The notes under the pieces are model-generated. The model had not been told where the DNA came from. It was given only the letters and a program-made list of their open reading frames with translations, and made no database searches. From Bryobacteraceae bacterium (GTDB taxonomy: Bacteria; Acidobacteriota; Terriglobia; Bryobacterales; Bryobacteraceae), in the NCBI GenBank assembly GCA_014860455.1, contig JACZJQ010000225.1, forward strand, positions 1-40,366: 40,366 nucleotides of DNA. The letters are read 5' to 3'. Both the position numbers and the translations under genes were made by a program. Positions 1 through 40,366 of this stretch are shown piece after piece (position 1 is the stretch's first letter; each line of letters opens with the position of its first letter).

Positions 1-43
1 CCACCGCCTTCACCCAACGTCTGCCCCGCCCCGCCCGCCGCGG

Positions 44-814
44 CTAAAATCCCATAATCTGGTAGCCGCTATCGACGTAGATCACGTTGCCCGTAATCCC
101 TCGCCCCAGGTCCGACGCCAGGAACACCGCCGTATCGGCTACTTCTTCCGGGTCGCATGGCCGCCGCAGCGGCGTCGATTCCGTCACCCGGTCCAGAATT
201 TTCGAAAAGTCCTTGATCCCCCGCGCCGACGCCGTCTTGATCGGGCCTGCCGAAATCGCGTTCACCCGGATATTCTTCGGCCCCAGGTCGCTGGCCAGGT
301 ACCTGACGCTCGCCTCCAGCCCCGCCTTGGCCACGCCCATCACGTTGTAATTCGGCAGCACCCGCACCGCCCCCAGATACGACAGCGTCATGATCGAGCC
401 GCCCTCGGTCATCACCGGCGCCACCGCTCGCGACACCCCGATCAGCGAATACGTGCTGATCTCGTGCGCCAGCAGAAACCCCTCGCGCGATGTCTCCACA
501 AACGGCCGCGACAGGTCCTCTTTGTTCGCGAACGCGATCGAATGCACCACCGCGTCGATGCGGTCGCCCTCGCCCCGCAGGATCTCCGACAAATGCGCCA
601 GATCGGTCTCCTGCGTCACATCGCACGACAGCAGCCGCGCCGCACCCAGCTCGGCCGCCAGCTCTTCCACCGCGTCCTGCTGGCGCTCGCCCTGGTAGGT
701 CAAAATCAGCTTCGCGCCTTCGCGCCGGAACGCCTTCGCAATGGCATAGGCGATCGACCAGCGGTTGGCCAGCCCAAGCACAATCGTGCTCTTATCTTTC
801 AACAGCTCTGACAT
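44..814 (-). CDS. fabI: Enoyl-[acyl-carrier-protein] reductase (NADH), FabI
   Basis: Catalyses the last reduction of each cycle of type II fatty acid synthesis, reducing trans-2-enoyl-ACP with NAD(P)H in the cytoplasm. The 256-residue length fits FabI. The N-terminal nucleotide-binding segment is the divergent FabI form (GLANRWSIAYAIA, about residues 14-26) rather than the GxxxGxG of ordinary short-chain dehydrogenases. The catalytic block SYLGAVRVLPNYNVMGVAK gives Tyr146, Tyr156 and Lys163, the same numbers as in E. coli FabI. The C-terminal half has the expected SAGPIKT and GNVIYVDSGY segments. It is transcribed away from the Tat-leader gene at 919, with about 100 bp between them. No downstream partner is visible because the window starts 43 bp beyond the stop. 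Confidence is high. Confidence 0.96.
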   Translation of the reverse strand: MSELLKDKSTIVLGLANRWSIAYAIAKAFRREGAKLILTYQGERQQDAVEELAAELGAARLLSCDVTQETDLAHLSEILRGEGDRIDAVVHSIAFANKEDLSRPFVETSREGFLLAHEISTYSLIGVSRAVAPVMTEGGSIMTLSYLGAVRVLPNYNVMGVAKAGLEASVRYLASDLGPKNIRVNAISAGPIKTASARGIKDFSKILDRVTESTPLRRPCDPEEVADTAVFLASDLGRGITGNVIYVDSGYQIMGF

Positions 815-918
815 GGATTCTTCAGTCTAGCAGCCCCGGCGGGGCCTACGATGTGATAGAACCTGTGTGGAGTCCCATCCCGCGCCACCCTCGCCGGCGC
901 CATTCGATTGGAGGTGTT

Positions 919-1941
919 ATGACCATCACAAGACGCCAACTCGGCGCACTCGCCCTGCCCGCCCTCGCCGCATCCCGCGCCCACGCCAAGCCCAATTCTA
1001 ACTTCGGCGGCGTCCAGATCGGCGCCATCACTTACTCGTTCCGCAGCCTTCCCGTCGAGAAGACCCTCCAGTACTGCCTCGACTCCGGCGTCAGCGCCGT
1101 CGAACTCATGAGCAACGTCGCCGAATCCTACGCCGGCGCACCCCTGCCCGTCATGCGCCCCATGGGTCCGCCCCCTGGCCAGCGCCCCGCTGGCGGTCCC
1201 GGCGGCGCCCCGCCTGCTGGACGGCCCGGCGGTCCCGGCCGCTTCCAGGCCACGCCCGAACAGATCGAAGCCCGCAAGAAAGCCGCCGCCGCGCTTACCG
1301 CCTGGCGCACCGCCGCGCCGATGAGCAAGTTCAAAGAGTTCCGTAAAATGTACGAGGGCGCCGGCGTCAAAATCTACTGCTTCAAGCTTCCCCCAACGCT
1401 GGAAATGCCCGACGCCGAATACGACTACATCTGGAACGTCGCCGAAACCCTGGGCGCCAACCACATCACCATGGAGCTGCCCACCAGCGACGAACTGCTG
1501 GCCCGCGTCTCCACCTACGCCGCCAAACGCAAGCTCGCGATCGCTTTCCACACCCATGGCCAAGGCGGCGCATCGGGCTTCGACAAGTGCCTGTCAGCCT
1601 CACCTTACGCCATGTTGAACTTCGACGTCGGCCACTACTTTGGCGTCAACGGCGAGTCGCCCTTGCCGCTGGTTGAGAAGTACGCCGCCCGCATCTCGAG
1701 CCTCCACCTGAAAGACCGCAAGGCCCCGTCGCCCAACCCCAACGGCGGCCCGCCCGTCGGCGGCGCGACAGTCCCGTGGGGCGAAGGTGGCACCCCGATG
1801 AAAGAGATCCTCCAGCTCATGAAGCGCAAACAGTACCGCTTCCCGGCCTCCATCGAGTTGGAATACCCAGTGCCCGAAGGCTCCGACGCCGTCGCCGAAG
1901 TCCGCAAGTGCGTCGACTACTGCAAAGCCGCCCTGGCCTGA
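919..1941 (+). CDS. Tat-exported sugar phosphate isomerase/epimerase-like TIM-barrel protein
   Basis: A 340-residue protein of the xylose-isomerase-like TIM-barrel superfamily (AP_endonuc_2 type). The start is ATG at 919, preceded by GGAGGT at 910-915, and it opens with a twin-arginine leader (TRRQLGALALPALAASRAHA), so an exported enzyme is expected. Likely metal-site segments appear in barrel order: SAVELMSN, ITMELPTS, NFDVGHYFG (Asp/His), SSLHLKDRK (His) and ASIELEYPV (Glu). Residues about 76-110 form a Pro/Gly/Arg-rich insert between the first barrel strands that the family does not usually have. Such proteins are common near sugar oxidoreductases in Acidobacteriota and Planctomycetota. 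The substrate cannot be told from sequence. An extension to an upstream start in the same frame is rejected because it would run antisense through fabI. Confidence 0.88.
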   Translation: MTITRRQLGALALPALAASRAHAKPNSNFGGVQIGAITYSFRSLPVEKTLQYCLDSGVSAVELMSNVAESYAGAPLPVMRPMGPPPGQRPAGGPGGAPPAGRPGGPGRFQATPEQIEARKKAAAALTAWRTAAPMSKFKEFRKMYEGAGVKIYCFKLPPTLEMPDAEYDYIWNVAETLGANHITMELPTSDELLARVSTYAAKRKLAIAFHTHGQGGASGFDKCLSASPYAMLNFDVGHYFGVNGESPLPLVEKYAARISSLHLKDRKAPSPNPNGGPPVGGATVPWGEGGTPMKEILQLMKRKQYRFPASIELEYPVPEGSDAVAEVRKCVDYCKAALA

Positions 1942-2236
1942 ACCCGTTGCCCGGTAGAGGGTTGGTGGCAAGATGAACAAGAAGACCGAGACCCTCAATT
2001 TTCAACGCGGCGATGCCGGCCAGGACGATAAGCAGGTTTCGGTGGGTGAGCAGGCAGCCGCAAAATCCGCCTGATCGCTGGTGGCCCGGGCTGTGAGCCG
2101 CGCCAACTCCTCGTCTTTCAACAAAGAGCGACTGTCCTGCGCGCAACTCATGCCGGAGCCGCAAACGTCAAGGGCGCCTGGGACTCGTCGAGAGTCAAGG
2201 CACCAGCCTGCCCGCGTTCCGGGCGACAAAACGCAA
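1942..2236. other. Intergenic region between convergent genes
   Basis: A 295-bp stretch between the 3' ends of the TIM-barrel gene and the second PilZ-like gene. Open frames crossing it have no recognisable domain, no ribosome binding site and no typical codon pattern. No clear hairpin followed by a T-run was seen. Confidence 0.5.
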
Positions 2237-2560
2237 TCAGTTCGCAGCGCCGGCTTTTGCGCGCATGAACTCTTTTTTGTCAATCGAGACCAGCGACATG
2301 CAGCCGACCCGATCCAGAGCCAGCACCCGCCCTCTGCACTGGAGCCTGACGGTCTCACCGGCTCCCCCCGTCGGCAATGTGATCGAGAACGAAATGAACT
2401 GCCCGCGCCTCAGTTCCTGCATCGGATCAGAGAGCATCACCGAGTTCGAGTTGATAGCCGCCACCTGGAGATTGAACGACATCCCGGCATGGCCAAGTTC
2501 CTTGACCGTAACGGGCAGGCGGAGGTTGAACATATTTCGGACAGGTTCCAGAGCCATCAT
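2237..2560 (-). CDS. PilZ-like domain protein (second of a coupled pair)
   Basis: A 107-residue, single-domain protein with the beta-strand rhythm of PilZ-type domains: SFNLQVAAINSNSVML, then a stretch like RRGQFISFSITLP, then VRLQCRGRVLALDRVGCMSLVSI. PilZ domains bind cyclic di-GMP, but the usual RxxxR and (D/N)xSxxG motifs are not clearly present, so binding here is doubtful and a protein-protein role is possible. Its ATG overlaps the stop of the upstream PilZ-like gene by one base (TAATG at 2560), which points to coupled translation. A second in-frame ATG follows directly at 2557. The family assignment is by pattern only and moderate in confidence. Confidence 0.6.
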   Translation of the reverse strand: MMALEPVRNMFNLRLPVTVKELGHAGMSFNLQVAAINSNSVMLSDPMQELRRGQFISFSITLPTGGAGETVRLQCRGRVLALDRVGCMSLVSIDKKEFMRAKAGAAN

Positions 2561-2997
2561 TACGCCTCCCCTGGATGATTGATCGCAATCGCCGTTCCTG
2601 CGATCGCCGCCTGCCGGGAGGCGAGGATATTCGCCTGCCCCCCGGCATGAGCCGCACTTTCCGGACGGCGCAGGAAGTCCCGGCCGCAGTCGAATAGATG
2701 TTTAGGTTTGTAGATCGCCGGATGCCATCGGAAACTCCGGCCGAATCGAACGACAACGTAGTAGCCGACGCCAGGTTCGTGCTCACATTTTGTAACCGTC
2801 CCCGCCATCTCGGCAGCGCCATCCGTTTCCTGGGCAACGAATTGTATGCGGGTGTTGATTCCCGGACGCTCATCGAGTTGCAGACACGCAGCCGAAGCGG
2901 AGATCTCTTCCAGAATCCCGATCGCTTCGTGCCGCACGCCGTCGGCGGACAGCATGCGGACGTTCATCAGCTCCGAACAAAGATAACGCATTCCCAT
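2560..2997 (-). CDS. PilZ-like domain protein (first of a coupled pair)
   Basis: A 145-residue protein. The chosen start is ATG at 2997, preceded by GGAGG (3005-3009) at a 7-base spacing; a TTG codon at 3018 in the same frame lacks such a site. The core resembles a PilZ-like beta barrel: EAIGILEEISASAACLQL, then TRIQFVAQE, then MAGTVTKCEHEPGVGYYVVVRF. The phrase EEISASAACLQL occupies the position of the (D/N)xSxxG motif but is not canonical. The C-terminal 40 residues (from about CGRDFLRRPE) are Ala-rich and probably flexible. It is the first gene of a two-gene unit with the protein at 2237. The promoter probably lies in the AT-rich region upstream that carries the repeated 12-mers at 3207-3247. 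The function is not known. Confidence 0.6.
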   Translation of the reverse strand: MGMRYLCSELMNVRMLSADGVRHEAIGILEEISASAACLQLDERPGINTRIQFVAQETDGAAEMAGTVTKCEHEPGVGYYVVVRFGRSFRWHPAIYKPKHLFDCGRDFLRRPESAAHAGGQANILASRQAAIAGTAIAINHPGEA

Positions 2998-3206
2998 TAG
3001 CAAGCCTCCACTAGTCAATCAACCGCTTTGCCATTCGGCGCGCTTGCTGGACTGCATCGGCAGGGCGAACCCCACCGCCAGTAGACGCTGCATACCGATC
3101 CCTCTATCTCTCGTCATCGACAGCAACTCGATGACCAATCGCCGCTTCCGCCGAAGGTGCTGTGTTTTCAGTGCTTTTCAAACTCAGGAGCGAATTCACA
3201 CAATGT

Positions 3207-3260
3207 AAATATTACCGGGAGGGCAGGCTAACTTCAAATATTACCGGCACAATTTACCGC
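3207..3260. repeat. Repeated 12-mer AAATATTACCGG (two exact copies and a partial third)
   Basis: AAATATTACCGG is at 3207-3218 and again at 3236-3247, a centre distance of 29 bp. A weaker third version, AATTTACCGC, is at 3251-3260. The cluster sits 210-260 bp upstream of the PilZ-like start codon at 2997, inside an AT-rich patch. Spaced direct repeats of this kind are typical of regulator binding sites; which protein would bind is unknown. Confidence 0.5.
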
Positions 3261-3306
3261 GCATGTTTTTCGAGTACTAGAACATCACTCCGTCATTTCA
3301 CTTAGA

Positions 3307-3323
3307 ACTAATATACATTTAGT
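3307..3323. promoter_or_regulatory. Imperfect inverted repeat ACTAA-N7-TTAGT
   Basis: ACTAA at 3307-3311 and TTAGT at 3319-3323 are exact reverse complements separated by TATACAT. The arms can be stretched by two more bases with one mismatch. It is close to the repeated 12-mers and in the same AT-rich patch, so it may be part of a promoter or operator. No consensus was matched. Confidence 0.3.
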
Positions 3324-3761
3324 CCTGCTTCACTACTGTCCAATAAAGCGATATGGTTATCGCGCAATCAAAACAGAGCGGCCGGTCTTGTGGCTGTTGA
3401 GGGAACGCGGGACGCCCTCGAAACCACTCTGCAAGCTGTTGATTCCGAGTTCATCAGTTTGGCGTCTACGGTTGCACCGTCGCGCCTGCAAAGGCCGGGA
3501 TTGCTCGGCGGGTGACGATACCGCAGAGCCGGCGCGGGCATCGTCAGTCGTTGACTGAATCAGTGGAGGACGACGGCGGGAAAAACAATTCTCGGCTGAC
3601 TAAGAAACTGACTCCCATACTTCCAATTTTCGTACAGAGCCAAACCTCATCCCTCCTCACCTGCAATTTCTCTTCAGTTTTTTTTGCATCATAAACCGAG
3701 CGGCCACATCGTAATAGGTTTAGGCGGGCAGGGACCACGGGAGTTGGGCTTGGCAATCGCT

Positions 3762-3780
3762 CGAGGGGTGCGACTCCTCG
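3762..3780. other. Perfect 8-bp stem-loop in the non-coding stretch
   Basis: CGAGGGGT (3762-3769) pairs with ACTCCTCG (3773-3780) around a GCG loop, with one G-T pair. There is no T-run after it on either strand. It lies about 155 bp beyond the stop of the DUF4038 gene on the minus strand and could be a transcript end or part of an unknown RNA. Confidence 0.35.
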
Positions 3781-3935
3781 GTTCACCCACCATCGGCCAG
3801 GCATGACGGACGTCTGCCAGGCCGCAAGTTGTTCTGATCAATCCGTTCCGGCTTTCGCGCCGGGAGATCCGGACTTCAGGGCGCCTGGCAGATTCTCACC
3901 AGATTTCCGGTGGGATGGATCGCGCGTTCCGCAAA

Positions 3936-5294
3936 TCAGGGAACGGGCAGCGGGAACTTCGCAACTTCGTCTTCGAGGATCAGCAACCAGTCCTGGCCAC
4001 GGCCCGAGGTGGGCGGGGTGTAGGTTTGAAATGCCTGGTTGTCCCCTGTATGAATGTGGTGCGCAACGCCATAGCGCGGGTCCCACCAGATCTCTTTCAC
4101 ACGCTCGGCCAGGATGATGCTCCGGTCCACGGTGAACGGCTCCCCGCGCGGCGAATAGACAAAGGCGAACCGCCCGTCCGCGGCGCGGGCGGCGCGGATG
4201 GTGGCCGGCCCGGTGACCGGGCCGCTGCGGATGATCGACTGATCCGGGATCAGCGTCTGCCAAGGCCGTGACTCGAAAAGCCTCCGCAGATGCCCCATCT
4301 GAAACGCCCCCGGATGATCAAGCGCCTGCATCCAAGGAATGTCGGCGTAGATGGCCGAAGGCAGCCCCGGCTTCCACATCTGCCACACAGAATTATGCCC
4401 GTAAGTGTGGCCCGCCGCGCCGGCGAGCATGGCCCAATAGGCCGCCGTGCGCGCGTCGAAGTCGTCCATGCGATCCAGGCGGCTGTAGTTGGCGTTATAG
4501 AAGCCCACCGGAATCATCTCGTAGCGAGGTTCGCCGTCCAGGGTCGGTTTGGGCGGGTCGAGCGCGCGGTCGTGCTGGATATAAAGCCCGGTGTCGTGAT
4601 CGCGGGCGCCATGCGAAGTCTGCGACATGTGAAAGTCCAGCCACCGCGCGTCACGCAATTGCAGCGACGACATCCCCGGCCCCCGCGGATGGAACGTCAT
4701 CAGATGCCGCCCCTGGTCGCCCTCGGCCAGCCCATCGGCCATGGCGTCGATTATCGCGCGCTCGGCCGGCGTGCGAATGTTCTGATCTCCGCCGAGAATC
4801 CAGATGATTGGCTTGTCCTTGTACCGCGCACCGAGAAACCGGCCGAACGAGCGCGCATTCGCCGGATTGAACACGGCGTTTTTGTTGCCGGCTGTCCAGT
4901 ACGAGCCCCAGGTTGGGAGCATCCCCACCGTCAGCCCCAACGCCGCCGCGCGGTTGACGATCCAGTCCACGTGCTCGAAGTAGCCATCCACGGGACGGTC
5001 CGGATCGCGGTCGAGGAGCGGCAGATGCCCGTAAGGGTTCGGAACGGTCAACCCGTCGCGCTCGGCCAGCACCACGGCCTGAATCACCGTGAAGCCCTTG
5101 GCCGCGCGGTTGCGCAAGTAAAGATCGGCCTCCTCGCGGTTCAGCCGGTGGAAGAGTTCCCAAGCCGTATCGCCAAGATACAGGAACGGCCGCCCGTCGC
5201 CCTGCTGCAAGTGCCGTCCACCCGGCGAGACCTTCAACACCTGCGCCGGAGCCAGGGCGCAGCACAGCACTAGAAACACGGTTAGCCGGATCAT
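3936..5294 (-). CDS. Secreted glycoside hydrolase, DUF4038 (apiosidase-like) with C-terminal collagen-binding-like domain
   Basis: A 452-residue exported enzyme. The chosen start is ATG at 5294, giving a Sec leader (MIRLTVFLVLCCALAPAQ); in-frame codons further upstream run into the divergent promoter region. The N-terminal two thirds is a TIM barrel of the DUF4038/apiosidase-like type: FLYLGDTAWELFHRL, YLRNRAAKGFTVIQAVV, DWIVNRAAALGLTVGMLPTWG, IIWILGGDQN, and a Trp-rich YGHNSVWQMW segment. The last 90 residues match the small beta domain usually fused to it (RFAFVYSPRGEPF, then VKEIWWDPRYG). Family members act on plant cell-wall pectin side chains; the exact sugar is not known here. It is divergent to the GH2 gene at 5429, across 134 bp that must hold both promoters, and a shared role in plant polysaccharide breakdown is likely. 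Confidence 0.88.
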   Translation of the reverse strand: MIRLTVFLVLCCALAPAQVLKVSPGGRHLQQGDGRPFLYLGDTAWELFHRLNREEADLYLRNRAAKGFTVIQAVVLAERDGLTVPNPYGHLPLLDRDPDRPVDGYFEHVDWIVNRAAALGLTVGMLPTWGSYWTAGNKNAVFNPANARSFGRFLGARYKDKPIIWILGGDQNIRTPAERAIIDAMADGLAEGDQGRHLMTFHPRGPGMSSLQLRDARWLDFHMSQTSHGARDHDTGLYIQHDRALDPPKPTLDGEPRYEMIPVGFYNANYSRLDRMDDFDARTAAYWAMLAGAAGHTYGHNSVWQMWKPGLPSAIYADIPWMQALDHPGAFQMGHLRRLFESRPWQTLIPDQSIIRSGPVTGPATIRAARAADGRFAFVYSPRGEPFTVDRSIILAERVKEIWWDPRYGVAHHIHTGDNQAFQTYTPPTSGRGQDWLLILEDEVAKFPLPVP

Positions 5295-5428
5295 CAGGTC
5301 CACCATTCTACGCAAATGCCATGAACCGTTGGCTGGCGCAGCCAGAGCGGCGCTGTCCAGGGGTCCAGGTTGATGATCGCGCCGCGAGTCGACGGTGATA
5401 CCATGACCGCAGAAAACGAGAATCAGAT

Positions 5429-7576
5429 ATGACAATCCGTTCGCTATTTATCCTGTTCATAGGGGCCGTCTCCGCCTTCGCCGCCGGCCGCCAGACCATC
5501 TCCCTCAACGGAGAATGGCGCATGGCCGACAGTGTTGCGGCCGACCCAATGCCCGCCGACTTCGCGCATCGCGGCCCCGTCCCCGGCCTGGCAAACCTGG
5601 CCACGCCGGCATTCGTGGACGTGGACAAGTTCGACGGCCGTGAGTTTATCGATTCCAGCATCCGCGAGAAGAAACTCCCCGAACCGGCGCGCGTCAAGAC
5701 CGCCGGGGTCTCCCGCCAGGAGCGCAACTACTTCTGGTATCGCCGCGCTTTCCAGGGCACAGCAAAACACCAGTGGGCCATCCTGCGCGTCAACAAGGCG
5801 CAGTGGGGCACGGCCGTGTGGCTCAACGGAAAGAAGATCGGCGAACATCTCGGCTGTTTCACCGCCGGCCTGTTCGACCTGACTTCCGCGATCAACTGGT
5901 CCGGCCCCAACGACATTGTCATCCGCATCGGCGCCCATCCCAATGCCGTGCCCGATTGGGTTCCGGCGGGCACGGACTTCGAGAAGTACAAATGGACGGC
6001 GGGCATCTATGACAACGTCTCGCTCGCGATCGGCGACGGCCCGCGCATCGAGACCGTGCAGGTTGCGCCCAAAATCGCAGGTCCCGAAATCGTGGTTCAA
6101 ACCGTGATCGTCAATCCGGCGAAGACGCCCGCCACCATCGCGCTCAATCAGGTTGTGAAACCGTGGAAGGGCACGGCGATCAGTGGTCGCGACATCCCGC
6201 GCAACGTCGGTCTGGCCGCCGGCGAGACACGCACCATCACCAGCACGATCAAGCTGCCAGGTGCGAAGTTATGGACGCCCGAGGGCCCAAACCTCTACGT
6301 GCTCGAATCGTCCACTGGCGGCGACTCGCTGACCGCGCGATTCGGCGTTCGCGAGTTCCGCTTCGACACGCCCACCAAGCGCGCCTATCTGAACGGCAAG
6401 CTCTACTTCCTCCGCGGAGGCAACATCACGCTCCACCGTTTCTTCGAAGATCCGGAGTGCAAGGACCGCCCGTGGGACGAGAAGTGGGTGCGGCGACTGC
6501 TGGCTGAGATGCCGCGCTGGATGAACTGGAACAGCTTCCGATTCTGCATCGGCCCGGTGCCGGACATGTGGCTCGACATCGCCGACGAAGCCGGCCTGCT
6601 AATCCAGAATGAGTTCTTCATCTGGAACGGCCGCAGCAACTTCCCGCCCTACCGGACCGAAGAACTGCTCACCCAATACGCCGAGTGGATGAGGGACACC
6701 TGGAACCACCCTAGCGTGGCAGTCTGGGACGCGAGCAACGAAACCGACGCACCGGCATTGCGCGACGTGGTTGTCCCCCAAAGCCGGAAACTGGATCTGT
6801 CGAACCGCCCCTGGGATAACGGCTATTCGACGCCATCGGGTCCCGACGATCCGGTGGAGGATCACCCCTACCTCTTCAGCACGTTTCGTAGTGGCGGCAA
6901 GTTCTCGATGACGCAACTGGAGCAGATGACCGGCGGCAAGACCACCAATTCAGGCCACCCTTCCGCCCACGCAGTCGTCATCAACGAATACGACTGGTTG
7001 TGGCTGAACCGCGACGGCACGCCCACTCTTCTGACCGAGAAGGTATACGAGAATCTCGTCGGCCCCAACGCTACCCCGGATCAGCGCTTCGAGGCCTTGG
7101 CCTACAACCTGGCCGGCCTGACGGAGTTCTGGCGCGCCCACCGCAACGCCGCCGGTGTGCAGCACCTTGCCTGGCTGACTTGCAGCTATCCCGGCGTGAA
7201 GACATCGGACCACTGGCGGGATGTCGGCAAGCTGGAACTGGAGCCGCACTTCGCCGATTGGGTCCGCGAATCGTTCCGCCCGCTGGGCGTCTACATCAAC
7301 TTCTGGCAGCCGAAGTTGAAGGCCGGCTCACAGAGAACCTACGCCGTGATGATGGTCAACGACGAGGGTGTGGGGCGCAGCGGCAGTCTGCGATTGGAGT
7401 TCACGGGAGCCGAGCCGGCCGTCGTCCCCTTTGAAATTCCAGCCTACGGCGCGCAGACGCTGCAGATTCGCCTGCAAGCGCCAGCCACGGCGGGTCGCAC
7501 CATATTGAAAGCGACCGCATCGGCGGAGGGCATCGCCGAACCGACGATCAGCCGCCGCAAGGTCCAGGTGGAATAG
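5429..7576 (+). CDS. Secreted glycoside hydrolase family 2 protein
   Basis: A 715-residue protein with a Sec leader (MTIRSLFILFIGAVSAFA). The domain order is that of GH2: an N-terminal sugar-binding jelly roll (ISLNGEWRM; WYRRAF; VWLNGKKIGEHLG; WTAGIYDNVSLAI), an immunoglobulin-like middle domain, then a TIM barrel that opens with FLRGGNITLHRFF. The acid/base Glu is E438 in WDASNETD and the likely nucleophile is E520 in VINEYDWLW. The C-terminal 90 residues form another beta domain. The family includes beta-galactosidases, beta-mannosidases and beta-glucuronidases; specificity cannot be read from these motifs. It is divergent to the DUF4038 glycosidase, and the two probably serve the same polysaccharide. 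Confidence 0.9.
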   Translation: MTIRSLFILFIGAVSAFAAGRQTISLNGEWRMADSVAADPMPADFAHRGPVPGLANLATPAFVDVDKFDGREFIDSSIREKKLPEPARVKTAGVSRQERNYFWYRRAFQGTAKHQWAILRVNKAQWGTAVWLNGKKIGEHLGCFTAGLFDLTSAINWSGPNDIVIRIGAHPNAVPDWVPAGTDFEKYKWTAGIYDNVSLAIGDGPRIETVQVAPKIAGPEIVVQTVIVNPAKTPATIALNQVVKPWKGTAISGRDIPRNVGLAAGETRTITSTIKLPGAKLWTPEGPNLYVLESSTGGDSLTARFGVREFRFDTPTKRAYLNGKLYFLRGGNITLHRFFEDPECKDRPWDEKWVRRLLAEMPRWMNWNSFRFCIGPVPDMWLDIADEAGLLIQNEFFIWNGRSNFPPYRTEELLTQYAEWMRDTWNHPSVAVWDASNETDAPALRDVVVPQSRKLDLSNRPWDNGYSTPSGPDDPVEDHPYLFSTFRSGGKFSMTQLEQMTGGKTTNSGHPSAHAVVINEYDWLWLNRDGTPTLLTEKVYENLVGPNATPDQRFEALAYNLAGLTEFWRAHRNAAGVQHLAWLTCSYPGVKTSDHWRDVGKLELEPHFADWVRESFRPLGVYINFWQPKLKAGSQRTYAVMMVNDEGVGRSGSLRLEFTGAEPAVVPFEIPAYGAQTLQIRLQAPATAGRTILKATASAEGIAEPTISRRKVQVE

Positions 7577-7588
7577 AAACACGAAAGT

Positions 7589-7615
7589 CCGGCCGCCACC
7601 GGGGCGCCGGGCCGG
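7589..7615. terminator. GC-rich hairpin just after the GH2 stop
   Basis: CCGGCC (7589-7594) and GGCCGG (7610-7615) form a 6-bp stem 13 bp after the GH2 stop codon and before the convergent NmrA-like gene. It lacks a T-run, so a terminator role is only suggested by its place. Confidence 0.3.
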
Positions 7616-7708
7616 TCCAGGAACCGGGTCGCGGTTGATGGCGCGACTGGCTGTGGAGAGCTGCTGGCCGCACTCGGTTGTGCCCATCAGCCCATTGTAC
7701 GTGGGCTG

Positions 7709-8455
7709 CTACGAGCAGATGCCGATGGCCGAGCCGAGGTTCGACGATTCAGCCAACTGGTCGAGCATGAAGCGGGCGACGTCAGCGCGGGCAATTTTGG
7801 CAGTGGTCACGAAACTGCCGATGTCCTGGCCTGATCGGCATTCGCCTCGCCCCTGATCGTCGGTGAGCGCGGCGGGGCGGACGATGACCCAGTCGAGCGA
7901 CGAGGCGGCGATGAGCCGCTCCTGACGGGTTTTGTCGTAGAAATGGAACGGCAGGATGACGGGCAAAACAAACAGGGTGTACTGCAGGCCCATGCGGCCG
8001 GCGGTGGATCCGATGCCGAGTGAGGTCTCGCAGACCAGACGACCGACGCCATGCGTCTCCATGGCGGCGATGACGTTGCGCGTCCCTTCGGACAGGATGC
8101 TTGACGGGCCGAGGAAACGCTTATGGCCGAGCGCCGAGACGACGGCGTCCTGGCCCCGGACCGCCGCATCGACCGAAGCCGCGTCGAGCACGTCGCCCTT
8201 CATGATCCGGAGACGCGGGTGTTCGATGGCGAGTTTCGAGGCGTCGCGGACCAAGGCGGTGACTTCATGGCCGCGGTCGAGGGCTTGCGCGACCAGACAG
8301 CGGCCGGTGCCGCCCGTGGCGCCGATGATGAGCACGCGGGCGGGTTCGGCGGCCTTGGCTCCGGATGGGCGCGGGACGCGGCGGCCGAGCCCGCGGAGGG
8401 CGAGCAGCAGGGTGAGGAGGAGAGCGTAGAGCAGGTAGGCGATCAGGATGGCCAT
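7709..8455 (-). CDS. NmrA/SDR-like NAD(P)-binding protein with an N-terminal membrane anchor
   Basis: A 248-residue protein of the atypical short-chain dehydrogenase group (NAD(P)H-binding, NmrA-like). Residues 1-24 (MAILIAYLLYALLLTLLLALRG) are a membrane segment, followed by a short basic linker. The Rossmann motif is VLIIGATGGTGRCLV, and the next blocks are also typical: VTALVRDASKL, IMKGDVLDAASVDAAVRGQDAVVSALG, LDWVIVRPAALTDD. The usual catalytic YxxxK of true SDR enzymes is not evident (the nearest is FYDKTRQ), so it may act as a redox sensor or on an unknown small molecule. The membrane anchor is unusual for this family. It is convergent with GH2 and stands alone on its strand. Confidence 0.8.
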   Translation of the reverse strand: MAILIAYLLYALLLTLLLALRGLGRRVPRPSGAKAAEPARVLIIGATGGTGRCLVAQALDRGHEVTALVRDASKLAIEHPRLRIMKGDVLDAASVDAAVRGQDAVVSALGHKRFLGPSSILSEGTRNVIAAMETHGVGRLVCETSLGIGSTAGRMGLQYTLFVLPVILPFHFYDKTRQERLIAASSLDWVIVRPAALTDDQGRGECRSGQDIGSFVTTAKIARADVARFMLDQLAESSNLGSAIGICS

Positions 8456-8601
8456 GGCTTGCTCAGATTAGATCACAGACGTCCAACGAATGAGGAAGAG
8501 GATCAGTCCGTGGCGGAACACTCTGCAGATCGAGCAACTCCCGGCTGACGCTTAGCGCGAAGTCGCGGAACCTGGGGCCGGAGTGTGGTGTCATTGACTA
8601 A

Positions 8602-9531
8602 GTGCGGCGGGCAATCCTTACTCTCCTTTTCATTTGGGTTGGTGTTCATCAGACACGATTCACCTGGGAGACCTACCTGGCCCGGCAGGACCACCTGTTT
8701 GTCCCTTTGACCCTAAAGCCGTTTACGAATGAGATCGAGTGGGCGGCTTCTCCCTCCCAGGACTTTCTAGCGGGCGACGGCGTGATCGCAGTGAGGCGCA
8801 AGGTGCTCACAGGCTCTTCGCATTGGTGGCGAGAGTTGGCTGCGGCTTACCGTGAAAAGTCTTCCGACCTACCTCTACCCCTGGAACTGACCATCGCGTC
8901 AGCGGAGGGGCCAACGATGAACGTTGAGGTCTACCGGCAGCATTGCAACTGCGGGATCATGGGAAGCGAGCTGATCTGCAATTGGTTATTTCCACCCTTG
9001 TACATCCTCGCTTTGGGCTTCGTTGCCGCCACCAAACGGCCAGATTCAAGGTTGGCATGGCTCCTACTCTTCGCAGCGATCTCGGTTTCTGTCTTTCGCT
9101 TCCATCCCATACACCCACCGCTTCCATTTACTGAGAGTGTGGATCCACGCATGTGGAGTGATGCGATGCGGATTCCGGCAATGACCTGGGAGTGGTTTTT
9201 CCGGTTAGCTTGGCCGGCCTGGCTGTTGTTAGCCTTTCGGCGTACTTGGTGGGCTGGGTGGGCTGTCATTGGATACGCCCTGTGCGGAGCGGTTACGTAT
9301 TGCTTCTGGGCCGAGAACTTCTCAGTCCTGGAGCCTTGGCAGCGCGAATTGAATTTCGTGTTTCCATGGTTCAGCGATGTTTCCCTGGGCGCGCACAGAT
9401 ACGTGGATCGGGTCATGTTCGCGCTGGCGCGCGGTCCCTGGCTCAGTGTCGTTCAGATCGGGCTCGGCGTGATCTCGACTTGGGGAGTCTGGAGTTTCAT
9501 CCGGTCGGGCGAGTCTTCTGGCACAACATGA
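8602..9531 (+). CDS. Membrane protein of unknown function, possible sensor module
   Basis: A 309-residue protein starting with GTG and no clear ribosome site. An N-terminal hydrophobic segment is followed by about 110 residues outside the membrane with a PDZ-like rhythm (GDGVIAVRRKVLTGSSHWWRE, then PLPLELTIASAEGP). A CNCG motif comes next, then about five to six hydrophobic segments. This layout resembles the N-terminal halves of some acidobacterial sensor kinases and SpoIIE-type phosphatases, but here the protein ends after the membrane part with no output domain. The coding sequence looks less GC-rich than its neighbours, which may hint at transfer. The family is not recognised and the PDZ comparison is inference. 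Confidence 0.65.
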   Translation: MRRAILTLLFIWVGVHQTRFTWETYLARQDHLFVPLTLKPFTNEIEWAASPSQDFLAGDGVIAVRRKVLTGSSHWWRELAAAYREKSSDLPLPLELTIASAEGPTMNVEVYRQHCNCGIMGSELICNWLFPPLYILALGFVAATKRPDSRLAWLLLFAAISVSVFRFHPIHPPLPFTESVDPRMWSDAMRIPAMTWEWFFRLAWPAWLLLAFRRTWWAGWAVIGYALCGAVTYCFWAENFSVLEPWQRELNFVFPWFSDVSLGAHRYVDRVMFALARGPWLSVVQIGLGVISTWGVWSFIRSGESSGTT

Positions 9532-9546
9532 TCGGACAGGGATCTG

Positions 9547-9858
9547 TCAGGGCAGCGGGTTCAGTTCAGCGAGATCCAATATCTTCGCCTCGGCCAGGAT
9601 GCGGGGGGCAATGTGGCGGTTCAGGTACTTGCGGTTGACCAGATCGATCCGCCGGCCGCCAAAGATGTCCGAGAGTTCCGTTTCCAGGGCGTCCCGTTCG
9701 ACTAGCGAGAGATGGCGTTGCGGATCGTAATCGACGAGAAGGTCGATGTCGCTGGATGGGGCTTGCTCGCCGCGGACGGTTGAGCCGAACACAGAAAGCC
9801 TGACGATGCCGTACTTGCGGCAGAGCGTGGCGAGTTGTGCTTTGTCTGGCCCGGTCAA
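9547..9858 (-). CDS. MNT-type nucleotidyltransferase (MntA-like)
   Basis: A 103-residue minimal nucleotidyltransferase. The signature VFGSTVRGE with a following SSDIDLLVDY gives the GS-x10-DxD catalytic motif (G25/S26, D37/D39), and a third acidic residue is in RRIDLVN. Such proteins usually pair with a HEPN-domain RNase: the transferase is the antitoxin that AMPylates the HEPN toxin. No HEPN gene sits on either side here, so this is an orphan or the remains of a toxin-antitoxin pair. The start is TTG at 9858, with GAGG about nine bases upstream. It is convergent with the membrane protein at 8602 and lies next to the decayed hemB tail. Confidence 0.82.
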   Translation of the reverse strand: MTGPDKAQLATLCRKYGIVRLSVFGSTVRGEQAPSSDIDLLVDYDPQRHLSLVERDALETELSDIFGGRRIDLVNRKYLNRHIAPRILAEAKILDLAELNPLP

Positions 9859-9904
9859 AGTCTGACAGCCTCACCAACTATTCTAGATCGGGCCGGAAGA
9901 CTCG

Positions 9905-10016
9905 CTACCCAAGAAACCGCGCGGCGGGTTTGGCGCTGTAGGTGAGGATGATGTTCGAGCCGACTCGTTGATTGAGGTGAGCGATTCCATTATGAGGCTG
10001 ACCAAGCCGATCCGGC
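9905..10016 (-). pseudogene. Decayed duplicate of the hemB 3' end
   Basis: This stretch repeats the last 37 or so codons of hemB, in the same orientation, 2,236 bp away from the true hemB end. Read by eye, about four fifths of bases match 12141-12252 over the best 90 bp. Translation gives LIMESLTSI in one frame and GSNIILTYSAKPAARFLG in the next, against MMESLTSI and [18 protein letters not shown] in HemB; one missing base near 9968 causes the shift. Similarity continues about 14 bp past the stop (GGCCGGAA in both copies). No start or upstream part of hemB is present, so it cannot make an enzyme. It marks one edge of the segment holding the MNIO cassette. Confidence 0.85.
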
Positions 10017-10079
10017 GCCGCAGACTCGGTGAGCCGAATTCGCAGGCGCCAGGCGTACCCCTTCGCGCCTGCGCGGCCT

Positions 10080-10787
10080 TCAACGCGGGCAAGTAGGCGG
10101 GGGTTGTGCTGGAACCGGGAAGAGTTGATTCCTCGATGCCGCAACACCAGCACTCGATCGGGGCCTCATCCCGGATTCCGCCAGAACCGGCAGGGCCATC
10201 GTCCAACGCACTTCGCCGCGCTCATCCAGCGATCCGAGCAGCAGAGTCCGCCGCCGCGGAACCCTGCGAGGGCGCTCGCCTGACTGGAGGGCCGAGAGAA
10301 GCAGTTGCGGGTCGTTTCGGAACTCCACCGTCACCGCGGTAGGCTCCTCTTCGGGTTGGCGCGGCCGTCTCAGGATCAGCAGAGCCGATTCATAGGCCAG
10401 CACATCGGACAGATATGAGACCCTCATGCCTTCGTCCAGCCTCGAATACAGATAGTCGATGAACGCCTCCGCCTCCTCGACAAAGTAGAAGCTCGACGAT
10501 GGCCGCGCCTGCCAGAACCTGCCAGCCTCCTCGGCCAATCTCTGGTTCCCAAGCAGCCTGCAAGTGAGGGGCAGAATCGAGAAGAGCTTGTTGAGGCGGA
10601 ATCCGAGGTGCAACTTCCGCATCACGTCCAAACCCGGAGAATTTGCCAGTTTGGCGAGGTCGCGGGCCTCGGCTTGGGTGAGCCCATCCGTGGCCAGCGG
10701 CGCCTCGCCGCCCGCCCGGAACATCTCGCGGAATCCCACATCGGTGATCAGCCGTACGAACGCCGATTGGAATGCGGCTTCGCTCAT
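10080..10787 (-). CDS. Partner protein of the MNIO oxidase (DUF2063/MbnC-HvfC-like)
   Basis: A 235-residue protein whose ATG at 10787 overlaps the MNIO stop in an ATGA arrangement, so the two are translationally coupled. The N-terminal part, AAFQSAFVRLITDVGFREMF followed by GLTQAEARDLAKLA, matches the helical start of the DUF2063 family of putative DNA-binding/RRE-like partners. Known partners (MbnC, HvfC, TglI) bind the leader of the precursor and present it to the iron enzyme. The middle part (EEAEAFIDYLYSRLDEG) and a C-terminal beta-rich part (AVTVEFRNDPQLLLSAL, then GEVRWTMALPVLA) complete it. The call rests mainly on context because the sequence is divergent. The last 20 residues run into Pro-rich sequence near the decayed hemB tail and may differ from relatives. 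Confidence 0.72.
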   Translation of the reverse strand: MSEAAFQSAFVRLITDVGFREMFRAGGEAPLATDGLTQAEARDLAKLANSPGLDVMRKLHLGFRLNKLFSILPLTCRLLGNQRLAEEAGRFWQARPSSSFYFVEEAEAFIDYLYSRLDEGMRVSYLSDVLAYESALLILRRPRQPEEEPTAVTVEFRNDPQLLLSALQSGERPRRVPRRRTLLLGSLDERGEVRWTMALPVLAESGMRPRSSAGVAASRNQLFPVPAQPPPTCPR

Positions 10788-11743
10788 GCGGGAATCCCAA
10801 CCGCCCGGCGAGCCGACTGAGCGCGCTTCCAGGCCCGTTTCATGCGGCCAAGCTCTTCGCTGAGGCCATTTTCGCCCATCGTCGAGTACCAGGAGCCGAA
10901 CAATTCGAAGACGACGCCCGCCACGGTGTCCGTGTGGGCCAGCACGTAGTCCAGCATCGCCCAGACGGGTTCCGGCGTCCGCCCGGAGTGAGAATCGAGG
11001 TAATAGGGGCCATCTTCGTGGCCTCCCCCAAGATGGATCTCGACAACATTCGACAGGTCGAGCTCTTCCAGCAACGTCCATGCGCTGCCGCCCATGTTGA
11101 GGCTGTTGCAGTAGACATTGTGCAGATCCAGCAGGAGTCCGCAGCCGGTCTGGCGGCACAGCGTATTGAGAAACCGCGATTCGCTTAACTCGTCGCCCGG
11201 CATTTCCACGAAGTAGACGTTGTTCTCAAGCAGGAACGGTGCTTGAATCCTGCGCTGTACCAGTTGCACCCGCCGCCCCAGCAGCCGCAGCGATTCATAT
11301 GTGCGCCTCAAAGGCATGGTCACGCCCGCGTTCGATTCTCCCCCCCGCTCGAATCCATGAGCATCGGCGAGGGTTGTGCCGGTGAGATGGAATGCGATGT
11401 GATCGCTGTGCCAGGGCGAGCCCAGCCAGGACTGCCACTTCGCCAGCTGAACCAGTTGCGAGCGGTTGAATCTGTGCGCGCTGCCGATCGAAAGTCCGAT
11501 CGAGTGCATGATGACCGGCATCCGCGACAGCATTCGGCGCAGGAACACGGTCTGCACGGCGTCTTCGATGTACCGCGGCGATGCGCCTATCCCACGATCG
11601 ATCCAGAATACGTCCGGGACAATCTCCAGGAAATCGAATTCGTGATAGTGGTTGTCGAGAAACGGCTGGAACTGGGGCTGGTAGTTCAGCCCCACCCCCA
11701 GCTTCGGAATCGTCGTAATCTGTTGGGGCGCCCGATCAGCCAA
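10784..11743 (-). CDS. MNIO (DUF692) multinuclear non-haem iron oxidase, RiPP-modifying
   Basis: A 319-residue TIM barrel of the DUF692 family (MbnB, TglH, HvfB). These enzymes hold two or three irons and oxidatively rearrange Cys or other residues of a peptide precursor. The metal-ligand pattern is complete: FLEIVPD (E40), IMHSIGLS (H80), WHSDHIAF (H112, D114, H115), FLLENNVYF (E173), LLDLHNVYCN (D206, H208), EIHLGGGHEDG (H237), YYLDSHSG (D250, H252), VFELFGSW (E280). The opening KLGVGLNYQPQ is also typical. The start is TTG at 11743, eight bases inside the precursor gene; no better codon lies nearby. Gene order precursor, MNIO, partner is the classic layout. The chemistry on this precursor is unknown. 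Confidence 0.93.
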   Translation of the reverse strand: MADRAPQQITTIPKLGVGLNYQPQFQPFLDNHYHEFDFLEIVPDVFWIDRGIGASPRYIEDAVQTVFLRRMLSRMPVIMHSIGLSIGSAHRFNRSQLVQLAKWQSWLGSPWHSDHIAFHLTGTTLADAHGFERGGESNAGVTMPLRRTYESLRLLGRRVQLVQRRIQAPFLLENNVYFVEMPGDELSESRFLNTLCRQTGCGLLLDLHNVYCNSLNMGGSAWTLLEELDLSNVVEIHLGGGHEDGPYYLDSHSGRTPEPVWAMLDYVLAHTDTVAGVVFELFGSWYSTMGENGLSEELGRMKRAWKRAQSARRAVGIPA

Positions 11744-11933
11744 CGCGATTCAGCACCTGGCTGTCGAAAACAAACTTGTCGAGCCCTGACAGGCAGGGAG
11801 CACACCCGCGGGGAGCGATCTCCTTGGGCAGAGTCAGGACGATCTCGAGGTGCTTCACGAGTTCCTTGAAAGGCGTGTCCGCGGCAATCTGCAGTTCCAC
11901 CTGGCGGAACTTCGTCGGTACTTTTGCAGCCAT
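11736..11933 (-). CDS. Putative RiPP precursor peptide with a GCAPC core
   Basis: A 65-residue peptide directly upstream of and overlapping the MNIO gene. The start is ATG at 11933 with AGAGGAG about ten bases upstream; the longer frame back to 12032 has no such site and covers the promoter region. Residues 1-41 look like a leader: charged and helical, with QVELQIAADTPFKELVKHLE in the middle. Residues 42-65 carry the only two Cys in RGCAPCLSGLDKF (C44, C47). No signal peptide is present, so the product is made in the cytoplasm, unlike bufferins and HvfA. It does not resemble methanobactin precursors or TglA. The precursor role is inferred from size, place and the Cys motif. Modification at the CxxC pair is likely, but it could also be a small metal-binding protein. 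Confidence 0.75.
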   Translation of the reverse strand: MAAKVPTKFRQVELQIAADTPFKELVKHLEIVLTLPKEIAPRGCAPCLSGLDKFVFDSQVLNRVG

Positions 11934-11990
11934 CTTGGTAATTCTCCTCTGACGTTGAATAGGCCGGGTCAGGCAGGATAACCCGGTCGG

Positions 11991-12018
11991 TTTAAATACA
12001 GTACGCCGAAGTGCGCAA
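11991..12018 (-). promoter_or_regulatory. Possible promoter of the MNIO cassette
   Basis: On the minus strand TTGCGC (12018-12013) and TTTAAA (11996-11991) are 16 bases apart, a loose sigma-70-like pair. This would give a leader of roughly 50 bases before the precursor ATG. TATTGC occurs twice just upstream, nine bases apart. The region is AT-rich compared with its surroundings. Weak evidence. Confidence 0.25.
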
Positions 12019-12128
12019 TAGATGCAATACAAAAATGTCCTTAGGGCGCTGGAATCAACAGCTTCCAGCAGCGAGTCGCGAGCACCGGACCGTCCAGAAG
12101 AGCAAACGGAAGCCGCATTCCAGGGCAG

Positions 12129-12252
12129 GCCGGAATTGAGCTACCCCAACATTCGCGCGGCGGGTTTGGCGAAGTAGGTGAGGATCATGTCCGAGCCGGC
12201 GCGTTTGATGGAGGTGAGCGATTCCATCATGGCGCGGTCGAGGTCGATCCAG
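12129..12252 (-). repeat. Direct repeat: intact hemB 3' end, matching the copy at 9891-10016
   Basis: This is the functional member of a pair of direct repeats that flank the MNIO cassette. The match starts about 12 bp beyond the hemB stop and fades near GATCC at both copies. Its distance to the other copy is about 2.24 kb. Confidence 0.8.
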
Positions 12253-13112
12253 CCGTTGCGGGCGGCGGCGTGGATCATCGAGAATTCGCCGGAAACCTGG
12301 TAGGCGGCGATCGGCAGGTCCCAGGCATCTCGAGCCATGCGGATGATGTCCAGATAGGGCATGGCGGGCTTGACCATGATGATGTCGGCGCCCTCTTCGA
12401 CGTCGAGTTCGATTTCGAGCATGGCTTCACGGGCGTTGGGCGGGTCCATCTGATAGCTGCGGCGGTCGCCGAACTGGGGAGCGGATTCGGCGGCGTCGCG
12501 GAAGGGCCCGTAGAACGAACTGGCGTACTTCGCCGCGTAGCTCATGATGGGCGTCTTCGTGAGACCGGCGTCATCGAGGGCGTCGCGGATGGCGGCGACG
12601 CGGCCGTCCATCATGTCCGACGGGGCGACGATGTCGGCGCCGGCGCGGGCATGGGAGACGGCGGACTTGGCAAGCCAGGTGAGGGTGATGTCGTTATCGA
12701 CATCGTCATCGACGACGAGGCCGCAGTGGCCGTGGCTGGTGTATTCGCAGTTGCAGACGTCGGTGACGACGACCAGCGAGGGCACGGCGCGTTTGATGGC
12801 ACGGACCGTGCGCTGGACGATGCCGTTATCGTCGTAGGCTCCGGAGGCCTTCTCGTCTTTATGTTCAGGGATGCCGAACAGGATGACGCCGCCGATGCCG
12901 AGCGAGTGGACCTCCTCGCACTCCTTGACGATCTCGTCGATGGACAACTGATAGTTGCCGGGCATGGATTTGATCTCGCGGCGGACGCCTTCGCCCTCGA
13001 CGGCGAACAGCGGCAGGATGAAATCGTCTGGAGCGAGTTGCGTTTCGCGGACGAGGCGGCGGAGCGGTTCAGTGGCCCTCAGGCGGCGCATACGATTGAT
13101 GGGGAAGCCCAT
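12141..13112 (-). CDS. hemB: Delta-aminolevulinic acid dehydratase (porphobilinogen synthase)
   Basis: Condenses two 5-aminolevulinate molecules to porphobilinogen, the first common step of tetrapyrrole synthesis. The protein has 323 residues, the normal length. The two Schiff-base lysines are K195 ([17 protein letters not shown]) and K248 ([10 protein letters not shown]). The zinc-binding type is shown by three cysteines in [15 protein letters not shown] (C120, C122, C130). The start is ATG at 13112; M8 is possible, and neither has a strong ribosome site. It lies 29 bp after the stop of the gene at 13142, on the same strand. Its last 37 codons are duplicated at 9905. The MNIO cassette begins about 200 bp downstream in the same orientation. 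Confidence is very high. Confidence 0.97.
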
Positions 13113-13141
13113 GAGCCGAGTATCCCACGGGCACGAGGGCG

Positions 13142-14749
13142 TCAGTTCGCGGGCTGTTCGCGCAAGGGCAGGACGATGGGGAGCGACGCGTTGGGATAGA
13201 GGCTGAGCCTCCTGGCTTGCTGCCGGTAGTCGCGCCAGAAAGTGCGAGCGTCGAAACCGGACTTGGGCTTGTCCTTCACTGCGATGACCCAATATTCGCC
13301 CGGCGCCAGATTGCCGAAGAAGAACTCGCCCTCGGCGCCGGTGCGGTGTATCTGCAACTTGCCCAGGCGCCTGGCCGGGAATCCGAATTCACGAGCCAGC
13401 AGGATGTGGGCGCGAGACACGGGCCGGTCCTGCGAATCCAGAACTTCGCCCTTGAGCGAGGCGGCCTGGCAGCCGACATCGACGCGGAGTTCGGCCACGC
13501 CGGCCTCAGTGAGCGTGAATCCATCCTCCAGGACTCCCAGGTCGCCGATGGACGCGTCAGCGGTGTAGCAACCCTCCTGTGTCATCACGTTCAGCGTATA
13601 GCGTCCGGGCGGCAGGCTGCGGACGATAAAACGGTGCCTGTCGTGGATGGCGGGTAATGGATCTTCTTCCGCCGATTCGGGGATGAGGGAGACCCTAGGT
13701 TCGGACCGGATCCACCAGGGCGGCGGGCTAGGGCCGGAGACCCAGCCGATAACATCGGACCATTGCGGGACCGTCAGCGACAGTTCCCTCGCCCCGCGGC
13801 CGCGCTCAACGTTGACCGGGACAATCCACGGCGCCGACGGCCCGGGCGAGGGCCGGTAGACGAGCAGTTCGTAATCGCCGGGGGCGAGGAACGAGAAACC
13901 GAACGTGCCGCGTTGCGGATGGACGGTTCGCTGCGAGTAGACCTCTTCGCGGACGCCGTCGCCGGTGCGCAGGGCGACGCGTGCGTTGCCGAGCGGCTCG
14001 CCGGTCCCGCTGTCGATCAACTGGCCGCGGATGCGGTAGGTGCGCATTTTGCGGATGACGATGACACGGTTTCGCAACTGCGCGCCGGGCCAGACCTCGA
14101 CCGGTTCCACCCAATGCTCCTCTTCGATGCCCGTGTGATAGACCATGACGGGATAGCCGATGGTCTCGCCCGAGGCCGGGTCGACGACTTGAGTGGAGCC
14201 GCGCAGGCGGTCGGGGGTGATGATCCACATGCCCCACTTGCCGGGTGGGACGTCCTCGGCAAGAAAGACGCCGGTCTCGTTGGTCCGGAGCAGGATGCTG
14301 GGCGGGCGGCGGCCCGGTTCGGATGGCTCCATGAGGCGCAGCCGGACCGGCGCCAGGACGACCGGTTTGCCGTCCTCGCTGAACACGGTTCCGTGGATCA
14401 TGCCGGTGCGGACGAGCCGGACCTCGACCGAAACCGGCTTGCTCGATTGCATCAGCAGGCTGAGGGCGACAACGCGGGTCTGGAGATCCTCGGCGTCGAT
14501 GAATCCGGCGCGGCTGACGCGGATGGCGTATGAGCCGGGGACGAGGTTGTCGAAGACGCACTCGCCCATGGGTCCGGTGATGCAGTCGGGATACTGGCGG
14601 TTGAAGCGGCTCGCGGGCCCTAGTCCGGCGGCGAGGCGCAGTTCTACGCGGACGGCCTCGATTGGGGCTTCGGGTCCGGGTTCGATGACTTTGACGGTCA
14701 ACTGGCCGAAGGCCGGAACGGCGGCCAGCAGAAACAGGAGCCAGCGCAT
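13142..14749 (-). CDS. Secreted carboxypeptidase-regulatory-like domain protein
   Basis: A 535-residue exported protein (leader [16 protein letters not shown]) built from a chain of beta-sandwich units of the carboxypeptidase-regulatory/Cna-B type. Repeated phrases show this: [68 protein letters not shown] and [16 protein letters not shown], each a 'G-x-(Y/W)-x-(L/I)' end strand. There are five to six units. There is no catalytic domain. Proteins of this kind are abundant in Acidobacteriota, where they are thought to help surface binding or act as structural modules; the exact role is unknown. It is on the same strand as hemB and 29 bp upstream of it, which may be a chance operon. Confidence 0.85.
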
Positions 14750-14812
14750 TCAATATCAATTGACGCACGGTATGCCCCAACCGTGGAGGAATTCCCGATA
14801 GGATGTTGATGA

Positions 14813-15100
14813 TTGGCACAAGCGGCAAAACGAACTGCGTTGCGATTCATCGTCCGGGGGCGGGTGCAGGGCGTGGGCTACCGGTCGTTCGCCGAGAAGG
14901 CGGCGTCGGTGACGGGTGTGAGCGGCTGGGCGAGGAACCGCGACGACGGGACGGTGGAGGCGGTGGCATGCGGCACGAAGTCGCAACTGGATGCGTTTGC
15001 CGGGTATCTGCATCAGGGGCCGAGGTGGGGCGAGGTTCGTTCTGTTGAGGTGACGGAATGCGAACTTGTGGCCGGGACCGGGTTCACGATCCGGCACTGA
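14813..15100 (+). CDS. acyP: Acylphosphatase
   Basis: A 95-residue enzyme that hydrolyses acyl phosphates such as carbamoyl phosphate and 1,3-bisphosphoglycerate. The signature RGRVQGVGYRSFAEKAA gives the catalytic Arg24, and GWARNRDDGTVE gives the catalytic Asn42. The usual end, GTGFTIRH, is present. The start is TTG at 14813; the nearby ATG at 14803 is in another frame. An AGGA-like site lies about ten bases upstream. It is divergent to the carboxypeptidase-regulatory-like gene across about 60 bp. A single-domain stand-alone form; confidence is high. Confidence 0.95.
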   Translation: MAQAAKRTALRFIVRGRVQGVGYRSFAEKAASVTGVSGWARNRDDGTVEAVACGTKSQLDAFAGYLHQGPRWGEVRSVEVTECELVAGTGFTIRH

Positions 15101-15219
15101 GCCCATGGGGTGAGGTTGACCTACGGCAGCCGGGAGTGGTCTGTTGAGTTGGGGGCGCGAGATTCCGGAATGAACGAATCGGAGCAACCAGTGGCCTCCA
15201 GGAATAGCTGAGAAGAAGT

Positions 15220-16392
15220 TTGTCAGGCGCGGTTGTCATCGGAGGCTACATCAACGGGCTGGGCCTGGCGCGCTCGCTTGCCTCCCGAGGCATTCCGGTG
15301 GCGTTGGTGACCACATCGCCCGACGACATCGCGCAGCATTCCCGGTACGTGCTGAGACACCAACCGCTCAAGGATTTCCATGACGATCCAGTGCGGCTGA
15401 TCGAGATATTAGAGGGCCGGGCGGGGCAGTGGCGCGGGTGGACCCTGATTCCATCCTCGGACGAGACGGTGGAGATTGTGGCGCGGCATGGCGAGAGGTT
15501 GTCGTCGAGCTACAGGCTGATGGCGCCGACGGACGAAGTCGCGAGGCGGATCATGGACAAGCGGTGCGGTATGGAGGCGGCCAGGCGGGCCGGCGTAGCG
15601 ACGCCGAAGGTCTACGGGCTGGCCGATGCGAAGTCGCACGAGCGCGAAGACCTGGAGTACCCGATTCTGGTGAAGCCGGTCATCAGCCACGAGTTCAGGC
15701 AGGCATTCGGCGGCAAGCTGTTCGTGGCCAGGACTCGCGATGAGATGGCGCGATTCGGCAAGCTGACGGCCGAGGCGGGGGTTGAATGCGAGTTGGCGGA
15801 GATTGTGCCGGGCCCGGATTCAAATGTCTATGAGTACTGCTTGTATGTCGACAGCAAGGGTGAACCCGGCCCGGGGTTGACGGTGCACAAGCTGCGGCAG
15901 AGCCCGCAGTTGTTTGGCGTGGCGCGGGTGGCCGAGGTGATTCCGGAGATCAAGCAACTGCGGGAGGCTGCGATTGAGATCCTGCGGGCGCTGGATTACC
16001 GGGGAGCGGCAGGCGTGGAGTTCAAGCTGGATCCGAGGGACGGCAAGTTCCGGTTTCTGGAAGTGAACGGCCGCCCAGTGATTTTCAACCTGCTGCTGAG
16101 CAAGGCGGGACTGGACCTGGTGGCGGCTGCCTGGGACGACCTGAACGGCGGCTCTGTCAGGCAATCGCAGCCGGATGGCTGGCCTGGGGTTTGGATCAAC
16201 AGCATCGCCGAGTTCCTCTACATGGCGTTCCGTCGCGATACGCCGCCGTTGGGGTGGAGAGAATTCATAGCTCCTTACCGCAGACCGAAGATCGACGCCG
16301 TCTGGGCGCCGAACGATCCGCTGCCCTATGCGGCGATGGCTGCGGGCGTGGCGCCGGCGACGATGCGCAAGCCCTCGTTGCGGAGATCCTGA
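15220..16392 (+). CDS. ATP-grasp family ligase of unknown substrate
   Basis: A 390-residue protein with the three-part ATP-grasp fold: an N-terminal Rossmann-like part (VVIGGYINGLGLARSLASRG), a middle part with PTDEVARRIMDKRCGMEAARRAG and the ATP-clamping YPILVKPVISHEF, and a C-terminal metal/ATP part with GVEFKLDPRDGKFRFLEVNGRP, which holds the Glu and Asn metal ligands. Members join a carboxylate to an amine or thiol through an acyl phosphate; D-aspartate ligases and carboxylate-amine ligases look similar. The start is TTG at 15220. No partner gene is close enough to suggest a pathway: the neighbours are acylphosphatase (119 bp before) and an Rrf2 regulator on the other strand. The substrate is unknown. 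Confidence 0.85.
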   Translation: MSGAVVIGGYINGLGLARSLASRGIPVALVTTSPDDIAQHSRYVLRHQPLKDFHDDPVRLIEILEGRAGQWRGWTLIPSSDETVEIVARHGERLSSSYRLMAPTDEVARRIMDKRCGMEAARRAGVATPKVYGLADAKSHEREDLEYPILVKPVISHEFRQAFGGKLFVARTRDEMARFGKLTAEAGVECELAEIVPGPDSNVYEYCLYVDSKGEPGPGLTVHKLRQSPQLFGVARVAEVIPEIKQLREAAIEILRALDYRGAAGVEFKLDPRDGKFRFLEVNGRPVIFNLLLSKAGLDLVAAAWDDLNGGSVRQSQPDGWPGVWINSIAEFLYMAFRRDTPPLGWREFIAPYRRPKIDAVWAPNDPLPYAAMAAGVAPATMRKPSLRRS

Positions 16393-16465
16393 TTGGGTCA
16401 GTCTAGGAAAAAGAACCAAGCACGCCGCCTGGGCGCAGATATTTCCAGCGGATGGGCGCTGCCGG

Positions 16466-16948
16466 CTAGACGAGAGTTGGGGTTTCCTGCGGGCTCGTGG
16501 GGCATCTGGCGCCGAGGAATTCGAGCATCTCTTCCTCGTTCTTGAGCAGGTCCTTGAGCGTGGTCTTCGACAGGATGCCGTCAAGGGTCTTCTGGACTGC
16601 GGACCAGAGCAGGCGGACCGAGCACTCGCCCGTGTGGGCGCAGTTGCGCTCGAGGCCGGCGTGGCGGTCGCAGAAGTGCGGTCCGAAGAAGCTGCCCCCG
16701 AGCAGGGAAAGAATTTCGGAGACAGAGACCTGATCGGCCTGCCTGGAGAGCATGTAGCCGCCAGCCTGTCCGCGGACGCTGTCCACGAGTCCACCCAACC
16801 TCAATATTCTCATCAACTTAGCTACGTTTGGAACCGACAGTCCCTCGGCGCGGCTGATCTCAGGGATGCTATGGCTGCGGTCCTCGCCATGCCTGGCCAT
16901 GTAGAGCAGGCAGCGCAGACCGTATTCTTCCTGGGCGCTGAGCTTCAT
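16466..16948 (-). CDS. Rrf2 family regulator with IscR-like cysteines
   Basis: A 160-residue DNA-binding regulator. The N-terminal winged helix is typical of Rrf2: MKLSAQEEYGLRCLLYMARH, ISRAEGLSVPNVAKLMRIL, LVDSVRGQAGGYMLSR. After it, FCDRHAGLERNCAHTGECS places three cysteines at C93, C103 and C109, the place where IscR, NsrR and RsrR carry an Fe-S cluster. The spacing (C-x9-C-x5-C) is wider between the first two than in IscR. It is probably an iron-sulfur or redox/NO sensor. No isc or suf genes are nearby. It is divergent to glgP and may regulate itself through the AT-rich region between them. Confidence 0.9.
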   Translation of the reverse strand: MKLSAQEEYGLRCLLYMARHGEDRSHSIPEISRAEGLSVPNVAKLMRILRLGGLVDSVRGQAGGYMLSRQADQVSVSEILSLLGGSFFGPHFCDRHAGLERNCAHTGECSVRLLWSAVQKTLDGILSKTTLKDLLKNEEEMLEFLGARCPTSPQETPTLV

Positions 16949-16995
16949 GACATTATTGTATGTCGAAACCGATCAAAACGGAAAAAAAGATTTTG

Positions 16996-17006
16996 ATATC
17001 CGATAT
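16996..17006. promoter_or_regulatory. 11-bp palindrome between the Rrf2 gene and glgP
   Basis: ATATC-C-GATAT is a perfect palindrome around one base, 48 bp from the Rrf2 start codon in an A/T-rich patch. A regulator site is plausible, and self-regulation by the Rrf2 protein is a guess. Confidence 0.3.
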
Positions 17007-17144
17007 GGGTCCTGGCCGCCGGTTTTGAAGGGGCGGCTGGCAGCGCCGATCTGGTATCCTGATGGGAGTCAGAACGCTTCCTTGTCAGAGTCGGGCGCCC
17101 CGTTGACAGTCCTTTGAGCCAGATAGGGGAGAACCTTCACACAT

Positions 17145-19697
17145 ATGGCTTTTGAGATCAAACCCGTCCGCGAATTCCTCGTGAGTCCGGCGCTGCCACC
17201 ATCGCTTTCGCGGCTGAGCGAACTGGCCAACAACCTTCATTGGAGTTGGGACTACACGATCCGGACGCTGTTCCGGCGGCTTGATGAGGGTTTGTGGAAG
17301 CAATGCGGACACAATCCGGTGCTGATGCTGGCGCGGATTCCGCAGAGGACGCTTGAGAAGTCGGCGGAGGATCCCCGGTTCCTGGCCGCTTACCGGCGCG
17401 CGTGCGACAACCATGACAGGTACCTGCAGACCGGGCAATTCGGCAACGCCAGGAAGGACTCGATGGCGGTGGCCTACTTCTCGATGGAGTACGGGCTGCT
17501 TGAGTCGCTGACGATCTACTCGGGCGGCCTGGGCATTCTCTCTGGCGACCATTTGAAGTCGGCCAGCGATGCCGGGTTGAACCTGGTTGGGGTGGGCTTG
17601 CTCTACCAGACGGGCTATTTTCAGCAGCAACTGAACCCCGACGGGTGGCAGGTGGAGAAGTACCCGGAGAACGATTTCTACACATGGCCGGTGCATCCGG
17701 CGATCGGAGAAGACGGCGAGGAGATCCGCGTCGAAGTGCCGATGCCGCAGGGCAAGGTGCATGTGAAGGTGTGGGTGATGAAGGTGGGGCGGGTGGATCT
17801 TGTCCTGCTCGACACCAACATCGCGGAGAACACGGTGCCGGAACTGCGCGACATCACCGACCAGTTGTACGGCGGGGATAGCGAGGTCCGGATCCGGCAG
17901 GAGATGGTGCTGGGCGTGGGCGGACTGCGGGCGCTGAAGGCGCTCAAGTTTGAGCCGACGGTCTACCACATGAACGAGGGCCACTCGGCGTTTCTGTCGC
18001 TGGAGCGCATCCGGGTGATGATGAAGGACCAGGGCCTGACGTTCGACGAGGCGCTGGATGCAGTTCGTGTCAACAACGTGTTCACCACCCATACGCCGGT
18101 GCCGGCTGGCATCGACCACTTCGATTCGCACATGGTGTACGACTACACCAAGGGCTTCTGCGAGGAAGCGGGGATTGAGTTTGAGCGAGTCCTGAAGCTG
18201 GGCCAGAAGCATCCGCATGCGCGGTTCTCGATGGCGGTGCTGGCGATCATGACCTCCTGCTACCGCAACGCGGTGAGCCGGCTGCACAGCGAAGTCTCGC
18301 AGGCCATGTTCCAGGACCTTTGGCCGAACCTGCCCGAGCATGAGGTCCCGATCACGCCCATCACCAACGGCGTGCATCTGCCATCATGGCTGAACGGTGA
18401 ACTGGCGCGGCTGTACGATCAGCATCTGGAGCCCGAGTGGCGCGAGAGCTACCCGCACTCGCCGGTGTTCCAGCATGCACAGGATATTCCGCCGCGCGAC
18501 CTTTGGGAGATGCGCCGGAAGCGGAAGCGGCAACTGGTCCAGTTTGTAAGAGAGCGGCTGACCAAGCGGGCGCAGCGGCGTCACGCCTCGTCGTTCGAAC
18601 TGCGGCGGATCGGCGAGTTGTTCGATCCCGATGTATTCACGATCGGATTCGCGCGCCGGTTCGCCACCTACAAGCGCGCCACGCTGCTGTTGAAGGATGT
18701 TGACCGGTTGAAACGGATCGTGTCGAACGCGGCCATGCCGGTTCAGGTGATCATCGCCGGCAAGGCGCACCCGGCCGACGATCCGGGCAAGCAGCTGATC
18801 CACAGCATCATCCAGACCATCCGTGACCCTGAACTGGCCAAACGCATCGTGTTCATCGAGGATTACGACATCGAGGTGGGCCGGGAACTGGTACAAGGCG
18901 TCGATCTGTGGCTGAACAATCCGCGGCGGGGCGAGGAAGCCTGCGGCACCAGCGGGATGAAGGCGGCGATCAACGGAGTGCTGAACCTTTCGGTTCTCGA
19001 CGGCTGGTTCGACGAGGCCTATGAGGAGTCAGGCGGATGGGCGATCGGCGACCGTGAGGAGTATCACGACTGGATGGAGGCGATCCACGCCACGGCGATC
19101 TACTCGCTGCTGGAGAATGAGATCCTGCCGCTGTACTATGCGAACCGTGAAGACGGCGTTCCGGTGCAGTGGATCCAGAGGATGAAGATGTCGCTCGAAT
19201 ACCTGAGCGCGCAGTACAACTGCCAGCGGATGATTCGCGACTACACGAACCGGCTGTACGAGCCGGCTCACGAGGCGTGGCAGAGCCTCCGGCTCGGCGG
19301 GTTCGAAGCGGCAAGGGAGAAGGCGAAGTGGCAGCGGCTGGTTGAGAAGTCCTGGCCCGGGGTGGTGATCGAGGATGCGGGGACGTCGCTTGGCCCGTGT
19401 CACTTGAGCGGAGCGACGCTGGAACTGCGGGCGGCTGTCGATCTGTCGGGATTGAAGGCGGATGACGTCCGAGTGGAAGCGGTGGTGGGAAGAGTCGGGA
19501 CGACCGGGAGGTTGGAGGATACCAGCGTGCTGGTGCTGCAGCCCTCGGGGCAATCGGGCGGCAAGCAGGTTTTCAACCGCGAGTTCGTGCCGCACCAGAC
19601 GGGCCGGCTGGGCTACACGTTGAGGGTGAGTCCGAACCACTGTGACGACCCGCTGGCGCGGCCATGCCACAGCCCGATCAAGTGGGCAGCCATCTAG
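17145..19697 (+). CDS. glgP: Alpha-glucan (glycogen/maltodextrin) phosphorylase
   Basis: An 850-residue GT35 phosphorylase that releases glucose 1-phosphate from glycogen or maltodextrins. It is of the shorter bacterial type with an N-terminal DUF3417 domain (LSELANNLHWSWDYTIRTLF), followed by VAYFSMEYGLLESLTIYSGGLGILSGDHLKSASD cut into its usual blocks. The PLP lysine is K606 in CGTSGMKAAINGVLNLS. Other family blocks are GHSAFLSLERIR, TTHTPVPAGIDHF, ITNGVHLPSWL and FARRFATYKRATLLL. The C-terminal 100 residues are a beta domain usual in this subtype. The start is ATG at 17145, with GGGGAGAA about 10 bases upstream. A perfect hairpin follows 107 bp after the stop. No other glycogen genes are near. 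Confidence 0.96.
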   Translation: MAFEIKPVREFLVSPALPPSLSRLSELANNLHWSWDYTIRTLFRRLDEGLWKQCGHNPVLMLARIPQRTLEKSAEDPRFLAAYRRACDNHDRYLQTGQFGNARKDSMAVAYFSMEYGLLESLTIYSGGLGILSGDHLKSASDAGLNLVGVGLLYQTGYFQQQLNPDGWQVEKYPENDFYTWPVHPAIGEDGEEIRVEVPMPQGKVHVKVWVMKVGRVDLVLLDTNIAENTVPELRDITDQLYGGDSEVRIRQEMVLGVGGLRALKALKFEPTVYHMNEGHSAFLSLERIRVMMKDQGLTFDEALDAVRVNNVFTTHTPVPAGIDHFDSHMVYDYTKGFCEEAGIEFERVLKLGQKHPHARFSMAVLAIMTSCYRNAVSRLHSEVSQAMFQDLWPNLPEHEVPITPITNGVHLPSWLNGELARLYDQHLEPEWRESYPHSPVFQHAQDIPPRDLWEMRRKRKRQLVQFVRERLTKRAQRRHASSFELRRIGELFDPDVFTIGFARRFATYKRATLLLKDVDRLKRIVSNAAMPVQVIIAGKAHPADDPGKQLIHSIIQTIRDPELAKRIVFIEDYDIEVGRELVQGVDLWLNNPRRGEEACGTSGMKAAINGVLNLSVLDGWFDEAYEESGGWAIGDREEYHDWMEAIHATAIYSLLENEILPLYYANREDGVPVQWIQRMKMSLEYLSAQYNCQRMIRDYTNRLYEPAHEAWQSLRLGGFEAAREKAKWQRLVEKSWPGVVIEDAGTSLGPCHLSGATLELRAAVDLSGLKADDVRVEAVVGRVGTTGRLEDTSVLVLQPSGQSGGKQVFNREFVPHQTGRLGYTLRVSPNHCDDPLARPCHSPIKWAAI

Positions 19698-19803
19698 AGA
19701 CGGTGGCCCGGGACGAAAGAAAAGACGGAAATGCGACGTGCCGGGCTGGATTCCCGGCGCGAAATCTGTTAAACAGGAACTGAGCCGGGTAGATTCGAAG
19801 TGA

Positions 19804-19824
19804 CCGGGCCTTCCGAAGGCCCGG
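19804..19824 (+). terminator. Strong hairpin downstream of glgP
   Basis: CCGGGCCTT (19804-19812) pairs perfectly with AAGGCCCGG (19816-19824) around CCG. A weaker 6-bp stem (19740-19745 with 19753-19758) comes before it. There is no T-run, so it could be a factor-assisted terminator or an mRNA-stabilising element. The 285-bp gap holding both has no gene. Confidence 0.45.
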
Positions 19825-19982
19825 AACGGTGGGTGAGAGAGAAACCCGGACTTGCCAGCCCCTGATACGCTTCCGCCCTCTGCAAACGGCGTGGTAGCGA
19901 TCCCCGGACGAGAAGGATCTTGACTGGCTGGCTCATCGACTCCTGTTCCAGCGGGAGCATCAAACCCAGAAGGAGCGTCCCG

Positions 19983-20471
19983 ATGGACGACGACCGGAAG
20001 TATAAGCAGCGTGGCTACATGGATACGGGGTACGACTCCGGCGGACTCGGCGAGCGGCCGGACAGGGATCGGCCCCGCGGTCCGCGGCCTCCCATCGATG
20101 TGACCGGCCCGCGACTGCCGCGCCTGGTGGAGGCGACGGCCGCCGCCCGCTGCTATAACTGCGCCACCGCGCTTCCGGCCGACCACGACTTCAGCCAGGA
20201 ATGCCCGAAGTGCAAGGCGGCGCTGCATTGCTGCAAGCAGTGCACGTACTTCGAACCGTCGACGCGTTTCCAGTGCACCAAGCCGATTCCCGAGCGCATT
20301 GTCTCGAAGGACAAGACAAACGAATGCACTTTCTTCCGGGTGCGCGTGACGGTGGCACGCGACAGCGCGCCGCCGCCCTCGATGATGCGGCCAGCCGGCC
20401 GGCCGGAGGCGTCGGCTCCGAAGTCGGCCAACGACGCCCGCATCGCATTTGATAATCTCTTCAAGAAGTAG
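19983..20471 (+). CDS. Small Cys-rich zinc-ribbon-like protein of unknown function
   Basis: A 162-residue protein starting at ATG 19983 with AAGGAG seven bases upstream. The first 50 residues are charged, Gly/Pro/Arg-rich and probably disordered. The centre is rich in cysteine: CYNC, then a spacer with HDF, CPKC, HCCKQC, FQC and NEC, i.e. ten cysteines within about 60 residues. The CxxC pairs look like zinc-ribbon knuckles, and the extra CCxxC and lone cysteines suggest a second metal site or an Fe-S cluster. The C-terminal tail is low in complexity and ends in NDARIAFDNLFKK. It is followed after 41 bp by the secreted protein at 20513. The family is not recognised; the protein is clearly real given its ribosome site and codon pattern. 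Confidence 0.8.
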   Translation: MDDDRKYKQRGYMDTGYDSGGLGERPDRDRPRGPRPPIDVTGPRLPRLVEATAAARCYNCATALPADHDFSQECPKCKAALHCCKQCTYFEPSTRFQCTKPIPERIVSKDKTNECTFFRVRVTVARDSAPPPSMMRPAGRPEASAPKSANDARIAFDNLFKK

Positions 20472-20512
20472 TTAAATCCGATTGCGGCGAAAGCCGGACC
20501 AGGAGTACCGGG

Positions 20513-21379
20513 ATGCGCGTACCTTTGGCGACACTGCTTCTTGCGGCGGCCTTGCCCGCCTGGGCGATCGAGGTGAGCACGGGCTACCTGATCGGGCCGA
20601 AGTACGATGCACGGGCCATCTATGTGCGGGCGAAGTCAAGCGGGCCGTGGCTGAAGGTTCAGGCTGGCGGGTATCACAAATCCGCTGAAGGCAAGGTCCT
20701 CGGCGCCAGGACGCCGGAAGGGCTGACCAGCCGGCCTGCCGGGGCGACCATGATCCGTGTCCCGCTGCAGAGCGAGACGGAAAACCTGTTCACTGCTTTC
20801 GGCAAGCTCGATGCGGCGAAGGCGCGTGAGATTTCGTCGCTGATCGCTTCGGCCTCCCGCAACCGGTTGATCGTCGAACTCGGCGTCTTCCATCCTTCGC
20901 GCGATCAGGAGATCCATGCGCCGGACTTCATGCTGGCCGCGGCCCGCAATGTCGTCGAGTGGCTGGTGGCCGCCGACCACCGCAACGTGATCCTGAACTT
21001 CGCGCCCGATTGGGAACAGGCAGGCTGGGATTTCGATCACTGGGTGCCGATGCACCTGGAACTGCTGGCCGAGACCGCCCGCGGACGGTTTCAATCGCTT
21101 AAGGCTGACTTCGCCTCGCCCATCGCCTTCACGCTCGGTTACCCCACAGGCGAGGGCTCATCGCTGATCGAAGCCGCCGACGTCGTTGAGCTCGCCGGCG
21201 AGGCGCTGGAGATGGACACGCGTAAGATCGAACGGCCCGTGCTGGCCGTGGGCAGCGATGCCTGCCAAAACGCCATCCGCCGCACGTCGGGCTGCATTGT
21301 GGATGAACCAGGGCCGCCAGGCGATCCGCTGCTGCGTCTGTTCTTCGCCAAGCTGCCAGGCGGCGCTGTAGGACAATAG
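20513..21379 (+). CDS. Secreted protein of unknown function, alpha/beta-type
   Basis: A 288-residue protein with a Sec leader (MRVPLATLLLAAALPAWA) and an AGGAG site seven bases before the ATG. Alternating strands and helices (IRVPLQSETENLF, NRLIVELGVFHPSRDQE, VVEWLVAADHRNVILNFAPDWEQ, PIAFTLGYPTGEGSSLIEAADVVELA) suggest a TIM-barrel-like fold such as those of glycosidase-like proteins. The Trp/Asp-rich PDWEQAGWDFDHW could line an active site. Two cysteines near the end (CQNA, GCIV) may form a disulfide. No known family is recognised. The alcohol dehydrogenase at 21384 follows after 4 bp, so the two are probably made from one mRNA. Confidence 0.75.
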   Translation: MRVPLATLLLAAALPAWAIEVSTGYLIGPKYDARAIYVRAKSSGPWLKVQAGGYHKSAEGKVLGARTPEGLTSRPAGATMIRVPLQSETENLFTAFGKLDAAKAREISSLIASASRNRLIVELGVFHPSRDQEIHAPDFMLAAARNVVEWLVAADHRNVILNFAPDWEQAGWDFDHWVPMHLELLAETARGRFQSLKADFASPIAFTLGYPTGEGSSLIEAADVVELAGEALEMDTRKIERPVLAVGSDACQNAIRRTSGCIVDEPGPPGDPLLRLFFAKLPGGAVGQ

Positions 21380-21383
21380 GGGC

Positions 21384-22430
21384 ATGGCAATCGCGGAGTT
21401 GACCGGTTTTCGCCGATTCGAAGTAAAAGACTACGTCAGGGAGTCGCCGAAGCCCGGCGAGGTCCAGGTCCGCATGGCTGCGGTCGGCATCTGCGGCAGC
21501 GACCTGCACCATTTCATCGACGGACACATCGGCGACCAGGACTCTGTCTACCCCATGGTGCTCGGCCACGAGCCCGCAGGCGTGATCACGGCGCTGGGCC
21601 AGGGCGTTACCGGTTGGGCCGTGGGCGACCGCGTGGCCTGTGAGCCGCCCGTCTACTGCTACCACTGCGAGTGGTGCTTGAAGGGCCGCCACAACCTCTG
21701 TGAACACGTCACGTTCATGAGCAACCCCGGCGTGCCAGGCTTCTTCCGCGACCACGTCACGCTGCCGGCGGCGAACCTGCTGGCCCTGCCCGCTGACATG
21801 AGCTTCGCCGACGCTTCGCTCTATGAGCCGGTGTCGATCATCCTGCATTCGTTCCGCTTTGCCCAACCCCAACTGGGCGACACCGCGGTGGTGTTCGGCG
21901 CCGGGCCGATCGGCCTGTCGACAATCGCCGGACTCAAGATCGCCGGCATCTCGAAGATATGGTGCGTCGAGCCGGTCTTCTACCGCCGCGAGATCGCCTT
22001 GGAAATGGGCGCCGATGTCGTGATCGACCCCCATCAGGCCGATCCGGTCGAGGAAATCCTGCTGGACACGCGGGGACGCGGCGTTGACATCTCAATCGAC
22101 TGCGCCTCGCAGGGCGACTCCGTCAACCAGTCGATGTATGTGGCCTGCCCCGGCGGGCGTGTCATCATCACCGGTTTGCCGCAGGAGCGGCGGCTCAGCA
22201 ATTTCGATTTCCACCACATGCGGCGCAAGGAGTTGTACTTTGCCGCCATCCGGCGGTCGAACCACACCGGCGCGGCGGCCGTCGAACTGCTCAAGGAGCA
22301 GGGCCACCGCTTCAAGCCGATGCTCACCCACCGCATGCCGTTGTCGAAGGTGCAATCGGCGTTCGAGATGCTGATGAAGTTCGACGACGGCGCCTGCAAA
22401 GTGGTGCTGGAGCCAGAGCAGGACGCCTAG
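21384..22430 (+). CDS. Zinc-dependent alcohol/polyol dehydrogenase (MDR family)
   Basis: A 348-residue medium-chain dehydrogenase of the sorbitol/xylitol/threonine dehydrogenase group. The catalytic zinc is held by C37 (GICGSDLHH) and the H62-E63 pair (VLGHEPAGVI). The structural zinc site has four cysteines at 92, 95, 98 and 106 (CYHCEWCLKGRHNLC). The NAD(P)-binding motif is VVFGAGPIGLSTIAGLKIAG. The substrate is likely a sugar alcohol or similar polyol. It starts 4 bp after the secreted protein at 20513. Its 3' end overlaps the convergent hpt gene by 4 bp. Confidence 0.92.
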   Translation: MAIAELTGFRRFEVKDYVRESPKPGEVQVRMAAVGICGSDLHHFIDGHIGDQDSVYPMVLGHEPAGVITALGQGVTGWAVGDRVACEPPVYCYHCEWCLKGRHNLCEHVTFMSNPGVPGFFRDHVTLPAANLLALPADMSFADASLYEPVSIILHSFRFAQPQLGDTAVVFGAGPIGLSTIAGLKIAGISKIWCVEPVFYRREIALEMGADVVIDPHQADPVEEILLDTRGRGVDISIDCASQGDSVNQSMYVACPGGRVIITGLPQERRLSNFDFHHMRRKELYFAAIRRSNHTGAAAVELLKEQGHRFKPMLTHRMPLSKVQSAFEMLMKFDDGACKVVLEPEQDA

Positions 22431-22975
22431 GAGTTCCGGTCGGGTTTGAGGACGGCGATATAGGAGAGGTTCCGGTAGAGCTGCTTGTAGTCCAGGCCGA
22501 AGCCGATGACGAAGCGGTCTGGGATCTCGAAGCACTTGAAATCGATTTCGAGCGGCACGATGCGCCGCGCCGAGCGGTCCAGCAGGGTGCACAGCCCCAC
22601 CGAATTGGGTCCGCGCCCGGCGAGGGTTTGCAGCAGGTAACGCGCCGTGAAGCCGGTGTCAACGATGTCCTCCACCAGCAGCACGTCCTCGCCTTCCACC
22701 GAGTCGTCCAGGTCCTTGGCGATCCTCACCACGCCCGGCGCGCCGGAATGGTTCGAGAAGCTCGAAATCGCCAGCATGTCGATTTTGACGGGGATCGACA
22801 GTTCCCGAGCCAGCGCCGTCAGGAAGAAGATCGAACCTTTCAGCACGCCGATCATTTTTAGGTTGCCGTTGCGGTAACGGCCGCTGATCTCGGCCGCCAC
22901 CTGCCGGATGCGGTCGCGGATCTCCTCTTCGCTGAACAGTACGCGCTCGATGGCCGGCGCCGATGGAACTTTCAT
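22427..22975 (-). CDS. hpt: Hypoxanthine phosphoribosyltransferase
   Basis: A 182-residue purine salvage enzyme that turns hypoxanthine (and guanine) plus PRPP into the nucleotide. The PRPP loop is VLLVEDIVDTGFTARYL, containing the expected acidic pair. GVLKGSIFFLTALARELSIPVKID and the C-terminal DRFVIGFGLDYKQLYRNL, which holds the base-binding part, are typical. It sits 30 bp downstream of the kinase-like fusion gene on the same strand, so they are probably transcribed together. Confidence is high. Confidence 0.96.
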   Translation of the reverse strand: MKVPSAPAIERVLFSEEEIRDRIRQVAAEISGRYRNGNLKMIGVLKGSIFFLTALARELSIPVKIDMLAISSFSNHSGAPGVVRIAKDLDDSVEGEDVLLVEDIVDTGFTARYLLQTLAGRGPNSVGLCTLLDRSARRIVPLEIDFKCFEIPDRFVIGFGLDYKQLYRNLSYIAVLKPDRNS

Positions 22976-23005
22976 TTCGTATTCACTCCGCCTTCTGCCC
23001 CATGC

Positions 23006-23956
23006 CTACTTCGCTTTCTGCTCAGCCAGTCCGTACTTGAAGACCAGGTCCTGCAGGTCCTTCTGATAGAAGACCTGGATCTGGATCTGGGGGTAGATCT
23101 CGCGCAGCAGGCGGATCTTGCGGTTCTTCTTCGTCACCAGCGATTGTTTCATCGTCGTCAATTCAACATATCGGTTCGATTCGGGCAAGTAGAAGTCCGG
23201 CGTGAAACTTTCGATGACGCGGCCCTGCACGTCCCAGGCGATGGGGAAGCTCTTCGGCTCGTACTCCCAGGCGATGCGGTAGAAGTCGAGCAGGTTGGCG
23301 AAGATCTCCTCGCTGGGGTGCGAGAACTGGACCCGCCGCAGATTCGCCCGGCCCTTCGGATGGATGCCGTCCTTGGCAAGCTGCAACCGCAACTGGAACT
23401 GCTGCTGCGCCTCGGCCGCCTTCGACAACCAGCCGTACTCTTTCAGAGTCAGGACTTCGATCGCCAGCGCGATGTAGTGCGCCAGGTTGCCGCCGTCAAC
23501 CGATTCGGCGTTGAGGATCAGGTCGAAGGACTCGGGCGGCGCGGTGGCGCGGCCGTAGCGCGCTTTGCGGGCCGCGGCGACGTCCCTCTCGCGGGCTTTC
23601 AACTGCACGCGGGCCGCGGGCCGGTCCAGCCGGTCGTCCAGCATGATGTTGCCCAGGCGCCGGTTGCGCGGGGCGACAATGCGCACGCGCAGCAACCCTG
23701 GGAAGTTGCGGAAGAGGTTCTCGGCGCCGTCGACGCCCACCACGAGATGGCTTTCGGTGGCGTGGCGCAGCAGGATGGAGGCCGCCATGGCAGGCCATGC
23801 CTTGGCGGGGCAGCCGCCCGCGAGGCCGAACTCCTCCTCAAGCATCGCGTCCAACTGGCTCGCGCCAATGTGGTCGAATCCGCACCGTTGAGCGACCAGC
23901 CTGGCCACCTCGCCGCTGCGGCAGCCGGGCTCGCCGGAGACCGTGATCACCGCCAT
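23006..23956 (-). CDS. Cytidylate-kinase-like P-loop domain fused to a PD-(D/E)XK-like domain
   Basis: A 316-residue two-domain protein. The N-terminal part (1-170) resembles the cytidylate kinase-like family: ITVSGEPGCRSGEVARLVAQRCG at the P-loop, LLRVRIVAPRNRRLGNIM, and SFDLILNAESVDG. The usual Lys of the P-loop is Arg13 here, and the following GE replaces the Ser/Thr, so ATP binding is doubtful. The C-terminal part (210-305) looks like a restriction-endonuclease fold: SEEIFANLLDFYRI (E216/E217), FTPDFYLPESNRYVELTT (D254, E265), then basic KKNRKIRLL and IQIQVFY. The catalytic Lys after E265 is Thr, with K270 close by. It is co-oriented with hpt 30 bp away. A role in nucleotide or nucleic-acid metabolism is an inference from this place. 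Confidence 0.7.
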   Translation of the reverse strand: MAVITVSGEPGCRSGEVARLVAQRCGFDHIGASQLDAMLEEEFGLAGGCPAKAWPAMAASILLRHATESHLVVGVDGAENLFRNFPGLLRVRIVAPRNRRLGNIMLDDRLDRPAARVQLKARERDVAAARKARYGRATAPPESFDLILNAESVDGGNLAHYIALAIEVLTLKEYGWLSKAAEAQQQFQLRLQLAKDGIHPKGRANLRRVQFSHPSEEIFANLLDFYRIAWEYEPKSFPIAWDVQGRVIESFTPDFYLPESNRYVELTTMKQSLVTKKNRKIRLLREIYPQIQIQVFYQKDLQDLVFKYGLAEQKAK

Positions 23957-23975
23957 TCACTCAGAATGATAGCGT

Positions 23976-25679
<1,704 letters not shown>

Positions 25680-25711
25680 GGGCGCGGAACTTCGTTTAGT
25701 AAAATCCCGCG

Positions 25712-26983
25712 TCACTTCGGCGGCGGGACGATGAACTCGCCCTGGCGTACGCCATAGGCCGGGTCGAGCAGTCTGTAATCCTTGCCCGACCGTGCGTTCC
25801 AGTCCCAGACGATCTTTCCCTCGCGCAGCGTGAGTTCGCAGAACAGCCGCCGCTTGGACGAAATGGTTCCGGCGTCGGAGTCGCCATACTTGAACTCGCC
25901 TTCCATCAGGCGGAAGACAGCGACGTCGGCGGGCGCGCCCACCGCGATATGGCCCAGATCGCGCTGGCCGATCACGGCCGCGGCAAGGTATGTCGAGCGC
26001 GCGATCACGTCGTTCAGCGGCATGCCCATGGCCAGGAACTTCGACATCGTTGTAGGCATGTCCATCATGAAATTGTTGGTCGAGCCGGTGTGCAGATCCG
26101 TCGAGATCGAATCCGGATAAAAGCCCTGCTCGACAGCCGGCACGGCGTTGCGGAACGCGAAACTGCCGCCGCCGTGGCCAACATCAAACTTGATGCCGCG
26201 TTTGCGCGCCTCACGCAGATACGCGTACACCTTTCCGTCCGTGCCGATCCACGGCACCGGCGCGCGGAAGGCGTGCGTGGCGATGTCGCCCGGGCGCAGC
26301 TTGCGCGTGACCAGCTCCCAGAACGGCCGCTCCTTCTTGAAGAAACCGAAATCCACCATCACCGGCAGCGATGCCAGTTGCCCTGCCTCGACGGCCTTCT
26401 GCACCGCCGTCCACTCGCCCGATTCCCAATGCGCCGTCTTCACGCCGACGACGATATCGGCGTGCTTCTTCGCCAGCCGGGCCAACTCGGCCGGGTTCAT
26501 ATCCTCGGCGTGTTGTTCCACCATGTTCGAGAGCATCCCGAAGCCGGCGATGTTGATAAACGCGAACACGCGCGTTTTGGCGCGGTCCAGCACAGTGTGG
26601 CGGAACGTCTCAAAGTTGCGCCAGCCCGCGCTACCGGCGTCGGCCATCGTGGTGACGCCCGTGCGGAAACTGAAATCGTCCGGGCGGATGCTGTTGTCGC
26701 CCGCCCAGACGTCCTTGATCCCTGTTGTGTGGAACAGGTGGACGTGGATGTCCACCAGCCCCGGTGTAACGACCAGGCCGGAGACGTCGAGAACCTTGGC
26801 GGCCCTCGACGCCTCCAGCCCACTTCCTATGGCGGCGATCCGGCCGTCCTTCACTGCCAGGTCGGCCACGCGATCGACCCCGTTTTTCGGATCCACCACG
26901 CGCCCGCCCTTCAGCAGCAGGTCCCATGCCGGCTGTGCGCCGGCCGCGGATGCGAGCATGACTGCCAGGATCAGCGCCTTCAT
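25712..26983 (-). CDS. Secreted amidohydrolase-family metal-dependent hydrolase
   Basis: A 423-residue amidohydrolase with a Sec leader (MKALILAVMLASAAGAQP). The composite beta domain carries LLLKGGRVVDPKNGVDRVADLAVKDGRI; the metal site starts at PGLVDIHVHLFH (HxH). A likely bridging Lys is in VVGVKTAHW, further His in ATHAF and FDVGHGGGS, and the final Asp in ISTDLHTGSTN. GAPADVAVF closes the barrel. This form resembles the deacetylase/dihydroorotase-like group that acts on N-acyl amino acids or sugars; the substrate is unknown. It starts 4 bp after the Gfo/Idh/MocA gene, so the two form an operon. Confidence 0.9.
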   Translation of the reverse strand: MKALILAVMLASAAGAQPAWDLLLKGGRVVDPKNGVDRVADLAVKDGRIAAIGSGLEASRAAKVLDVSGLVVTPGLVDIHVHLFHTTGIKDVWAGDNSIRPDDFSFRTGVTTMADAGSAGWRNFETFRHTVLDRAKTRVFAFINIAGFGMLSNMVEQHAEDMNPAELARLAKKHADIVVGVKTAHWESGEWTAVQKAVEAGQLASLPVMVDFGFFKKERPFWELVTRKLRPGDIATHAFRAPVPWIGTDGKVYAYLREARKRGIKFDVGHGGGSFAFRNAVPAVEQGFYPDSISTDLHTGSTNNFMMDMPTTMSKFLAMGMPLNDVIARSTYLAAAVIGQRDLGHIAVGAPADVAVFRLMEGEFKYGDSDAGTISSKRRLFCELTLREGKIVWDWNARSGKDYRLLDPAYGVRQGEFIVPPPK

Positions 26984-26987
26984 CTGC

Positions 26988-28220
26988 CTACGCCTTGCGA
27001 GCCTTCTGAGCGGTGCCGTCCCACTTCAGATACTGCCGCCTCTTGTAGGACTCAACCGACATCTCGCACAGCACGACGCCGTAGTATCCCAGCATCGAGT
27101 CGCACTTCAGCGCCTCGCCCGAGCGGATGGCCGCCTGCAGGTTTCTGTGATGGTAGTTCGTGTTCTCAGCGCCCGTCTTCTTGTACGTGAAGGCCTTCGC
27201 CTCCTTGGCGAACTCGCGCTGCGGCGTGATGGTGAACCCGGTGCGATCAAACGTCAGCGTGGCGTGATGGCCGCGGATCAGGTGCGCCACCGGCGTGTCG
27301 TTGGCCATCGTCGAAACCAACTGCATCGTCGGGCCGCCCGGATAATCGGCCAGCACGTTGAACGTATCCGGAATCTCGGCGATGGATTTTGTGAACTCGA
27401 ACTTGCCGCCCGTGGCCACGACAAACTCGGGGAATTGCAGGTTCAGAGCTTTGATCAGCCGGGTGCAGCGGTGGATATAGAGATCGGTGGCGATGCCCCC
27501 CGAATAATCCCAATAGCGCCTCCACCGGAAATACCGTTCCGGATCCCACGGCCGCTTCTTGGCCGGGCCCAGCCACATGTTCCAGTCGAGGTTCACGCCC
27601 GGCTTGGCGTCTTCGTCGATCTTGTAAGACGGCGCTGACCAGAAATCGTCGCGGTGGTTGCGCGAGTAGTCGATCTGGCACAGTACAACCTTGCCCAGCG
27701 CGCCCGCCTTGATCTGCTCCCAGGCCGCTTCGTAGCTGTCGTCCGACATGCCCTGCACGCCTACCTGCAGCTTCCGGCCCGGATACTGCTTCAGTTTGGC
27801 GACAACTTTCTTGGCCTCTTCGATGGTGTGCGTCATCGGTTTCTCGACGTAGACGTGCTTGCCGGCGTCCAGCGCGTCCAGCGTGATCTGCGCATGCCAG
27901 TGTTCCGGTGTCGCGATCAGGACGTAGTCGATCGTCTTGTCGTCGAGCAGTTGCTTGTAGTTGCTGTAAGGCTTGCCGCCCGAGCGCTGGGCGAAGTTGT
28001 CGCGGCGCTTGTCAAACACGTCGCAAACCGCGGCCAGTTCGATGTTCATCGCATCCTTGACCTTGAGCAGGCCGTCGAGATGTGCCCCGGCCATGCCGCC
28101 GCAGCCGATGATGCCCACCTTGAGCCGTTCGCCCGCGCCCTTCACCTGGGCATAGCTCTTTGCGCTAAACGCCGCCGCGGATGCAGCGGCGACGAAGTCC
28201 CTGCGAGAATAGAAAGCCAT
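26988..28220 (-). CDS. Tat-exported Gfo/Idh/MocA family oxidoreductase
   Basis: A 410-residue NAD(P)-dependent sugar oxidoreductase-like protein. The leader [20 protein letters not shown] is twin-arginine. The Rossmann motif is [16 protein letters not shown], and the family signature [17 protein letters not shown] provides the catalytic Lys. The C-terminal part has the usual beta sheet and [15 protein letters not shown]. Tat-exported members are common in Acidobacteriota and Planctomycetota and are thought to bind NAD(P) before export and act on sugars outside the membrane. It is the first gene of a pair with the amidohydrolase. The prepilin peptidase at 28239 is divergent, only 18 bp away. 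Confidence 0.92.
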
Positions 28221-28238
28221 ATAGGAATTCTACGCTCT

Positions 28239-28784
28239 ATGCATCTCCTCCCGCAGTCTGTCGAGATTTGTCTTGCCCTCATCGTACTCGCCGCCGCTGT
28301 CAGTGACGTCCGCTTGCGCAACATACCAAACTGGTTGACCCTCGGTGGCATCGCCGCCGGCCTCGCTCTCCACACGTATTTGACCGGCTGGGCCGGACTG
28401 AAATTCTCGGCTGCCGGCTTCGGCCTCGCCGCTCTGATCTTCCTGCCGATGTTCGCGTTGCGATTCCTCGGCGGCGGCGACGTCAAGTTGATGGCGGCTG
28501 TTGGTGCGCTGGCAGGCCTTCAGAACCTGATCGGGATCTTTATCGCCGACACAATCCTCGGTGGCGTGGCCGCGCTGGTGCTGATTGTCTTGAAGGGGCG
28601 GTTGAAGAAGACCCTCGCCAACATCGGCCGCATGATCTTTTCACTGTTCCGCGGCAAGGCGCCTTACAAGGAAAACGAGGAACTCGAAGCTGGCGGCGAG
28701 AAGTCGCTCGGGATGCCCCGCGCGGTCACCATCGCCGCCGCCACGCTCGTCATTCTCTGGCTCAGTCGAGTACCCGTACCGTAA
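28239..28784 (+). CDS. A24 family prepilin peptidase (CpaA/TadV-like)
   Basis: A 181-residue membrane aspartyl protease that cleaves the leader of type IV pilins or Tad/Flp pilins. It has the two catalytic aspartates of the family: D23 in AVSDVRLRNIPNWLTL and D81 in FLGGGDVKLMAAVGAL. Four to five hydrophobic segments follow the usual pattern, with no N-methyltransferase domain, as in CpaA/TadV. The start is ATG at 28239; a longer frame upstream runs antisense through the Gfo/Idh/MocA gene. No pilin or tad genes are in the window. Its last 23 bp overlap the convergent CocE-type gene. Confidence 0.9.
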   Translation: MHLLPQSVEICLALIVLAAAVSDVRLRNIPNWLTLGGIAAGLALHTYLTGWAGLKFSAAGFGLAALIFLPMFALRFLGGGDVKLMAAVGALAGLQNLIGIFIADTILGGVAALVLIVLKGRLKKTLANIGRMIFSLFRGKAPYKENEELEAGGEKSLGMPRAVTIAAATLVILWLSRVPVP

Positions 28785-30651
28785 GCCCGCTCGCCTGTTG
28801 CCCGCCCATGTAGACGCGCTGCGTCGCCTTCTGGAAGTCGCTCGACTTCGCCTCATGGACCGGCACGTACTTCTGCGGATTCCGGTCAGTGAGCGGGAAC
28901 CAACTGCTCTGCACCTGCACCATCAGCCTGTGGCCCTTGCGGAAGGTATGGAACACATCAGGCAGTTCAAACTCCACCTTCTCCACCTTGCCCGGCGTGA
29001 ACGGCTCGGGCTTCTCGAACGAGTTGCGGAACCTGCCCCGGAACGGCTCGCCGCGCACCAGCATTTGATAGCCGCCCATGCGCACGCCAGCAGGATTGGG
29101 ATTGTTGTCCGGCGTGTCGGACGGGAAGACATCCACCAGCTTGACCACCCAATCGGAATCGGTGCCCGTGGTCGAAACCCACAGCGTCGCCTTCAACGGA
29201 CCCGCCACGCGCAGATCCGACCCAAGCGCTCCGGTCTGGTACACCAGCACATCCGGCCGCGCCGCGGCGAAGCGCTGGTCGTCGGTCATGTAGTTGTAGT
29301 CCATGCGGTTGGTGATGTAAGGCGTGAACGGCACCGGCTTCATCGGGTCGCTGACGTATTCGTCAAAAGCCGCCGTGCCCGCCGGCGCGCTTGTCGACAG
29401 TTTGCCCTGTGGATGGAAGTACAGCGTGCTCGACTTGGCCTGCTTCGGCGGCCACGCATCCAGCTTGTGCCACTCGTTGCGCCCTGTCTCGAACATATAC
29501 GCCTCGGGCAGCTTGTTGCCGTCGCCTTTGCCCTTCAGGTGGTAATTGAAAAACGGGAACTCGATCTCGTCCTGATAGAACTTCGATGTGTTCGACGCGA
29601 AGCTGACATTGCCCAGGCTCGTGCCGTCCTGCCGCGCCCACCCGCCATGACTCCACGGACCTTCCACGATCATGTTCGTCGCCCCCGGGCTGTTCTTCTC
29701 GGCCGAGGCATAAATGCTCAGCGGGCCGTACACATCCTCGGCGTCAAACCAGCCGCCGACGGTCATCATCGCCGGCTTGACGTTTTTCATGTGACGGTTC
29801 GCCGCGCGCGACTGCCAGAACGCCGAATACGTTTCGTTCGTGATGAGGTCCTTCCAGAACTTCACCTGGCCCTTGAAAAACTTCTCGTCGTAGTTGGCCA
29901 GCGGACCCACCGACAGGTGAAAATCATAGCCGTCCGGCGTATCCATTGTGAACTTCGATCCCGGAAGCATTGCGTCCTCGGGCCGCGGCCGCCCAAACGC
30001 CCCCAGGAAGTTGAATGCGTGCGAAAGGAACAGCACGCCGTTGTGGCGGAAGTCGTCGCCGACAAACCAGTCGTTCACCGGCGCCTGAGGCGATGTCGCC
30101 TTCAAAGCCGGATGCGAATCCACCGCGCCCATCGCCGCATAAAAGCCCGGATACGAAATGCCCCACATCCCAACGCGCCCGTTGTTGTTCGGGACGTTCT
30201 TCACCAGCCACTCAATCGTGTCGTACGTGTCTGTGGCTTCATCCACATCCTTCGGGCCCTGCTTGTTCACCATCACCGGCCGCACATGAACAAACTCGCC
30301 CTCGCTCTTGTTGCGTCCGCGCACATCCTGGTAGACGAAAATGAACTTCTCCTTGAAGAAACGCTCGCTCGGCGGGCCCAGTGTCGCGCGGTAGTTCTCG
30401 ATGCCGTATGGCGCCACGCTATAGGGCGTTCGGCTCATCATCATCGGGTAGGCTTCGCTTCCGTCTTTCGGCGTGTAAACTGCCGTGAACAGCTTAACGC
30501 CGTCGCGCATCGGGATCATGAATTCGTGCTTGGTATAGGCGGCCTTGACGGCGGCCTGGCGCTCCAGCATCCGTGCGTCCATCTGGCCGCGCTGCTGCGC
30601 GTATCCAATGGAGAAACAGGCCAGTAAGGCAATGGCGATCGTGTGTCTCAT
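28762..30651 (-). CDS. Secreted CocE/NonD-family hydrolase (X-Pro dipeptidyl peptidase-like)
   Basis: A 629-residue alpha/beta hydrolase. The chosen start is ATG at 30651, with GAGG five bases upstream and a Sec leader (MRHTIAIALLACFSIGYAQ). The S15 core is clear: EFMIPMRDGVKLFTAVYTPKD, FIFVYQDVRGRNKSEGEF, and the nucleophile in GRVGMWGISYPGFYAAMG (GxSxxG). His and Asp follow in VGGWFDAEDVYG and EGPWSHGGW. The C-terminal half is the jelly-roll domain of this family (DLRVAGPLKATLWVSTTGTDSDWVVKLVDVFP). Relatives cleave X-Pro dipeptides, cocaine esters or beta-lactam esters. It starts one base after the M50 stop, as the last gene of a three-peptidase operon. Confidence 0.93.
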   Translation of the reverse strand: MRHTIAIALLACFSIGYAQQRGQMDARMLERQAAVKAAYTKHEFMIPMRDGVKLFTAVYTPKDGSEAYPMMMSRTPYSVAPYGIENYRATLGPPSERFFKEKFIFVYQDVRGRNKSEGEFVHVRPVMVNKQGPKDVDEATDTYDTIEWLVKNVPNNNGRVGMWGISYPGFYAAMGAVDSHPALKATSPQAPVNDWFVGDDFRHNGVLFLSHAFNFLGAFGRPRPEDAMLPGSKFTMDTPDGYDFHLSVGPLANYDEKFFKGQVKFWKDLITNETYSAFWQSRAANRHMKNVKPAMMTVGGWFDAEDVYGPLSIYASAEKNSPGATNMIVEGPWSHGGWARQDGTSLGNVSFASNTSKFYQDEIEFPFFNYHLKGKGDGNKLPEAYMFETGRNEWHKLDAWPPKQAKSSTLYFHPQGKLSTSAPAGTAAFDEYVSDPMKPVPFTPYITNRMDYNYMTDDQRFAAARPDVLVYQTGALGSDLRVAGPLKATLWVSTTGTDSDWVVKLVDVFPSDTPDNNPNPAGVRMGGYQMLVRGEPFRGRFRNSFEKPEPFTPGKVEKVEFELPDVFHTFRKGHRLMVQVQSSWFPLTDRNPQKYVPVHEAKSSDFQKATQRVYMGGQQASGLTVRVLD

Positions 30652-30652
30652 C

Positions 30653-31255
30653 TCAACCTCTAACAAATGTGAACATCTTCAACGCGGTCAGCGCGCTGGC
30701 TTCCGACATCCATCGTCCAAGACCGGTGGAGAAGATGGCAATCAATATAATCAGAAATCCGAAGCGAGCGACTTCGACGTAAATCTGCGGCGGCACCTTC
30801 GCCGCCAGCAGAAATTTCGACCCGTCCAGCGGCGGCACCGGCAGCAGATTGAACAGCGCCAAATAGATACTCAGGTATGCCGCGCGAAACAGGATCTGCT
30901 GCCCGTCAATCCAGAACAAACCGATGATCGCCATCACCATGGCGAACACCACATTCGACGCCGGCCCGGCCAGTGCCACCACCACCAGCCCGTTGTAATG
31001 GCCCCGCAACCGCGCCACGTTCGTGTTCACCGGCCGTCCCCAGCCCAGAAACCCGCCCGTGAAAAGCGACGTCAACGCCGGCAGGATCACCGTCCCCATC
31101 CAATCGACATGCGCCAGCGGATTCAGCGTCACCCGCCCCTCTTCGCGCGGCGTCGGGTCGCCCAGTTTCTCGGCCACCCACGCATGCGCGAATTCATGCG
31201 GCGTGGTCAGCATCCAGAAGATGATGACGTCGACTCCGGCTTGTGCCCAATTCAT
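30653..31255 (-). CDS. Site-2-protease-like M50 metallopeptidase
   Basis: A 200-residue integral membrane zinc protease. The zinc motif is TTPHEFAHAWVAEKLGD (H20, E21, H24) in the first helix, and the third ligand is the Asp of FNLLPVPPLDGSKFLLA. Five hydrophobic segments are visible; there is no PDZ or CBS domain, so it is the compact bacterial type. Such enzymes cleave membrane-bound anti-sigma factors or other membrane proteins. Its ATG overlaps the upstream S9 peptidase stop (ATGA at 31252-31255), and the CocE gene starts one base after its own stop, so all three are co-translated. Whether the protease works on the other two is unknown. Confidence 0.93.
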   Translation of the reverse strand: MNWAQAGVDVIIFWMLTTPHEFAHAWVAEKLGDPTPREEGRVTLNPLAHVDWMGTVILPALTSLFTGGFLGWGRPVNTNVARLRGHYNGLVVVALAGPASNVVFAMVMAIIGLFWIDGQQILFRAAYLSIYLALFNLLPVPPLDGSKFLLAAKVPPQIYVEVARFGFLIILIAIFSTGLGRWMSEASALTALKMFTFVRG

Positions 31256-33261
31256 TCGCCGCCCGCCTTCGCCGCATCCTTCGCACGGTACTTCTCAAAC
31301 CACGCCAGCAGATAAAGCTGCTGCATCAACTGGTGCGACGGCCTCCGCCACCCGTGAAACTCCTCAGGCACCCGCACCAGCAGCGTCTCCTTCTTCTGGA
31401 TCTTCAACGCCCTGTAATACTCCTCGCTCTGCGTCATCGGCGTCCGCAGATCGGCTTCGCCCGTCATCACCATCGTCGGCGTCTTCACGTTGCCCGCATA
31501 GGTGAGAGGCGACCTTGCCGCGTATTCCATAGGATCTTCCCATGGCTTCTTCTTGAACTGGTCGTACCACATCGGCCCGTCGGTGGTGCCCACGAAGCTG
31601 TGCCAGTTGATCACCGGCCGCATCGACACCGCCGCCCGGAAACGGTCCGTGTGCCCGACAATCCATGCCGTCAACACTCCGCCGCCCGATCCTCCGCAGA
31701 CAAACAGATTCCGCTCATCGATGAACCCTTTCTTGATGGCCGCATCCACGCCCGCCATGAGGTCGTCGTAGTCCTTGCCCGGATACGAGTATTGAATCCC
31801 GCTCACAAACTCCTGCCCGTAACCCGTCGACCCCCGCGGATTCGTATACAGCACCGCATACCCGTTGGCGGCGAAGTTCTGCCACGCCCAGTTGAAAGCC
31901 ACCGAATACATCGACCACGGCCCGCCATGGATGTAAAGCACCAGCGGATACTTCTTCGATGCATCGAAGTTCACCGGCTTCACCAGCCAGCCCTGCACCT
32001 TCCAGCCGTCCGCCGACTCATACCAGATCTCCTCCACCGCGCCCAGTTGCCGTTGCGACAAAACATCCTGGTTCACGTCCACCAGCTTCCGCCACGCCTT
32101 CATGTCGCGCGTCGACGACATCACCAGCGCCGGCGGTTCATGGAAACTGCTGCGCACCGCCGCCACCTCGCCCGTCTTTGCGAAATCGGTCTGCGCGATC
32201 ATGTGCACCCCGTCCGACACCTTGCGCGGCTGCCCGCCCACGCTCAGATAGTAGATGTTCGACGAACCCCTCTCCTCCATCGTGTAATACACGCCGCGTC
32301 CTTCCGCATCCCAACTCAGCCGGCCCGGCGACGATGGCAGCGCGCCCGCCCACAGCTTCTGCTCCGTCCCGTCTGTCTTCATCAGATAGATCGACGAAAC
32401 CGTGCTGGTCAGCTTCTTATCGTCGTAGCCCGTATACGCCACCCACGCGCCCTTCACCGTCGGATTCCCGTCCGGCCCCACGCGGCTGGTCAGCGCCTTG
32501 ATCGCGCCCGACGCCAAATCGATCGAGTAGATCTCGCTGTCGTTGCGCAGGTATTCTGCATCGGGTTTGCGGATGCCGCTGATCAGCAACTGCTTGCCGT
32601 CGGCCGACCATTCCGGCTGGCCGTGATTGTACTTGCCGTCAGTCCATTGCTTCGGCGTCCCGCCCGTCACCGCGTCCACCGTGAACACATGCGTGTAGCC
32701 CTTCGGAATCGGACCCACGCCGTCGCGCGCCCACGTCAGCCGGTCGATCACCACCGCCGGCTTGGCCCACTGAGCGCCCTCCGGCCTTTTCGGCAGCTTG
32801 ATCGTCAACGCGGGATCTTCATCCGCCACGGTCATCGTGAACGCGATCTGCATGCCGTCGGGCGACCACGTCAAACTCGACGGCGATTTCGGCGCCCGCG
32901 TCAACTGCGCCACCTCGCGTGTGTCAAGCCACAGCACATGGATCTGCGATGATCCATCTCGGTCGCTCACGAACGCGATCCTGTCGCCATCAGGCGACCA
33001 CACCGGCGACGAATCGCGCCACGGCCCGGTAGTTAATTCACGCAACCGCTTGCCGTCGCGGTCGATGATCCACAAATTCGACCGCAACTGATCTTTCACC
33101 TTGTCAACCCAGCCCCGGCTGAAGACAATCTGTTTGCCGTCGGGCGAGATCGCCGGCGACGAAATCGTCTCCATGTCAAACAATGTTTCGGCGTCCAGTC
33201 CGGGCTTGGTGTCCGCAGCCCACAAGGAGCAGAAAAGCAGGATAAGCGAGAGTCCGCGCAT
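31252..33261 (-). CDS. Secreted S9 family peptidase (prolyl oligopeptidase/acylaminoacyl peptidase-like)
   Basis: A 669-residue protein with a Sec leader (MRGLSLILLFCSLWAAD). The N-terminal half is a seven-bladed beta propeller of TolB/WD40-like strands: SPAISPDGKQIVFSRG, SPVWSPDGDRIAFVSDRDG, SLTWSPDGMQIAFTMT, QPEWSADGKQLLISG. The C-terminal half is the alpha/beta hydrolase with the catalytic Ser525 in LFVCGGSGGGVLTAW, Asp in MTGEADLRTPMTQ and His in PEEFHGWRRPSH. The oxyanion region is VLYIHGGPWSMY. The start may also be ATG at 33270 or GTG at 33282; 33261 gives the cleanest leader. First gene of the operon with M50 and CocE. Confidence 0.94.
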   Translation of the reverse strand: MRGLSLILLFCSLWAADTKPGLDAETLFDMETISSPAISPDGKQIVFSRGWVDKVKDQLRSNLWIIDRDGKRLRELTTGPWRDSSPVWSPDGDRIAFVSDRDGSSQIHVLWLDTREVAQLTRAPKSPSSLTWSPDGMQIAFTMTVADEDPALTIKLPKRPEGAQWAKPAVVIDRLTWARDGVGPIPKGYTHVFTVDAVTGGTPKQWTDGKYNHGQPEWSADGKQLLISGIRKPDAEYLRNDSEIYSIDLASGAIKALTSRVGPDGNPTVKGAWVAYTGYDDKKLTSTVSSIYLMKTDGTEQKLWAGALPSSPGRLSWDAEGRGVYYTMEERGSSNIYYLSVGGQPRKVSDGVHMIAQTDFAKTGEVAAVRSSFHEPPALVMSSTRDMKAWRKLVDVNQDVLSQRQLGAVEEIWYESADGWKVQGWLVKPVNFDASKKYPLVLYIHGGPWSMYSVAFNWAWQNFAANGYAVLYTNPRGSTGYGQEFVSGIQYSYPGKDYDDLMAGVDAAIKKGFIDERNLFVCGGSGGGVLTAWIVGHTDRFRAAVSMRPVINWHSFVGTTDGPMWYDQFKKKPWEDPMEYAARSPLTYAGNVKTPTMVMTGEADLRTPMTQSEEYYRALKIQKKETLLVRVPEEFHGWRRPSHQLMQQLYLLAWFEKYRAKDAAKAGGE

Positions 33262-33287
33262 ACTCTCCATGCTACACTTCACTTCTT

Positions 33288-33392
33288 ATGCGCCGTCGTG
33301 ATTTCCTCGCCGCGGCCGGTGCGCCGGCCCCCACTCAACCGCTCGAACGCGGACGATTCCAACCCTTGTTCCCGGTAAGCGAACAGCAGTAG
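33288..33392 (+). pseudogene. 34-codon ORF with a twin-arginine leader: gene remnant or tiny protein
   Basis: ATG at 33288 opens a 34-residue frame starting MRRRDFLAAAGAPAP, a good Tat motif, then PLERGRFQPLF and a stop at 33390. In this genome type RRRDFL starts long exported enzymes, so this looks like a leader that lost its enzyme. No homologous continuation is seen in the other two frames before the zinc-ribbon gene at 33446. It is divergent from the S9 peptidase by 26 bp and has no ribosome site. It could also be chance. Confidence 0.35.
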
Positions 33393-33445
33393 TCTTGAAC
33401 AGGAGTGCTCCGCGCTCATCATGCGCGGACCAGGAGGATACGCTC

Positions 33446-34309
33446 ATGGCCCAGTTCTGTGAACAATGCGGTGCGCCGCTCAACGGCGTCTTTTGCGGCA
33501 AGTGTGGGGCCAAGGCGGGCAGTGCGCAGCCGCAGCCTCCCGTCCAGAACATGGGCGCCCCCATGCCGCAGTCTGCGCCGGCCAAGGGATCCAGCCCCGT
33601 GCTCAAGATCATCTTCGTCGTCCTCGGCGTCCTGGTCATCCTCGGCATCCTCGGCGGCGTGGGCCTCTACTGGGCCGCCAGCAAGATCAAGGACAAAGTG
33701 GAAACCGTTGCCGCCGAGCGAGGCGTGAGCCTGAAGGACCTCGCCGAACAGGGCTCATCCGCTGTTTCCTCCGAAGGCGGCGACGGCTGCTGGCTGCTGT
33801 CGCAATCACAGGCCTCTCAACTCGCCGGCATCGCCATCGTGCGCGCCGAACCCAACCCGGACGCTGATTCCAGCAAGCTCTCCTGCCGCTACTATGCCGA
33901 CCCCGACGAACTCACAAAGATCGCCCAGGCCGAGACCAACGCCGCCATGGCGGCCATGAAGTCCTCGAAGGGAACCAACCAGGCCTCGGACATTCAGCAG
34001 TTGGAGCGATTCACCAAGGGTATGATCGCCGGCGCCGCTCAAGCGCAGAATAGTGAAGGACTCGTGTTTGAGATCGCCGTCCGCCGCGGCGGCGGCAAAT
34101 CCGATTGGACCGGCGTGTCCATCGCAGGTGGCGCCCTCGGCGGGATGGAAAAGATACCCGGACTCGGCGATCAGGCCGTAATGGCGCCGCTGGCCACCGG
34201 CATCTATGCCCTCAAGGGCGACAACTTCTTCGAACTGATGATGCCCGCGCTGCCCGGCGGTCGCCAGAAGGGCGTCGAAATCGCCCGCGCCGTTCTCGGC
34301 AGGCTCTAG
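33446..34309 (+). CDS. Zinc-ribbon membrane protein of unknown function
   Basis: A 287-residue protein with AGGAGG (33432-33437) eight bases before the ATG. The N-terminus is a zinc ribbon with four cysteines, FCEQCGAPLNGVFCGKCGAK. A Gln/Pro-rich linker follows, then one membrane segment (VLKIIFVVLGVLVILGILGG, about residues 52-72), so the ribbon is inside and the C-terminal 210 residues are likely outside. The outer part contains CWLLSQSQASQLAGIAIVRAE and SCRYYADP, where two cysteines may pair, and ends in an alpha/beta region with DNFFELMMPALPGGRQKGVE. This ribbon plus membrane segment layout is common in many bacteria, but the outer domain is not recognised. Confidence 0.8.
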   Translation: MAQFCEQCGAPLNGVFCGKCGAKAGSAQPQPPVQNMGAPMPQSAPAKGSSPVLKIIFVVLGVLVILGILGGVGLYWAASKIKDKVETVAAERGVSLKDLAEQGSSAVSSEGGDGCWLLSQSQASQLAGIAIVRAEPNPDADSSKLSCRYYADPDELTKIAQAETNAAMAAMKSSKGTNQASDIQQLERFTKGMIAGAAQAQNSEGLVFEIAVRRGGGKSDWTGVSIAGGALGGMEKIPGLGDQAVMAPLATGIYALKGDNFFELMMPALPGGRQKGVEIARAVLGRL

Positions 34310-34321
34310 CAGCGCCGGCGG

Positions 34322-35344
34322 CTACTTCTTCTTCGCCGGGGCCGTCTTTGGAGGCTCCGGCGTGATCGACGGCGGCGTCGTCTTGCCCTTATCTTTCTCT
34401 TCGCCCTCGAAGGTGATCTCGCTCTCCACTTGCAGCAACTGCGATTCCACCGCAAACTTCCTGTAGTTCCTGTACTCGATCGAATTCCTCATGCACGAGA
34501 AGCTGTGCGTCTGGCACGCCAGCACCTCGCTCTTCACCGGCAGCAAATACCTTTGCGCGTTGATGATCACCCATCCGTAATCCACCGACATCTCCACCTT
34601 GTCGAAATCGTAATCCACCGGCAACTGCCGCGAGTCCATCTCGATGCGCAACACTCGCGCCGACTCCGGATCGATCCACAGCGCCCCGTTATACGCTGGC
34701 CGCACCGACCGCCCATAGCGGATCGTCCAATGCGAATTCGCCTGCGCCACACTGAAGTTGAACACCTTCGCCTTCAGTCCTGCGGCCGTCGATTCTTCAT
34801 TCCTCAAACGGAACCGCGCATCCGTGTTCGATGCCATGATGTCGGCCAGCGTCGTGCCGAACTCGCCCGTCGACCACGATCCCGAATCTTCCGGAGATCC
34901 CTTCTTCAGCCGCTTCCCGTTCACCCTGATATTCCGGTAGTCCTCTTTGCCGCCCGCGTAGGTCAACTCCACCTGCACCCGGTCCTTCTGCTTCCACTCC
35001 GGTTTGCGCGTCTTGCTCTCGTAGCGCACTACCACTTGGTCGCAAATGAAATCCGGCAACTTGTCGTTGAACTCATACGCCGCCGCCCGCGCCCGCTCAA
35101 TCAGTTCATCGGCTTCGTTTTCCGGCGACGCCGTCATCGACTTGTCGCCCCGACCCTCTTCATCAACGGTAATTTCTTTGTAGACCGGCCCGGCCTTCGG
35201 CGCTGTTGGCGGTGGCGCCTCCGACGGCTTTTCCCGCTGGGTTGCCGGCCCGCCGCGCTTTAAAATCGGACGCCCTGGATCGGACTGCTGGGCCGCCGCG
35301 AAAGCGCCCAGTGCCAGTACCGCAACGATGAGAATCCGCATCAT
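34322..35344 (-). CDS. Secreted protein of an acidobacterial beta-rich family, unknown function
   Basis: A 340-residue exported protein (leader MMRILIVAVLALGAFAAAQ). A Pro-rich linker covers about 20-55. The rest has the pattern ARAAAYEFNDKLPDFICDQVVVRYE, RVQVELTYAGGKEDYRNIRVNG, and STGEFGTTLADIMASNTDARF, then paired strands such as ALWIDPESARVLRIEMDSR and YGWVIINAQRYLLPVKSEV. The 'N-E/D-K-L-P-x-F-x-C' opening and the following strands are familiar from many paralogous Acidobacteriota proteins that resemble LolA/outer-membrane lipoprotein-sorting folds; this is recognition by eye. The tail is Lys/Pro-rich (TTPPSITPEPPKTAPAKKK). It is the last gene of the operon beginning at 39824, 37 bp after the esterase. 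Confidence 0.75.
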   Translation of the reverse strand: MMRILIVAVLALGAFAAAQQSDPGRPILKRGGPATQREKPSEAPPPTAPKAGPVYKEITVDEEGRGDKSMTASPENEADELIERARAAAYEFNDKLPDFICDQVVVRYESKTRKPEWKQKDRVQVELTYAGGKEDYRNIRVNGKRLKKGSPEDSGSWSTGEFGTTLADIMASNTDARFRLRNEESTAAGLKAKVFNFSVAQANSHWTIRYGRSVRPAYNGALWIDPESARVLRIEMDSRQLPVDYDFDKVEMSVDYGWVIINAQRYLLPVKSEVLACQTHSFSCMRNSIEYRNYRKFAVESQLLQVESEITFEGEEKDKGKTTPPSITPEPPKTAPAKKK

Positions 35345-35381
35345 CTTCCGATTCAGTTTGACGCGGCCCCTCGCCGCCGCG

Positions 35382-36224
35382 TTACCGCACGAATCCGCGC
35401 ACCTTCAGCCAGTCCTTCAACCTGTCCGGCCACGTCGACAACACCGGGTCCTTCTGCGCCAGGCCCACGCCATGCCGCCCTTCAGCGTAAATGTGCATCT
35501 CCGCCGGCACGCCCACCCGCCGCAGCGCCATGTAGTAAAGGATGCTGTTCTCCGGCGGCACGCCCGTGTCGGCGTTGGTGTGAAACAAAAACGTCGGCGG
35601 CGTTTCGGCCGTCACTTTCAACTCATTCGACAGATCCCACACCAGCGCCGGATCCGGCGGCGCGCCCAGCAGATTCCGCATCGACCCCGAATGCGTATAC
35701 CGCGTCGTGAACGAAATCACCGGATAACAAAGCACGGCGAAGTCCGGCCGCTCGCCCTGCTGGAAATGCGTCGACAGCGTCGATGCCAGATGCCCGCCGG
35801 CTGAAAAGCCCATCACGCCCACCCGTGCCGGATCGATTCCCAATTTCAGCGCCCGCTCGCGGATCATCCGCATCGCACGCCGCGCATCGTCCAGCGGCGC
35901 CGGATGGCGGTAACGCGGCCCAAGCCTGTACTTCAAAATGAATGCCGACACCCCCAGCGCGTTGTACCAATCGGCGATCTGCTTGCCCTCGTGATCCATC
36001 GCCAGCGCGCCATAGCCGCCGCCAGGGCACACCAGCACCGCCGCCCCGTTCGGCTTCGCGGCGACATATGTCGTCAACGCCGGCTTGTCCAGTTCCTCCG
36101 TCCCCACCGCACCCGGCGCGCCCTCGGGCCAAAGCAATTCTGTCGCTGGCGTCTGCGCCTGCATCACCGCCGCCGCCGAAACCATCGCCGCCGCCGTGCG
36201 CCTGGTGATCCTGTCGTTGTGCAT
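35382..36224 (-). CDS. Tat-exported acetylesterase-like alpha/beta hydrolase
   Basis: A 280-residue carbohydrate-esterase-like protein. The ATG at 36224 has GGAGG seven bases upstream and is preferred over the TTG at 36230. The leader ITRRTAAAMVSAAAVMQAQ is twin-arginine. The fold shows AAVLVCPGGGYGALAMDHEGKQIADWY (oxyanion region), ARVGVMGFSAGGHLASTL (nucleophile Ser), FLFHTNADTGVPPENS (Asp) and YAEGRHGVGLAQ (His). Close relatives remove acetyl groups from xylan or similar polymers (BD-FAE/AxeA type). It starts two bases after the LD-carboxypeptidase stop, so the two are translated together. Confidence 0.9.
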   Translation of the reverse strand: MHNDRITRRTAAAMVSAAAVMQAQTPATELLWPEGAPGAVGTEELDKPALTTYVAAKPNGAAVLVCPGGGYGALAMDHEGKQIADWYNALGVSAFILKYRLGPRYRHPAPLDDARRAMRMIRERALKLGIDPARVGVMGFSAGGHLASTLSTHFQQGERPDFAVLCYPVISFTTRYTHSGSMRNLLGAPPDPALVWDLSNELKVTAETPPTFLFHTNADTGVPPENSILYYMALRRVGVPAEMHIYAEGRHGVGLAQKDPVLSTWPDRLKDWLKVRGFVR

Positions 36225-36226
36225 CT

Positions 36227-37258
36227 TCAAGCCTCCGTCGCGGACTCCTCCACCGTCAGCGTCGCCGCCGCCGTATCGAGTGCCGCATTCACTCCCATCG
36301 GGAGCGTCAGTTGATCGTCTGTGTGGCCGATCGTCATGCCCGTCAACACCGGCACCTCCAGATCGCCCAGGATATTGTTCAACACCTCGCCCAGCGAGAA
36401 CGTCGATTCAAAGCTCGGCTGGAATTCCCTCGGCGTGCACCCCGAACACTCCCCGATCACCAGCCCCTTGATCCCCTTCAACTTCCCGGCCAGACGCAAC
36501 TGCGTCAGCATCCTGTCCATCGCATACGGCTGCTCGCCCACGTCTTCGATGAACAGCATCTTGCCCTCGGTCCGGATCTCCCACCTCGTGCCCATCAGCG
36601 ACGCGATCAGCGACAGGTTGCCGCCCGTCAACGGCCCGCTCGCCTTGCCCGGCCGGATCACTCGCGTCATGTGGCGCGGCCGCAGTTGATTCTCTTCCGG
36701 TGGATTCGCCAGCACGCCCAGCGGCTTGGCCTCAAACAACGCCCGCCGGAAACACTCCTGCGTGTAGTTCGAAAACCGTGACAGCGTTACCGGCCCGTGG
36801 AATGTCACCAGTCCCGTCTCCTGATGAATCGCGACATGCAGCGCCGTAATGTCGCTATAGCCGATGAAGATCTTCGGATTGCGCCGGATCAAGCCGAAGT
36901 CGACCTTGTCCAGCAGCATCGCCGAGCCGTATCCGCCGCGAACGCAGAACACGGCCTTCACCTGCGGATCGGCGAACGCTGCATGAAGATCATCCACCCG
37001 CGTCTGGATCGACCCGCCCAGGTACCCGTCCCGCTTGCCCACGCCCGCGCCCCACTTCGCCTTCAACCCAAAATGCTCCACCGTCCGCCGCGCCAGTTCC
37101 AGCCTGTCCGGATCGCTGACGTATGTTGACGGCGTGATCAACGCCACCGTGTCGCCGGGCTTCAGCGCCTTCGGCCTCACCACCTTCGCCGTCTGCGCAT
37201 TCATCGCGCCCGCACCCACCGCCATGCCGATCGAGGCCAGGAAAGATCTGCGTCGCAC
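36227..37258 (-). CDS. LD-carboxypeptidase (S66 family, MccF/LdcA-like), Tat-exported
   Basis: A 343-residue serine peptidase that trims the terminal D-Ala of muropeptide tetrapeptides in LdcA; MccF relatives cleave microcin C. The Ser is in FCVRGGYGSAMLLD, the Glu in MLFIEDVGEQPYAMDRML and the His in LTGMTIGHTDDQLTL, in the right order. PLTGGNLSLIASLMGT is the usual block between them. The leader RRRSFLASIGMAVGAGAMNAQ is twin-arginine, suggesting a periplasmic form, unlike cytoplasmic LdcA. The start is GTG at 37258, two bases after the GT87 stop; TTG at 37264, overlapping that stop, is also possible. It lies between GT87 and the esterase in one operon. Confidence 0.92.
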   Translation of the reverse strand: MRRRSFLASIGMAVGAGAMNAQTAKVVRPKALKPGDTVALITPSTYVSDPDRLELARRTVEHFGLKAKWGAGVGKRDGYLGGSIQTRVDDLHAAFADPQVKAVFCVRGGYGSAMLLDKVDFGLIRRNPKIFIGYSDITALHVAIHQETGLVTFHGPVTLSRFSNYTQECFRRALFEAKPLGVLANPPEENQLRPRHMTRVIRPGKASGPLTGGNLSLIASLMGTRWEIRTEGKMLFIEDVGEQPYAMDRMLTQLRLAGKLKGIKGLVIGECSGCTPREFQPSFESTFSLGEVLNNILGDLEVPVLTGMTIGHTDDQLTLPMGVNAALDTAAATLTVEESATEA

Positions 37259-37260
37259 CC

Positions 37261-38391
37261 TCAAATGGTACACGGGTCCGCGCCGGATTTGGCGTTGCGC
37301 CCTCTCAACGCGCCCGCCGTCACCCAGGCCGCCAGCAGCGCGGGGTACACCGCCGACCACGGCGCGCCAACCAGCACCAGCACCGGCGTCAGCGGCATTG
37401 TCATCAGTGCGGCGAAGCGGACCATCGCAGGCTGTGCCGCCAACCGGCTGAGCAGGACCAGCGGCAACAACAGCAGCAGCGTGTCCTGCGCGTAGGCATG
37501 GACACTGATCAACAGGCTCGCCGGCAGCGACAAAGCAAATGCCTCGGCCCAATGCTCCGACTTGCGGAACGCCACCGCCGCTACCGCCGTCATCAAAACA
37601 CTCGCCATCGCAACCGCCCACCCCGCCGGGAGCGCCGGCAACGCCGCGCCCACGGCCTGGAGATTCGGCATCAACTGCGGATTCGGATGAAGCTCCGAAC
37701 TACCCAGCAGCGCCAGGTATTCAGCCATCCAGTTGCCGCCCTGCGCCAGATAGCACAGCGCGATGAGCACCGCGCCGCCCGCCGCGCCGCCTGCCAGTGC
37801 CCGCCACTTCCGGTGCATGATCAGCACCACCGGCAGCAGCAGCACCAGGTGCGGCTTGATCGCGCACAACGACCAGACCAGCCCCGCCGTGAACGGCCTC
37901 TCCCTTTCCATCAGCAGATATCCGGCCGCGGCCAGAGCCAGCACGATCGAAACATCCTGCCCGTTGAATGGCGTGAACACCAGCGGCGGATAGAGAAATG
38001 CGAACACCGCCAGGTCGAACCGGTCTCTGACAAACGTCCAAAGGAACCACACCAGGCAGGCGACGCTCATCGCCTGAAACGTCCAGTACGCCGTCCGGTA
38101 TGGCAGACCCGCAAGCGGCCGCAGCATCCAGGCGTAGAATGGCAGCCGTGAATAGTAGACCGACGGCATGACGCCACCCAAAGTCTCCCGGTGCACCCGC
38201 TCATTCGCTTCCACCGAATACAGCCCCGGCGTCCCAATCAGCGTCGCTCCCGCATAGAGCTGCGCAAAGTCGTTCGCCCCCGCCAGAAACCGTTCCGGCT
38301 TCACGGCCTGCAGGACAAGCGCCCATAGCGCAGTTGTGCAGATGGCGGCTATGAGCACCCGGCGCCCGGATCGTCTCTCTCTCACCTTCAC
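37261..38391 (-). CDS. GT87-like (DUF2029) membrane glycosyltransferase
   Basis: A 376-residue polytopic membrane protein with about nine to ten hydrophobic segments. After the first segment comes ANDFAQLYAGATLI, the Asp-containing loop of polyprenyl-phosphate-dependent mannosyltransferases of family GT87. FNGQDVSIVLALAAAGYLLMERERPFTAGLVWSLCAIKPHLVLLLPVVLI is the middle block in which 'KPH' is typical. Acceptor and sugar are unknown; relatives modify lipoarabinomannan or surface glycans. The start is placed at GTG 38391; GTG 38385 is also possible, and a start at 38478 would overlap the upstream hydrolase by 40 bp. The operon continues with LD-carboxypeptidase. Confidence 0.82.
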   Translation of the reverse strand: MKVRERRSGRRVLIAAICTTALWALVLQAVKPERFLAGANDFAQLYAGATLIGTPGLYSVEANERVHRETLGGVMPSVYYSRLPFYAWMLRPLAGLPYRTAYWTFQAMSVACLVWFLWTFVRDRFDLAVFAFLYPPLVFTPFNGQDVSIVLALAAAGYLLMERERPFTAGLVWSLCAIKPHLVLLLPVVLIMHRKWRALAGGAAGGAVLIALCYLAQGGNWMAEYLALLGSSELHPNPQLMPNLQAVGAALPALPAGWAVAMASVLMTAVAAVAFRKSEHWAEAFALSLPASLLISVHAYAQDTLLLLLPLVLLSRLAAQPAMVRFAALMTMPLTPVLVLVGAPWSAVYPALLAAWVTAGALRGRNAKSGADPCTI

Positions 38392-38438
38392 TCTATCGTC
38401 TGAACGCCCGGCTTCCTCCACCTCGGCGGCAGCCCGCC

Positions 38439-39824
38439 CTATCGTCCCGTCTCCAATCCGGCGCGCCGCCGCAGCCACGTCGCCATTTTGTCCAGCGCCG
38501 CCGGCGCCATCGTCTCTTCAATCTGGTTGTATTCGGGCACCCCGCCCGTCTTCGCCGTCTGCATCAGATGGTTCAACCCCGGCAGCAGCGCTGTCTCGAA
38601 ATCCTGGTTCCCGCCCTTCTTCAGCGCCGCCTCGATCGCCGGCAGGTTCTGCCCCGGTACCACCTGCGCGTCCAGGCTCCCGTTCAACGCCAGCACCGGG
38701 CACTTCACTCTCTCCAGCACCGGCTGCGGATTGTACGTCAGGAAATATCGGAACCACATCGAGTTCACATTCCTGATGCTCTGCTCCACCGCCGGCGACC
38801 CGCCCAGCACTTCCTTCAACTTCACCGCCGCCGCCGCCGGATCCCTCTCCGCCTTCACAATCGCGAATATCTTCTCCTGGATCGACCTCTGCGCCGCAAT
38901 CGCTTCCGCGCTCGCACCATTCGCCTTCAACACCGCCTGCCCCTGCTCATACAGAATCTGCTCCCCGTCCACCCCTGTCCCCGCCATCAACACGATAAAC
39001 GCCGTCTCCGGCCTCCTCACCGCAATCATCGGCGCAATCACTCCGCCCTCGCTGTGCCCGACAAACCCGATCCGCTTCGCATCAATCTCCTTGCGCTTCA
39101 TCAGGAAATCCAACCCGCCCTCGGCATCTTCCGAAAAGTCCACCGACGTCGCCTCCTCGCGGCTGCCCGTCGACTTACCCACGCCCCGGTCGTCATACCT
39201 CAACACGGCAATCCCCTTCCGCGTCAGATGATCCGCCAGCACCAGAAACGGCTTGTGGCTGAAGATCGTCTCGTCGCGGTCCTGCGCCCCCGACCCGCTG
39301 ATCAATATCACCGCCGGATGCGGCCCCGCGCCCTCGGGAATCGTCAACGTCCCGCCCATCGTCACGCCCTCGGCCTTGCTCGCGAACGACACTTCCTCCA
39401 CCTTGTACGGATACGGCGGTTTCGGCGTCTGCGGCCTCCTGATCGCCGCCGACGCAACCGCGGCCGCCGACATCCGCTTCAGGTTCAGCTTCAACGCCAC
39501 GCCCTGCGTCATCGTCCCTTCAATCAAGTCTCCGGCCTCGTTCAGCTTGCCCTCATACGACGCCCCCAGCCGCGAGATGCTCCACCTCACCACTCCGTCG
39601 GCGAACGATACCTGGTCCACTGGAATCCCCATCGCCCCCTGGTCCACGCTGTCCATCTTCGCCGCCAGCGCGCCCGCGGCCGTCTTCTCCACATGCAGCC
39701 TGATCCGCAACTTCGCGCTCGGCAACTCCAGCACGCCCTCCCACGACCCCGCCACGTCCGCCGTCTGCGCGCCAACCGCCGCCGCCAGCAATAAAAGACA
39801 AGCCCATCTCGAAAAGAATCGCAT
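38439..39824 (-). CDS. Secreted alpha/beta hydrolase with an N-terminal beta domain
   Basis: A 461-residue exported protein (leader MRFFSRWACLLLLAAAVGAQ). Residues 22-130 form a lipocalin-like or DUF3887-like beta domain that opens with VAGSWEGVLELPSAKLRIRLHVEKT. The alpha/beta hydrolase follows: HPAVILISGSGAQDRDETIFSHKPFLVLADHL, RYDDRGVGKSTG, the nucleophile in IGFVGHSEGGVIAPMIA, Asp in LALNGSLDAQVVPGQN and His in LLPGLNHLMQTA. This is the common 'alpha/beta hydrolase family protein, serine aminopeptidase S33-like' type; the substrate is unknown. First gene of a five-gene minus-strand unit, 39 bp from the divergent cytochrome-type gene at 39864. Confidence 0.9.
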   Translation of the reverse strand: MRFFSRWACLLLLAAAVGAQTADVAGSWEGVLELPSAKLRIRLHVEKTAAGALAAKMDSVDQGAMGIPVDQVSFADGVVRWSISRLGASYEGKLNEAGDLIEGTMTQGVALKLNLKRMSAAAVASAAIRRPQTPKPPYPYKVEEVSFASKAEGVTMGGTLTIPEGAGPHPAVILISGSGAQDRDETIFSHKPFLVLADHLTRKGIAVLRYDDRGVGKSTGSREEATSVDFSEDAEGGLDFLMKRKEIDAKRIGFVGHSEGGVIAPMIAVRRPETAFIVLMAGTGVDGEQILYEQGQAVLKANGASAEAIAAQRSIQEKIFAIVKAERDPAAAAVKLKEVLGGSPAVEQSIRNVNSMWFRYFLTYNPQPVLERVKCPVLALNGSLDAQVVPGQNLPAIEAALKKGGNQDFETALLPGLNHLMQTAKTGGVPEYNQIEETMAPAALDKMATWLRRRAGLETGR

Positions 39825-39863
39825 TGTCTATCATTACCGCAATTCGCGTTACAATAGCGACCC

Positions 39864-40366
39864 ATGAGGGGCTCCATCTGGGCTATCTTTGCGTTCGCCG
39901 CAACCGCGGCCACGCCTGCCGTCTTCGCGCAGGCCCGGCCCGACTTTTCGAAGGACGTCGAACCGCTGCTCAAGCGCCGCTGTGTCATGTGCCACAACGC
40001 GCGCCTCAAATCCAACGGCGTCCGTTTCGACGACCCCGCCGCCGCCCTTGAAGGCGGCTACTCCGGCCCCATCATCGTCCCCGGCAAATCAGCCGCCAGC
40101 AAACTCATCCAACGCGTCACCTCCGATAAAGACGGCGTCCGCATGCCCCCCGCCGGACCCGCCCTCACCGCCGCCGAGATCGCCACCCTCAAATCCTGGA
40201 TCGACTCCGGCGCCGATTGGCCCCGCACCGCCGCCGCCAAGCCTGCCGCTTCCAGGCAAACTCTCTGGTCCTTCCAACCCATCACTCAACCCGATCCGCC
40301 ATCCCCCAAGAACGCCGCCTGGACCCGCAACCCCATCGACAACTTCATCCTCGCCCGCCTCGAAAA
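39864..40366 (+). CDS. Planctomycete-type cytochrome/DUF1549 protein (5' part, cut by window end)
   Basis: The first 167 residues of a large protein; the frame is open at the window's end. It starts at ATG 39864 with a Sec leader (MRGSIWAIFAFAATAATPAVFA). A C-type haem domain (PSCyt1) follows: FSKDVEPLLKRRCVMCHNARLKS, with CVMCH as the haem site and RMPPAGPALTAAEIATLKSWID as the rear part with the axial Met. At the edge, NPIDNFILARLE is the usual beginning of the DUF1549 (PSCyt2) domain. A DUF1553 domain would be expected next. These proteins are abundant in Planctomycetota and Solibacter-type Acidobacteriota, often paired with DUF1501 proteins; their redox role is unknown. Confidence 0.93.
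   Translation, partial: MRGSIWAIFAFAATAATPAVFAQARPDFSKDVEPLLKRRCVMCHNARLKSNGVRFDDPAAALEGGYSGPIIVPGKSAASKLIQRVTSDKDGVRMPPAGPALTAAEIATLKSWIDSGADWPRTAAAKPAASRQTLWSFQPITQPDPPSPKNAAWTRNPIDNFILARLE

Follow-up and report, generated by a model that had tools for sequence, protein, structure and literature searches.

We describe a three-gene unit on the minus strand of a 40,366-nucleotide stretch of genomic DNA from a soil bacterium of the family Bryobacteraceae (contig JACZJQ010000225.1 of assembly GCA_014860455.1; the whole stretch is called the window here). Judged from sequence comparison and by analogy with characterized relatives, we consider it moderately probable that these genes form a self-contained, stand-alone MNIO (DUF692) cassette and that this cassette makes a cytosolic, Cys-oxidized small protein, probably with a soft-metal or redox site. 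The three overlapping minus-strand reading frames reported by the first-pass annotation are all present as described, the precursor and MNIO genes sharing 8 bp and the MNIO and partner genes sharing 4 bp (ATGA), and the analyses below support its reading of the locus as an MNIO cassette whose precursor lacks a signal peptide. The positions of the genes and of the sequence features discussed below are collected in Table 1.

Table 1. Cassette genes and associated sequence features, in positions of the window
Feature	Position	Strand	Details and basis
Precursor gene	11736..11933	-	ATG 11933, stop at 11736; 65 aa; MAAKVPTKFRQVELQIAADTPFKELVKHLEIVLTLPKEIAPRGCAPCLSGLDKFVFDSQVLNRVG; only two Cys
CxxC codons (C44-A-P-C47), proposed modification site	11793..11804	-	Alignment of 11 peptides
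AGGAG, likely ribosome-binding site of precursor gene	11944..11948	-	Sequence; ten bases 5' of ATG
MNIO (DUF692) gene	10784..11743	-	TTG 11743, TGA 10784; 319 aa; PF05114, TglH match, nine Fe ligands
Partner gene, putative PME-type 2 (TglI/HvfC-like)	10080..10787	-	ATG 10787, stop at 10080; 235 aa; fold matches, alignment
hemB 3' end, one arm of direct repeat bracketing cassette	12140..12253	-	Sequence comparison
Decayed second hemB 3' end, other repeat arm	9904..10016	-	80-83% identical; spacing 2236-2237 bp

The precursor peptide and its family

Loci with related MNIOs were gathered from Acidobacteriota genomes and GTDB contigs. Ten of these loci (L002, L005, L006, L034-L038, L059, and L071) have a gene for a homologous peptide immediately ahead of the MNIO gene; nine are from Acidobacteriota and one (L002) is from a gammaproteobacterial MAG, with sampling outside Acidobacteriota being thin. 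Residues C44, C47, S49, and G50, which make up a CxxCxSG motif, do not vary across the alignment of 11 peptides (window included), and exactly two Cys, both in the CxxC, are found in 10/10 peptides counted (L071, whose peptide has a long Lys-rich N terminus, stands outside this count). The first-pass annotation had made its reading depend on the conservation of the peptide gene next to related DUF692 genes; this comparison was run, and the peptide adjoins the MNIO in 11/11 members of the CxxCxSG clade. A divergent MNIO of the same clade, in L072 (reverse strand, oriented positions about 1113-1475), represents a twelfth member, and its upstream peptide carries a shortened CxCLSG (GCACLSG), not CxxCxSG.

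A profile made from the L002 and L059 peptides recovers the window peptide from among 3,168 ORFs at an E value of 4.7e-14, and a profile of nine peptides from which the window was left out recovers it at 3.6e-10; a profile of the distant group places the held-out loci's peptides next in rank, with insignificant E values. The closest pairs give dN/dS far under 1 (0.09/0.43 for L035/L036 and 0.16/1.46 for L035/L037), which indicates purifying selection on the precursor. Of 121 genomes from the window's family, six carry the peptide; they are the same six that hold this MNIO type, and the peptide adjoins it each time. Among 396 genomes of the phylum, strong matches lie solely beside such an MNIO. 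These counts are partly circular because most of those sequences went into the profile. The two marginal matches among the 396 (E values of about 0.008-0.009) are interrupted frames. No confident orphan peptide away from such an MNIO appeared in the profile search of the 396 phylum and 121 family genomes, an absence to which the circularity does not apply.

The claim that the precursor has no signal peptide is borne out by hydropathy: neither the window peptide nor nine homologs have a hydrophobic N terminus, and the best 12-mer of the window peptide reaches 1.27, versus 2.0-2.2 in two signal-bearing precursors of the bufferin type, so that the Sec signal typical of bufferins is absent here. 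Pfam and NCBIfam hold no model for the peptide, and scans of it and of six related or candidate precursors against both libraries gave chance-level matches only, as did a search of the peptide profile against the PDB (the CxxC of NADH dehydrogenase). An AlphaFold model of the peptide, built from two sequences, has a pLDDT of 47. The precursor had been called unfamiliar, a description to be qualified in view of the literature, where a group of putative signal-less CxxC precursors belonging to MNIO network cluster 7, adjamnio-7, has already been mentioned (e.g., WP_078758616 of Novilysobacter spongiicola) and given no function (PMC12452194). Compared by description only, the window peptide resembles adjamnio-7 in being signal-less, bearing a CxxC, and lying beside a non-bufferin MNIO, and it is a real possibility that the window family falls within that group, although window-type loci are mainly found in Acidobacteriota.

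The MNIO enzyme and its partner protein

The DUF692 assignment was clear in the Pfam scan, with the window enzyme scoring 176 bits against PF05114 (E value of 1e-51; cut-off, 25), which places it in the MNIO superfamily; it is the sole MNIO of its genome. It nonetheless falls far under the cut-off of every curated NCBIfam MNIO subfamily, the nearest model being BufB (148 bits versus a cut-off of 310), followed by ApyH (107/400), HvfB (104/360), ChrH (57/600), and MbnB (22/325). The best solved relative in a PDB search is TglH (8hci; E value of 3.5e-24), in which iron is bound by H71, H107, E151, D184, N187, H216, D229, H231, and E258 (PMC10880893). The equivalent window residues are H80, H115, E173, D206, N209, H237, D250, H252, and E280, which agrees with the full metal-ligand pattern noted earlier (9/9), and these nine positions are invariant across 14 aligned sequences and kept in every full-coverage homolog.

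Two residues important in characterized MNIOs are missing from the window clade. The first is Asp240 of MbnB, the proposed general base, located two residues past the last Glu ligand (PMC8888699). At this position the window clade has F, H, or I (E-F-H-E-S or E-[LIM]-[FI]-G), whereas the Asp is kept in the aligned TIGR04222-type MNIOs (E-R-D) and in the bufferin-type MNIOs examined, which carry E-x-D (E-W-D in L015 and L062 by alignment and in L010, L042-L045, and L060 by translation). The second is Asn73, essential in TglH, which corresponds to I82 in the window and to I or V across the clade, leaving the enzyme without this mark of TglH-type carbon excision. Since both the MbnB Asp and the TglH Asn are absent, the reaction is not assignable by these marks, and the missing Asp at ligand +2 means that a bufferin-like thiooxazole is not assured.

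On an MNIO tree of 27 rows, all CxxCxSG loci lie to the same side of a single branch (support of 83/89; 89% of bootstrap trees), separate from the bufferin type (100/100) and the TIGR04222 type (94/93). The window MNIO groups with those of L059, L071, and the gammaproteobacterial L002 at 95/97, and its grouping with L002 is a sign of transfer between phyla. A sister group with modest support comprises L007, L039, and L040, whose upstream peptides are signal-less and carry a related-looking GCxxC (GCxxCG-like) motif. Plasmid searches returned other MNIO types or nothing, and a scan of viral contigs gave two short partial MNIO matches.

Two other kinds of MNIO locus were seen along the way. In L008, L009, L041, L077, and L078, Acidobacteriota MNIOs follow membrane proteins with Cys/Gly-rich tails, which by eye look like TIGR04222 proteins; the TIGR04222 type is described as mostly actinobacterial. 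In L098 (NZ_CP156687.1 of Burkholderia stagnalis, positions 3210-5122), a TglH-like MNIO accompanies an Ala-rich precursor with repeated KCAA/HCAA units, and the neighbors are methyltransferase and radical SAM genes.

For the partner protein, the proposed comparison with DUF2063 (PF09836) gave a match of 23.9 bits that stays slightly under the Pfam cut-off of 27.2, and the partner thus falls short of the bufferin type. PME-type 2 partners have been defined as encoded after the MNIO gene, free of a DUF2063 signature, and similar in structure to TglI/NGO1945 (PMC12452194). The AlphaFold model of the window partner is poor (pLDDT of 49.5, with 73-81 only at residues 151-200); with this low-confidence model, Foldseek ranked TglI first (E value of 6e-3) and NGO1945 second (E value of 0.13) in the PDB, and a second structural comparison gave Z scores of 6.1 and 3.9, respectively, the likeness residing mainly in the C-terminal half. 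A search of the partner profile against the PDB gave no match. Because the top structural matches, TglI and NGO1945, are known MNIO partners, we call the window partner PME-type 2 in the sense of the cited study, with the caution that a poor model demands. About 33 residues at its C terminus have no counterpart in most relatives in the alignment. At positions 10080-10180, the partner extends by these ~33 residues into unrelated sequence ahead of the hemB repeat, perhaps through loss of a stop codon at the junction.

Genomic setting of the cassette

Across the cassettes, the flanking genes have no common family beyond the cassette genes themselves, and the idea that the cassette is part of a larger conserved locus was rejected for this reason. 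The first-pass annotation had remarked on the lack of transporter and copper genes around the cassette. Consistent with this, a Pfam scan of 20 ORFs from the window found no copper or export family, no transporter, protease, PEARL, or copper gene recurs beside the homologous cassettes examined, and no copper gene is linked to the cassette in any of these loci. Around the window cassette lie hemB, genes for glycoside hydrolases, and further metabolic genes. Elsewhere, the nearest neighbors include dcd and dut in L049, a CbiM-type cobalt uptake gene in L051, an arabinofuranosidase gene in L048, and a gene for a cysteine dioxygenase-like protein in L002. In L049 (positions 6041-9173), the cassette sits between dcd and dut, suggesting that it was inserted into a nucleotide-metabolism gene pair.

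The window cassette is bracketed by a direct repeat of the hemB 3' end, one arm of which has decayed (Table 1). Flanking repeats were rejected as a general feature of the cassettes, since the window is alone among the seven loci checked in having them. GC3 is 0.73-0.77 in the cassette genes versus 0.83-0.85 in hemB and two neighbors, and a genome of the same genus (G377), which has no MNIO, is 88% identical up to the hemB end and continues with unrelated DNA. The simplest reading is that the cassette was gained at the hemB 3' end; no integrase was identified. Adjoining the hemB remnant, at positions 9547-9858 of the minus strand, is a small nucleotidyltransferase of the minimal type (PF01909), in a stretch of DNA that was not found in genomes of the same genus.

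Proposed function and alternative readings

By analogy with MbnBC, TglHI, and the bufferin maturases, the partner would bind the peptide and present its CxxC loop to the multi-iron center. As in characterized relatives, one cysteine thiolate would then bind Fe1 and O2 would be activated. The Cys, one or both of those in the motif, would be oxidized by up to four electrons, for which the simplest product would be a 5-thiooxazole-type heterocycle, a different product being quite possible. The modified peptide probably remains intact in the cytosol as a small protein, given that the whole peptide is conserved, beyond a core, and that no protease or exporter recurs. Its paired sulfur groups, three residues apart, would most probably serve as a site for a soft metal (Cu(I)-type) or for redox work, a guess prompted by the pairing of the sulfurs and by the likeness to captophorins and bulbicupramide.

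The bufferin, captophorin, and oxazolin systems (BufABC, FonABC, and HvfABC) share with the window the precursor-MNIO-partner order, a Cys-bearing precursor, and the MNIO superfamily. A conceivable alternative, if not the one we favor, is that we are dealing with a bufferin or captophorin system confined to the cytosol, whose product, with both Cys converted to 5-thiooxazoles, sequesters Cu(I) present in excess. BufB is the nearest NCBIfam model, several MNIO/DUF2063 pairs yield 5-thiooxazole, which binds Cu(I) (PMC13097082, PMC12538549), and for such products the literature has considered storage of copper in the cytosol, without processing. However, bufferin-type systems are characterized by Sec signals, DUF2063 PME-type 1 partners, and precursors of the DUF2282, KCG, or CKG type, whereas the window precursor has neither a signal peptide nor KCG or CKG repeats, its partner has no PF09836 match over the cut-off, and its MNIO lacks the Asp at ligand +2, scores far under the BufB cut-off, and lies outside the bufferin clade.

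The TglHI system (3-thiaglutamate, pearlins) provides the best PDB match for both the enzyme and the partner and resembles the window in its signal-less substrate and PME-type 2 partner; moreover, the MbnB Asp is missing in the window clade as it is in TglH. This would fit an MNIO that carries out another Cys reaction (e.g., TglH-like carbon excision, backbone cleavage, or hydroxylation) on a peptide serving as a scaffold, from which the modified residue is later released. We regard this as unlikely. TglA is a scaffold to which a PEARL adds Cys, whereas the Cys of the window peptide are internal rather than C-terminal and are followed by conserved residues past the CxxC, unlike a release site; in addition, TglH's Asn73 is replaced throughout the clade, and no protease, PEARL, or transporter gene recurs. 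MbnBC (methanobactin) likewise combines a tri-iron Cys-oxidizing enzyme and a partner with a signal-less precursor, but the similarity of the window MNIO to the MbnB model is very weak (21.7 bits), Asp240 is missing, and the transport genes of methanobactin clusters were not seen beside the window cassette.

Slightly less probable still is that the small protein, rather than being a substrate, acts as a third, conserved subunit or a redox/metal chaperone that gives the MNIO iron or electrons, as would suit a conserved, protein-like peptide with a CxxC and no variable core whose substrate role is not proven by gene order alone; however, nothing else that could be a substrate is found repeatedly near the cassettes, and precursor-MNIO-partner is the standard order of bufferin clusters (PMC12452194).

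Our preferred reading, a cytosolic small protein oxidized at Cys, can be taken further. It is tempting to speculate, though we hold this as doubtful, that a new MNIO clade, in which MbnB's base Asp and TglH's Asn are both missing, introduces a new kind of modification into the CxxCxSG loop of a cytosolic protein that stays intact, and thereby provides a genetically encoded intracellular metal/redox cofactor on a mobile three-gene cassette.

With two residues lost that are essential or proposed to be catalytic elsewhere, what sets the outcome of the MNIO reaction becomes directly testable in this clade, and the cassette is easy to express, with a minimal set of three genes and no transporter, protease, or regulator among them. 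If the preferred reading is true, MNIO chemistry would reach beyond exported copper-binding peptides to small proteins kept in the cytosol.
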